From an uncultured Ruminiclostridium sp. (GTDB lineage Bacteria > Bacillota > Clostridia > Oscillospirales > Ruminococcaceae), in assembly GCA_947630685.1 (NCBI GenBank), contig CANRII010000009.1, positions 1 to 39,627 on the forward strand: a stretch of DNA of 39,627 nucleotides, given 5' to 3'. The position numbers were made by a program, and so were the translations under genes. The notes below the pieces were generated by a model. That model was not told the DNA's origin. It saw only the letters and a program-made list of their open reading frames with translations, and made no database searches. Shown one piece after another: positions 1 to 39,627 of the stretch; position 1 is the first letter of the stretch, and each line of letters starts with the position of its first letter.

Positions 1-108
1 CCGGACGCTCCTACAGAACCGGAATTGCCGTTTGAGCCGGATACTCCTACAGAACCGGAATTGCCGTTTGAGCCGGATACTCCTACAGAACCGGAATTGC
101 CGTTTGAG
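1..108 (+). repeat. 36-bp tandem repeat (minisatellite) inside dnaX
   Basis: There are three adjacent 36-bp units at 1-36, 37-72 and 73-108, and a degenerating fourth begins at 109. Units 2 and 3 are identical and unit 1 differs at about two bases. Each unit encodes 12 residues of the type PDTPTEPELPFE. The array continues to the window edge, so the total copy number is unknown. Near identity suggests recent expansion. The period is a multiple of three, so copy changes keep the frame. Confidence 0.95.
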
Positions 109-498
109 CCGGATATTCCCGATGAGCCAAAAGAGCATATCGATCCGATAAGGCAGCTTAACGACCTTGACCCGGCGGGGCAGTGGGAGCAGACGGTAGC
201 GCAGCTGCCGGAGTTTTTGAAAGCGTTGTTAAAGGACGTAAAGGTCAAAATAGACGGAAACAAGATAGTGCTAAGCGGATATTCGCCGTTTTTGTATGAT
301 TTCATGCAAAAGGGAGATTCCGCGATGAGAGTACAGGCTGCCGCCAAACAGGTGACCGGCAGGGAAATGCGGTTACAGTTTGTGGAGCAGGAAGCCGAGC
401 AGGAAGAGGAAATACGCGACCGTGCGGACGTCTTTTTAAGGCAGGCACAGAGCATGGGCGTAAAAATAAAAAATAAAGGGACTAAGGGCAAAGCCTGA
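1..498 (+). CDS. dnaX: DNA polymerase III subunit gamma/tau, C-terminal fragment (5' end outside window)
   Basis: The reading frame is open from base 1 and ends at TGA 496-498, so about 165 C-terminal residues are visible. No ATPase motif lies in this part. The call rests on the conserved order dnaX-ybaB-recR and on a tail typical of clostridial tau: a helical stretch (QLPEFLKALLKDVK), a small beta/alpha segment (IVLSGYSPFLYDFM) and a charged end rich in Glu and Lys. This tail normally contacts replisome partners such as the polymerase and helicase. Its first ~40 residues are three near-identical copies of a 12-residue Pro/Glu-rich unit that act as a linker. TTG at 25 is not a credible start. 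ybaB follows after 23 bp. The family call is sound, but the linker's exact role is inference. Confidence 0.85.
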   Translation, partial: PDAPTEPELPFEPDTPTEPELPFEPDTPTEPELPFEPDIPDEPKEHIDPIRQLNDLDPAGQWEQTVAQLPEFLKALLKDVKVKIDGNKIVLSGYSPFLYDFMQKGDSAMRVQAAAKQVTGREMRLQFVEQEAEQEEEIRDRADVFLRQAQSMGVKIKNKGTKGKA

Positions 499-521
499 AA
501 CCGTATGAAAGGAAAAAAGAT

Positions 522-872
522 ATGAAGTCCAGATTACCCAAGGAATACCAGAACAAGGGCGCAGGCAACATGAACAACATGATAAAGCAGGCGCAGAAGA
601 TGCAGGAGGATATCGAGCGCGTACAGGCCGAGCTTGACGAGAGAGAGTTCACCGCGTCCGCGGCAGGTGGAATGATAGAGCTTACCATGACCGGCGGCAA
701 AAAGCTGCAAAGCGTTAAGCTGAATCCCGAATGCGTCGATAAGGACAACATCGAGGATCTTCAGGATATAATCGTAGCGGGCGTTAACGCTATTATCACT
801 CAGATAGAAGATGTAAGCGCCGCCGAGATGGAAAAAGTGACCGGTTCGGTCAACATACCCGGACTTATCTGA
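522..872 (+). CDS. YbaB/EbfC family nucleoid-associated protein
   Basis: This 116-residue protein belongs to the small YbaB/EbfC family of dimeric, DNA-binding nucleoid-associated proteins encoded between dnaX and recR in many bacteria. The core matches the family: an amphipathic N-terminal helix (MIKQAQKMQEDIERVQAELDE), then the beta region with GGMIELTMTGG and SVKLNPECVD, then a C-terminal helix. ATG 522 is chosen because AAAGGA lies about 9 bases upstream. ATG 570 (MNNMIKQ) is the point where family alignments usually begin, so the first 16 residues may be a local extension. The stop overlaps the recR start (TGATG), which implies translational coupling. DNA binding is known for the family and was not read from motifs here. 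Confidence 0.93.
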   Translation: MKSRLPKEYQNKGAGNMNNMIKQAQKMQEDIERVQAELDEREFTASAAGGMIELTMTGGKKLQSVKLNPECVDKDNIEDLQDIIVAGVNAIITQIEDVSAAEMEKVTGSVNIPGLI

Positions 873-1468
873 TGAACGAGTACGATTCACATCCGCTTAT
901 CCTTGCGACGGAGCAATTCGCAAAGCTGCCGGGGATAGGTCTTAAGACCGCGCAGCGGCTTGCGTATTTTATCCTTAACTCCACCACCGAAGAGGTAGAG
1001 GAGTTTACCGAGGGGATATTGCAGGCGCGCCGTTCGGTCAAGATATGCCAATGCTGCCAGAATTTCAGCAGCGGGGATATTTGCGCTATCTGTTCGGACG
1101 AACGCAGGGACAGTAGGGTAATATGCGTAGTGGAAGCGCCGAAGGACGTCACTGCGTTTGAGCGGTCGGGCGGCTTTAACGGAGTTTATCATGTTTTGCA
1201 CGGATTGCTGTCGCCGATGGACGGGATAGGTCCGCAGCAGCTTAAGATAAAAGAGCTTATGTCCCGCCTTACCGACTGCGAGGAGGTCATTATGGCGACC
1301 AATCCGACGGTAGAGGGCGAGGCGACCGCGGTATATCTAAGCCGCATGATAAAGCCGATGGGGATAAAGGTAACGCGGCTCGCTTACGGATTACCGGCGG
1401 GCTCTACGCTGGAATATGCCGACGACGTGACCTTGCAGCGCGCGCTTGAAAACCGCAACGAACTGTGA
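872..1468 (+). CDS. recR: Recombination mediator protein RecR
   Basis: RecR works with RecO (and RecF) to load RecA on single-stranded DNA during gap and break repair. The 198-residue length is standard. Visible parts in order are an N-terminal helix-hairpin-helix (LPGIGLKTAQRLAYFIL, residues 19-35), a C4 zinc finger (C59-x2-C62, C71-x2-C74), a Toprim domain starting at VVEAP (87-91), and the Walker B-like C-terminal part (MATNPTVEGEATAVYL). ATG 872 overlaps the ybaB stop, the usual coupling. An SseB-like gene follows after 33 bp with its own ribosome site. The gene is intact, with all four zinc ligands present. Confidence 0.97.
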   Translation: MNEYDSHPLILATEQFAKLPGIGLKTAQRLAYFILNSTTEEVEEFTEGILQARRSVKICQCCQNFSSGDICAICSDERRDSRVICVVEAPKDVTAFERSGGFNGVYHVLHGLLSPMDGIGPQQLKIKELMSRLTDCEEVIMATNPTVEGEATAVYLSRMIKPMGIKVTRLAYGLPAGSTLEYADDVTLQRALENRNEL

Positions 1469-1501
1469 TATTTCCGAATTGTTTATTGAAAGGAAAAAGC
1501 C

Positions 1502-2278
1502 ATGACAGACGAGCAAAAGAAAATACTTAAACAAAAGACCATGGAGCTTAAAAATCCCGACCTTGTCGCGGCGATGAGAGAGATGAAAAAGTCCCCCAAG
1601 CCCGAGCCGCAGGTGCAGGCGGATTATATCAACGCGCTGCTCAGGGCGCGGCTTATCGTGCCGGTCAGCATGTCCGACGCGGAGGAGGAAAATAAGCTCC
1701 AGGTAAAATTCAGCCATATTACAAACAATAAAGGGCAGAAATATTTTATGGCGTTCACCGATATAGAAACGCTTAAAAAGACCCGCAGCGACGTTGATAA
1801 GATGCAGTTTTTAGGGCTTACCTACAACGATTTTGCAAAAATGCTGTCCGACCCTAAATGCCAGATGGAGGGCTTTGCGATAAATCCGTTTACCGAAAAT
1901 ATGGTACTAGGCCCTAAACAGGCGCAGGCGATACACGCGATAATCACCGCTCAAAGGGTGAGAAACGGCGAGCTTGCGGTGATAGAGGAGATAGCGGAGC
2001 TGCCGGAGGAATTGACCCGTCCGATGGAGAGCTATTTCGAGAGCAGGGGCGACGTCAAAAAGGCATATTTAATGCAGCTGCGCAAGGGCGAGCATATCAA
2101 TCTGCTGATAGTGGTGGACACCGAAGAACAGGATTTTGAAGCATTCCGAAACGATTTCAACGAAAAGCTGCTCAACGAGCTCAACGACGAGAACAAACCG
2201 TTCGTCGTCATGTCCTTTAATGAAGAAGCGGGCAAACAAGCTACCCATGAAAAAGTACCTTTTTATGTTAAAATTTGA
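1502..2278 (+). CDS. SseB family protein (N- and C-terminal SseB domains)
   Basis: This 258-residue cytosolic protein has no signal peptide. Residues ~30-130 fit the SseB N-terminal domain (LRARLIVPVSM, then QKYFMAFTDIETLKK, then GFAINPFTENMVLG). Residues ~150-255 fit the SseB C-terminal domain (PEELTRPMESYFESRGDVKKAYLM). SseB was named for enhanced serine sensitivity in E. coli, and its biochemical role is not established. AAAGGA lies about 9 bases before ATG 1502. The gene follows recR and ends at a clear hairpin terminator, so it probably closes the dnaX-ybaB-recR unit. The family assignment is fairly secure. I cannot assign a function from sequence. Confidence 0.85.
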   Translation: MTDEQKKILKQKTMELKNPDLVAAMREMKKSPKPEPQVQADYINALLRARLIVPVSMSDAEEENKLQVKFSHITNNKGQKYFMAFTDIETLKKTRSDVDKMQFLGLTYNDFAKMLSDPKCQMEGFAINPFTENMVLGPKQAQAIHAIITAQRVRNGELAVIEEIAELPEELTRPMESYFESRGDVKKAYLMQLRKGEHINLLIVVDTEEQDFEAFRNDFNEKLLNELNDENKPFVVMSFNEEAGKQATHEKVPFYVKI

Positions 2279-2293
2279 TTTTTGCTTATAATA

Positions 2294-2328
2294 AAAACAG
2301 CTCCTCGGTCATCGGGGAGCTGTTTTTT
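2294..2328. terminator. Bidirectional intrinsic terminator between convergent genes
   Basis: The arms AACAGCTCC and GGAGCTGTT flank a short loop. A T-run follows on the plus side (TGTTTTTT) and an A-run precedes it, so it can end transcription from both the SseB-like gene and the convergent methyltransferase gene whose stop is at 2333. Confidence 0.9.
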
Positions 2329-2332
2329 GTAT

Positions 2333-3445
2333 TCAAAAATAACTATACATCCTGCACATCAGCATACCGTTGTACAGCTTACGATTCTTATCGGCCTTTT
2401 TACCGAACAGCGCTTCAAATTGCTCATCCGGCGTTATCACATATACGCGCTTGTTGTTTAACGGCAGCATGACTTTTCCAAGTGCGGCGATAAGCTCGCG
2501 TGCCTCGTTCTGATCCAAAAGCCGTTCTCCGTACGGCGGGTTTGTGATGACGCAGGTGACGTCGTCGGGGCAGACAAGCCTGCGGATATCGCATTGCCGC
2601 ACCGTTATCCTGTCCGCTACGCCCGCTTGTTTTGCGTTGTGCATGGTAAGGCTGACCGCCTCTTTGTCTATATCATATCCGTAGGCATGAAAATCACAGT
2701 CGGTGCGGATCTCGGCGCGTGCGCGTTCCCGCTCGTCCTGCCAGATATGCCCGGGTATTATCTCCCAGCTTTCCGCCGCGAATGTCCTGTCTATTCCCGG
2801 AGCGATGTTGAGCGCGCGGCGGGCGCTTTCTATCAGCAGAGTGCCGCTGCCGCAAAACGGGTCGCAGAGAACGTCGCTTGCTTTCAGCCGGGCAAGATCC
2901 GCCATTCCAGAAGCTAATGTTTCCCTTATAGGCGCGGCATTCGCTAGCTTGCGCCAGCCGCGTTTGTGCAGTCCGTCGCCGGAGGAATCCAGCATAATAG
3001 TAACGTTGTTTTTCATTATGGAAAACACGAATTGATAGGTCGTTTCGGTCTCCTGGAAATATCCTATGCCGTATACGCTTTTCAGCCGCTCCACCAATGC
3101 TTTTTTGATTATCTTCTGACAGGTCGGCTCGCTTTTCAAAACGGAATTAAGCGAGTGACCTTTTACCGGAAATTTGTCGAATTTGCCTACGAACATTTCC
3201 GCAGGAACGGCTTTTACGCCCTCAAACAGTTCGTCAAAGGTGACGGCGGTAAATCTTGCAAGCACTACCTCCACTCTTTCCGCTACCGAAAGAGTAAGGT
3301 TACAGCGTACTAAGACCGTTTCATCTCCGTCAAAGAATATTCTGCCGTCGCTTACCTCAAGATTTTCTCCGCCCGCCCTTTTTATCTCGTATGACAGCGT
3401 CTTTTCAAGGCCGAAGCGGCAGGGAGCGGATAATTTCAGCTTCAT
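2333..3445 (-). CDS. THUMP-domain class I SAM-dependent RNA (guanine-N2-) methyltransferase
   Basis: This 370-residue protein is of the RlmL-N/YpsC type, which methylates the N2 of guanine in 23S rRNA or a related RNA using S-adenosylmethionine. Visible features are an N-terminal ferredoxin-like/THUMP region (residues ~1-150, ending FSIMKNNVTIMLDSSG), the linker KRGWRKLANAAPIRETLA, SAM motif I DPFCGSG (195-201) and the catalytic NPPYGER (302-308). The length matches the single-methyltransferase Firmicutes form, not the longer RlmKL fusion of E. coli. Its ATG overlaps the stop of the upstream PBP gene (ATGA), so the two are probably translated from one message. The exact target nucleotide is inferred from the family only. 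Confidence 0.93.
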   Translation of the reverse strand: MKLKLSAPCRFGLEKTLSYEIKRAGGENLEVSDGRIFFDGDETVLVRCNLTLSVAERVEVVLARFTAVTFDELFEGVKAVPAEMFVGKFDKFPVKGHSLNSVLKSEPTCQKIIKKALVERLKSVYGIGYFQETETTYQFVFSIMKNNVTIMLDSSGDGLHKRGWRKLANAAPIRETLASGMADLARLKASDVLCDPFCGSGTLLIESARRALNIAPGIDRTFAAESWEIIPGHIWQDERERARAEIRTDCDFHAYGYDIDKEAVSLTMHNAKQAGVADRITVRQCDIRRLVCPDDVTCVITNPPYGERLLDQNEARELIAALGKVMLPLNNKRVYVITPDEQFEALFGKKADKNRKLYNGMLMCRMYSYF

Positions 3446-5841
3446 GACGCGCTTTCCGCCTGCGATCCGTTGCGGTCGCTGTTGGTTTTAGAGTCTTGCC
3501 AATCCGGCTCGGTCAGCGTTTCTCCGTAATGAGTAGTGCCGCCGTTCTCGTCGTGGTAATTGCAGATTTTCGGGAGGGCGTCCTTCTTATAATAGCCTAT
3601 ACCCTTGCTGGTGCATTTAGCGCCGGCGAGCAGACCGCTTTCAGTGCAGTATTCACGCTGCACGACGTTCGGGTCGGGGGTAAAGGTCTTGATGGAATCG
3701 TCGTCTATTATCTGTATCATAAAGTCATGCCATACCTGACCCATTACCGTGTAATTGTCGTTGGAGATGGATTTGTTGTTGTCGTAGCCTATTCTGATAA
3801 CGCCGAGATATTCCGGGGTGAGTCCGGCAAAGGCGACGATACGGTCGTCGTTTGAAGTACCGGTCTTACCCACGACCTCTATGCCGTCTATCTTGGCGTA
3901 GCGTCCGGTAGTGCCGGAGGTCGCGTCAACGACGGTCTTCATCATGCGGTTGGTGATATACGCGCTGTCGGAATCGATAACGCGCTCTCCTATATCGTCC
4001 ATTTCGAGTATGACTTTATCGTTGTAATCGGTGACCTGGCTGTACAGCTTAAGATCATAATAGATACCGCCGGTGCCGAATATCTGGAACGCGCCGGCAA
4101 GCTCGTCAAGGTACATGCCCTCCGTCAGCTGTCCGAGTGCGATAGGAGATAACGCCATGTCGTTTGTGTAGTCGAGCGTGGAGATATTGAGCTTGTCATG
4201 TAAGAAGTTAAAGCAGGTTTCCACTCCGAGCAGCTGCGCGCCTCTTACCGCGCAGGTGTTTATCGATTGCTGTACCGCATACCAGGCGGGAACATAATCT
4301 CCGTAATGGTAGCCGCCGAAGTTGTACGGCCAGGATGTTCCGTCGTCAAGCACCACGCTCGGCGCATCTCTTAACAGCGAAGAATAGCAGATTATATCCT
4401 TGTCTATAAGCTGTCCGTATACCGAGATAGGCTTCATGGTAGAACCTATAGGCAGCAGACCCATTGTCGCGCGGTTAAAGCAGTTTTCGCCGGGCTTATC
4501 GCCAATTCCGCCCGCAAGCGCCACTATACGCCCGTGATAATCGGTCAGCACGAACGCGCCTTGTATCAGATCTTCCTCCAACGCCTGAGTGTCATAGGAG
4601 GGGAAGAAGTTGTACGGGTCTTTGAAGAACGCCTCCAGCTTTTCCTGCAATTCCATATCCATATTAAGGTATATCTTATAACCGCCGCCGTAAAGCGCGT
4701 CGCGCGCGGTCTGATAATCATAGCCCTTAAGGTCGGCGAGATCCTCGATCACCTGCTCTATCGCGGCGTCTACATACCAGTTTTGAGTTACCTCGTAATC
4801 GTCCCAGCGGTAAGCCTCGTAATCGTCCTCGTCGTTGTAAACGCCCTCTTCCTCGGTATCGTCGTCCTCTTCTTCGTTATGTCCGTAAAATTCCTCATAT
4901 CTCGGATCGACGTAGCCGTATGCGTCGCCCTCTACGATAAGGCGGAACTGCACCTTTTCGTTTCTAGCGGCCTCATATTCGGCGGTAGTTATAAGACCCT
5001 GCTCGTACATCAGAGCCAAGGCGTTGAGCTGGTTCTTGCGGGAAAGCTCTAAGTCGGCGTAAGGATTTGCCGCGCCGGGAGAATAAGTCATGCCGGCAAG
5101 TATCGCCGATTCCGCAATAGTGAGCTGGTCGGCGGTCTTGCCGAAATAATAGTACGCCGCGCTGCCTACCCCGTATACCGTTCCTCCCAAAGGAACGCGG
5201 TTAAGATAGGCCTCCAGTATATCTATTTTGGTGTATTTCGTTTCCAGCGTCAGCGCACGGAATATTTCGCGGAACTTTCTGTCCGGGCTTATCTGGTCGT
5301 CGCCGGTGATATTTTTTACAAGCTGCTGGGTGATGGTGGAACCGCCCTGACCGTATCCGTTGAAAAGCGTCGAAACGCCGACGTACATGGTGCGTATCCA
5401 GTCCACGCCTTCATGCTCGAAAAAGCGCTTGTCCTCCACCGCGATATATGCGTCCTGCAAATGCTGCGGCATATCCTCGATGTCCACCCAGATACGGTTT
5501 TCATCGCCGGAAAGCCGGGTGACCTCCACCTGGTTGCCATCCTTGTCGTTGGCATAGATGAAGCTGGTATAGCTAAGCTCGACGTTTTTAAGGTCTACGT
5601 CAAAGCTGCTGTCCGCAAACTGCATGACATAAACGGTAAACACCGTGACTACTATGCAGCCGGTTATTATTACTATCATGAACAGGCTGAGCAATGTCGT
5701 GCCTATTATCCCCATGACCTGCTTTACGGGATTGCGCTTGTGCTTATTCTTTTTTCTGGCAGGTTTCTTTTTGACGGGCTTATTTTCCGGCTCGTCGTCA
5801 AATGCTTCTGCATTGTAGTATTTTGTTTTGTTTTCGCTCAT
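3442..5841 (-). CDS. Class A penicillin-binding protein (bifunctional peptidoglycan transglycosylase/transpeptidase)
   Basis: This 799-residue protein polymerises lipid II into glycan strands and crosslinks stem peptides outside the membrane. In order it shows a Lys/Arg-rich cytosolic tail, one membrane segment (~43-75), a GT51 domain with catalytic Glu136 in VEDKRFFEHEGVDW, then GGSTITQQLVKN (167-177) and the downstream KIDILEAYLNRVPLGG. The transpeptidase domain has STMK (nucleophile Ser467), SIN (526-528) and KTGT (659-662). A very acidic stretch (EEEDDDTEEEG, ~323-333) interrupts the linker between the domains, and the C-terminal tail has paired cysteines. AAAGGAG precedes the ATG by about 12 bases. 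It is PBP1A/PonA-like, but I cannot choose a paralogue name. The methyltransferase gene overlaps its 3' end. Confidence 0.96.
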   Translation of the reverse strand: MSENKTKYYNAEAFDDEPENKPVKKKPARKKNKHKRNPVKQVMGIIGTTLLSLFMIVIITGCIVVTVFTVYVMQFADSSFDVDLKNVELSYTSFIYANDKDGNQVEVTRLSGDENRIWVDIEDMPQHLQDAYIAVEDKRFFEHEGVDWIRTMYVGVSTLFNGYGQGGSTITQQLVKNITGDDQISPDRKFREIFRALTLETKYTKIDILEAYLNRVPLGGTVYGVGSAAYYYFGKTADQLTIAESAILAGMTYSPGAANPYADLELSRKNQLNALALMYEQGLITTAEYEAARNEKVQFRLIVEGDAYGYVDPRYEEFYGHNEEEDDDTEEEGVYNDEDDYEAYRWDDYEVTQNWYVDAAIEQVIEDLADLKGYDYQTARDALYGGGYKIYLNMDMELQEKLEAFFKDPYNFFPSYDTQALEEDLIQGAFVLTDYHGRIVALAGGIGDKPGENCFNRATMGLLPIGSTMKPISVYGQLIDKDIICYSSLLRDAPSVVLDDGTSWPYNFGGYHYGDYVPAWYAVQQSINTCAVRGAQLLGVETCFNFLHDKLNISTLDYTNDMALSPIALGQLTEGMYLDELAGAFQIFGTGGIYYDLKLYSQVTDYNDKVILEMDDIGERVIDSDSAYITNRMMKTVVDATSGTTGRYAKIDGIEVVGKTGTSNDDRIVAFAGLTPEYLGVIRIGYDNNKSISNDNYTVMGQVWHDFMIQIIDDDSIKTFTPDPNVVQREYCTESGLLAGAKCTSKGIGYYKKDALPKICNYHDENGGTTHYGETLTEPDWQDSKTNSDRNGSQAESAS

Positions 5842-5948
5842 ATTACGGTATAGCTCCTTTCCGCTGTTTTCCGGCGCTTTTTATCGCCTGTGCCTTTTCT
5901 TTTCATTATATATTCCTTTTTACCAGGTAAACTACCATTATCTTTTTA

Positions 5949-5977
5949 AGTATACCACAAAATTCCGGAAATGTTAA
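5949..5977 (-). promoter_or_regulatory. Sigma-A-type promoter of the PBP gene
   Basis: Read on the minus strand, TTAACA (5972-5977) and TATACT (5949-5954) are separated by 17 bp. TGG directly precedes the -10, giving an extended -10. It lies about 108 bp upstream of the PBP start. The leader between holds a TTTACC-A-GGTAAA palindrome near 5919-5931. Confidence 0.65.
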
Positions 5978-6048
5978 TACCTTTACGGTTATTTTTCAAA
6001 AAAATTTCATCTGCGCACGACAAAACAAAACTTTTCCGTATAAAAATA

Positions 6049-6076
6049 TGACCTCCCCAACTTCGGGAGGTCACAT
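6049..6076 (-). terminator. Intrinsic terminator of the APH-like gene
   Basis: On the minus strand the arms TGACCTCCC and GGGAGGTCA enclose a loop of about 7 bases, followed by TATTTTTAT. It lies about 20 bp past the stop of the minus-strand gene ending at 6095. Confidence 0.85.
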
Positions 6077-6094
6077 TATCAGAAAACAGTAAAC

Positions 6095-6862
6095 TTAGGA
6101 GTAATCCACAACATCCAGCCAGGTGAGCAGCACCGCGCGCTCCTCTTCCTTGCTGTAAAGCCCGGTGGCAAGCGCGGACGCCGCCATTATAGGCAGCCAT
6201 TCCTGCACGTATTTTTTCGATGTTCCGGTCTTTTTGCAGAACAGGTTTATATATTTTTCCGCAAGCTCGGTGGAGCGGAAAGACAGCTTAAGATAAGTCA
6301 TAGCGATATCCGCGCTGGCGTTGCCGACCGACGCGCCTACCCAGTCAAGGATATACGCCTCGTCGTTGTCGGTGACTATGATATTCTCCGGTCCGAAATT
6401 ACCGTGGCACAGCTTGGTATGCTTGGGCGCGCTGTCAAGTCTTGTCAAAAGCTCGTACTTTTTGATATGGTCTATCACGTCCAGTCCCTCTATCTGAGCG
6501 CGCAGGCGGTCTTTCAGCTTTATAACGCCGGAAAGAGTGTTTTCGTGGATGTCAAGCTGTATCTCCACCATGTCGTCAAGATAATCGTCGCGGTTTTCCG
6601 GCTCTTCTTCCATTATTTCAAGTAATGTCTTGCCCCTGATAAACTGGCTGGTTATCGCCCATCTGCCGTCCTCAAGACGCAATACCTCCGAGATCTTAGG
6701 CACCTTAAGCTGAGTTTCCTCTATCTTGGAGTGCATCATCGCTTCGTAAAATACTATAGTTTTCGGGGAGTTTGCTTTGAACACCTTGACGGCGTAGTCC
6801 CCGCTTTCATATACGTCGACCTTGGTACCGGCCGATATCTGCTTGTCTAAAGATATTGACAT
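6095..6862 (-). CDS. Aminoglycoside phosphotransferase (APH)-fold protein, possible pseudokinase
   Basis: This 255-residue soluble protein has the protein-kinase-like APH fold. AVKVF supplies the ATP-binding Lys26, Glu40 can pair with it, and the C-lobe has the catalytic loop HGNFGPENIIV (153-163) followed by ILDW with Asp173, the metal ligand. The usual loop is HGD-x4-N, where Asp is the catalytic base. Here residue 155 is Asn (codon AAT), one base away from an Asp codon. Asn160 and Asp173 are kept. The protein may therefore bind nucleotide without ordinary phosphotransfer, or use altered chemistry. It is a single-gene unit with its own promoter and terminator. The substrate is unknown and nothing nearby suggests aminoglycoside resistance. 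The start has AAAGGA about 9 bases upstream. Confidence 0.85.
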   Translation of the reverse strand: MSISLDKQISAGTKVDVYESGDYAVKVFKANSPKTIVFYEAMMHSKIEETQLKVPKISEVLRLEDGRWAITSQFIRGKTLLEIMEEEPENRDDYLDDMVEIQLDIHENTLSGVIKLKDRLRAQIEGLDVIDHIKKYELLTRLDSAPKHTKLCHGNFGPENIIVTDNDEAYILDWVGASVGNASADIAMTYLKLSFRSTELAEKYINLFCKKTGTSKKYVQEWLPIMAASALATGLYSKEEERAVLLTWLDVVDYS

Positions 6863-6899
6863 TTATATGTTCCTTTCGTTTGTGAGCTTTGTGACTTTT

Positions 6900-6928
6900 A
6901 TTATACACCCTCAAAGGCCGTTTGTCTA
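6900..6928 (-). promoter_or_regulatory. Promoter of the APH-like gene
   Basis: On the minus strand, TAGACA (6923-6928) is followed after 17 bp by a perfect TATAAT (6900-6905), about 38 bp before the start codon. Confidence 0.75.
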
Positions 6929-7038
6929 TAGTTTTTCAAAAAATTTAACAAATTTGCAATAAAAAATTTTTACAATTTATGAAAATTGACGAAAAACGTA
7001 TTCTTTTGAAATCATATCCGCCGATAAATGCACGGATA

Positions 7039-7067
7039 TTGCAAAAACCGCGTGTTTATGATAAAAT
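7039..7067 (+). promoter_or_regulatory. Promoter of the Orn/Lys/Arg decarboxylase gene
   Basis: TTGCAA (7039-7044), a 17-bp spacer, then TAAAAT (7062-7067), 27 bp upstream of the start codon. The upstream DNA (6940-6990) is A/T-tract rich, as an UP element would be. Confidence 0.65.
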
Positions 7068-7094
7068 TAAGGCAGAATATTTTTTGGAGGAGCT

Positions 7095-8384
7095 ATGCAG
7101 ACACTCACCCCTATACATGACTTTTTAGAGCAATATGCGAACAGCGGCACGGTAAGGTGCCATATGCCCGGACATAAAGGCCGCCCGCTTTTTGATATAA
7201 CCGAAATTTCCGGCGCGGACAGCCTGTATGAAAGCAGCGGTATCATCGCGCAAAGCGAAGATATCGCCGCAAAGCTGTTCGGCAGCGAAAAAACGCTGTA
7301 TTCCTGCGGAGGCAGCACGCTTGCGATACAGACGATGCTGGCGCTGGTAAAGCATTCCGGCAAGGATGAAGTGATAGCGGCGCGCGGCAGCCATCGCTCG
7401 TTTATCAGCGGCTGCATACATTGCGGGCTTACCCCGGTATGGGTATATCCGAAAGACTATATGAGCTCAGAGGTATCCCCTCTGGCGATAGAGGAAAAGC
7501 TAAATCTCCGCACGGCGGCGGTGTTTATAAATTCGATAGACTATTACGGCGGCAGGAGCGATATCCCCGCGATAGCGAAGGTGTGTGAAAAGCACGGCGT
7601 GCCGCTGCTTGCAGATAACGCGCACGGCGCATATCTTAAATTTACCCGCGCCGCAGACCATCCGATAACGCAGGGTGCTTCGATGTGTGCGGACAGCGCC
7701 CATAAGACGCTGTTGGCGCTTACCGGAGGCGCGTATCTGCATATCGCCGATAAGCGCTTTTTGCAAAACGCAAAGGAAATGATGAGCGCGTTCGGCAGCT
7801 CCAGCCCGTCATATCTGATACTGGACAGTCTGGACTGCTTTAACGGCTTTATTTCTGAAAATCCCGACGCGGTGATAACGCTGTGCGATAAGCTGTCCAT
7901 GCTTAAAACAGAGCTTATCTCGGCGGGAATACCGGTGCGCCGATCGGACGAAATGCGGCTGACGCTTGACTGCATAGCGGCCGGCAGTACCGGGACGGCC
8001 TGCGCGAATGAATTAAGGCGGCGCGGCATCGAGTGCGAATACGCGGACGAACGCTGCTGCGTGCTGCTGTTCGGCATAGGTACCTCCGACGAGGATATAA
8101 AAAGAGTGAAAAACGCGCTTATAAGCGGCGGGTGCTTTCCTTTAGAAAAGCCGGAAGCATTGCCGGAGTTTATCCTGGCGGAATACGTCATGCCGCCTCG
8201 GAAAGCGTTTTATTCCCCTTTGGCGGAAAATATACCTATAGATAAGGCGGAGGGAAAGATATGCGCGGAGCTTTGGTCGCCCTGTCCGCCGGGAGTGCCG
8301 GTCATAATGCCGGGCGAAAGGATAAATAAAGCCGCCTGCCGCATGCTTAAAGCCGATAGAAAAACTTATATACGGGCGTTTTGA
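7095..8384 (+). CDS. Orn/Lys/Arg decarboxylase family PLP enzyme (YaaO/SpeA type)
   Basis: This 429-residue fold-type I PLP enzyme belongs to the family of arginine and lysine decarboxylases that start polyamine synthesis. Visible features are CHMPGHKG near the N-terminus (22-29), the cofactor-stacking region SCGGSTLAIQ (70-79), RGSHRS (97-102), ADNAHGAY (173-180, whose Asp binds the pyridine nitrogen), and the Schiff-base lysine K204 in SAHKTL. It lacks the N-terminal wing domain of the long enterobacterial enzymes, as in Bacillus SpeA/YaaO. GGAGG lies 6 bases before ATG 7095. Family knowledge cannot separate arginine from lysine or ornithine as substrate. In Bacillus this gene also sits just upstream of the tmk-darA block, which supports orthology. 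Confidence 0.9.
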   Translation: MQTLTPIHDFLEQYANSGTVRCHMPGHKGRPLFDITEISGADSLYESSGIIAQSEDIAAKLFGSEKTLYSCGGSTLAIQTMLALVKHSGKDEVIAARGSHRSFISGCIHCGLTPVWVYPKDYMSSEVSPLAIEEKLNLRTAAVFINSIDYYGGRSDIPAIAKVCEKHGVPLLADNAHGAYLKFTRAADHPITQGASMCADSAHKTLLALTGGAYLHIADKRFLQNAKEMMSAFGSSSPSYLILDSLDCFNGFISENPDAVITLCDKLSMLKTELISAGIPVRRSDEMRLTLDCIAAGSTGTACANELRRRGIECEYADERCCVLLFGIGTSDEDIKRVKNALISGGCFPLEKPEALPEFILAEYVMPPRKAFYSPLAENIPIDKAEGKICAELWSPCPPGVPVIMPGERINKAACRMLKADRKTYIRAF

Positions 8385-8399
8385 GTTTGCCGTCAGACC

Positions 8400-8428
8400 T
8401 TGACGGTGCGGCAAAAATGTGGTATACT
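8400..8428 (+). promoter_or_regulatory. Promoter of darA-holB-ricT
   Basis: TTGACG (8400-8405), a 17-bp spacer, and TATACT (8423-8428) preceded by TGG (extended -10), 55 bp before darA. The -35 lies inside a possible hairpin (TTTGCCG ... CGGCAAA, 8386-8415) that has no clear T-run. Confidence 0.8.
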
Positions 8429-8483
8429 GTTTTTGTAAGTATTTTGTAATATTCATCTGGATATGATCCGGAAAGGATAGAAA

Positions 8484-8813
8484 ATGAAACTTGTATACGC
8501 TATAGTGAATAACGACGATTCCCGCGCGGTGCTTGCGGGGATAACCAAAGCGGGATTTCAGGCTACAAAGCTTGCGTCTACCGGAGGATTCCTGATGGCG
8601 GGGAACACCACGTTCCTTATCTGCTCGGAAAACGACAAGGTGGACGAGATAATCGCGATAATCAAGCAGCATTCCCATAAGAGGAAAGAGGTCATCACCT
8701 CCGCGGCGGACACCTACGGAGGAATGGGCTTTACCGCGGGAGTGCCGGTAGAGGTGTTCGTCGGTGGCGCAACGATATTCGTAACGGATATCGAGCGCTT
8801 TGAAAAGGTGTGA
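8484..8813 (+). CDS. darA: Cyclic-di-AMP receptor DarA (PstA/YaaQ), PII-like
   Basis: This 109-residue protein of the PII-like DarA/PstA family forms trimers and binds the second messenger c-di-AMP. Family marks are the start MKLVYAIVNNDD, then FQATKLASTGGFL with MAGNTTFLIC, the connecting segment around HSHKRKEVITS, and the GGATIFV strand near the end. Length is typical. AAAGGA lies about 10 bases before the ATG. It heads a unit with holB and ricT, and the holB start follows the darA stop by one base. The downstream effector of DarA is unknown in most Firmicutes, and this window does not reveal it. Binding is inferred from family membership. Confidence 0.95.
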   Translation: MKLVYAIVNNDDSRAVLAGITKAGFQATKLASTGGFLMAGNTTFLICSENDKVDEIIAIIKQHSHKRKEVITSAADTYGGMGFTAGVPVEVFVGGATIFVTDIERFEKV

Positions 8814-8814
8814 A

Positions 8815-9765
8815 ATGCCGGTAAAGCTGTTTGGCAAGAAGCATGAGCTGTCGCTGCTGAAAGCGATGTTCATGAACGGCCGTATGCCGCACGGTATCAT
8901 TTTTACCGGAGAAAACGGTATAGGAAAGCGCACATTGGCGTTATACTGCGCAAGTCTTATGATGTGCAGCTTTGCCGAAAACGGCGAGCCCTGCGGTAAG
9001 TGCCTTAGCTGTAAGAAGATAGAGGACGGACAGCACCCGGATCTTATCTACGCGCGCGGAGATAAATATACCAAAGACAGCATACGCGCTATCGTTCGGG
9101 ACAGCTATTATAAGCCTAACGACGGCAGTATAAAGGTGTATATTTTCACCGACTGCGAGGAGCTTACCGACGAATATCAGAATCTGCTGCTGAAAATAAT
9201 AGAAGAGCCGAACGATAGCTGCCGCTATATTTTCACCTGCGAAAGCCCGTCCGTAATACTGGATACGGTGATGTCCCGACTGATACATATTCCCTTGGAG
9301 GGAATGACCGAGGAGGAGTGCGCAAGCTGCCTTAAGTATCTCGGCATGGAGCAGGACAAGGCCGTGCGTTTGTCCGCGATCTACGGGGCAAATCCCGGAA
9401 AAGCGCTCAAAGCGGCGGAGGACGAGCAGCTTATCCGCCTTAACGAAGCCGCCGAAGATCTGGCAAAGCGAATTGCCGAAAACGACGAATACGGCGCGCT
9501 GCTGATAATATCTTCCTTTACCGAAAGAAAGGAGATATTCGCGCTGGTATCCCAACTGTACGATATAGTTTGCAGGGCGCTGGCAGGCAGCGGTTATCTC
9601 AGCGGCGGAGCAAAGGCGTTGTCCGGCGCGCTGACGGTGAAAGCGCTGTATTCTCTGGGCGAAGCTTTGCTTGCTAATATAGGCAAAAGAAAGCTCAACG
9701 TGTCGGTAAAGCTTATGCATTGCGAATTATGCAGCGAGTTGTTTTCCTCAATATTAAATTGCTGA
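8815..9765 (+). CDS. holB: DNA polymerase III subunit delta' (clamp loader)
   Basis: HolB is the stator of the clamp loader that opens the sliding clamp. The 316-residue protein shows PHGIIFTGENGIGKRT (residues 25-40) with an intact Walker A-like lysine, and a zinc module with Cys60, Cys63 and Cys66 followed by QHPDL. It also has the sensor region LLLKIIEEPNDSCRYIFTCESP and an all-helical C-terminal domain. ATG 8815 is chosen because AAAAGGTG lies 5-6 bases upstream and ATG directly follows the darA stop. An in-frame TTG at 8800 would overlap darA and lacks a ribosome site. The neighbours darA and ricT match the Bacillus operon. Partner subunits (DnaX and others) are known from the family, and the dnaX tail lies at the start of this window. 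Confidence 0.93.
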   Translation: MPVKLFGKKHELSLLKAMFMNGRMPHGIIFTGENGIGKRTLALYCASLMMCSFAENGEPCGKCLSCKKIEDGQHPDLIYARGDKYTKDSIRAIVRDSYYKPNDGSIKVYIFTDCEELTDEYQNLLLKIIEEPNDSCRYIFTCESPSVILDTVMSRLIHIPLEGMTEEECASCLKYLGMEQDKAVRLSAIYGANPGKALKAAEDEQLIRLNEAAEDLAKRIAENDEYGALLIISSFTERKEIFALVSQLYDIVCRALAGSGYLSGGAKALSGALTVKALYSLGEALLANIGKRKLNVSVKLMHCELCSELFSSILNC

Positions 9766-9777
9766 AAGGAATATAAA

Positions 9778-10647
9778 ATGACTGAAATAATCGGAGTCAG
9801 ATTCAAGGACGTTGGCAAGGTGTATTATTTTTCTCCCGCCGGCGAAAAGCTGAAAACGGGCGACCGTGTGATAGTTGAGACCGCGCGCGGGATAGAGTGC
9901 GGCGAGGTGGTCATCGCCAACCGCGCTGTTGAAGACGAAAAGGTAGTGCAGCCGCTTAAAGCTATCATACGCACCGCGACCGCCGACGATCTTGAAACGC
10001 TTGAAAAAAACCGCCTCAAAGAGCAGGAGATAATGCAGGTGTTTTCCCGCAAGATAGCGGAGCATAAGCTGGAAATGAAGCCTATAGACATCGACTGCAC
10101 CTTTGACGGCAGCAAGATACTTTTCTATTTTACCGCAGAGAGCAGGGTGGATTTTCGCGAGCTGGTAAAGGACTTGGCGTCCGTGTACCGCACCAGGATA
10201 GAATTAAGACAGATAGGCGTCAGGGACGAGGCGAAAATGCTTGGCGGATTGGGCATCTGCGGGCGGCAGTTCTGCTGTTCTTCGTTTTTGGGAGAATTTC
10301 AGCCGGTGTCGATAAAAATGGCTAAGGAGCAGTCGCTTTCCCTTAATCCCACTAAGATATCCGGTACCTGCGGCAGGCTTATGTGCTGCCTTAAATACGA
10401 GCAGGACTGCTATGAGGAGCTGCTCAAGATAACTCCTAAGATAGGAGCGCTGGTAGACACGCCGGAGGGCAAAGGCGTAGTGGAGGACACCAATCTGCTT
10501 ACCGGCGTGATAAAGGTAAAGCTGGATAAAAATCCCGACGACGCGCCCGCGGTATCGGTCAACCGCTCCGACGTAAAAATATTAAAGGACGGCAAAATAC
10601 GCGTCAACCGCGAGGAAATGCAGGCGCTTAAGGGTTTGGAGGACTGA
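9778..10647 (+). CDS. ricT: PSP1 domain protein RicT (YaaT), Fe-S regulatory complex subunit
   Basis: This 289-residue protein has the PSP1 domain. In Bacillus RicT (YaaT) joins RicA and RicF in a complex carrying [4Fe-4S] clusters that steers RNase Y maturation of mRNAs and affects sporulation and competence. The two CGRxxCC motifs are present: CGRQFCC (161-167) and CGRLMCC (198-204). The N-terminus EIIGVRFKDVGKVYYF also fits. A ribosome site GAAAGGA precedes the ATG by 6-7 bases, and holB ends 12 bp upstream. RicA and RicF are not encoded in this window. All six cysteines of the two motifs are kept, so cluster binding is plausible. Confidence 0.94.
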   Translation: MTEIIGVRFKDVGKVYYFSPAGEKLKTGDRVIVETARGIECGEVVIANRAVEDEKVVQPLKAIIRTATADDLETLEKNRLKEQEIMQVFSRKIAEHKLEMKPIDIDCTFDGSKILFYFTAESRVDFRELVKDLASVYRTRIELRQIGVRDEAKMLGGLGICGRQFCCSSFLGEFQPVSIKMAKEQSLSLNPTKISGTCGRLMCCLKYEQDCYEELLKITPKIGALVDTPEGKGVVEDTNLLTGVIKVKLDKNPDDAPAVSVNRSDVKILKDGKIRVNREEMQALKGLED

Positions 10648-10716
10648 CGGCGCAGGGGAGCTTGTTGCGTTTGTTGCTACTAACCAAAAATATTAAGCAA
10701 AAACGCAAAAAAGGTC

Positions 10717-10744
10717 TTGATTTTTTTTGAAAATATGTTACAAT
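10717..10744 (+). promoter_or_regulatory. Promoter of the ferredoxin gene
   Basis: TTGATT (10717-10722), a 16-bp spacer, and TACAAT (10739-10744) with an extended TGT just before it. It lies 53 bp upstream of the start codon. Confidence 0.8.
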
Positions 10745-10754
10745 AGAGATAGGT

Positions 10755-10768
10755 TATACGAACGTATA
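10755..10768. promoter_or_regulatory. Palindrome TATACG-AA-CGTATA at the start of the ferredoxin transcript
   Basis: This perfect 6+6 inverted repeat with a 2-base centre starts 10 bp past the -10 box, so it should cover roughly +3 to +17. That position suits a repressor operator. No regulator can be named from sequence. Confidence 0.5.
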
Positions 10769-10797
10769 CCGCAACCTTATGTTAGGAGGGCTGACTA

Positions 10798-10965
10798 ATG
10801 GCTTACAAAATTTCCGATGAATGCATCGCTTGCGGCGCTTGCGCAGAGCAGTGTCCGGTAAGTGCTATTTCCGAAGGCGACAAGTATAAGATCGACGCAG
10901 ACACCTGCATATCCTGCGGTGCATGCGCGGGCGTATGTCCCGTAGGCGCTCCCGCCGAGGAATAA
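10798..10965 (+). CDS. 2[4Fe-4S] ferredoxin (clostridial type)
   Basis: This 55-residue protein has two complete cluster motifs: CIACGACAEQCP near residue 8 and CISCGACAGVCP near residue 38. Each has the C-x2-C-x2-C-x3-CP spacing of low-potential clostridial ferredoxins, which carry electrons for hydrogenase, pyruvate:ferredoxin oxidoreductase and similar enzymes. Both halves are clearly duplicated. The start ATG follows TTAGGAGGG with a 6-7 base gap, a very strong ribosome site that suggests high expression. The gene is monocistronic, with its own extended -10 promoter and a strong terminator. No obvious redox partner is encoded next to it. Confidence 0.97.
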   Translation: MAYKISDECIACGACAEQCPVSAISEGDKYKIDADTCISCGACAGVCPVGAPAEE

Positions 10966-10980
10966 AAAGAACATAACGCA

Positions 10981-11014
10981 GATCGCCGCTTAAAACGCGG
11001 CGATTTGTTGTTTT
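10981..11014 (+). terminator. Intrinsic terminator of the ferredoxin gene
   Basis: The stem ATCGCCGC (10982-10989) pairs with GCGGCGAT (10997-11004) across a 7-base loop, followed by TTGTTGTTTT. Confidence 0.92.
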
Positions 11015-11060
11015 ATAATATATTTAAGTTGATTTTATATATTTTACCGCAAATTTTATA

Positions 11061-11089
11061 TTGCGCGCTTTTCCTTGCGATATTAAAAT
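11061..11089 (+). promoter_or_regulatory. Likely promoter of the secreted-protein gene
   Basis: TTGCGC (11061-11066), a 17-bp spacer, TAAAAT (11084-11089). It lies about 100 bp upstream of the start. The boxes are weaker than elsewhere in the window. Confidence 0.45.
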
Positions 11090-11187
11090 AGAACATAAGA
11101 TACGGTTTATTCTCGCTATAGGCTTTATACGCCGAGGGAGAATTTTCCGGCTGAAGCGAAATATTCATATCGGGAAAGGTGAACATT

Positions 11188-12030
11188 ATGAAATATGCAA
11201 AGATCACCGCGTATATCGCGGCTGCGGCGGTCGCAGTATCGTCCGTCGCTTTGAATGCGTCCGCCGTTGAGCTCAACAAGATAGACGGCGCGGCGGGATT
11301 TACTTACGAAGCGGGAGGAAAGGCATGGGCTCACATCTGGAACCCTTACAATGAAGCGTCGCTGTTTGACGTTCCTTCCGACTTTGCCGAGGGAACGACA
11401 GACCTTATCGTTAAATTTACGGTCAGCGGCATGACCGAGGGCGAGAGCTATACCGTATTTCCCGGCTTTCAGTGCCACGGCGATGAAGTGATGAACGACG
11501 GCGAGGAGCTGAGTATCTGGAATCAGGACGATTACAAGTCGGCGGGCAGCACTTATGATTATGTCGTAAACGGCAACGGTGACTATGAGCTTATCGTACC
11601 GATGAAAGGCGTTGCCGACGCGCTGGATATGTACTGGGGCGAGTCCATATACGACGTCGGAATACTGGAGCTTTGCTTTGAGGGCATGGCAAACGAGGAG
11701 ATGACCGGCCCCGTAAACGAGTCGCTGGTGATAGAATTTACCGGCGTTGAGGAATGCAGCGATATCCATAGCGTGGCTGACTGCGCATTTGCCGGACTGG
11801 CAGCGGACGAACCGGAGACCGACGCTTCCGATGCTGATGATACGGAAACCGACACTTCCGCGGCTGATGATACGGATACCGACACTTCCGCAGCGGACGA
11901 GCCGGAGACCGACGCACCCGCGCAGACCGACAAGCCCAGCACCGATACCGGAGCGGAGGGCATAGCTGTAGCTGCAGCAGTCGCTGTTCTTGCGGCAGGT
12001 GCGGCAATAGTTGTAAAGAAGCACAGATAA
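11188..12030 (+). CDS. Secreted, C-terminally membrane-anchored surface protein with acidic decapeptide repeats
   Basis: I do not recognise the ectodomain. The 280-residue protein begins with a signal peptide (positive start, hydrophobic residues 8-22, likely cleavage after ASA at 26). A ~175-residue domain follows, rich in aromatic and acidic residues, with few repeats and a beta-sandwich-like appearance. Then comes an acidic Thr/Asp/Ala linker of four decapeptides (ETDASDADDT type). The end is PSTDTG, a hydrophobic segment and KKHR, resembling a wall-anchor signal with a non-canonical sortase-like motif, though plain membrane anchoring is equally possible. ATG 11188 is preferred over GTG 11179 because GGGAAAGG sits 8-9 bases upstream. 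An AraC-type regulator gene follows after a hairpin. Ligand binding or adhesion is only a guess. Confidence 0.75.
   Translation: MKYAKITAYIAAAAVAVSSVALNASAVELNKIDGAAGFTYEAGGKAWAHIWNPYNEASLFDVPSDFAEGTTDLIVKFTVSGMTEGESYTVFPGFQCHGDEVMNDGEELSIWNQDDYKSAGSTYDYVVNGNGDYELIVPMKGVADALDMYWGESIYDVGILELCFEGMANEEMTGPVNESLVIEFTGVEECSDIHSVADCAFAGLAADEPETDASDADDTETDTSAADDTDTDTSAADEPETDAPAQTDKPSTDTGAEGIAVAAAVAVLAAGAAIVVKKHR
11815..11934 (+). repeat. 30-bp tandem repeats encoding an acidic decapeptide linker
   Basis: Units start at 11815, 11845 and 11875, with a diverged fourth at 11905. Each encodes a (E/D)TD(A/T)S-type decapeptide. Units 2 and 3 share long identical runs. The linker probably spans the wall between ectodomain and anchor. 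Confidence 0.85.
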
Positions 12031-12048
12031 AAGGCTTTATTGTCTGAA

Positions 12049-12080
12049 TGACCCGCCGACAGCAGCCGACGGGTCAATTT
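12049..12080 (+). terminator. Hairpin between the surface-protein and AraC-type genes
   Basis: TGACCCG (12049-12055) pairs with CGGGTCA (12070-12076), with a partly self-complementary loop, followed by ATTTTGTATT. The T-run is short, so readthrough into the next gene, 20 bp away, is plausible. Confidence 0.65.
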
Positions 12081-12099
12081 TGTATTCGGAGGGACGGAT

Positions 12100-12891
12100 A
12101 TGGCTGTCATAGAACACGCTAAATATTATGAAAGCGCGATGTACAATGCAAATCATGTACACACCGACTGCGAGATGATATATGTAGTAAACGGCAGCCT
12201 TAAAGTAAGCGACGGGAAAAGCGAATATACCCTCTCCGGCGGCGATTCGGCGCTGATAAAAAGCCGACAGCGGCACAGCGTAAGCGTCGGGCCGGACAGC
12301 GACTATCGCAGATACCTGGCGTTTATAAACCCGTGGGAATTGCGAAAGCTATTGGTACAGCCCGACCTGTTCGCGTTGCTTACCGATACCAGCGAGAGCG
12401 GCATTATCGTGATAAGGAAAGCGGCGGGACTGGAAGAGAAATTTCAGGCGATGGAAAGGATATTTTTAAGCGGCACGGTAAATATATACGCGGAGCTTGG
12501 CGCGGCGTTGTCCGCTTTGTCCGGCTTTGTAAAGGAGAATATCAGAAACAGGTCGCCCGTTCCGCGTTCCGGCAAACGGCTCGCTAAAACGGTGAGGGAA
12601 TATATAGAAAGCCGCTTTGCCGATAATATACGTATAGCCGAGATAGCGGAGCAAAATTACGTCAGCACAAGCTATCTTACTCATGTTTTCAAAGAAGAGA
12701 CCGGACTCTCGCCAAGAGAGTACCTGTCGCATATACGCTGCACGAGAGCGTATGAGCTGATACTTCATACAAATATGAAATTTTCGGACATATCCGACGC
12801 TACCGGCTTTTGCTGCGCAAACGATATGACCAGAAAGATACGGGAATATTACGGCAGCACTCCGACTAAGCTGCGCTACGGCAGAGAATGA
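12100..12891 (+). CDS. AraC family transcriptional regulator with N-terminal cupin
   Basis: This 263-residue regulator has an N-terminal cupin-like sensor: HVHTDCEMIYVVNGSLKV (19-36), then GGDSALIKSRQRHSV. The C-terminal ~100 residues form the two-helix-turn-helix AraC DNA-binding domain (IRIAEIAEQNYVSTSYLTHV, then FKEETGLSPREYL; second motif FSDISDATGFCCANDMTRKI). Such proteins usually activate sugar-use or surface genes after binding a small ligand. GGAGGGACGG lies just upstream of ATG 12100. No promoter of its own is obvious in the short gap, so it may be transcribed by readthrough from the surface-protein gene and might control it. The target and ligand are unknown. Confidence 0.9.
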   Translation: MAVIEHAKYYESAMYNANHVHTDCEMIYVVNGSLKVSDGKSEYTLSGGDSALIKSRQRHSVSVGPDSDYRRYLAFINPWELRKLLVQPDLFALLTDTSESGIIVIRKAAGLEEKFQAMERIFLSGTVNIYAELGAALSALSGFVKENIRNRSPVPRSGKRLAKTVREYIESRFADNIRIAEIAEQNYVSTSYLTHVFKEETGLSPREYLSHIRCTRAYELILHTNMKFSDISDATGFCCANDMTRKIREYYGSTPTKLRYGRE

Positions 12892-12963
12892 ACGGGAATT
12901 TATACAAAAAGCCGATAATTTTAATATTTTTTTCAAAAAAATCCGTTAAAACGGAAAAAACTA

Positions 12964-12992
12964 TTGACAAAAGCGAAAAAAAGAGGTATAAT
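12964..12992 (+). promoter_or_regulatory. Perfect-consensus promoter of the rimP-nusA-infB operon
   Basis: TTGACA (12964-12969), a 17-bp spacer and TATAAT (12987-12992): both hexamers are exact consensus with optimal spacing. The upstream DNA is A-tract rich (12930-12963). Strong constitutive transcription is expected. Confidence 0.93.
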
Positions 12993-13010
12993 ATACCGGA
13001 AGAATAAGGT

Positions 13011-13046
13011 AAGCTAAAGACTGAGTCCACTCAGTCTTTAATGCTT
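13011..13046 (+). promoter_or_regulatory. Long leader hairpin in the rimP operon 5' UTR
   Basis: A 12-bp perfect stem (13015-13026 with 13029-13040) is extended by AAGC/GCTT outside a 2-base bulge. There is no T-run after it, so it is not a simple terminator. It begins about 12 bases from the predicted +1 and ends about 40 bases before the rimP start. It could stabilise the mRNA, be an RNase III-type processing site, or bind a regulator. Confidence 0.7.
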
Positions 13047-13086
13047 ATATGGGAGTTATGCGCCGGACAGCGCGGAGGAAATGCTT

Positions 13087-13578
13087 ATGGCAAAACAAAA
13101 GGGCGGCAAAAAGAACCGCGCCGAAGAGGTAGAGCGCGAGGCTTTGGAAAAGGTCGCGCCTATAATAGAGCGGTACGGGTACGAGCTGTGGGACGTCATC
13201 TTTGAAAAGGACGGAGCGCTGTGGTATCTCAAGGTGCTTTTCGACAAGCCGGACGGCGGTATCGACGACGAGGAGTGCGAGCAGATAACCGAGCCGATAA
13301 ACGAGGCGGTGGACGCGCTTTCCTGTTTAGAGCTCATCGACGTGGTAGAGGTCGGTTCTCCCGGACTGGACAGAGCTTTGAGAAAGCCGGAGCATTTTGA
13401 ACGCCTTATGGGGCAGCCGATAACAGCCGCGGTAAAGGGCGAAAACGGGCAGACCGATTACATAGAGGGCGAGCTTGCCGGATACGACGCGGACAGCAAC
13501 AGCTTTACGCTGACGACTGAAAGCGGCGGGCGCGAGCTTAAGATATCTGATTGCAGAAGGATCAATCTGGATCTTTGA
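13087..13578 (+). CDS. rimP: Ribosome maturation factor RimP
   Basis: RimP helps assemble the 30S subunit, around the uS12 region. The 163-residue protein shows the usual two-domain layout: an N-terminal alpha/beta domain (VAPIIERYGYELWDVIFEKD, then WYLKVLFDKPDGGIDDEECEQIT) with the signature VVEVGSPGLDRALRKPEHF, and a C-terminal SH3-like domain (ITAAVKGEN ... FTLTTESGG). ATG 13087 is preferred over ATG 13081 because GGAGG at 13074-13078 would be only 2 bases from the earlier codon and 8 from this one. It is the first gene of the conserved rimP-nusA-rnpM-ylxQ-infB-rbfA operon. Confidence 0.95.
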   Translation: MAKQKGGKKNRAEEVEREALEKVAPIIERYGYELWDVIFEKDGALWYLKVLFDKPDGGIDDEECEQITEPINEAVDALSCLELIDVVEVGSPGLDRALRKPEHFERLMGQPITAAVKGENGQTDYIEGELAGYDADSNSFTLTTESGGRELKISDCRRINLDL

Positions 13579-13614
13579 TAAGGATAAAATTTATTAACGG
13601 AGGAAAAACGGAAA

Positions 13615-14688
13615 ATGAGTAATGCTAACAACGCTGAATTTTACGAGGCGCTTCAGCTTCTGGCAAAGGAAAAAGGGATAGAGCCGGAGGTGCTGCTTGA
13701 AAAGATACGCACCGCGCTGGTCATCGCGATAAAAAGAGATTATCCCAGAAGCGAGAACATGACCTTTGATTTTGATATAGAAAAAGGCAAATTCGACGTG
13801 GCTATCCAAAAAGAGGTAGTGGAAACTGTAGAGGACGGCGCAAATCAGATCTCCATGGAGGAGGCGAAGGCGCACACCCGCAGAAAGCTGAAGTACGGCG
13901 ATATGGTATCCATAAAGCTGGACACCAAGCATTTCGGCAGAATAGCCGCTCAGACCGCAAAGCAGGTAATAAAGCAGGGGATAAAAGAGGTAGAGCGCGA
14001 GCAGCTCGTCGCCCAATGGGGAGACCTCCAGGCCGAGGCGGTAACGGTAAAGGTAACTAAGATAGAGCCGCGCACCGGGAACGCGATAGTGGACATAAAC
14101 GGCAACGAAGTGCCGCTGTTCAAGAGCGAGCAGATACCCGGCGAGGTGATAGAAGAGGGCGACATGATAAAGGTCTATGTGTCCGGCGTTTCCGCGTCCG
14201 ACCGCAGACCTACCCTTAAAATCTCCCGTGTTAATAAAGAGCTTGTAAAGCGCTTGTTCGAGCAGGAGGTGCCGGAGATATTCGACGGTACTGTAGAGAT
14301 AAAGGCGATAAGCCGCGAGCCAGGATTCCGCTCTAAGGTGGCGGTCATAAGCAATAATCCCGACGTTGACGCGCTGGGCGCGTGCATAGGGCCGGCTCGT
14401 CAGAGAATAAGCAAGGTGTGCGAGCAGCTCGGTGGAGAGAAGATGGACGTGGTGTTCTACAACGAGGATCCCAAGCTGTTCATCGCTCAGGCGTTAAAGC
14501 CCAGCGACGTTATCCGCGTGGAGATACCCGATCCCGACGTAAGAAGCTGCACCGCGATAGTGCCGGATAACCAGCTTTCTCTTGCGATAGGAAACAAGGG
14601 ACAAAACGCAAAGTTAGCGGCAAAGCTGACCGGCTATAAAATAGATATTCGTCCGGAAAGCGGATTTTACGAGGGCTCCGACGAGTAA
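13615..14688 (+). CDS. nusA: Transcription termination/antitermination factor NusA
   Basis: NusA binds RNA polymerase and the nascent RNA to tune pausing, termination and antitermination. The 357-residue protein has the N-terminal polymerase-binding domain ([24 protein letters not shown]), an S1 domain (~residues 135-200; [23 protein letters not shown]), then KH1 and KH2 ([32 protein letters not shown] and [27 protein letters not shown]). It lacks the acidic C-terminal repeats of E. coli NusA, as is normal in Firmicutes. GGAGG at about 13599-13603 precedes ATG 13615 by 11 bases. It is the second gene of the operon. Confidence 0.97.
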
Positions 14689-14706
14689 TAAAGCAAGGAA
14701 GAATAT

Positions 14707-14976
14707 ATGGCGATAAGAAAGATACCGCAGCGCAGATGCGCGGGCTGCGAGCAGATGAAAGAGAAAAAGCAGCTTATACGCGTAGTGCATACCCCGCAGG
14801 ACGAGTTTTTGCTCGATCTGACCGGTAAAAAGTCCGGCAGAGGGGTCTATATCTGCAAAAGCATAGAATGTCTTGAAGCGGCAAGGAAAAAGCGCGGACT
14901 GGAGCGCGGGCTGAAATGTCCCGTACCCGCCGAGGTATACGACAGTCTGCTCATACAGCTTAAGGAGGAAGAGTGA
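14707..14976 (+). CDS. rnpM: YlxR/RnpM family RNA-binding protein (DUF448)
   Basis: This 89-residue protein has the YlxR fold: RRCAGCEQMKEKKQLIRVV, a middle strand, then the hallmark GRGVYIC with a nearby second cysteine. The Bacillus homologue is described as RnpM, which binds RNase P RNA and modulates its activity. That function is known for the homologue and is not shown here. The gene lies between nusA (18-bp gap) and ylxQ, whose GTG start overlaps this stop. AAGGAAG lies about 6 bases before the ATG. It is the expected third gene of the operon. Confidence 0.93.
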   Translation: MAIRKIPQRRCAGCEQMKEKKQLIRVVHTPQDEFLLDLTGKKSGRGVYICKSIECLEAARKKRGLERGLKCPVPAEVYDSLLIQLKEEE

Positions 14977-15302
14977 ACAGATTTTTAAGCACTCTGGGGC
15001 TGTGCCGCAGGGCGGGAAAGCTGGCTTACGGATTCGACGAGGTCTGTTCTCAGATGAAGAAAGGCTCGGCATACGGGGTGTTCACCGCGTCCGACCTTTC
15101 GGAAAAGACGTTCAAGGAGGTGCGCTTTTTCTGTGAAAAGCATACCGTCCCGCTGATAAAGACGGACGTCACGATGAACGAGATAAGCGCCGTGCTTACC
15201 GCTAAGACAGGTATCATCGCAATTTTAGATAAGGGCTTGTTCGACAGCCTTTCTAATTTATATAAAAATACAGATAATATTGACCTAAAGGGGAACTGTT
15301 GA
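14973..15302 (+). CDS. L7Ae-family ribosomal-like protein YlxQ
   Basis: This 109-residue protein belongs to the L7Ae/L30e/S12e/Gadd45 superfamily of kink-turn RNA binders. It shows [21 protein letters not shown], then a central [10 protein letters not shown] and the C-terminal half [15 protein letters not shown]. Bacillus YlxQ has the same position but no settled role. The start is GTG 14973 overlapping the rnpM stop (GTGA), with AAGGAGG 3-9 bases upstream. The stop overlaps infB (TGATG). These overlaps predict tight translational coupling in the operon. Confidence 0.92.
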
Positions 15303-17887
15303 TGGAACAAAAATATCGTGTAAATGAATTGGCAAAGGATCTGAATATCACCACGGGAGAGATAACCGCGCTGCTTCAGGAATATCTTGGGGTACAGAAA
15401 AAGACGCAGGCGAGTCTTAACGACGACGAGATAGCGCTTGTGCTGGAAAAATATTCTCAGGATAATCAGGTGGACAGCTTTGACGCATTTTTCGCTTCTG
15501 CGTCGGAAAAACCCGCAAAGGCAGAAAAGCCCAAGGCTAAGGAAGAAAAGCCCGCGGAAAAACCCGTTGTTAAGGAAGAAAAAGCCGTTGAAAAGGTTAA
15601 TGAAAAACCCGTCGAAAAGGCGAATGAAAAACCTGCGGCAGAGGAAAAGGCAGAACCTAAAAAGCCGGAGCAAAAGCCTGCGCGCGTTGAAGAAAAGCCT
15701 GTTCAGAAGCAAAAGCGCGACGAGCATACAAAGCCCGCTCCTACCGGAAAAGACGTTCATCACGACGAGAGAAAGCCAAAGGACGCAAAGGAGCAAAAGC
15801 GCCGCGAGAGCAGGCCGGTCCAGCCTGTCAAGCCCGCTATCGATCTGTCCAACATAAAGACCAACGAGCCGCCCAAGGGCAAGGTAAAGGGCGAGGCTGT
15901 ACAGCGCGGCGAGCAGGTGACAAAGCACGTCGATACCAGAGGCAGCTATGTAAACCTTGACAAGTACAATGAAAAGTACGAGTCCATCGCGGGCGAGGAC
16001 AGACGAAACAGCGAAAATTACACCAGAAAGCAGAAGATAAACCAGAAATCCCAGAAGAACCGCCAGCAGTTCAGCAAAAAGCGCGAGACCGAGGCTCAGA
16101 AGCTGAAAAGGCTTGAGCTGGAGCGGGCGCGCAAAAAGCAGCTTGAGATACAGATACCCGACGAGATAGTGGTATCCGAGCTTGCCTCCCGCCTTAAAAT
16201 GACGGCGGCGGAGGTCATCAAAAAGCTGTTCTCGCTTGGCGTAATGGCGAATATAAACCAGACGGTGGATTTTGATACCGCCTGCATAGTAGCCGAGGAG
16301 TTAGGCGCAAAGGTGACTAAGGAAGTGGTAGTTACCATCGAAGAGCGCCTGTTTGAAGAGGTGGAGGACACCGAGGAAAACCTCCAGCCGCGTTCTCCGG
16401 TAGTTGTGGTAATGGGACACGTAGACCACGGCAAGACCTCGCTGCTGGATAAGATACGCAATTCCAACGTTACCGCGGGAGAAGCGGGCGGAATAACCCA
16501 GCACATCGGCGCTTACCGTGTAAAGGCGGGCGGACGGGATATCACGTTTTTGGATACTCCCGGACATGAGGCGTTCACCGCTATGAGAGCGAGAGGCGCG
16601 CTTGCGACGGATATCGCGATACTGGTGGTAGCCGCCGACGACGGCATCATGCCGCAGACGGTAGAGGCGATAAATCACGCTAAAGCGGCAAATCTTTCCA
16701 TAATAGTTGCGATAAACAAGATAGATAAGCCGGGAGCGAATCCCGAAAAGGTAAAGCAGGAGCTAACCGAGCACGGTCTTGTAATAGAGGAATGGGGCGG
16801 AGATATCATCTGCGTTCCGGTCTCCGCTAAGACGGGACAGGGCATAGACGAGCTGCTGGAGATGGTAAACCTCACCTCCGACGTTCTGGAGCTCAAGGCA
16901 AATCCCGACCGCATGGCAAAGGGTACGGTCATCGAGGCAAGGATAGACAAAGGCAGAGGCCCGATAGCCACCGTGCTGGTGCAGGCGGGAACATTGCATA
17001 CCGGCGACGTGATAATCGCGGGTACGGCGGTAGGCCACGTCCGTGTTATGCGCGACGATAAGGGCAGAACGGTAAAAGAGGCGGGACCCTCGGTACCGGT
17101 AGAGATAATGGGACTTGCCGAAGTGCCTAACGCAGGCGACGATTTCGCGGCGGTAGAGGATGAGCGGCTGGCAAGAGAGTTAGTGGAAAAGAGAAAATTC
17201 GACGCAAAGCAGGAGCAGTTCAGCAAATTTACCAAGGTGAGCCTGGACAATCTGTTCTCGCGGATAGAAGAGGGCTCGATGAAGAAGCTGCCGATAATCG
17301 TAAAGGCGGACGTGCAGGGCTCTGTAGAGGCTGTTACGCAGTCGCTTGAAAAGCTGACCAACGAAGAAGTAAAGGTCGAGGTCATCCACGGGGCTGTCGG
17401 AGCGGTAAGCGAGAGCGACGTTATGCTCGCTAAGGCGTCGGGAGCGATAATAGTAGGCTTTAACGTGCGTCCCGCGCCCGCGGCGGCGGAGAACGCAAAG
17501 CGCGACGAGGTGGATATCCGTCTTTACCGCGTTATCTATGACGCGATAGAGGAGATACAGACCGCGATGAAAGGTATGCTCGCGCCTAAGTACCGCGAGG
17601 TGGATACCGGCCGCGTGGAGGTTCGCCAGACTATACGCATTTCCGGAGTAGGTGTAGTAGCGGGCTCTTACGTGCTGTCCGGCAAGGTACAGAGGAACGG
17701 CGAGGTAAGAGTAGTCAGAGACGGCATAATCCTTGCTGTGGATAAGATCGCCGGACTGCGCCGCTTCAAGGACGACGTAAAGGAAGTTTCCGAGGGGTAC
17801 GAGTGCGGTATAAGCCTTGAAAAATTCACCGATATCAAAGAGGGAGATATTTTCGAGGCGTTCGTGACCGAGGAGTACAGGGACTGA
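15302..17887 (+). CDS. infB: Translation initiation factor IF-2
   Basis: IF-2 is the GTPase that brings fMet-tRNA to the 30S subunit and promotes subunit joining. The 861-residue protein has an IF2_N motif ([22 protein letters not shown]), a ~150-residue low-complexity Lys/Glu/Pro region, and a second IF2_N-like motif ([25 protein letters not shown]). The G domain follows with GHVDHGKT (~372-379), DTPGH and NKID, and then domains II to IV. The Lys/Glu/Pro part uses repeated units such as EKPVEK. ATG 15302 overlaps the ylxQ stop and follows AAAGGGG by 8 bases. An in-frame TTG at 15299 is less likely. Confidence 0.98.
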
Positions 17888-17912
17888 TACTGCTTTATGC
17901 GGAAAGGATATT

Positions 17913-18299
17913 ATGGCAAACTTCAATATTGACAGATTATCCGAGGATATAAAAAGAGAAATATCCGTCGCCGTAAGGGACATCAAAGACCCCAGGGTAG
18001 CGGGGAAGCTAGTCAGTATAACCGGCTGTTCTCTTACAAGCGATATGTCCTACTGCAAGCTGTATGTATCCTGCATGGGAAGCGAGGCTAAGACCGACAA
18101 GGCGGTAGCGGCGCTTACCGACGCATCGGGATTTTTCAAGCGCAGGATAAATCAGCGCATAAAGATGAGAAAGCTGCCGGAGCTTATATTCCTTCCGGAT
18201 AATTCGCTGGATTATTATTCTCATATCGAGAAGATAATAGAGAGTCTGCCGCCCTCAAACGGTACGGAAGACAAAAAGACCGACGCAACGGAGAAATGA
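17913..18299 (+). CDS. rbfA: 30S ribosome-binding factor RbfA
   Basis: RbfA binds the 30S subunit late in maturation and helps process the 16S 5' end, also aiding cold adaptation. The 128-residue protein has a KH-like fold: RLSEDIKREISVAVRDIKDPRV, then ITGCSLTSDMSYCKLYVSCMG, and the C-terminal segment LPELIFLPDNSLDYYSHIEKII. A charged tail follows. GGAAAGGA lies 6 bases before the ATG. infB ends 25 bp upstream, and nrnA begins 1 base after its stop. It is intact and of standard length. Confidence 0.96.
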   Translation: MANFNIDRLSEDIKREISVAVRDIKDPRVAGKLVSITGCSLTSDMSYCKLYVSCMGSEAKTDKAVAALTDASGFFKRRINQRIKMRKLPELIFLPDNSLDYYSHIEKIIESLPPSNGTEDKKTDATEK

Positions 18300-18300
18300 T

Positions 18301-19263
18301 ATGTTAATTAATGTAGAAAGGGCTGCGCGTATGCTCAAAGAGTATGACTATTATCTCATACTCAGTCACGCAAACCCTGACGGCGACACATTGGGCTGTG
18401 CATACGCTCTGTGCGCATTACTCCAAAAAGCGGGGAAATTCGCTAAGTGCCTTTGCGCGGACGAGATCGCGCCGAGAATGAAATATTTGACTACCGGAAT
18501 ACAGCCTCAGGAATTTGAGCATCAGACCATAGTCAGCGTGGACGTTGCCGACCGTAAGCTGCTGGGAAAGCTCAACGAGGTGTACGGCGACGAGGTGTTC
18601 CTCGCGATAGACCACCATCGCAGCCGCACCGAGTTTGCCGAGTTTACTTACGTTGAACCGGACGCGGCGGCGGCGTGCGAGCTGATATACGAGATAGCGC
18701 AGGTCATGCAGATACCGCTTGACGAGCAGATAGCGACCTGTCTGTATACCGGACTTGCTACCGATACCGGCTGCTTTAGATTTTCCAACACCACGCCTAG
18801 AACGCATTTTATCGCGTCAAAGCTGATGGAATACGGATTCCCTTACGAGGACATAAATTACCGGCTGTTTGACATGAAATCAAAGGGCAGGGTGCGCCTT
18901 GAGCAGGAAATATTCGAGAAGATGGAATTTTACTGCGACGATAAAATAGCGATAGTCTGCCTTACCAACGAGCTTATGGAGCGGCATAAGAACAGCGTGG
19001 ACGCGGAGGATTTCAACGGCCTTGCGGGAATGCCGCGCAGGATAGAGGGCGTGGAGATAGGCGTAACGATAAAGCAGAAGGAAGAAAAGGTGTTCAAAAT
19101 ATCGGTGCGCAGCAGCGAAGAGATAAACGCGTCGGAGATATGCGAAAAATTTGACGGAGGCGGCCACGCGAGAGCGGCAGGCTGTACGATAGAGGGTACA
19201 TTAGAAGAGGTAAAGGCGAAAATGCTGCCCGAGCTTAAAAGGGCGGTCGGCTGCGGTGAATAA
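18301..19263 (+). CDS. nrnA: DHH/DHHA1 phosphoesterase, NrnA-like oligoribonuclease / pAp phosphatase
   Basis: This 320-residue DHH-family enzyme degrades short RNA oligonucleotides and, in Bacillus, 3'-phosphoadenosine 5'-phosphate. Metal-binding motifs are visible: SHANPDGD (23-30), VDVAD (~79-83), the DHH triad in AIDHHRS and TGLATDTG. The DHHA1 domain carries GGGHARAAG near the C-terminus. It follows rbfA and precedes truB in the same order as many Firmicutes. The start lies 1 base after the rbfA stop, and the end overlaps the GTG start of truB. Some family members hydrolyse c-di-AMP-derived pApA. With darA also in this window such a role is conceivable, but sequence alone does not show it. 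Confidence 0.92.
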   Translation: MLINVERAARMLKEYDYYLILSHANPDGDTLGCAYALCALLQKAGKFAKCLCADEIAPRMKYLTTGIQPQEFEHQTIVSVDVADRKLLGKLNEVYGDEVFLAIDHHRSRTEFAEFTYVEPDAAAACELIYEIAQVMQIPLDEQIATCLYTGLATDTGCFRFSNTTPRTHFIASKLMEYGFPYEDINYRLFDMKSKGRVRLEQEIFEKMEFYCDDKIAIVCLTNELMERHKNSVDAEDFNGLAGMPRRIEGVEIGVTIKQKEEKVFKISVRSSEEINASEICEKFDGGGHARAAGCTIEGTLEEVKAKMLPELKRAVGCGE

Positions 19264-20170
19264 TACTGAGCCGTGCGGCGTTATATGTATCGATAAGCCG
19301 CAGGATTTTACCTCGTTTGACATAGTTACTTTGGCAAGAAAGGCGATAGGCACGCGCAGGATAGGTCACGGCGGTACGCTGGACCCGATGGCGGTGGGAG
19401 TGCTGCCGCTGTTTATCGGCAGAGCGGCAAAGACCGTCGATCTGCTGCCGGACAGCCGCAAGCAGTACAAAGCCGGTTTTCGGTTAGGAGCCGAATCCGA
19501 TACCGAGGACGTATGGGGAAATGTTATAGAAACGAGTTTAGCCGCGGTAAGCCTTGGCGAGCTTGAAAAAGCGTTGTCAATGTTCGTCGGCGAGATAGAC
19601 CAGATACCGCCGATGTATTCCGCAGTAAAGATACAAGGGCGCAGACTTTACGATATCGCCCGCAGCGGACAGGTCGTTGAAAGACCGTCAAGGCGGGTGA
19701 CCGTAAGCGATATAAAGATACTTGATTACGATGAAGACACGCGTCGGGGAGAGCTGCTCATAGACTGCTCAAAGGGTACATATATCCGCACGCTTATCGC
19801 GGATATAGGAAAAACGCTGGGTACCGGCGGGATAATGACCTCGCTGGTGCGCACGCGGTCGGCAGGCTTTTTGCTGTCCGACTGCATAACGCTTGACGAG
19901 CTCAAAGCGCTTTCCCCCGACGAGATAAAAAGCCGGCTTATCCCGACCGAACGGAGCTTTTCGGGATGTCGGGAGGAGAAACTTGACGATATGCAGGCAA
20001 GGCTGTTTATAAACGGGACGATACCTACGGCGCTTGCCGCAAGGCTCGGTGAAAACGAGCTTGTAAGAATAAAGGACAGGGACGAACGTTTCCTCGGTCT
20101 GATACGAACCGATGAAAAGCGCGCCGCAGGCACGGTCTATTTGGAAGTCACCGCCTCGGCAGAGGGTTAA
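19256..20170 (+). CDS. truB: tRNA pseudouridine(55) synthase TruB
   Basis: TruB makes pseudouridine 55 in the T-loop of tRNAs. The 304-residue protein has GVICIDKPQDFTSFD, the catalytic Asp43 within GHGGTLDPMAVGVLP, the conserved QYKAGFRLG, the IPPMYSAVKIQGRRLYDIAR motif and SKGTYIRTLIADIG. A C-terminal PUA-like region ends the protein. The start is GTG 19256 overlapping the last codons of nrnA, with only a weak ribosome site (GGGCGGTCGG), so translation probably depends on coupling to nrnA. ribF begins 5 bp after the stop. Confidence 0.96.
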   Translation: MNNTEPCGVICIDKPQDFTSFDIVTLARKAIGTRRIGHGGTLDPMAVGVLPLFIGRAAKTVDLLPDSRKQYKAGFRLGAESDTEDVWGNVIETSLAAVSLGELEKALSMFVGEIDQIPPMYSAVKIQGRRLYDIARSGQVVERPSRRVTVSDIKILDYDEDTRRGELLIDCSKGTYIRTLIADIGKTLGTGGIMTSLVRTRSAGFLLSDCITLDELKALSPDEIKSRLIPTERSFSGCREEKLDDMQARLFINGTIPTALAARLGENELVRIKDRDERFLGLIRTDEKRAAGTVYLEVTASAEG

Positions 20171-20175
20171 AAAGC

Positions 20176-21066
20176 ATGACGGATATAACGCACAATCTTA
20201 TAAAGCTGCCGCCGACAGCGGTCGCCGTCGGTTTTTTTGACGGACTGCATCTCGGTCACATGGAGGTCATAAAAGAGGCGCTGCGCCATGAATATGCCTC
20301 CGCCATGTTTACCTTCCATTCCGATACGGCTTTGCCGAAAAGGGAAAAGATAGAAAATCTGCTGTCAAATGAAATGAAGCTGGAAAATCTGGCAAAAACA
20401 GGGCTGGATTATGTATATTCGCCGGATTTCGACACGGTGAGGGATTACACCGCAGAGGATTTTATAGTGCGGGTATTGGCGAAGATAATGAACGCCAAGA
20501 CCGTTATCTGCGGCTTTGATTTCAGGCTCGGAGCGGGAGGCGGCTGCGACGCGGAGCAGTTCAAGCTGCTTTGCGGCAAGCACGGGATAGACACCGTGAT
20601 AATCCCGCCGTTTTCTCTGGACGGGCAGATAGTACATTCCACCGCGATAAAAAACCTCATAAAATCGGGAGAAGTCGAAAAGGCGAACCGCCTGCTCGGC
20701 TATGAATTTTGCTATGAGGGCGAGGTAATATACGGCAATAAGTTAGGACGGAAGATAGGCTTCCCGACGATAAACCAGCTGTTCCCCGAAAATATCGTTA
20801 TGCCGCGCTTCGGCGTTTATAAAAGCACCGTCGAGATAGACGGCAGGCTTTTCCCGTCGGTGACGAATATCGGTGTAAAACCGACGGTGGCGTATAAGGA
20901 TAAGCCGCTCAGCGAAACGCATATAAACGATTTTGACGGCGATCTGTACGGCCGGACGCTGAGGATAAGGCTGATAAGGTTTATTCGTCCCGAAAGGAAA
21001 TTCGATGATCTTGACGGGCTGAAAGAGCAGCTTTCAAAGGACAAGAGCGAGGCTATACTTTCATAA
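20176..21066 (+). CDS. ribF: Bifunctional riboflavin kinase / FAD synthetase RibF
   Basis: RibF converts riboflavin to FMN and FMN to FAD. The N-terminal adenylyltransferase half shows VAVGFFDGLHLGHMEV with the nucleotidyl-transfer HxGH-like motif, and later CGFDFRLGAGG. The C-terminal kinase half shows GEVIYGNKLGRKIGFPTINQ, then GVYKSTVEIDG and NIGVKPTV. The length of 296 is typical. No FMN riboswitch precedes it, as expected for the last gene of the rimP-truB transcription unit. The start lies 5 bp after truB, and the ribosome site GAGGG sits within the truB end. Confidence 0.95.
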   Translation: MTDITHNLIKLPPTAVAVGFFDGLHLGHMEVIKEALRHEYASAMFTFHSDTALPKREKIENLLSNEMKLENLAKTGLDYVYSPDFDTVRDYTAEDFIVRVLAKIMNAKTVICGFDFRLGAGGGCDAEQFKLLCGKHGIDTVIIPPFSLDGQIVHSTAIKNLIKSGEVEKANRLLGYEFCYEGEVIYGNKLGRKIGFPTINQLFPENIVMPRFGVYKSTVEIDGRLFPSVTNIGVKPTVAYKDKPLSETHINDFDGDLYGRTLRIRLIRFIRPERKFDDLDGLKEQLSKDKSEAILS

Positions 21067-21093
21067 CGCTGTCACCTGATTGTCACTATGCGG

Positions 21094-21102
21094 TGATATA
21101 AT
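21094..21102 (+). promoter_or_regulatory. Extended -10 promoter of the GldFG-like ABC operon
   Basis: TGATATAAT (21094-21102) is an extended -10 with a perfect TATAAT. No good -35 lies 17 bp upstream (ACCTGA), so it may rely on the extended -10 or an activator. It sits 72 bp before the first gene. Confidence 0.6.
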
Positions 21103-21120
21103 ATGCTTTTGGAAAAATAA

Positions 21121-21135
21121 ATTCGTTCAACGAAT
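21121..21135. promoter_or_regulatory. Perfect palindrome ATTCGTT-C-AACGAAT, candidate operator
   Basis: This is a 15-nt palindrome with 7-base arms and a single central base, beginning 18 bp past the -10 of the ABC operon. Its form resembles operators of dimeric helix-turn-helix repressors. No regulator gene adjoins it. Confidence 0.55.
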
Positions 21136-21174
21136 AAATATACTGCCGTTTAAGGCAAAAATAAGGAGAGCCAA

Positions 21175-22170
21175 ATGATCGAAGTACAAAATCTTACTAA
21201 GCGATACGGCGCTAAGCTGGCTGTTGACAGGGTCTCGTTCAAGGTGAACGAGAGCGAGATACTCGGCTTTCTCGGACCGAACGGCGCGGGAAAGACCACC
21301 ACGATGAATATACTGACCGGTTATCTTTCCTCAACCGACGGAAAGGCGCTGATAAACGGGATAGACATCCTGGAGGAGCCGCTCAAGGCTAAAAAGCTGA
21401 TAGGCTACCTGCCGGAGCAGCCGCCGCTTTATCTTGACATGACGGTCGAGGAGTATCTGAAATTTGTCTACAGGCTTAAAAAGTGCAAGCTGCCGATAAA
21501 TTCTCACCTTAAAGAGATATGTGAATTAGTTAAGATAACCGACGTTAAAAAGCGCGTTATCAAGAACCTGTCAAAGGGATATAAGCAGCGCGTCGGCGTT
21601 GCACAGGCATTAGTGGGAAATCCTCCGGTGCTGATACTCGACGAGCCGACGGTAGGACTTGACCCCAAGCAGATAATAGAGATACGCACGCTGATAAAAA
21701 AACTCGGCAAGAATCACACCGTTATCCTTTCCAGTCATATCCTCTCTGAGGTACAGGCGGTATGCGACCGCATAGTGATAATAAACCGCGGCAGGATAGT
21801 AGCGGACGATAATTCCGAAAGACTGGTACAGAATCTTTCCAACGACCATAAGCTGATAGTCCGCGCGGAGGGCAATCCCAACGAGATAAAAAAGCTGCTT
21901 TCTTCGATACCGGATATGAGAGAGGTCAGGATAAACCGCGAGAATATCGAGCCGGGCGTTGCGGAATTTTATCTCAACGCCAAAGAGGGCAGCGACGTGC
22001 GCAGAGAGGTCTCCAAGCGGCTCGCGTCGCGTAATTTCCCGCTGCTGATGATGAAGTCCTCCGAGCTTACGCTGGAGGAGATATTCCTTAAGATAACCAC
22101 CGGCGATATCTACGGACACGCCGACAAGATAGAAGCGGGCATGGATACAAGGCTCGCCGGAAAAGAGTAA
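21175..22170 (+). CDS. ABC transporter ATP-binding protein (GldA/NatA-like)
   Basis: This 331-residue ATPase powers the ABC-2 type permease encoded next to it. Walker A is GPNGAGKTT (about residues 35-43), the signature is LSKGYKQR, Walker B is VLILDEPTVGLD, and the switch histidine lies in ILSSHILSE. The C-terminal ~100 residues form the extra domain usual in this subfamily (IINRGRIVADDNSERL onward). GGAG about 8 bases before ATG 21175 is the ribosome site. The permease, a GldG-like protein and a DUF4340 protein follow, the arrangement called Gld-type in Bacteroidetes but common in Clostridia with no proven substrate. Confidence 0.93.
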   Translation: MIEVQNLTKRYGAKLAVDRVSFKVNESEILGFLGPNGAGKTTTMNILTGYLSSTDGKALINGIDILEEPLKAKKLIGYLPEQPPLYLDMTVEEYLKFVYRLKKCKLPINSHLKEICELVKITDVKKRVIKNLSKGYKQRVGVAQALVGNPPVLILDEPTVGLDPKQIIEIRTLIKKLGKNHTVILSSHILSEVQAVCDRIVIINRGRIVADDNSERLVQNLSNDHKLIVRAEGNPNEIKKLLSSIPDMREVRINRENIEPGVAEFYLNAKEGSDVRREVSKRLASRNFPLLMMKSSELTLEEIFLKITTGDIYGHADKIEAGMDTRLAGKE

Positions 22171-22182
22171 GGGGGTATAAAG

Positions 22183-22887
22183 ATGCTTGCAATATTTCGC
22201 AGAGAGCTGAAGGCTTATTTTACCTCTCCGCTCGGTTATGTATTTTTGGCGATATTCTACGCGTTCGCCGGGCTGTTTTTCTGGCTGTTCGCTTTGGATA
22301 TAGGCTCTACCGATTTGTCAACGGCGTTTCTTATGATGTTTTTGGTGCTGATGGTATTTGTGCCGCTGCTCACCATGAGACTGCTTGCGGACGATAAAAA
22401 GCAAAAGACCGATCAGCTCACATTGACCGCTCCGGTCAGTCTGTTTTCGATAGTATTCGGTAAATTCCTGTCGGCGTACGTCATATTTGTGGCGGGCGTT
22501 GCGGTATTTCCGGTGTTCGGCTTTGTGATGTCGATATTTGCGAAAATATCCTGGCTGCCTATCTGGGGAAACACGGTGGGATTATTGCTGCTGGGTGGTA
22601 TTTTCGTATCCTCCGGACTGTTTGTATCCGCGCTTACCGAAAATCAGATGATAGCGGCGATAGGCAGCTTTTTCATCAACCTTATGATAATGCTGCTGGA
22701 TACTTTGGTGAACCAGTTCCCCTCCGGCTTTTTCAGGACGGTGCTGGGCAGCATTTCTATATATTCGCGTTATATCGAGATAACCAACGGAATATTCAGC
22801 TTATCAAGCGTGCTGTTCTTCCTAAGCGTTATCGGCATATTCCTTTTCCTCACGGTGAGAGTGCTGGAAAAGAAACGCTGGGCGTGA
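22183..22887 (+). CDS. ABC-2 type permease, GldF-like
   Basis: This 234-residue integral membrane protein shows about six hydrophobic segments. It starts with the family hallmark FRRELKAYFTSPLGYVFLAIFYAFAG, then LMMFLVLMVFVPLLTMRLLADDKKQKTDQLTLTAP, which has the conserved RxxxDxxKxxTDQ-like cytosolic turn. It forms the membrane channel for the ATPase encoded 12 bp upstream. AAGGGGG lies about 9 bases before the ATG. The substrate is unknown. Confidence 0.9.
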   Translation: MLAIFRRELKAYFTSPLGYVFLAIFYAFAGLFFWLFALDIGSTDLSTAFLMMFLVLMVFVPLLTMRLLADDKKQKTDQLTLTAPVSLFSIVFGKFLSAYVIFVAGVAVFPVFGFVMSIFAKISWLPIWGNTVGLLLLGGIFVSSGLFVSALTENQMIAAIGSFFINLMIMLLDTLVNQFPSGFFRTVLGSISIYSRYIEITNGIFSLSSVLFFLSVIGIFLFLTVRVLEKKRWA

Positions 22888-22915
22888 CTAATACCGTGAA
22901 AGGAATGGGATAAGT

Positions 22916-24547
22916 ATGGAAGAGAAAAAAGAAAACGAAATAATAGAAGAAACCGATAATTTAACGGACGCACAGGAAGCTCCTGCCGCACAGGACGCTC
23001 CTGCCGAAGAGGGTACTGTTGAGGAAAAGAAAGCAAAGAAAAAGTCCGAGGGTAAAAGTAAAAATCCTTTTAAGAACAAGAAATTCAAGTACGGTAGTCT
23101 TTCGGTATTATTCACGATAATATTTGTAGTTATGATCGTACTGGTAAACGTGGTGATCACCCTGATCGGCGAAAGATTTTCGGTATCCGCCGACCTTACC
23201 GACGAGGGACTGTTCAGCATAGAGCAAAGCTCAGCGGAATATCTCGCCGGGATAGATCAGCATATAACCATCACCGTTACCAGCAATGAAAGCGAGTTTA
23301 CCGGCAGCACCTATTATAATCAGACTAACGAGATACTCAAAAGAATAGTGAACACCAACGGCAATTTCACGCTGAATTATATAGATATCGTGGAAAACCC
23401 CGGTTTTCAGTCAAACTACAGCGAGACCATCTCCGCCGGAGAGATAGTGGTGGAAAGTGAGGAGACCGGCCGTCATAAGGTATTGGACTACGAGGATTAT
23501 CTGTCGATAACCTACGATCAGAACTATCTGATGATGGGAATAAGGCAGCCTACCTCTATCGAAGCTAATTGTGAGCAGGCGGTGGTATCCGCTATAATGA
23601 ACGTCACCGACGACGACCCCGTCAAGGTGGCGGTGCTCAGCGGCTACGGCGAGACCGACAACGCATATATCACCGAGCAGCTTGAAACAAACAGCTATGT
23701 TGTGGAAAACGTCAATATCCCGCTTACCGACGTGATAAGCGATGAATATGATTTTGTACTGATAAACGGACCTACCAGCGACTATTCGGTAGCGGACATC
23801 ACCAAAATAGACGACTGGCTGGACAACAAGGGCATATTTGAGAAGAACCTTATTTATATCGCCAATCCGTCATTGGGCGAATCTCCCAACATCGACGGCT
23901 TGCTTGAGGATTGGGGTCAGAGAGTGGAAAAGGGCACGGTATACCAGACCGATACCAACTATTCTTACCCGCAGATGAACACCTACCAGGTACTGGACGT
24001 ACCGGACAGCGATTTTTCCGAGTTCTCCAACGATTCTCAGATATACGGACTCAACCTCAGCCCGATAACCTTGCTTTGGGAGGGTACCGGCAACAAGACC
24101 GAGTACGCCAACGGCAATATGGAAGCGCAGATACTGCTCTCCAGCTATAACGGCGCGGTGGTAAAGCCGCAGGATTCCGGCAACAACTGGCAGCCGGACG
24201 ACAATATGGCAAGAGCCGCTCTGCCGGTAGCGGTACAGACCGTAAAGAGCAGATTTGAGGGTACGGAGCCGTTCCGGAGCAGAGTGATAACCATAGGCGG
24301 CATAGAGCTGTTCGACGGCGCTTTCCTTACCAGCGCGACAAATAACGCACAATTTCTTATAAACATGTTCAACGTAAGCTGCGGTAAGGAGGAGGGTATA
24401 ACTCTTACGCCTAAATCCTACAGCGCCGTTCCCATCGAGGTCACCGAGGCTCAGAAGAACACGCTGATGGTGATATTCGTTATCGTACTGCCGATAGTTC
24501 TGCTTGTCGCAGGTATCGTCATCTGGATAAGACGTATCCATAAATAA
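22916..24547 (+). CDS. GldG-family auxiliary ABC transport protein
   Basis: This 543-residue protein has an acidic then basic cytosolic N-terminus (~60 residues), a membrane segment (~62-82), a large extracytoplasmic domain, and a C-terminal membrane helix (~510-532) ending in IRRIHK. The region just after the first helix (RFSVSADLTDEGLFSIEQSSAEYL) and the HITITVTSNES strand match GldG/ABC-auxiliary proteins. The middle GYGETDNAYITEQLETNSY and DFVLINGPTSDY also fit. It likely works outside the membrane with the ATPase/permease pair. GAAAGGAATGGG precedes ATG 22916. The N-terminus carries an Ala/Pro/Glu repeat (AQEAPAAQDAPAEE). Confidence 0.88.
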   Translation: MEEKKENEIIEETDNLTDAQEAPAAQDAPAEEGTVEEKKAKKKSEGKSKNPFKNKKFKYGSLSVLFTIIFVVMIVLVNVVITLIGERFSVSADLTDEGLFSIEQSSAEYLAGIDQHITITVTSNESEFTGSTYYNQTNEILKRIVNTNGNFTLNYIDIVENPGFQSNYSETISAGEIVVESEETGRHKVLDYEDYLSITYDQNYLMMGIRQPTSIEANCEQAVVSAIMNVTDDDPVKVAVLSGYGETDNAYITEQLETNSYVVENVNIPLTDVISDEYDFVLINGPTSDYSVADITKIDDWLDNKGIFEKNLIYIANPSLGESPNIDGLLEDWGQRVEKGTVYQTDTNYSYPQMNTYQVLDVPDSDFSEFSNDSQIYGLNLSPITLLWEGTGNKTEYANGNMEAQILLSSYNGAVVKPQDSGNNWQPDDNMARAALPVAVQTVKSRFEGTEPFRSRVITIGGIELFDGAFLTSATNNAQFLINMFNVSCGKEEGITLTPKSYSAVPIEVTEAQKNTLMVIFVIVLPIVLLVAGIVIWIRRIHK

Positions 24548-24575
24548 AACCAACGAGGAGATATTGGTGTATTAA

Positions 24576-26069
24576 ATGAAGAAAAACACAAAAATACTGC
24601 TGGCGTCGGCAGCCGGTATCGTTGTGCTGGGTTCTGCCACGCTGGTATTGGTGCTTACCGCGCCGCAGCCCGAGGCCGCCGACAGCGGGGACACCTCCGA
24701 CAGTACGGCCGAGCTGTTTTCCTACGATGCCGACGACGTATCAAAGCTGACTATCACCAACGATAACGGCGAGTTTTCGATAAACAGGCTCGGCGTGGAA
24801 AAGTGGGGGATAGATAATATACCGGAGGAAAACGCAAATTCCACCTCCTACAGCTCGGTAATGGAAAACGCCGCCGACCTTACCGCTAAACAGATGGTAG
24901 AGGAAAACCCGGACGATCTGGAAAAATACGGGCTTGCCGATCCCTCCGCTAAGTTCACGGTGGATTTTAAGGACGGAAAGCATGACAGCGTGACCTGTCT
25001 TGTCGGAAATAAGAACGAGGGCGCGTCCGGCTGGTATATAAAGCTGGCGGACAGCGATACGGTGTATCTTGTAAATGAGTCGGAGATATCCTTCGCTAAC
25101 GGCAGCTACCTTGATTATGTATCGCTGAGCGGATTTCTTGATGAATACGACGTAAACGAGGACGTAATAAGCAGGCTGCGTATCTCAAGGAAAGACCTTG
25201 ACCAGGATATCGTGCTGGATAAGCTGCCGGAGGTAGACGCCGAGGTGGAGAATACCAACGTCTACGTCGGCTATGAAATATCCAGCCATAACAACGTACT
25301 TGCGGACGATGAGGCGGACACCGGAATACTTTACGGCATGTTCGAGCTTGCCGCGCAGTCGGCGGTCGTCGTTTCTCCCACCGATGAGCAGCTTAAGGAA
25401 TACGGACTGGACGACCCGTTCTGCACCGCAAGCATGGTGCTTAACGACGAGGTGGTAAAGGTCGAGATAGGAAACGCCGTTTATGCCGAGGACGAGGAGA
25501 CCGGCGCTAAGACCGATCAGATAATCGGATATTACGGGATAATGCAGGGCGCGGATATCATATTCGTGTTCGCTCCGGACGAGGTTCCGTGGGTAACGAT
25601 AGAGGTGGACGATATACTGTATAAGCAGTTCCTCACGCCGTATATCTATAATGTTGATACGGTGACGTTTACCAATGATAAAAACGAGAGCCATACCGTA
25701 AAGATAGAGGGCGACGATTCCGATACGGCTACCTTTGATCTTGACGGAGAGCGTATGCTGAACGGCGCGTCTTTCCGCTCATTCTACCGTTATCTGCTTT
25801 CCTGCTATGCGGAGGATATATATATCGACGAGCTTACCGACGACAATAAATTTATCGGCAGCTTTGAATATGTTTACCGCAGCAAGGAGGACGGCACTAT
25901 GGGCAACGGCGTCGACAAGGTCGAGCTGTATTCCTCCGAGGAGGATCTCACCTGTATAATCGTGGTGAACGGGGAAGTGCGCTATAAGGTGCGCAGAGTT
26001 TACGGAGTGAGATATCTTACCAATTTCGACGCTTTGTTAAACGGCGGCAACGTACAGGAAGATTATTGA
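24576..26069 (+). CDS. DUF4340 domain extracytoplasmic protein
   Basis: This 497-residue protein has an N-terminal membrane helix or uncleaved signal (residues 5-29) and no lipobox cysteine. The exported part has repeats of the DUF4340 pattern: DDVSKLTITNDNGEFSINRLGVEKWGID, then LEKYGLADPSAKFTVDFKDG, and a second half LKEYGLDDPFCTASMVLNDE with VEIGNAVY. This family is nearly always encoded with GldG-type ABC genes, as here. A GAGGAG sits 15 bases upstream of ATG 24576, longer than usual, so translation may be moderate. The biochemical role is unknown. Confidence 0.85.
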   Translation: MKKNTKILLASAAGIVVLGSATLVLVLTAPQPEAADSGDTSDSTAELFSYDADDVSKLTITNDNGEFSINRLGVEKWGIDNIPEENANSTSYSSVMENAADLTAKQMVEENPDDLEKYGLADPSAKFTVDFKDGKHDSVTCLVGNKNEGASGWYIKLADSDTVYLVNESEISFANGSYLDYVSLSGFLDEYDVNEDVISRLRISRKDLDQDIVLDKLPEVDAEVENTNVYVGYEISSHNNVLADDEADTGILYGMFELAAQSAVVVSPTDEQLKEYGLDDPFCTASMVLNDEVVKVEIGNAVYAEDEETGAKTDQIIGYYGIMQGADIIFVFAPDEVPWVTIEVDDILYKQFLTPYIYNVDTVTFTNDKNESHTVKIEGDDSDTATFDLDGERMLNGASFRSFYRYLLSCYAEDIYIDELTDDNKFIGSFEYVYRSKEDGTMGNGVDKVELYSSEEDLTCIIVVNGEVRYKVRRVYGVRYLTNFDALLNGGNVQEDY

Positions 26070-26093
26070 TATTTACAGGAAAGGGTGGACGTT

Positions 26094-26378
26094 ATGGCAC
26101 AGCAAAAATTTTTCACATACCGCGGTTTACCGCTGGTAAGAAAGGATAAGGTGATCTACTTTGGGAGAATGTCGGATAAATACGTCGCTATGCTGACGGT
26201 TTTATCTCAGCATAAGGTAAAGGATATCGACGTTGCCGACAAGACCAGAGTGCAGATAATGGCGACCGATCCCACCAGCGTACCCGCCAATGAGATGATA
26301 GCAAAATCCGGTGAAAGAGGCAGTCTGTATGACGCTTTGGACGTAGCGTACATCTGGCTGGCAAAAAGCAACGCATAA
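26094..26378 (+). CDS. Small conserved hypothetical protein at the end of the Gld-like ABC operon
   Basis: This 94-residue cytosolic protein has no signal or membrane helix. Visible features are an N-terminal beta-like part (FFTYRGLPLVRKDKVIYFG), a middle VAMLTVLSQHKVKDIDVADKTRVQIM and an end YDALDVAYIWLAKSNA. I associate this sequence type with small uncharacterised clostridial proteins but cannot name a family. ATG 26094 is preferred over GTG 26085 because GAAAGGGTGG ends 6-7 bases upstream. It lies 24 bp after the DUF4340 gene and before a terminator, so it is the last gene of the ABC unit and may be a cytosolic partner. Confidence 0.8.
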   Translation: MAQQKFFTYRGLPLVRKDKVIYFGRMSDKYVAMLTVLSQHKVKDIDVADKTRVQIMATDPTSVPANEMIAKSGERGSLYDALDVAYIWLAKSNA

Positions 26379-26396
26379 AATTTTGTATACGAAACA

Positions 26397-26432
26397 AAAG
26401 CGCATCGCCTTTTTACAGACGATGCGCTTTTT
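26397..26432. terminator. Strong bidirectional terminator
   Basis: An 11-bp stem: AAAGCGCATCG (26397-26407) with CGATGCGCTTT (26420-26430). A T-run follows on plus and an A-run precedes it. It ends the ABC operon on the plus strand and dprA (stop at 26436) on the minus strand. Confidence 0.93.
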
Positions 26433-26435
26433 ATG

Positions 26436-27899
26436 TTATTCGTTAAATATATATACGTTCCCAGCGGTGCAGGTTATCAAACCGTCTATCTCCATATCCG
26501 CCAGCGTTTCGGTGACGTCGCCGAAATCGTCGTTTATGCTTCTCAGTATCTCGTCGAGAGAAATGCCGCCGTCCGCCTCTTTAAGCAGTAACGTTATTCT
26601 GCCGCGCAGACTTTCGGGGTCAACGTCTGTTTGTATAGGCGATTGCTCGTCCGCTGCGGGAGGCTCTTCAGGTACTTCGGGCTTAACGGGAGGCTCTTCC
26701 GTAGCTTCTTCTAGAATAGCAGGAGGCTCTTCCGGCATCTCGGGAGTAACCGGAGGCTCTTCCGGCACTTCGGGAATAGCAGGAGGTTCTTCTGCTGTTT
26801 CGGCGGGCGCTTGTTTATTCTTTTTCAAAGAGAGACCTTTATCTGTGAGAGTGCCGTCGGGATTTTCATAACCGAACCGTATCCTGTATTTTTTCGGCAT
26901 TATATCACGGTAATCGACGCTGACGGAGGATCTCGGCTTTTCTTCCTGCTCGGCGGGCGGTTCGGCGGTAACATTGTCGTCATGTCCGGTATATTCCGAA
27001 CTGTTTTCGTCCGTTGCGGTATTCAGCCGGTCGCCATAAATATCATAATATTCGCTGATTATGTCGTAATGGTCGTATACCGGGATAGCGCCGTCACGCA
27101 GATATTTTATTATGTTCTTGACGTTTTCCGAAAGCGTATCCGGCGGTACCGTGAAAAACAGGTCGCGATCCTGTTCCGCCGCATGGCGCGCGGTTATCAT
27201 GCTGCCGCTGGTGTCATTCGCGCCTATTACCAGAGTACCGTTAGCAAGTCCCGATATTATGCGGTTGCGGTACTTGAAATATCCGGCGCGGCAGGAGGTG
27301 CCGGGCAGCAGCTCGGAAATTACCGCTCCGCCCTCGGCCGCTATGTCATGCCTGAGCCTTGCCGTGTTTGCGGGATATTCCACGTCTATCCCGCAGGCTA
27401 ATACCGCCACGGTGGGCTGATGTGCGCGTATCGCGGCAATATGCGCCGCTTGATCTATCCCGCGCGCAAGTCCGCTTATCAAAACTATGCCGTACTCCGC
27501 CAGACCGGGACAGATCACCGACGCGAGCTTTGCCGCGTACCTGTCCGGCATTCTCGGACCTACCGCCGCTAAGCACAGCCGCTCGTTCAGGCCGGATATA
27601 TTGCCCTGCACGAACAATACCGTCGGCGGGTTGTAGATGTTTTTGAGCAGGGTGGGATAGTCGGCGTCGTCGATAGTGATTATTTTTATACCTTTTTCGG
27701 CGCAGCTGTTTATTATTTTGTCGGAATTTTCCAATGACGCGGCGGCAATAGCCGGTATGCGCTTGGACGAAATGACGGATCTGTCGCCCTCCATCAGCTT
27801 TTTAACGGCGTTTTTTGCAGAGCCGTAAAATTTTATCGCGTTATGTATCCACGGATTTCCCGCGCCGTATACCTGCAAAAGGTAAAGATAGTTTCTCAT
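26436..27899 (-). CDS. dprA: DNA-processing protein DprA with Pro/Glu-rich insertion
   Basis: DprA binds incoming single-stranded DNA and loads RecA in natural transformation; many non-competent Firmicutes also keep it. The 487-residue protein is longer than the usual 300-370. It has an N-terminal helical region, then the Rossmann domain with AAVGPRMPDRYAAKLA (variant of the common GTR motif), LISGLARGIDQAAH, VLACGIDVEYPAN and YRNRIISGLANGTLVIGA. After ~residue 290 come a charged stretch and a Pro/Glu repeat linker (EEPP...PEVP units), then a C-terminal winged helix (GGISLDEILRSINDDFGDV ... LADMEIDGLIT). A terminator of the upstream acyl-CoA ligase gene lies just before it, and no promoter is evident in the 59-bp gap. 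Confidence 0.93.
   Translation of the reverse strand: MRNYLYLLQVYGAGNPWIHNAIKFYGSAKNAVKKLMEGDRSVISSKRIPAIAAASLENSDKIINSCAEKGIKIITIDDADYPTLLKNIYNPPTVLFVQGNISGLNERLCLAAVGPRMPDRYAAKLASVICPGLAEYGIVLISGLARGIDQAAHIAAIRAHQPTVAVLACGIDVEYPANTARLRHDIAAEGGAVISELLPGTSCRAGYFKYRNRIISGLANGTLVIGANDTSGSMITARHAAEQDRDLFFTVPPDTLSENVKNIIKYLRDGAIPVYDHYDIISEYYDIYGDRLNTATDENSSEYTGHDDNVTAEPPAEQEEKPRSSVSVDYRDIMPKKYRIRFGYENPDGTLTDKGLSLKKNKQAPAETAEEPPAIPEVPEEPPVTPEMPEEPPAILEEATEEPPVKPEVPEEPPAADEQSPIQTDVDPESLRGRITLLLKEADGGISLDEILRSINDDFGDVTETLADMEIDGLITCTAGNVYIFNE
26655..26800 (-). repeat. Imperfect ~30-bp repeats encoding the DprA Pro/Glu linker
   Basis: About five degenerate units encode EEPP-x2-PEVP-type decapeptides, more diverged than the dnaX array. 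They form a disordered tether between the Rossmann core and the winged helix. Confidence 0.75.
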
Positions 27900-27915
27900 G
27901 CTTTGGCGTCCTCTC

Positions 27916-27953
27916 GAAAAATTTGCCGGAAAGTCAAAGGACCTCCCGGCAAA
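27916..27953 (-). terminator. Intrinsic terminator after the acyl-CoA ligase gene
   Basis: On the minus strand TTTGCCGG and CCGGCAAA (27946-27953 and 27922-27929) enclose a 16-base loop, followed by TTTTTCG. It ends 16 bases before the dprA start codon. Confidence 0.88.
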
Positions 27954-27958
27954 CGATA

Positions 27959-29620
27959 TTACTGCGTTTTATTGTCCTCGTTGCGTATCTGGACACGTCT
28001 TATTTTTCCGCTTATGGTCTTGGGCAGCTCGTCCACAAATTCCACTATCCTCGGATATTTATAAGGCGCGGTGTTTTTCTTTACAAAGTTCTGAAGCTCT
28101 TTTTTAAGCTCCTCGGAGGGCTGATAGCCTCTTGCCAAAACCACGGTCGCCTTTACCACCTGACCTCTTATCGGGTCGGGAGCGCCGGTTACCGCACATT
28201 CCAATACCGACGGATGGGAGATAAGCACGCTTTCTATCTCGAACGGCCCTATACGGTAGCCGCTCGCCTTGATAACGTCGTCGTTTCTTCCTACATACCA
28301 GAAATAGCCGTCCTCGTCCTTCCATGCGGTGTCGCCGGTATGGTAAAGACCGTCGTGCCATGCTTCCTTGGTAAGCTCCTCGTCGCGGTAATAGCACTCA
28401 AACAGACCGTCCTTGCCTGGCTCGGCACGAACTACTATCTCGCCTACCTCTCCGACAGGAACGGCGTTGCCGTCCTCGTCCACGATGTCGACGTCATATA
28501 ACGGGGTGGGCTTGCCCATAGAACCGGGCTTCGGAGTCATACCCTTAAGATTAGCCAGCAGCGCGGTGGATTCCGTCTGACCGAACGCCTCCATCAGCTT
28601 TAATCCGGTAAACTCCAGCCACTTGTTGTAGACCTCCGGGTTGAGCGCCTCGCCCGCGATACAGGAATATTTCAGCGAGGACAGGTCGAAATTCTCCAGA
28701 CCTTCCTTTATGAAAAATCTGTACATGGTAGGCGGCGCGCAGAAAGTAGTTATCTTGTAATCCTGCATTATGCGCAGCATATCGGTGGGGATGAATTTAT
28801 CGAAATCATATACGAATACACAGGTGCCGACCGCCATCTGACCGAACAGCTTGCCCCATGCCGCCTTGCCCCAGCCGGTATCCGAAATGGTGAGATGCGT
28901 TCCGTCGGGATCGACGTTCTGCCAATGCGCGGCGGTCTGGATATGAGCCAGCGCGTAACGGTGGTTGTGTATTACCATTTTGGGATAGCCGGTAGTGCCG
29001 GAGGTAAAGTACAGCAGCATGTGCTCTCTTGAATCGGTGGGGACTCTCTCCATCGTTTCCGGCATTTTCTTTATCTCTTCGTCAAAGTTTATCCAGCCGT
29101 CCTTTTGACCGTTTGCGATGAACCTTATAAGGTCTATGCCCATCTCGGCCTGAGCTTCTTCGGTGTATTTTTCTATATCGGGATTGTAGCCGGTGCATAC
29201 TACCGCCTTTACGCTCGCTCTTTCAAAACGGTAGGTAAGGTCGTGAGTAGTCAGCAGGTGAGTGGCGGGTATCGCAATAGCGCCCAGCTTGATAAGCCCT
29301 ATTATCGCTATCCAGAACTGATAGTTTCTTTTAAGTATCAGCATTACCTTGTCGTCCTTTTTGATACCGTAGGACGCAAAGAGATTCGCCGCCTGAGTGG
29401 ATAGCTTTGAAAGCTGCGAATATGAAAAGTCGTGGCGGTTCTCCTGTAGGTCTATGTGCGTGAGCGCGGGCCTGTCGGGGTCTATCTCGCCGTATTTATC
29501 TATAATATCATATCCGAAGTTGAAATTGTCCGGACAGTCAAGCTCGAATTTGTTAAGTATCCCGTTCTCGTCAAAGCCCTCGTTGACAAAGTGTTTATAA
29601 TATCCTATTACCTGTTCCAT
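27959..29620 (-). CDS. AMP-dependent acyl-CoA synthetase, medium-chain type
   Basis: This 553-residue ANL-superfamily enzyme activates a carboxylic acid to its CoA ester through an acyl-AMP. Visible motifs are the P-loop YFTSGTTGYPKMVIHNH, the A5-like EAFGQTESTALLANLKGM, the A7/A8 LYHTGDTAWKDEDGYFWYVGRNDDVIKASGYRIGPFEIE and the catalytic lysine in PKTISGKIRR near the C-terminus. The start (FDENGILNKFELDCPDNFNFGYDIIDKYGE) resembles the medium-chain ACSM-like group and not acetyl-CoA synthetase. It follows the XRE-cupin gene by 24 bp, so the pair is probably one operon. The chain-length preference is inferred from resemblance, and aromatic acids are possible. Confidence 0.92.
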   Translation of the reverse strand: MEQVIGYYKHFVNEGFDENGILNKFELDCPDNFNFGYDIIDKYGEIDPDRPALTHIDLQENRHDFSYSQLSKLSTQAANLFASYGIKKDDKVMLILKRNYQFWIAIIGLIKLGAIAIPATHLLTTHDLTYRFERASVKAVVCTGYNPDIEKYTEEAQAEMGIDLIRFIANGQKDGWINFDEEIKKMPETMERVPTDSREHMLLYFTSGTTGYPKMVIHNHRYALAHIQTAAHWQNVDPDGTHLTISDTGWGKAAWGKLFGQMAVGTCVFVYDFDKFIPTDMLRIMQDYKITTFCAPPTMYRFFIKEGLENFDLSSLKYSCIAGEALNPEVYNKWLEFTGLKLMEAFGQTESTALLANLKGMTPKPGSMGKPTPLYDVDIVDEDGNAVPVGEVGEIVVRAEPGKDGLFECYYRDEELTKEAWHDGLYHTGDTAWKDEDGYFWYVGRNDDVIKASGYRIGPFEIESVLISHPSVLECAVTGAPDPIRGQVVKATVVLARGYQPSEELKKELQNFVKKNTAPYKYPRIVEFVDELPKTISGKIRRVQIRNEDNKTQ

Positions 29621-29644
29621 TTGTGTCGTATCCTTCCCCTTGTT

Positions 29645-30205
29645 TTATATAAGCACCGCTAAGAATTTGCAGTCCTCGCCGTCTACGGCTATCATGCCGT
29701 GAGGATTCATGCTGTCGTAATATACGCAGTCGCCGACCTCCAGCACCTCGATATGTTCGTTTATCTGAAATTTCAGCTTGCCGGAAAGAATATAGTCCAT
29801 CTCCTGCCCGTCATGCACGGAAAGATGTATCGGCTTTGTCTGCTCCTCCTCGTCGTAAGGCGCGGTTACTAACAGCGGCTCTATCTTCTTTTTCTTGAAA
29901 AGATATGCCAAATGCTGATAAGCAAAGCGCTCGCGCCGTTCTATCGGCAGTCCGTGATCCTTGCGTACTATAGAATAAGTGTTGAGCTTTGGAGTAACTC
30001 CGGTCAGCAGCTCGATAAGCTCCACGCCGAGCGCGTCCGCCGCTTCATTAAGAAACGACAGCGAAAAATCCTTTTCCCCGTTTTCAAGTGAGATGTATTC
30101 TTCCTTGCTCACATTTGTTTTGCCCGCCATTTCCTCGACCGTTATGTCAAGGTATTCTCTTGTGCTTTTAAGCCTGCCGGATACGTCCTTGATATTATAT
30201 TCCAT
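29645..30205 (-). CDS. XRE-family regulator with C-terminal cupin
   Basis: This 186-residue regulator has an N-terminal helix-turn-helix (ITVEEMAGKTNVSKEEYISLENG, about residues 21-43) and a C-terminal cupin_2 barrel (HLSVHDGQEMDYILSGKLKF, then LEVGDCVYYDSMNPHGM). Such proteins repress or activate an adjacent metabolic gene in response to a small molecule bound in the cupin. The very next gene encodes the acyl-CoA ligase, so that ligase, its substrate or product is the natural candidate for control. GGGAGGAAG lies 4-5 bases before the ATG. A strong promoter lies 32 bp upstream. Confidence 0.92.
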   Translation of the reverse strand: MEYNIKDVSGRLKSTREYLDITVEEMAGKTNVSKEEYISLENGEKDFSLSFLNEAADALGVELIELLTGVTPKLNTYSIVRKDHGLPIERRERFAYQHLAYLFKKKKIEPLLVTAPYDEEEQTKPIHLSVHDGQEMDYILSGKLKFQINEHIEVLEVGDCVYYDSMNPHGMIAVDGEDCKFLAVLI

Positions 30206-30236
30206 AGCTTCCTCCCTGAAAAATGTTATTTTATTA

Positions 30237-30265
30237 ATTATACCAAATTATCGCCGTAAAATCAA
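30237..30265 (-). promoter_or_regulatory. Promoter of the XRE-cupin / acyl-CoA ligase operon
   Basis: On the minus strand, TTGATT (30260-30265), a 17-bp spacer, and TATAAT (30237-30242). It is placed in the 88-bp gap after nth, so this operon need not depend on nth transcription. Confidence 0.88.
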
Positions 30266-30293
30266 CTGTTTTGGATATTTTTCTTTGCGGGAG

Positions 30294-30926
30294 CTATTTA
30301 CTTTTGTACTCTTTGCAAAGCTCTTTCAGTACGCAAGCGTCGCAGTCCGGTTTTCTCGCGGTGCAAACGCCCCTGCCGTGCCATACCAGACGATGGCAAA
30401 AGTTAAGGCTTTCCTCCGGCGGCAAAAGCTGTGCTAACTGCTTTTCGACCTTGCCCGCGTCCTTTGTATCGGACAATCCCAGCCGGTTTGTAAGACGGAT
30501 AACGTGGGTATCGCAGACGATAGCGGGCTTTCCATATAAGTCGCCCACGATAAGATTGGCGGTCTTTCTTCCTACGCCCGGCAGCTTGGTGAGCTGCTCG
30601 ATGCTGTCCGGCACCTCGGAGCCGTATTCGTCCCGCAGCATAACGCACATATTGACTATATCCGCCGCTTTGGTCTTAAAAAGCCCGCAGGACTTTATGT
30701 ATTCCTCCACTTCGGACGGCCGCGCGGCGGCAAACGCCTCGATGGTCGGAAAGCGCTCGAACAATGCCGGCGTCACCATGTTTACTCTGACGTCGGTACA
30801 TTGCGCCGAAAGCCGTGTTGCGATAAGCAGCTCGTGCGGCTTTTGATAGGTCAGCGCGCATTTTACCTGCGGGTATTCGTTTTTCAGCGCGGCTATAATT
30901 TCCAGCGCTTTTTGCTTTTTAGTCAT
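30294..30926 (-). CDS. nth: Endonuclease III (DNA glycosylase/AP lyase)
   Basis: Nth removes oxidised pyrimidines and cleaves abasic sites in base-excision repair. The 210-residue protein shows LIATRLSAQCTDVRVN, the helix-hairpin-helix LPGVGRKTANLIVG with catalytic Lys in the GRKT turn, and the catalytic Asp in VCDTHVIRLTNRLG. The [4Fe-4S] cluster motif C-x6-C-x2-C-x5-C is complete (CTARKPDCDACVLKELC). It has its own consensus promoter divergent from the tRNA-Lys promoter. The ribosome site is AAAAGGGG about 8-9 bases before ATG. Nothing is missing. Confidence 0.97.
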   Translation of the reverse strand: MTKKQKALEIIAALKNEYPQVKCALTYQKPHELLIATRLSAQCTDVRVNMVTPALFERFPTIEAFAAARPSEVEEYIKSCGLFKTKAADIVNMCVMLRDEYGSEVPDSIEQLTKLPGVGRKTANLIVGDLYGKPAIVCDTHVIRLTNRLGLSDTKDAGKVEKQLAQLLPPEESLNFCHRLVWHGRGVCTARKPDCDACVLKELCKEYKSK

Positions 30927-30956
30927 ATTTTTTTGCCCCTTTTAACGTATATTTTA

Positions 30957-30985
30957 ATTATAAGTGCTTTGTCGCAATGTGTCAA
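30957..30985 (-). promoter_or_regulatory. Consensus promoter of nth
   Basis: On the minus strand TTGACA (30980-30985), a 17-bp spacer and TATAAT (30957-30962), both exact consensus, 30 bp before the start codon. Confidence 0.92.
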
Positions 30986-31029
30986 GTCCGGAAAAATTAA
31001 TTTTTAGCCCGATTTTTTGAATTTTGGTG

Positions 31030-31058
31030 TTGACAAACCGAAAATTTTTTGTTATAAT
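31030..31058 (+). promoter_or_regulatory. Consensus promoter of tRNA-Lys
   Basis: TTGACA (31030-31035), a 17-bp spacer and TATAAT (31053-31058), exact consensus, 26 bp upstream of the mature tRNA 5' end. It is divergent from the nth promoter, with the -35 boxes 44 bp apart. Confidence 0.93.
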
Positions 31059-31084
31059 AAATTGCGTTACTGTAAAAAGAATAT

Positions 31085-31160
31085 GAGCCACTAGCTCAGG
31101 CGGCAGAGCACCTGCCTTTTAAGCAGGGTGTCCCGGGTTCGATTCCCGGGTGGCTCACCA
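31085..31160 (+). tRNA. tRNA-Lys (anticodon TTT), CCA encoded
   Basis: The cloverleaf is complete. The acceptor GAGCCAC pairs with GTGGCTC, the D-stem is GCTC/GAGC, and the anticodon stem CCTGC/GCAGG has loop CTTTTAA (anticodon TTT). The T-stem CCGGG/CCCGG has loop TTCGATT. Discriminator A is followed by the encoded CCA at 31158-31160. Confidence 0.98.
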
Positions 31161-31163
31161 ACA

Positions 31164-31210
31164 CGGTTACCATGCGGTTTAAGAACTGTTTTGGTAGCCG
31201 TTTTCTTTTG
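31164..31210 (+). terminator. Terminator of tRNA-Lys
   Basis: CGGTTACCA (31164-31172) pairs with TGGTAGCCG (31192-31200) with one G-U, followed by TTTTCTTTTG. Confidence 0.85.
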
Positions 31211-31433
31211 AAAAAAGGGGTCTGTTTTTGGACTTTGTCGATAAAATAAAAATTAAGTTTCTCTGCCAAGGCTTTTCCGAGCGTGCTTTTCTACTGCCGT
31301 TTAAGCCGCATACAATAATTCCCGTTCCCATAATTTCACTCCGTTTATCTGACAAACCGGAAGTTATTAATATCTATCGCTATAAATCTTATCATTATAC
31401 ACTCGAAATGTTATAATGTTAACTGTCCGAACT
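31211..31433. other. AT-rich stretch without a convincing gene
   Basis: It lies between the tRNA terminator and the kinase gene stop. The only open frame (31228-31416, 62 codons) has no ribosome site and no recognisable sequence. I see no hairpin, repeat or promoter of note. Composition is more AT-rich than the conserved operons, in keeping with an accessory patch. Confidence 0.5.
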
Positions 31434-31991
31434 TTAATCTCGTACAAGATATTGTGTAAGAACGATATCATTAACTGAATCTTTCGGACTCTTATAGGTA
31501 TTATCATACAAATGTCCCTGATTCTCCGGCAATGAATCTAATTTCTTTTTCAGAAATAACGCTCTATCTATCAAGTCCAAATCACCGCGTTTGCGGATGC
31601 GTCGTTCAATCTCCTCTGCCGCTGCTGTTAAAACAATGTAATAAAACTCAGCACAATACCGATGTGCCAACTCCTGAACACGCGGTAATTCTTCCTCGAT
31701 CACATAATCAATGATAACATCAAGCCCCTGTCTGAGCGCTCTGTCCGCCGTATTGATAATGCAGTCCCAATTAAATTGCAGTACATCTTTCCATTGCACC
31801 TGTTCAGACGTCTCTCCGCTAAAGAAGTAATCTCCTTTATCCTTTGGCTCTATAAATCCTCTGTGAAAATCATCGCCATGGATTATATAAACCGTTCTTC
31901 CGGACTGCTCGACAAGATATTTTCCATATGCGTCCGCAAATGTTGATTTTCCGCATCCACAGGCACCGGAGACAAAAATAAGTTTTGCCAT
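31434..31991 (-). CDS. Small P-loop kinase-like ATPase, probably acquired
   Basis: This 185-residue protein has a clear Walker A (SGACGCGKSTFADAYG, residues 8-23). It continues with the conserved pair HGDDFHRGF, a central IIDYVIEEELPRV and ERRIRKRGDLDLIDRALFLKKKL, where arginines could act as a lid. The build recalls small-molecule or nucleotide kinases of the zeta-toxin/chloramphenicol phosphotransferase group, but no substrate can be named. No antitoxin gene adjoins it. GGGAG lies 8 bases before the ATG. Its codons are visibly more A/T-ending than those of neighbours, and it sits between tRNA-Lys and a tRNA-like repeat element, which suggests horizontal acquisition. Confidence 0.82.
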   Translation of the reverse strand: MAKLIFVSGACGCGKSTFADAYGKYLVEQSGRTVYIIHGDDFHRGFIEPKDKGDYFFSGETSEQVQWKDVLQFNWDCIINTADRALRQGLDVIIDYVIEEELPRVQELAHRYCAEFYYIVLTAAAEEIERRIRKRGDLDLIDRALFLKKKLDSLPENQGHLYDNTYKSPKDSVNDIVLTQYLVRD

Positions 31992-32005
31992 ATGTAAACT
32001 CCCAT

Positions 32006-32017
32006 AAATCTAGATTT
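32006..32017. promoter_or_regulatory. 12-nt perfect palindrome AAATCTAGATTT before the kinase gene
   Basis: It lies 15 bp upstream of the kinase start codon, between that gene and the inverted-repeat element. It could be an operator or a chance AT-rich palindrome. Confidence 0.3.
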
Positions 32018-32039
32018 GTATGTTTGCTCAATTACAGCA

Positions 32040-32318
32040 TAGGCATGCGGGAGTCGAACCCAAGTCGGTTTTTACGGGCATATTTCCGCCAATACTGCGT
32101 CAACCTCGCTCGACATACGCAAGTATGCCTTCGTTCGGTTTCCTTGTCTTGACGAAAATCTGCTCCGTAAAAACTGCTTTGCACCTCACGGCGAATGAAT
32201 TTGAGGTGATTTTTGTTTCTTGAGGCGCAGGCAGGCTGGCGCCTGTCAAGCCGAAAGGGACAAAAAGAGCCCAAAGGCATCGTCGTGAGGCGTCTCGGGT
32301 TCGATTCCCGCATGCCTA
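32040..32318. mobile_element. 279-bp structured element with 22-bp tRNA-3'-end-like terminal inverted repeats
   Basis: The ends 32040-32061 and 32297-32318 are inverted copies with one mismatch in 22. Each, read outward, looks like a tRNA T-arm plus acceptor strand (GGGTTCGA, then TCCCGCATGCC). Inside, GTTTTTACGG (32068-32077) can pair with CCGTAAAAAC (32165-32174). There are hairpins CATAC-GCAA-GTATG (32114-32127, a GNRA-type loop), CACCTCA/TGAGGTG (32182-32208) and AGGCGC/GCGCCT (32223-32244). It has no credible protein. No matching 5' tRNA half is present. It is best read as a MITE-like repeat or a structured RNA cassette, and the class is unknown to me. I see no clear target-site duplication. 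Confidence 0.6.
32296..32310 (+). repeat. 15-bp direct repeat shared with the tRNA-Lys T-arm
   Basis: CGGGTTCGATTCCCG occurs here and at 31134-31148 inside tRNA-Lys, bracketing the kinase gene. It may be an attachment-like repeat or simply the shared T-arm consensus. Confidence 0.4.
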
Positions 32319-32605
32319 ATTATATCATACAATTTCACATTTTGTCCAGCTATTCTTTTGCCAACGCCGCTGTATTCCTGTCACTAAACTTTATATGACT
32401 TGTTTGCAGATTTTTTACTTGCTGCTTGGTAACCGGGCAGCGAGCTAAGATTTTAACGATTTTACCGGTTTAATTATAGCATATCCTTTTATAACTTGTC
32501 CGGTTTTTACGGCGGCTTTCTCCTCAATATTTTCCCATTAAAAGCACTAAAGTTTTACTTTGAAATCGCTTGAAAAAATTTTTACAATAAATTGTTTTTA
32601 TCCTA
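32319..32605. other. AT-rich intergenic region, no gene seen
   Basis: I find no supported reading frame. It holds a hairpin at 32418-32443 (CTTGCTGC with GCAGCGAG, inner GG/CC) without a good T-run. It also holds a possible minus-strand extended -10 (TGCTATAAT read at 32473-32481) pointing towards the structured element and kinase gene, without a convincing -35. Confidence 0.5.
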
Positions 32606-32634
32606 TTGACTTTATGGGTTTATTGTGCTAAAAT
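32606..32634 (+). promoter_or_regulatory. Promoter of the ABC exporter operon
   Basis: TTGACT (32606-32611), a 17-bp spacer and TAAAAT (32629-32634) preceded by TGC (extended -10). The 126-bp leader to the start codon holds TTTACC-TGCC-GGTAAA (32709-32724), an operator-like inverted repeat. Confidence 0.75.
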
Positions 32635-32744
32635 AGCGGGAGCTAAGATGTTTTATCAATCCCAAAAACCGCGTAAAACGTCAGTTTGAAAAGGTTTATC
32701 GGCTTAAATTTACCTGCCGGTAAACTTACAACAATGAAAGGATA

Positions 32745-32757
32745 GGGGCAAAGCCCC
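32745..32757 (+). promoter_or_regulatory. Small hairpin GGGGC-AAA-GCCCC between the ribosome site and start codon
   Basis: AAAGGAT lies at about 32737-32743 and the GTG start at 32761. The 5-bp GC hairpin fills the interval and, when folded, would bring the distant ribosome site to normal distance. It may tune translation. Confidence 0.45.
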
Positions 32758-32760
32758 CGC

Positions 32761-34533
32761 GTGCGAAAAATGTTTCAGATAAAATGGTTATGGCAGAACC
32801 TTAAAGGCTACCGTCCGCTGTACGCGGCGGCGCTCTTGCTGTCGATAATAATACAGTCGTTCTTTCTGATAGGGCCGATGATAGTCCAGCAAATAGTGGA
32901 CATATTTATTTCCTCGCCCGACGCATTACAGAATATAAATACTCAGCGCGACCTGCTTATATGGCTGTGCGCGCTGCTTATCATCTTTGTATTTGTAAGG
33001 ACGGTATTGCAGTTTATCTGCAAGATGATGTACGAAACGGTATCTCAGGGCGTATTGCAGGACGTGCGCAACAAGCTGTTTGAAAAGCTGCAAAATCAGG
33101 ATATGCACTATTTCGATACGCATACCAAGGGCGACCTTGTCACCCGTCTGACCGGCGACCTTGAGCTTATCCGTCACTCTCTCGCGTGGATAGTTATGAT
33201 GGTGGTGGAAAGCGGCTCGCTGTTCATATTCACTATAATATACTTCTTTTCCATAGATTGGCTGTTTACCGTTTGCCTGCTGGCTGTGACTCCGCTGCTG
33301 TTCATCGTTACAAGAATGTTTTCCAAACGGTCCGGACCGCGTTATGTACAGCTGCGTGAAAAGCTGTCCCGCCTTAATTCCCGCGCGCAGGAGAACATAG
33401 CGGCAAACCGCGTGGTAAAGGCTTTTGCCAGAGAGGAATACGAGAAAGAGGAGTTTGACAAATACAACCGCGAATATTGCGAATACAACCAGGAGGCGGC
33501 TATGGTATGGCTGAGATTCCAGCCATATGTAGAAATTCTGGCGCAGAGCCTGTGGGTAATACAGATGCTGGTAGGCGGTATATTCGTAATAAACGGCCGT
33601 ATCACGTTAGCGGAGTACACGGTATTTTCCGGTCTGCTGTGGACTATTTCAAATACGATAAGAAATTTAGGCATGCTGATAAACGACATGCAAAGATTTT
33701 TTGCCAGCGTGTCCAAGATAATAGAGGTATTCTACGCGCGTCCCAGTATAGTGAACGAGCATAAAAGCGCCGAAAGGCCGCGGCTGTCCGGCGATATACG
33801 CTTTGAGCACGTGTCCATGAGCTTTGACGGCAAGCAGGTGCTTAAAGATATCGACCTTGATATAAAGAACGGCGAAACGGTAGTTATCATGGGCGCTACC
33901 GGCTCCGGCAAGACGACCATGATGAACCTTATCGCGCGGTTTTACGACCCGACCGAGGGCAAAGTATACGTCGGAGGAAAGGACGTCAGGGAGTACGAGC
34001 CGGACGTGCTGCGCAGCAATATCGGAATGACTACTCAAGAGGTCTTGCTGTTCTCCGATACCATTGACGGAAACATAGCTTACGGGCGTTCCGATATGCC
34101 GTTCGAGGAGGTAAAGCAGTACGCGCACCTTGCCTCGGCGCATTTTGTGGAAACCATGCCGGAGCAGTATGAAACCATCATAGGAGAGCGCGGCGTCGGC
34201 CTTTCCGGCGGACAAAAGCAGCGTATCGCGCTTGCCAGAGCGATGGCGATACGGCCGCCGATACTGATACTTGACGATACCACCTCGGCGGTGGATATGG
34301 AGACCGAGATCGAGATACAGGACAATCTCACAAAGCTTGACTTTGAATGTACCAAGCTGATAATAGCTCAGCGTACCTCCTCCGCGCGCTATGCCGACAG
34401 GATACTCATAGTGGACGACGGCAGGATAATCGAAAACGGCACGCATGAAGAGCTGATGAAGCAAAAGGGATACTACTATGAGATATTCACCCTTCAGAAC
34501 GGCGGCGCCGACGATGAAGAGAAAGTCGTCTGA
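32761..34533 (+). CDS. ABC exporter half-transporter A (degenerate ATPase site)
   Basis: This 590-residue type IV ABC exporter subunit has six hydrophobic helices in residues ~15-310 and an ATPase domain after ~335. Walker A is GATGSGKTT (~378) and the signature LSGGQKQR is canonical. The catalytic position after Walker B is Asp instead of Glu (LILDDTTSAVD, ~503) and the switch histidine is Gln (IIAQRTSS, ~536). This matches the degenerate half of heterodimeric exporters such as BmrCD or TM287/288. The partner gene follows after 17 bp. The start is GTG 32761 (MRKMFQIKW); ATG 32770 is an alternative. A drug, lipid or peptide substrate cannot be chosen from sequence. Confidence 0.94.
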   Translation: MRKMFQIKWLWQNLKGYRPLYAAALLLSIIIQSFFLIGPMIVQQIVDIFISSPDALQNINTQRDLLIWLCALLIIFVFVRTVLQFICKMMYETVSQGVLQDVRNKLFEKLQNQDMHYFDTHTKGDLVTRLTGDLELIRHSLAWIVMMVVESGSLFIFTIIYFFSIDWLFTVCLLAVTPLLFIVTRMFSKRSGPRYVQLREKLSRLNSRAQENIAANRVVKAFAREEYEKEEFDKYNREYCEYNQEAAMVWLRFQPYVEILAQSLWVIQMLVGGIFVINGRITLAEYTVFSGLLWTISNTIRNLGMLINDMQRFFASVSKIIEVFYARPSIVNEHKSAERPRLSGDIRFEHVSMSFDGKQVLKDIDLDIKNGETVVIMGATGSGKTTMMNLIARFYDPTEGKVYVGGKDVREYEPDVLRSNIGMTTQEVLLFSDTIDGNIAYGRSDMPFEEVKQYAHLASAHFVETMPEQYETIIGERGVGLSGGQKQRIALARAMAIRPPILILDDTTSAVDMETEIEIQDNLTKLDFECTKLIIAQRTSSARYADRILIVDDGRIIENGTHEELMKQKGYYYEIFTLQNGGADDEEKVV

Positions 34534-34550
34534 TCGGGGAGGGAGATAAA

Positions 34551-36356
34551 ATGGCAAGAAATAAATATGATATAGATGAACGGCTGGAAACACCGTTCGA
34601 CTTTAAGCACTTCAAACGTGCATTGGTATATGTAAAGCGTTACCGCGCGCGTATAATAACCGCGTTGACGTTGTCGGCTATATCGGCGGTGGTAGCGCTT
34701 ATCGCTCCGCTGCTGACCAAAGAGGCGGTGGACGTGGCTATCCCGCGGGGTTTGGAAACGGGGGACATAAGCTATACCATAGTGCTGTCGGTATTGTTTT
34801 TGCTGTCGGTGGCGGTCAGCACGATACTCGGAAATATCCGCCAGAGGATAATGACAAAAGCCGGACAGCTGATGATATACGATATCAGAAAGGACCTGTT
34901 CGCGCATTTGCAGGATCTGCCGTTCCAGTATTACGACGATCGTCCGCAGGGCAAGATACTTGTCAGAGTGGTAAATTACGTCAACAACGTGTCGAATATG
35001 CTGACAAACGGCATAATAAACTTCATTCTGGAAATTTTCAACATAATCTTCGTAACGATATTCATGTTCGCGGTGGACGTAAGGCTGGCGCTGGTGATAT
35101 TTGCCGGCGTGCCGGTGTTTGTAGCCGTGATGATTATACTTAAAAACAAGCAGCGCCGCGCATGGCGTATGGAGTCCAACAAAAACTCCAACCAGACCGC
35201 GTACCTTGCGGAAAGCATAAACTGTGTGCGAGTCACCCAGAGCTTTGCGCGTGAGACCGAGAACCTAGGCATATTCCGCAGGCTTTCCACCGAGTACCGC
35301 AAGGCGTGGATGAAAGCGGTAAGGATAAATAACCTTGTCAGCTTTTCGGTGGACAATATAAAGGCGATAGTGGAATCCGCGCTGTATTTCGTGGGACTGC
35401 TGGTAATAGGATATCCCAGCATAGGACTGGGCAGCATACTTGCGATGACTAACTATTCCAACCGATTCTGGCAGCCTATAATCAATATCGCTAACCTTTA
35501 CAACAATTTCATCAACGCGGTGGCGTACCTTGAACGTATCTTTGAAACGATGGACGAACCTGTCCCGGTAAAGAATATCGAGGGCGCGACCGAGCTTCCC
35601 GAGGTAAAGGGCGCGGTGGAATTCAAAAACGTTACCTTTGCTTACGAGGAAGGCAAGAACGTATTGGAAAACCTCAGCTTTAAGGTAGAGCCGGGCGAGA
35701 GCGTCGCGCTGGTAGGACCTACCGGAGCGGGTAAGACCACGATAGTAAACCTTATCTCCCGCTTTTACAATCTTAACGGCGGAGAGATATTGCTGGACGG
35801 AAACGATATAAGCAAGGTGACGCTGCATTCGCTCCGCAGTCAGATGGGGATAATGCTGCAGGACAGCTTTATTTTCTCCGGCAGTATAGAGGATAATATC
35901 CGTTACGGAAAGTTAGACGCGACCGACGAGGAGATACGCGCGGCGGCAAAAACAGTCTGCGCCGACGAGTTTATTTCGGGACTCGATGACGGCTACAAGA
36001 CCGAAATGTACGAGGGCGGCTCTCAGCTGTCCGGCGGTCAGAGGCAGCTGGTATCCTTTGCCCGCACGCTTATTTCCGACCCGAAGATACTTATACTCGA
36101 CGAGGCGACCTCTTCAATAGACGCAAAGACCGAGCGTCTGCTGCAAAAGGGACTTAACGAAATGCTCAAAGGGCGCACCAGCTTTATCATTGCGCACCGC
36201 CTTTCTACCATAAAGAACTGCGATAAGATAATGTTCATAAACAACAAGGGCATTACCGAGGCGGGAACGCATGAGGAGCTGCTTGCCAAAAAGGGCGATT
36301 ACTATAATCTGTATATGGCGCAGCGCTTTGAAAATGAAGAAACGGTAACGGCTTGA
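34551..36356 (+). CDS. ABC exporter half-transporter B (canonical ATPase site)
   Basis: This 601-residue partner of the preceding gene product has a membrane domain (~residues 25-320) and an ATPase domain with Walker A GPTGAGKTT (~388), signature LSGGQRQL, Walker B plus catalytic Glu in LILDEATSSID (~516) and switch His in IIAHRLSTI (~549). All catalytic residues are present, so ATP hydrolysis should be carried by the site built around this subunit's Walker motifs. GGGAGGGAG lies 4-6 bases before the ATG. The two genes are clearly one operon. No regulator gene adjoins them. Confidence 0.95.
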   Translation: MARNKYDIDERLETPFDFKHFKRALVYVKRYRARIITALTLSAISAVVALIAPLLTKEAVDVAIPRGLETGDISYTIVLSVLFLLSVAVSTILGNIRQRIMTKAGQLMIYDIRKDLFAHLQDLPFQYYDDRPQGKILVRVVNYVNNVSNMLTNGIINFILEIFNIIFVTIFMFAVDVRLALVIFAGVPVFVAVMIILKNKQRRAWRMESNKNSNQTAYLAESINCVRVTQSFARETENLGIFRRLSTEYRKAWMKAVRINNLVSFSVDNIKAIVESALYFVGLLVIGYPSIGLGSILAMTNYSNRFWQPIINIANLYNNFINAVAYLERIFETMDEPVPVKNIEGATELPEVKGAVEFKNVTFAYEEGKNVLENLSFKVEPGESVALVGPTGAGKTTIVNLISRFYNLNGGEILLDGNDISKVTLHSLRSQMGIMLQDSFIFSGSIEDNIRYGKLDATDEEIRAAAKTVCADEFISGLDDGYKTEMYEGGSQLSGGQRQLVSFARTLISDPKILILDEATSSIDAKTERLLQKGLNEMLKGRTSFIIAHRLSTIKNCDKIMFINNKGITEAGTHEELLAKKGDYYNLYMAQRFENEETVTA

Positions 36357-36411
36357 CGGGTCTGCGCCGCTCCTTTCGGTATCACATACGATTGTTTTTA
36401 GTAATATAGTA

Positions 36412-36440
36412 TTGAAATTTGCTCAAAAATGTGTTATTAT
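36412..36440 (+). promoter_or_regulatory. Promoter of the VanY-type carboxypeptidase gene
   Basis: TTGAAA (36412-36417), a 17-bp spacer and TATTAT (36435-36440) preceded by TGT (extended -10), 56 bp before the start codon. Confidence 0.75.
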
Positions 36441-36496
36441 GTAAATTAAGCGCCGATAAGGTGCGAATTTTTCCTAAACTACGAAAGGAGCAGAAC

Positions 36497-38137
36497 ATGA
36501 ACACTAATTTTCCCAACACTAAGCAGACGCAAGATATTGATTTGACAGCTCTGTTCAGTAAGGAAGGACGGCGAAGTGCGGAAATGGAGGATGAGCTTTC
36601 CGGACTTAGCTATGACACAGGCAATGAGGACGAAGCAAACGAGGAGGACGTGGACGTTGACGCGCAGCGCAAAAAGCGAAACCGCTTTATAGGCAACATA
36701 CTTATCTACAGCGGTATAGCGATATTTGTCGCGATGTGTATAGTCACCGGCGTGCTGCTGTTCATGGGGCAGAACGGAGAGCCGATAAAGGCGCTGCGCT
36801 TTGAGGAGAAGGAAGTTACGGTACGGGCAGGTCATTCCGTAAAGCTGAACGTGCTGACCGAACCCGGCAGCGTCGAGTATGCGATAAGCTATTCGGTATC
36901 CGACGAGAATATAGCCGAGATAGGCACGGACGGCACTCTTAAAGGAATAAAAGCGGGAGAAGCGACCGTTACCGCAAAAAGTGGGAACGTTTCTTCCGAA
37001 TGTACCGTAACGGTAGAGCGCGACAGCATTTCGGCATTTGAGATATCCGAAAGCGAGCTGAATATGAAAACCGGCGACGAAAAGGAGATAAAGCTCACTT
37101 GTACGCCTTCGGACGCGGCGGATAAAAATATAGAATGGAAAAGCAGCGACGACAGCGTCATAAAGGTATCTGACGGCAAAATTACCGCCGCGGGCAGCGG
37201 AGAGGCTGTAGTTACCGTCAGCGATACGGTGACCGGTATAAAGCGCGAAATAAAGGTTACAGTTACCGACCCGGAACAGGCGGAGAGCATTACCTTTAAC
37301 GAAGAGAGCATAACGCTTAACGTCGGCGACTCTTACGAGACCGAGCTCACCTACGACCCGGATACGACCGAGGCGAAATATTCGGTATTCTACACCTCCG
37401 ACCAGACTATAGCGTCGGTGGACGAATACGGCACGATAACCGCCAACGACGTCGGAGAATGTACCATAACCGCGGTGTATTATTACGATGATTCGGTAAC
37501 TGCAGAGCTTAAAGTTACGGTCATAGACCCGCTGGTACTCACTACGCCGCCGGAGACCGCACCGCCCGAGACCGCTCCGCCGGTGCAGCAGCCGTCCGGC
37601 AGCGGCATAGAAACGATAAACGGCATAACCTACGTAAACGGTATAATGATAGCCAACAAGACCTATTCTTTGCCGGCGGATTACGATCCCGGCGTACAGG
37701 ACGACGCGATAAACGCGTTTTACGAGATGCAGGCGGCCGCTTATGAGGACGGGATAAGTCTTTATATAGTGTCAGGCTACCGCTCTTACGATACTCAGTA
37801 TTATATCTACTGGGATTATGTTGCATCTGACGGTCAGGCGGAGGCGGATCGTTACTCCGCAAGACCCGGACACTCCGAGCATCAGACGGGCTATGCGTTC
37901 GACCTTAATTCGCTGGATCAGAGCTTCGGCGATACGCCGGAGGGTATCTGGCTAAAGGAAAACTGCTATAAGTACGGCTTTATTATCCGTTATCCCAAGG
38001 AAAAGGAATCCGTCACCGGATATATGTATGAGCCGTGGCACGTCCGCTATCTCGGAAAGGATATCGCGACAAGCGTATATAACAGCGGCTTATGCTTAGA
38101 GGAATATCTCGGTATAACCTCAAAATATCAGGAATAA
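36497..38137 (+). CDS. Membrane-anchored D,D-carboxypeptidase (VanY family) with three Ig-like (Big2) domains
   Basis: This 546-residue protein has an acidic cytosolic N-terminus, one membrane helix (~64-90), and three consecutive bacterial Ig-like domains (~98-173, 178-256 and 262-342; each has a V/I-x-L-x2-G start and an I/V-T-A/V strand end). A Thr/Pro linker (~349-366) precedes the VanY peptidase domain. Zinc ligands are His462 and Asp469 in SEHQTGYAFD and His515 in EPWHVRY, and SGYRS (426-430) is conserved. It should trim D-Ala from peptidoglycan stems outside the membrane. ATG 36497 is chosen because AAAGGAG lies 6 bases upstream; longer in-frame starts lack a site. A role in vancomycin resistance is not implied. 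Confidence 0.93.
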   Translation: MNTNFPNTKQTQDIDLTALFSKEGRRSAEMEDELSGLSYDTGNEDEANEEDVDVDAQRKKRNRFIGNILIYSGIAIFVAMCIVTGVLLFMGQNGEPIKALRFEEKEVTVRAGHSVKLNVLTEPGSVEYAISYSVSDENIAEIGTDGTLKGIKAGEATVTAKSGNVSSECTVTVERDSISAFEISESELNMKTGDEKEIKLTCTPSDAADKNIEWKSSDDSVIKVSDGKITAAGSGEAVVTVSDTVTGIKREIKVTVTDPEQAESITFNEESITLNVGDSYETELTYDPDTTEAKYSVFYTSDQTIASVDEYGTITANDVGECTITAVYYYDDSVTAELKVTVIDPLVLTTPPETAPPETAPPVQQPSGSGIETINGITYVNGIMIANKTYSLPADYDPGVQDDAINAFYEMQAAAYEDGISLYIVSGYRSYDTQYYIYWDYVASDGQAEADRYSARPGHSEHQTGYAFDLNSLDQSFGDTPEGIWLKENCYKYGFIIRYPKEKESVTGYMYEPWHVRYLGKDIATSVYNSGLCLEEYLGITSKYQE

Positions 38138-38143
38138 TAAAAA

Positions 38144-38174
38144 TTTACCGCCGTCCTTTTGGGCGGCGGTAAGT
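38144..38174 (-). terminator. Terminator of the zinc-ribbon membrane protein gene
   Basis: TTACCGCCG (38145-38153) pairs with CGGCGGTAA (38164-38172). On the minus strand it is followed by a T-run (ATTTTTATTATT). The plus-strand tail is less T-rich, so it mainly serves the minus gene but may also slow transcription from the carboxypeptidase gene. Confidence 0.85.
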
Positions 38175-38186
38175 GAATATAATGTT

Positions 38187-38807
38187 TTATTTGTCTATCG
38201 TTATTTTGAGGCGTCCGATTATCGGAAGATTCTTTGCAGCGCCCTTTGACGCGTTTATTATTCCGACAACTCCGATAAATACGGGTATTCCCATTACGAT
38301 TATGTGTATCAGCCATGCGAAGATAGTGCTTACAACGTACTGATTGTACCACGGGTTGTAAAATACGCCGAACAAAAGCGACGCCAGCGTTGCGTCAAAT
38401 ATATGCAATATAATTGCAGTCAGCAGCAGAGTAACGCTCTGTGTTGCGTGATGGCGCAGGAAAGCGGAATTTTTCGCCATGATTATCGGTACTATCATAA
38501 CCGCGCCCGCGATTATTACGCAAAGTAAATTGTCTATGAACCACGACAGCAGAATGTAAGCGAGCGCCGCGCAGTATCCGAGTATCGCTATAACCTTGTT
38601 CGCCTGTATATCCGCCGCTTCACACTGATCGGTGTAATCTTTGGTATCCATCAGCTTAGTGAAAAAATTAGGCGTACGCGGTATAGGCTTAACAACGGGC
38701 GGTATCGGCTGAGCGGGATTTGAAAGCGCGCTTAAGTCGTTTCCGCATTTTCCGCAGAATTTTACGCCCTCGGTGTATTCCGCTCCGCATTTAGGACAAA
38801 ATGCCAT
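38187..38807 (-). CDS. Zinc-ribbon membrane protein of unknown function
   Basis: This 206-residue protein starts with a zinc ribbon (CPKCGAEYTEGVKFCGKCG, residues 4-22), then a Pro-rich linker. A helical region follows, and then about four hydrophobic helices: ILGYCAALAYILLSWF, LLCVIIAGAVMIVPIIM, VTLLLTAIILHIF and IFAWLIHIIVMGIPVFIGVVG. The membrane part resembles the small DUF4870-like group (AFLRHHATQSV is typical). ATG 38807 is chosen because GGAGG lies about 7 bases upstream. An in-frame extension of 14 residues to 38849 would cover that site. It has its own consensus promoter. Function is unknown. Confidence 0.85.
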   Translation of the reverse strand: MAFCPKCGAEYTEGVKFCGKCGNDLSALSNPAQPIPPVVKPIPRTPNFFTKLMDTKDYTDQCEAADIQANKVIAILGYCAALAYILLSWFIDNLLCVIIAGAVMIVPIIMAKNSAFLRHHATQSVTLLLTAIILHIFDATLASLLFGVFYNPWYNQYVVSTIFAWLIHIIVMGIPVFIGVVGIINASKGAAKNLPIIGRLKITIDK

Positions 38808-38870
38808 GATATATTCCTCCATTAAGATAAAATGTTTAAGGCTCCTCAAAAGGGGCTCCCTTTGAACTTA

Positions 38871-38899
38871 ATTATACACTTAAAAAATTTTCATGTCAA
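38871..38899 (-). promoter_or_regulatory. Consensus promoter of the zinc-ribbon membrane protein gene
   Basis: On the minus strand TTGACA (38894-38899), a 17-bp spacer and TATAAT (38871-38876), exact consensus. A small hairpin (TCAAA-A-GGG / CCCTTTGA, 38846-38865) lies in the leader. Confidence 0.9.
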
Positions 38900-38947
38900 T
38901 AGTTTTAACGGGGTAAAAAAGATAAAATAACTAAAGAAGGAGAAGAT

Positions 38948-39627
38948 ATGTTCGGTTTCTCCGATGATAATAAGCGTTATCACACATTAAATTATTATAA
39001 CCGTCATAAATTCGGCAAAAAGCTGTATAAAGCGGCAATAGACGCGGGTCTTGGCTGTCCGAACCGCGACGGCAGCAAGGGTAACGGAGGTTGTATTTTC
39101 TGCGCGGGCGGCAGCGGATATTTTACCCACAGGGCAAACGGCGATATATACCAAAGCGTGACAAAGCAGATATCCGCCGAGCGGGAAAGAATACTTAAAA
39201 AGCACCCCGACAGCGGGATAACGGCGTATTTTCAGGCGGGGTCAAACACCTATACCGACGCCGATACGCTGAGAAAAATGCTTTGCGCCGCCGCTAATCA
39301 AAACGTGGACGCTGTAGCTATAGCCACCCGCGCGGACTGTATAGATGAAGAAAGGCTGGCGGTGCTGAGTGAATGTCCCCTGCCTTTGACTGTAGAATTG
39401 GGACTTCAGACCGTAAACGACGATACCGCCGCGCTTATAAATCGGTGCCACAGCTTTAAGGATTTTCTGCATGGCTATCGGCTTATAAAAGACGCAGGGA
39501 TAAGGGTGTGCGTACATATCATAAACGGTCTGCCCAAAGAGGATAAAAATGACATGCTGAACACCGCGCGTGTTCTTGGACAATTAGAGCCGGACGCGGT
39601 GAAGATACACCTGCTGCATGTGATAGA
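38948..39627 (+). CDS. Radical SAM protein, YhcC/TIGR01212-like (3' end outside window)
   Basis: The frame runs from ATG 38948 to the window end (226 codons) without a stop. After YHTLNYYNRHKFGKKLYKAAIDAGLGCPNRDG come the cluster cysteines: Cys37, Cys49 and Cys52 (GLGCPNRDG, then GGCIFC). This spacing is wider than the usual CxxxCxxC and typical of the YhcC-like group. YFQAGSNTYTD, the VELGLQTVNDDTAALINR segment and HIINGLPKED follow the same family. AAGGAG lies 5 bases before the ATG. The enzyme is an S-adenosylmethionine-dependent radical protein of unknown reaction, perhaps acting on RNA. The promoter is not clear; GATAAAAT near 38922-38930 is a weak -10 candidate. Confidence 0.92.
   Translation, partial: MFGFSDDNKRYHTLNYYNRHKFGKKLYKAAIDAGLGCPNRDGSKGNGGCIFCAGGSGYFTHRANGDIYQSVTKQISAERERILKKHPDSGITAYFQAGSNTYTDADTLRKMLCAAANQNVDAVAIATRADCIDEERLAVLSECPLPLTVELGLQTVNDDTAALINRCHSFKDFLHGYRLIKDAGIRVCVHIINGLPKEDKNDMLNTARVLGQLEPDAVKIHLLHVI

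Follow-up and report, generated by a model that had tools for sequence, protein, structure and literature searches.

The window, i.e., the whole 39,627-nucleotide stretch of DNA analysed here from an uncultured Ruminiclostridium sp., holds at positions 32040-32318 a 279-bp mobile element that is very probably a non-autonomous, TA-duplicating DNA transposon (MITE) without genes of its own. Comparison of its copies reveals mobility, insertion into genes and duplication of a 2-bp target, mostly TA, while two opposed copies of a single conserved fold make up its interior, and this fold is common to other terminal-repeat families.

Organization of the element

The terminal inverted repeats (32040-32067 and 32291-32318, both given on the plus strand) are 28 nt long and 89% complementary; a 22-bp end repeat with one mismatch, described in an earlier note made from the sequence alone, corresponds to their outer 22 nt. 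The element ends read TA followed by GGCATGCGGGAGYCGAACCC. The two TA dinucleotides, at 32040-32041 and 32317-32318 (no strand assigned), were defined as target-site copies from the positions at which copies start and end and from empty sites. Within the left repeat, the inner GGGAGTCGAACCC is found again, slightly varied, in families with other tips, and the right repeat carries the T-arm-like CGGGTTCGATTCCCG.

The left arm (32068-32174, minus strand) is the conserved core module, matched by our covariance model at 32076-32164 with 96.9 bits, a score obtained on a training-set sequence. Its apical hairpin (32112-32129) reads GGCATAC TTGC GTATGTC on the minus strand. The GCAA tetraloop on a 5-bp stem noticed earlier (loop at 32119-32122) is present in both the sequence and the predicted fold and represents the plus-strand face of this hairpin. 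Likewise, the 10-bp pairing reported previously joins GTTTTTACGG (32068-32077) to CCGTAAAAAC (32165-32174), 87 nt apart, within the inner inverted repeat I2. The right arm (approximately 32184-32290) is a diverged copy of the module in the opposite orientation, matched by the same model on the plus strand at 32204-32273 (29.8 bits, E 1.7e-4) although it lies outside the training set. Its apical hairpin, CGCAGGCAGGCTGGCGCCTGTCAAG (32226-32250, plus strand), is common to foldback elements with unrelated ends.

The whole element is predicted to fold as a closed Y in which each arm forms one long hairpin, in agreement with the closed multi-branched structure proposed before. Folded as RNA, the plus strand reaches -144.6 kcal/mol, whereas 200 dinucleotide shuffles give -86.7 +/- 5.2 (z -11.1) and none of them folds as well; the corresponding z values are -9.8 for the minus-strand RNA and -7.8 for DNA. 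There is no transposase gene within the 279 bp. The 93-aa frame running through the element on the minus strand (32032-32313) has no Pfam match, and the insert lengths of other copies (267-279) keep no frame. At Rfam gathering scores, the window yields tRNA-Lys alone and nothing for the element.

Copies in the genus

The earlier note had named many copies with compensatory changes as support for a structured mobile element, and the sequence is indeed multi-copy, with pairs covarying beyond controls. Its own genome (G000) contains 37 matches, 11 of which cover at least 273 of the 279 positions; many shorter ones break off at contig ends. Two sister species hold 25 copies covering at least 251 positions (G030; five belong to a subfamily with other tips) and 26 copies covering at least 270 positions (G035), while G018 carries six near-full and four more internally deleted copies, and G009 one copy and one internally deleted copy. 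Among the 60 genomes searched, own genome included, 14 match at E <= 0.001, all within the genus of the window. Only these five contain the full element; the others share interior parts. Copies elsewhere stop at the same boundaries as 32040-32318, which are consequently the boundaries of the family. The alignment of copies (n=63) was built from retrieved loci and represents the G035 copies in part. Five young-looking copies of G030 share 97.8-99.3% mutual identity.

Columns 157-245 of alignment A2 display two right-arm haplotypes in which both stem strands switch together, and L104 looks mixed. Palindromic remnants of ~30-48 bp (L084 984-1032, and close to the TIR in L272 and L273) consist of the two ends joined, as though slippage had removed what lay between them, and L270 and L271 retain just ~45 bp of one end. 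Pairs of copies also occur on one contig, ~1.3 kb apart in G035:C33 (L096) and ~6 kb apart in G035:C50 (L112).

Insertion sites and target duplication

End dinucleotides were compared in 57 copies. TA is found at both ends in 36 and at one end in 14; four bear another matched pair (CA, CA, TG and TT), which fits a duplicated target, and three bear neither. Uninterrupted sites were available in 20 comparisons for 15 occupied copies, with TA in 14 of them and small adjoining gaps in several. In the best empty site (L109 against L280), 81 of 82 positions agree and a single TA is present. The copy at L112:1001 has CG as its left dinucleotide, yet TA occupies its empty counterparts, of which one lies in G000 and the other is a duplicate of the site on the same contig. 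A separate set of 10 comparisons with empty sites of relatives gave TA in two and no TA in eight. When both sets are taken with their identities, TA is present in all four comparisons at 94% or more but in only 4 of the 10 at 90-93%, which is fewer than expected from divergence alone. Dinucleotides besides TA may occasionally serve as targets. Based on the eight non-TA empty sites among those 10 and on the proportion of TA at 90-93%, we hold the MITE assignment slightly less firmly. That TA would be a fixed part of the element was also considered and rejected, given the four copies with matched non-TA pairs and the empty sites with one TA.

According to a crude ORF caller, 22 of the 57 copies lie within ORFs, 11 in each orientation and thus without bias. 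Reading frames are recovered when the flanks are brought together over a single dinucleotide, and in all seven joined proteins tested, chosen from these 22, a Pfam domain spans the junction (GNAT, maltose-type acetyltransferase, response regulator, MatE, DAHP synthase, NUDIX and HTH_3). The interrupted DAHP synthase has second places in some relatives. Between codirectional genes, the minus strand lies along transcription in 15 copies and the plus strand in four. Removal of the insert from interrupted genes at the RNA level found no support, and insert lengths (267-279) do not keep to multiples of three.

Conservation of the interior fold

Exact matching of the apical hairpin GCAGGCAGGCTNGCGCCTGYCAAG against a single genome from each species retrieved at least 115 stretches. 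Among the 80 hairpin matches listed, 78 are titled Ruminococcus, Ruminiclostridium, Oscillospiraceae, Ruminococcaceae, Clostridiales or Clostridia, the remaining two Bacteroides and Erysipelotrichaceae. Of the 67 occurrences with enough flank (L127-L206), 49 are enclosed by an outer inverted repeat of at least 11 nt within 230 nt, a few of which probably arise by chance. The ends surrounding the shared hairpin vary (ATACTAATCC, ATACTAAGTAGC, TTAAGGGCACCTC, TTAGGGTGACAGG, TAACCAACCGAG and others), and two builds recur: a ~158-bp rod with one hairpin and a ~280-bp two-arm Y like 32040-32318. A looser scan for the core was set aside as too permissive (180 matches, 33 in the reversed-sequence control).

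Covariation was assessed in 22 cores from several families, selected by eye for alignments A1 and A3 with L026 and the L144/L193/L197 type omitted, and in 45 whole copies. In the cores, 94.4% of cells are paired against 77.9% when shuffled, and 60 cells contain double changes against 17.5 when shuffled (0/500) and 27 in the best slid control; in the whole copies, 20 pairs contain double changes against 6.1 (0/500) and 8, respectively, bearing in mind that the shuffle test is inflated by relatedness and that the slid control, while keeping relatedness, favours the structure derived from the same sequences. In the apical stem, for example, one pair reads GC 12 / UA 10 and another GC 13 / AU 9, and the next stem exhibits CG, UA, AU and GC.

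Mismatches are also unevenly distributed. Across 20 representative families, taken from 33 good stems among 190 motif matches overall, G-T exceeds A-C by 62 to 18, up to ~20 of the 62 being one fixed wobble in the apical hairpin. Within the family, 63 cells are G-T versus 23 A-C over 73 mainly Watson-Crick pairs, a count that uses an RNAalifold-chosen structure, which favours G-U. The left-arm wobble (13 versus 6 cells) does not track the module's own strand. The interior fold looks to be under constraint, and the G-T excess, within these models of the structure, suggests selection on a single strand.

The covariance model built from the cores detected both arms, on opposite strands each time, in 10 of 13 two-arm elements (20 loci; E up to 0.002), and one arm only in L311, L315 and L335. 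At E <= 0.001, it matched 84 of 295 genomes and 47 of 148 genera of the order; since E-values are rough and only genomes of the order served as search set, some weak matches may be false. An exact 10-nt outer inverted repeat is present in 11 of the 27 distinct places inspected, with L310 and L331 counted as one. Of those lacking it, 11 were viewed; nine fold as foldbacks, as judged by eye, and L326 and L327 do not. In pMM35_01 of Vescimonas fastidiosa, an element with TACCATCGGTTGACAAGGGC ends, itself absent from the annotation table, sits between annotated genes and matches the model with both arms. L335 (MT837146.1), a record labelled as a phage from human faeces, contains a two-arm element from ~575 with a second hairpin inside the apical loop. 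Possibly, though we put this tentatively, the core is an unnamed structured module of the order that is carried by many transposon families with unrelated ends, the fold being kept while terminal repeats are exchanged; it would often travel as an opposed pair, so that a transcript of either strand presents one module.

Mobilization and possible roles of the fold

IS630 is the usual enzyme for TA targets. We propose that a TA-specific DDE transposase of the IS630/Tc1-mariner type would act in trans on the terminal repeats by cut and paste. No IS630 transposase (NF033545) was detected at E <= 0.001 in the contig-level assemblies G000, G030, G035 and G009; G018 gave a 22.8-bit match. An autonomous element with these ends was found neither among facing inverted repeats 0.5-6 kb apart in the retrieved loci, where the pairs found were IS630 elements with other ends, two neighbouring MITE copies or chance, nor at isolated ends (20 regions of G018, G030 and G035), nor in viral contigs searched by exact end patterns, nor among the matches listed, nearly all of G000 being outside that list. 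The helper transposase may have been lost, lie in contig gaps or belong to another family.

More tentatively, the fold would work as a single strand. Our first choice is that it acts as RNA within read-through transcripts, as the two opposed copies would provide one sense module whichever strand gets transcribed; a second choice would be an extruded DNA hairpin aiding transposition or replication of the element. Immediately adjoining the right end, the minus strand of 32319-32348 contains a promoter-like TGGACA-18-TATAAT with TG (11/12, a consensus match only). This candidate promoter would read through the element to the kinase-like gene at 31434-31991, of which the element may, judging from this arrangement, be the 5' leader.

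The strongest alternative is that the fold is kept for its role as DNA, with the mobilizing enzyme reading a cruciform or a hairpin in single-stranded form and the terminal repeats needing complementarity only. HUH and REP-associated transposases recognize hairpins. The presence of the apical hairpin in elements with unrelated terminal repeats agrees with such a role, and opposed modules would suit either DNA strand. However, TA duplication together with terminal repeats is the signature of a DDE rather than an HUH enzyme, and GGGAGCCGAACCC within the terminal repeat is shared by two genera and occurs in altered form in a third, so that the end sequence seems to matter too. We consider this explanation unlikely, though worth keeping in mind.

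Less probable still is an origin of the foldback as a by-product, in which palindromic duplication, together with recombination among copies, would keep the arms complementary without structural selection. The copies are related and seem to recombine, as the right-arm haplotypes indicate, and short palindromic remnants exist; yet covariation extends across families, one position showing four pair types, and the slid controls yield at most 27 double-change cells versus 60.

tRNA likeness of the ends

The ends had originally been compared to the 3' end of a tRNA, the 5' half being absent. That absence is borne out by ARAGORN, which finds only tRNA-Lys (31085-31160) in the window. The likeness itself stands for the T-arm, which is recognizable at both ends and equals tRNA-Lys over 15 nt at the right one, but not for the acceptor strand; there is no CCA either. 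This tRNA-Lys, whose T-arm matches the right end, sits ~0.9 kb from the element. At the T-arm position of A58, which is not known to vary in tRNAs, 32 of 57 copies have A and the other 25 have G, six of the 63 aligned rows (L074 and five of the other-tip subfamily) having been dropped.

The tips are variable as well. The G030 subfamily, with the same interior, starts with TAGACGTTGCGGAGTCGGACACAAG and ends with GTGTCCGACTCCGCAACGTCTA, while the tip is TAGCAGTA in another genus of the same family and TAAGGCGAG in another family of the order. GGGAGCCGAAC follows both foreign tips. What is shared is consequently a ~13-nt inner motif, the most T-arm-like form being one local variant. This inner motif is perhaps the binding site of the mobilizing protein. 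Another foldback family, seen in L015 and L027 near match 1501-1615, has ends TAGCTTGG..GGCGCGGACTTGAACCC with a T-loop-like TTCAA and no visible T-stem.

Below threshold, Rfam reported tmRNA at 11.8 bits (E 0.0095) and tRNA-Sec at 17 bits (E 1.2), each against a gathering score of 47, the former being taken as reflecting the T-arm likeness. An origin of the ends from tRNA was rejected on the basis of the tRNA search, Rfam, comparison with 24 distinct tRNA sequences of the retrieved loci and the genome's own tmRNA locus, and the likeness, as far as sequence comparison goes, looks like a coincidence. Of the idea of a MITE mobilized through tRNA-like ends, the MITE is upheld by the copies and TA sites, whereas the tRNA-like mobilization is not, the resemblance being confined to the T-arm and the tips varying.

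The element had further been suggested to be a tRNA-mimicking non-coding RNA whose ends would present a T-arm and acceptor to RNase P, RNase Z or the CCA enzyme. While the identity of CGGGTTCGATTCCCG with the T-arm of tRNA-Lys and the sub-threshold matches to tmRNA and tRNA-Sec would be in line with this, there is no acceptor stem or CCA, 25 of 57 copies carry G where A58 would be, the sister subfamily keeps the interior with an end GTGTCCGACTCCGCAACGTCTA, the ends of other families are unrelated, and the two ends pair with each other in the predicted fold, hiding the T-arm. The insertion sites, moreover, are ordinary sequence, some of it within protein genes, and we regard this interpretation as very improbable. 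Two decayed tRNA genes or a double scar of integration at tRNA genes, which the T-arm likeness at both ends could recall, have a negligible probability, given many copies with the same boundaries and insertion sites that are ordinary sequence, some in protein genes, the empty sites seen being plain sequence.

Relation to known repeat elements

A mobile, TA-duplicating MITE with a folded interior resembles several known systems. REP and REPIN elements, associated with RAYT transposases, are mobile hairpins carrying a conserved motif; they rely on an HUH transposase and are not known to duplicate TA. The present element shares with them the mobile hairpins with a conserved motif and differs by its TA duplication. 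It also differs from ERIC, RUP and Correia in having a conserved internal fold common to elements with unrelated terminal repeats, and in its ~280 bp and two arms.

In the parts of the source drawn on here, the bacterial MITEs ERIC, RUP and Correia/NEMIS are short and non-coding, with terminal inverted repeats, TA termini and target duplication; their transcripts are predicted as long stem-loops, and they also occur within genes (PMC2229807). The element possesses the features listed there for this class (PMC2229807). RUP is tied to IS630-Spn1, whereas no IS partner was found for this element; as a partner is described only for RUP in those parts of the source, an autonomous partner does not define the class (PMC2229807). 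Like the Caulobacter intergenic repeats (CIR) in the same excerpts, the element has two long arms and one conserved motif at the terminal loop (PMC2229807). However, that motif is a GANTC methylation site in CIR and a 25-nt hairpin here; CIR are set apart from elements closed by end-to-end pairing, as this one is, and were not found within genes, where this element does occur (all as given in the excerpts of PMC2229807). The pneumococcal RUP, BOX and SPRITE elements, as far as the available sections of PMC3049150 describe them, are similarly high-copy, mobile and folded, RUP and BOX having terminal repeats and target duplication; they differ in hosts and sequences, RUP being a simple 107-bp element and BOX being modular with modules of its own (PMC3049150). 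A search of the open-access literature found nothing on such elements in these bacteria.

Significance

In these genomes, the copies disrupt genes and also fall at contig ends. A MITE is usually tied by its terminal repeats to one transposase, its interior being free to drift. Here the interior fold outlives the ends, across 47 of 148 genera of the order according to the model, which raises the question of what selects it. If the fold acts as DNA, it would indicate a hairpin-reading enzyme; if it acts as RNA, it would represent a new class of structured RNA in abundant gut bacteria. Should the core indeed be passed between transposon families with its fold kept, it would amount to a mobile structural RNA (or DNA hairpin) selected in its own right.
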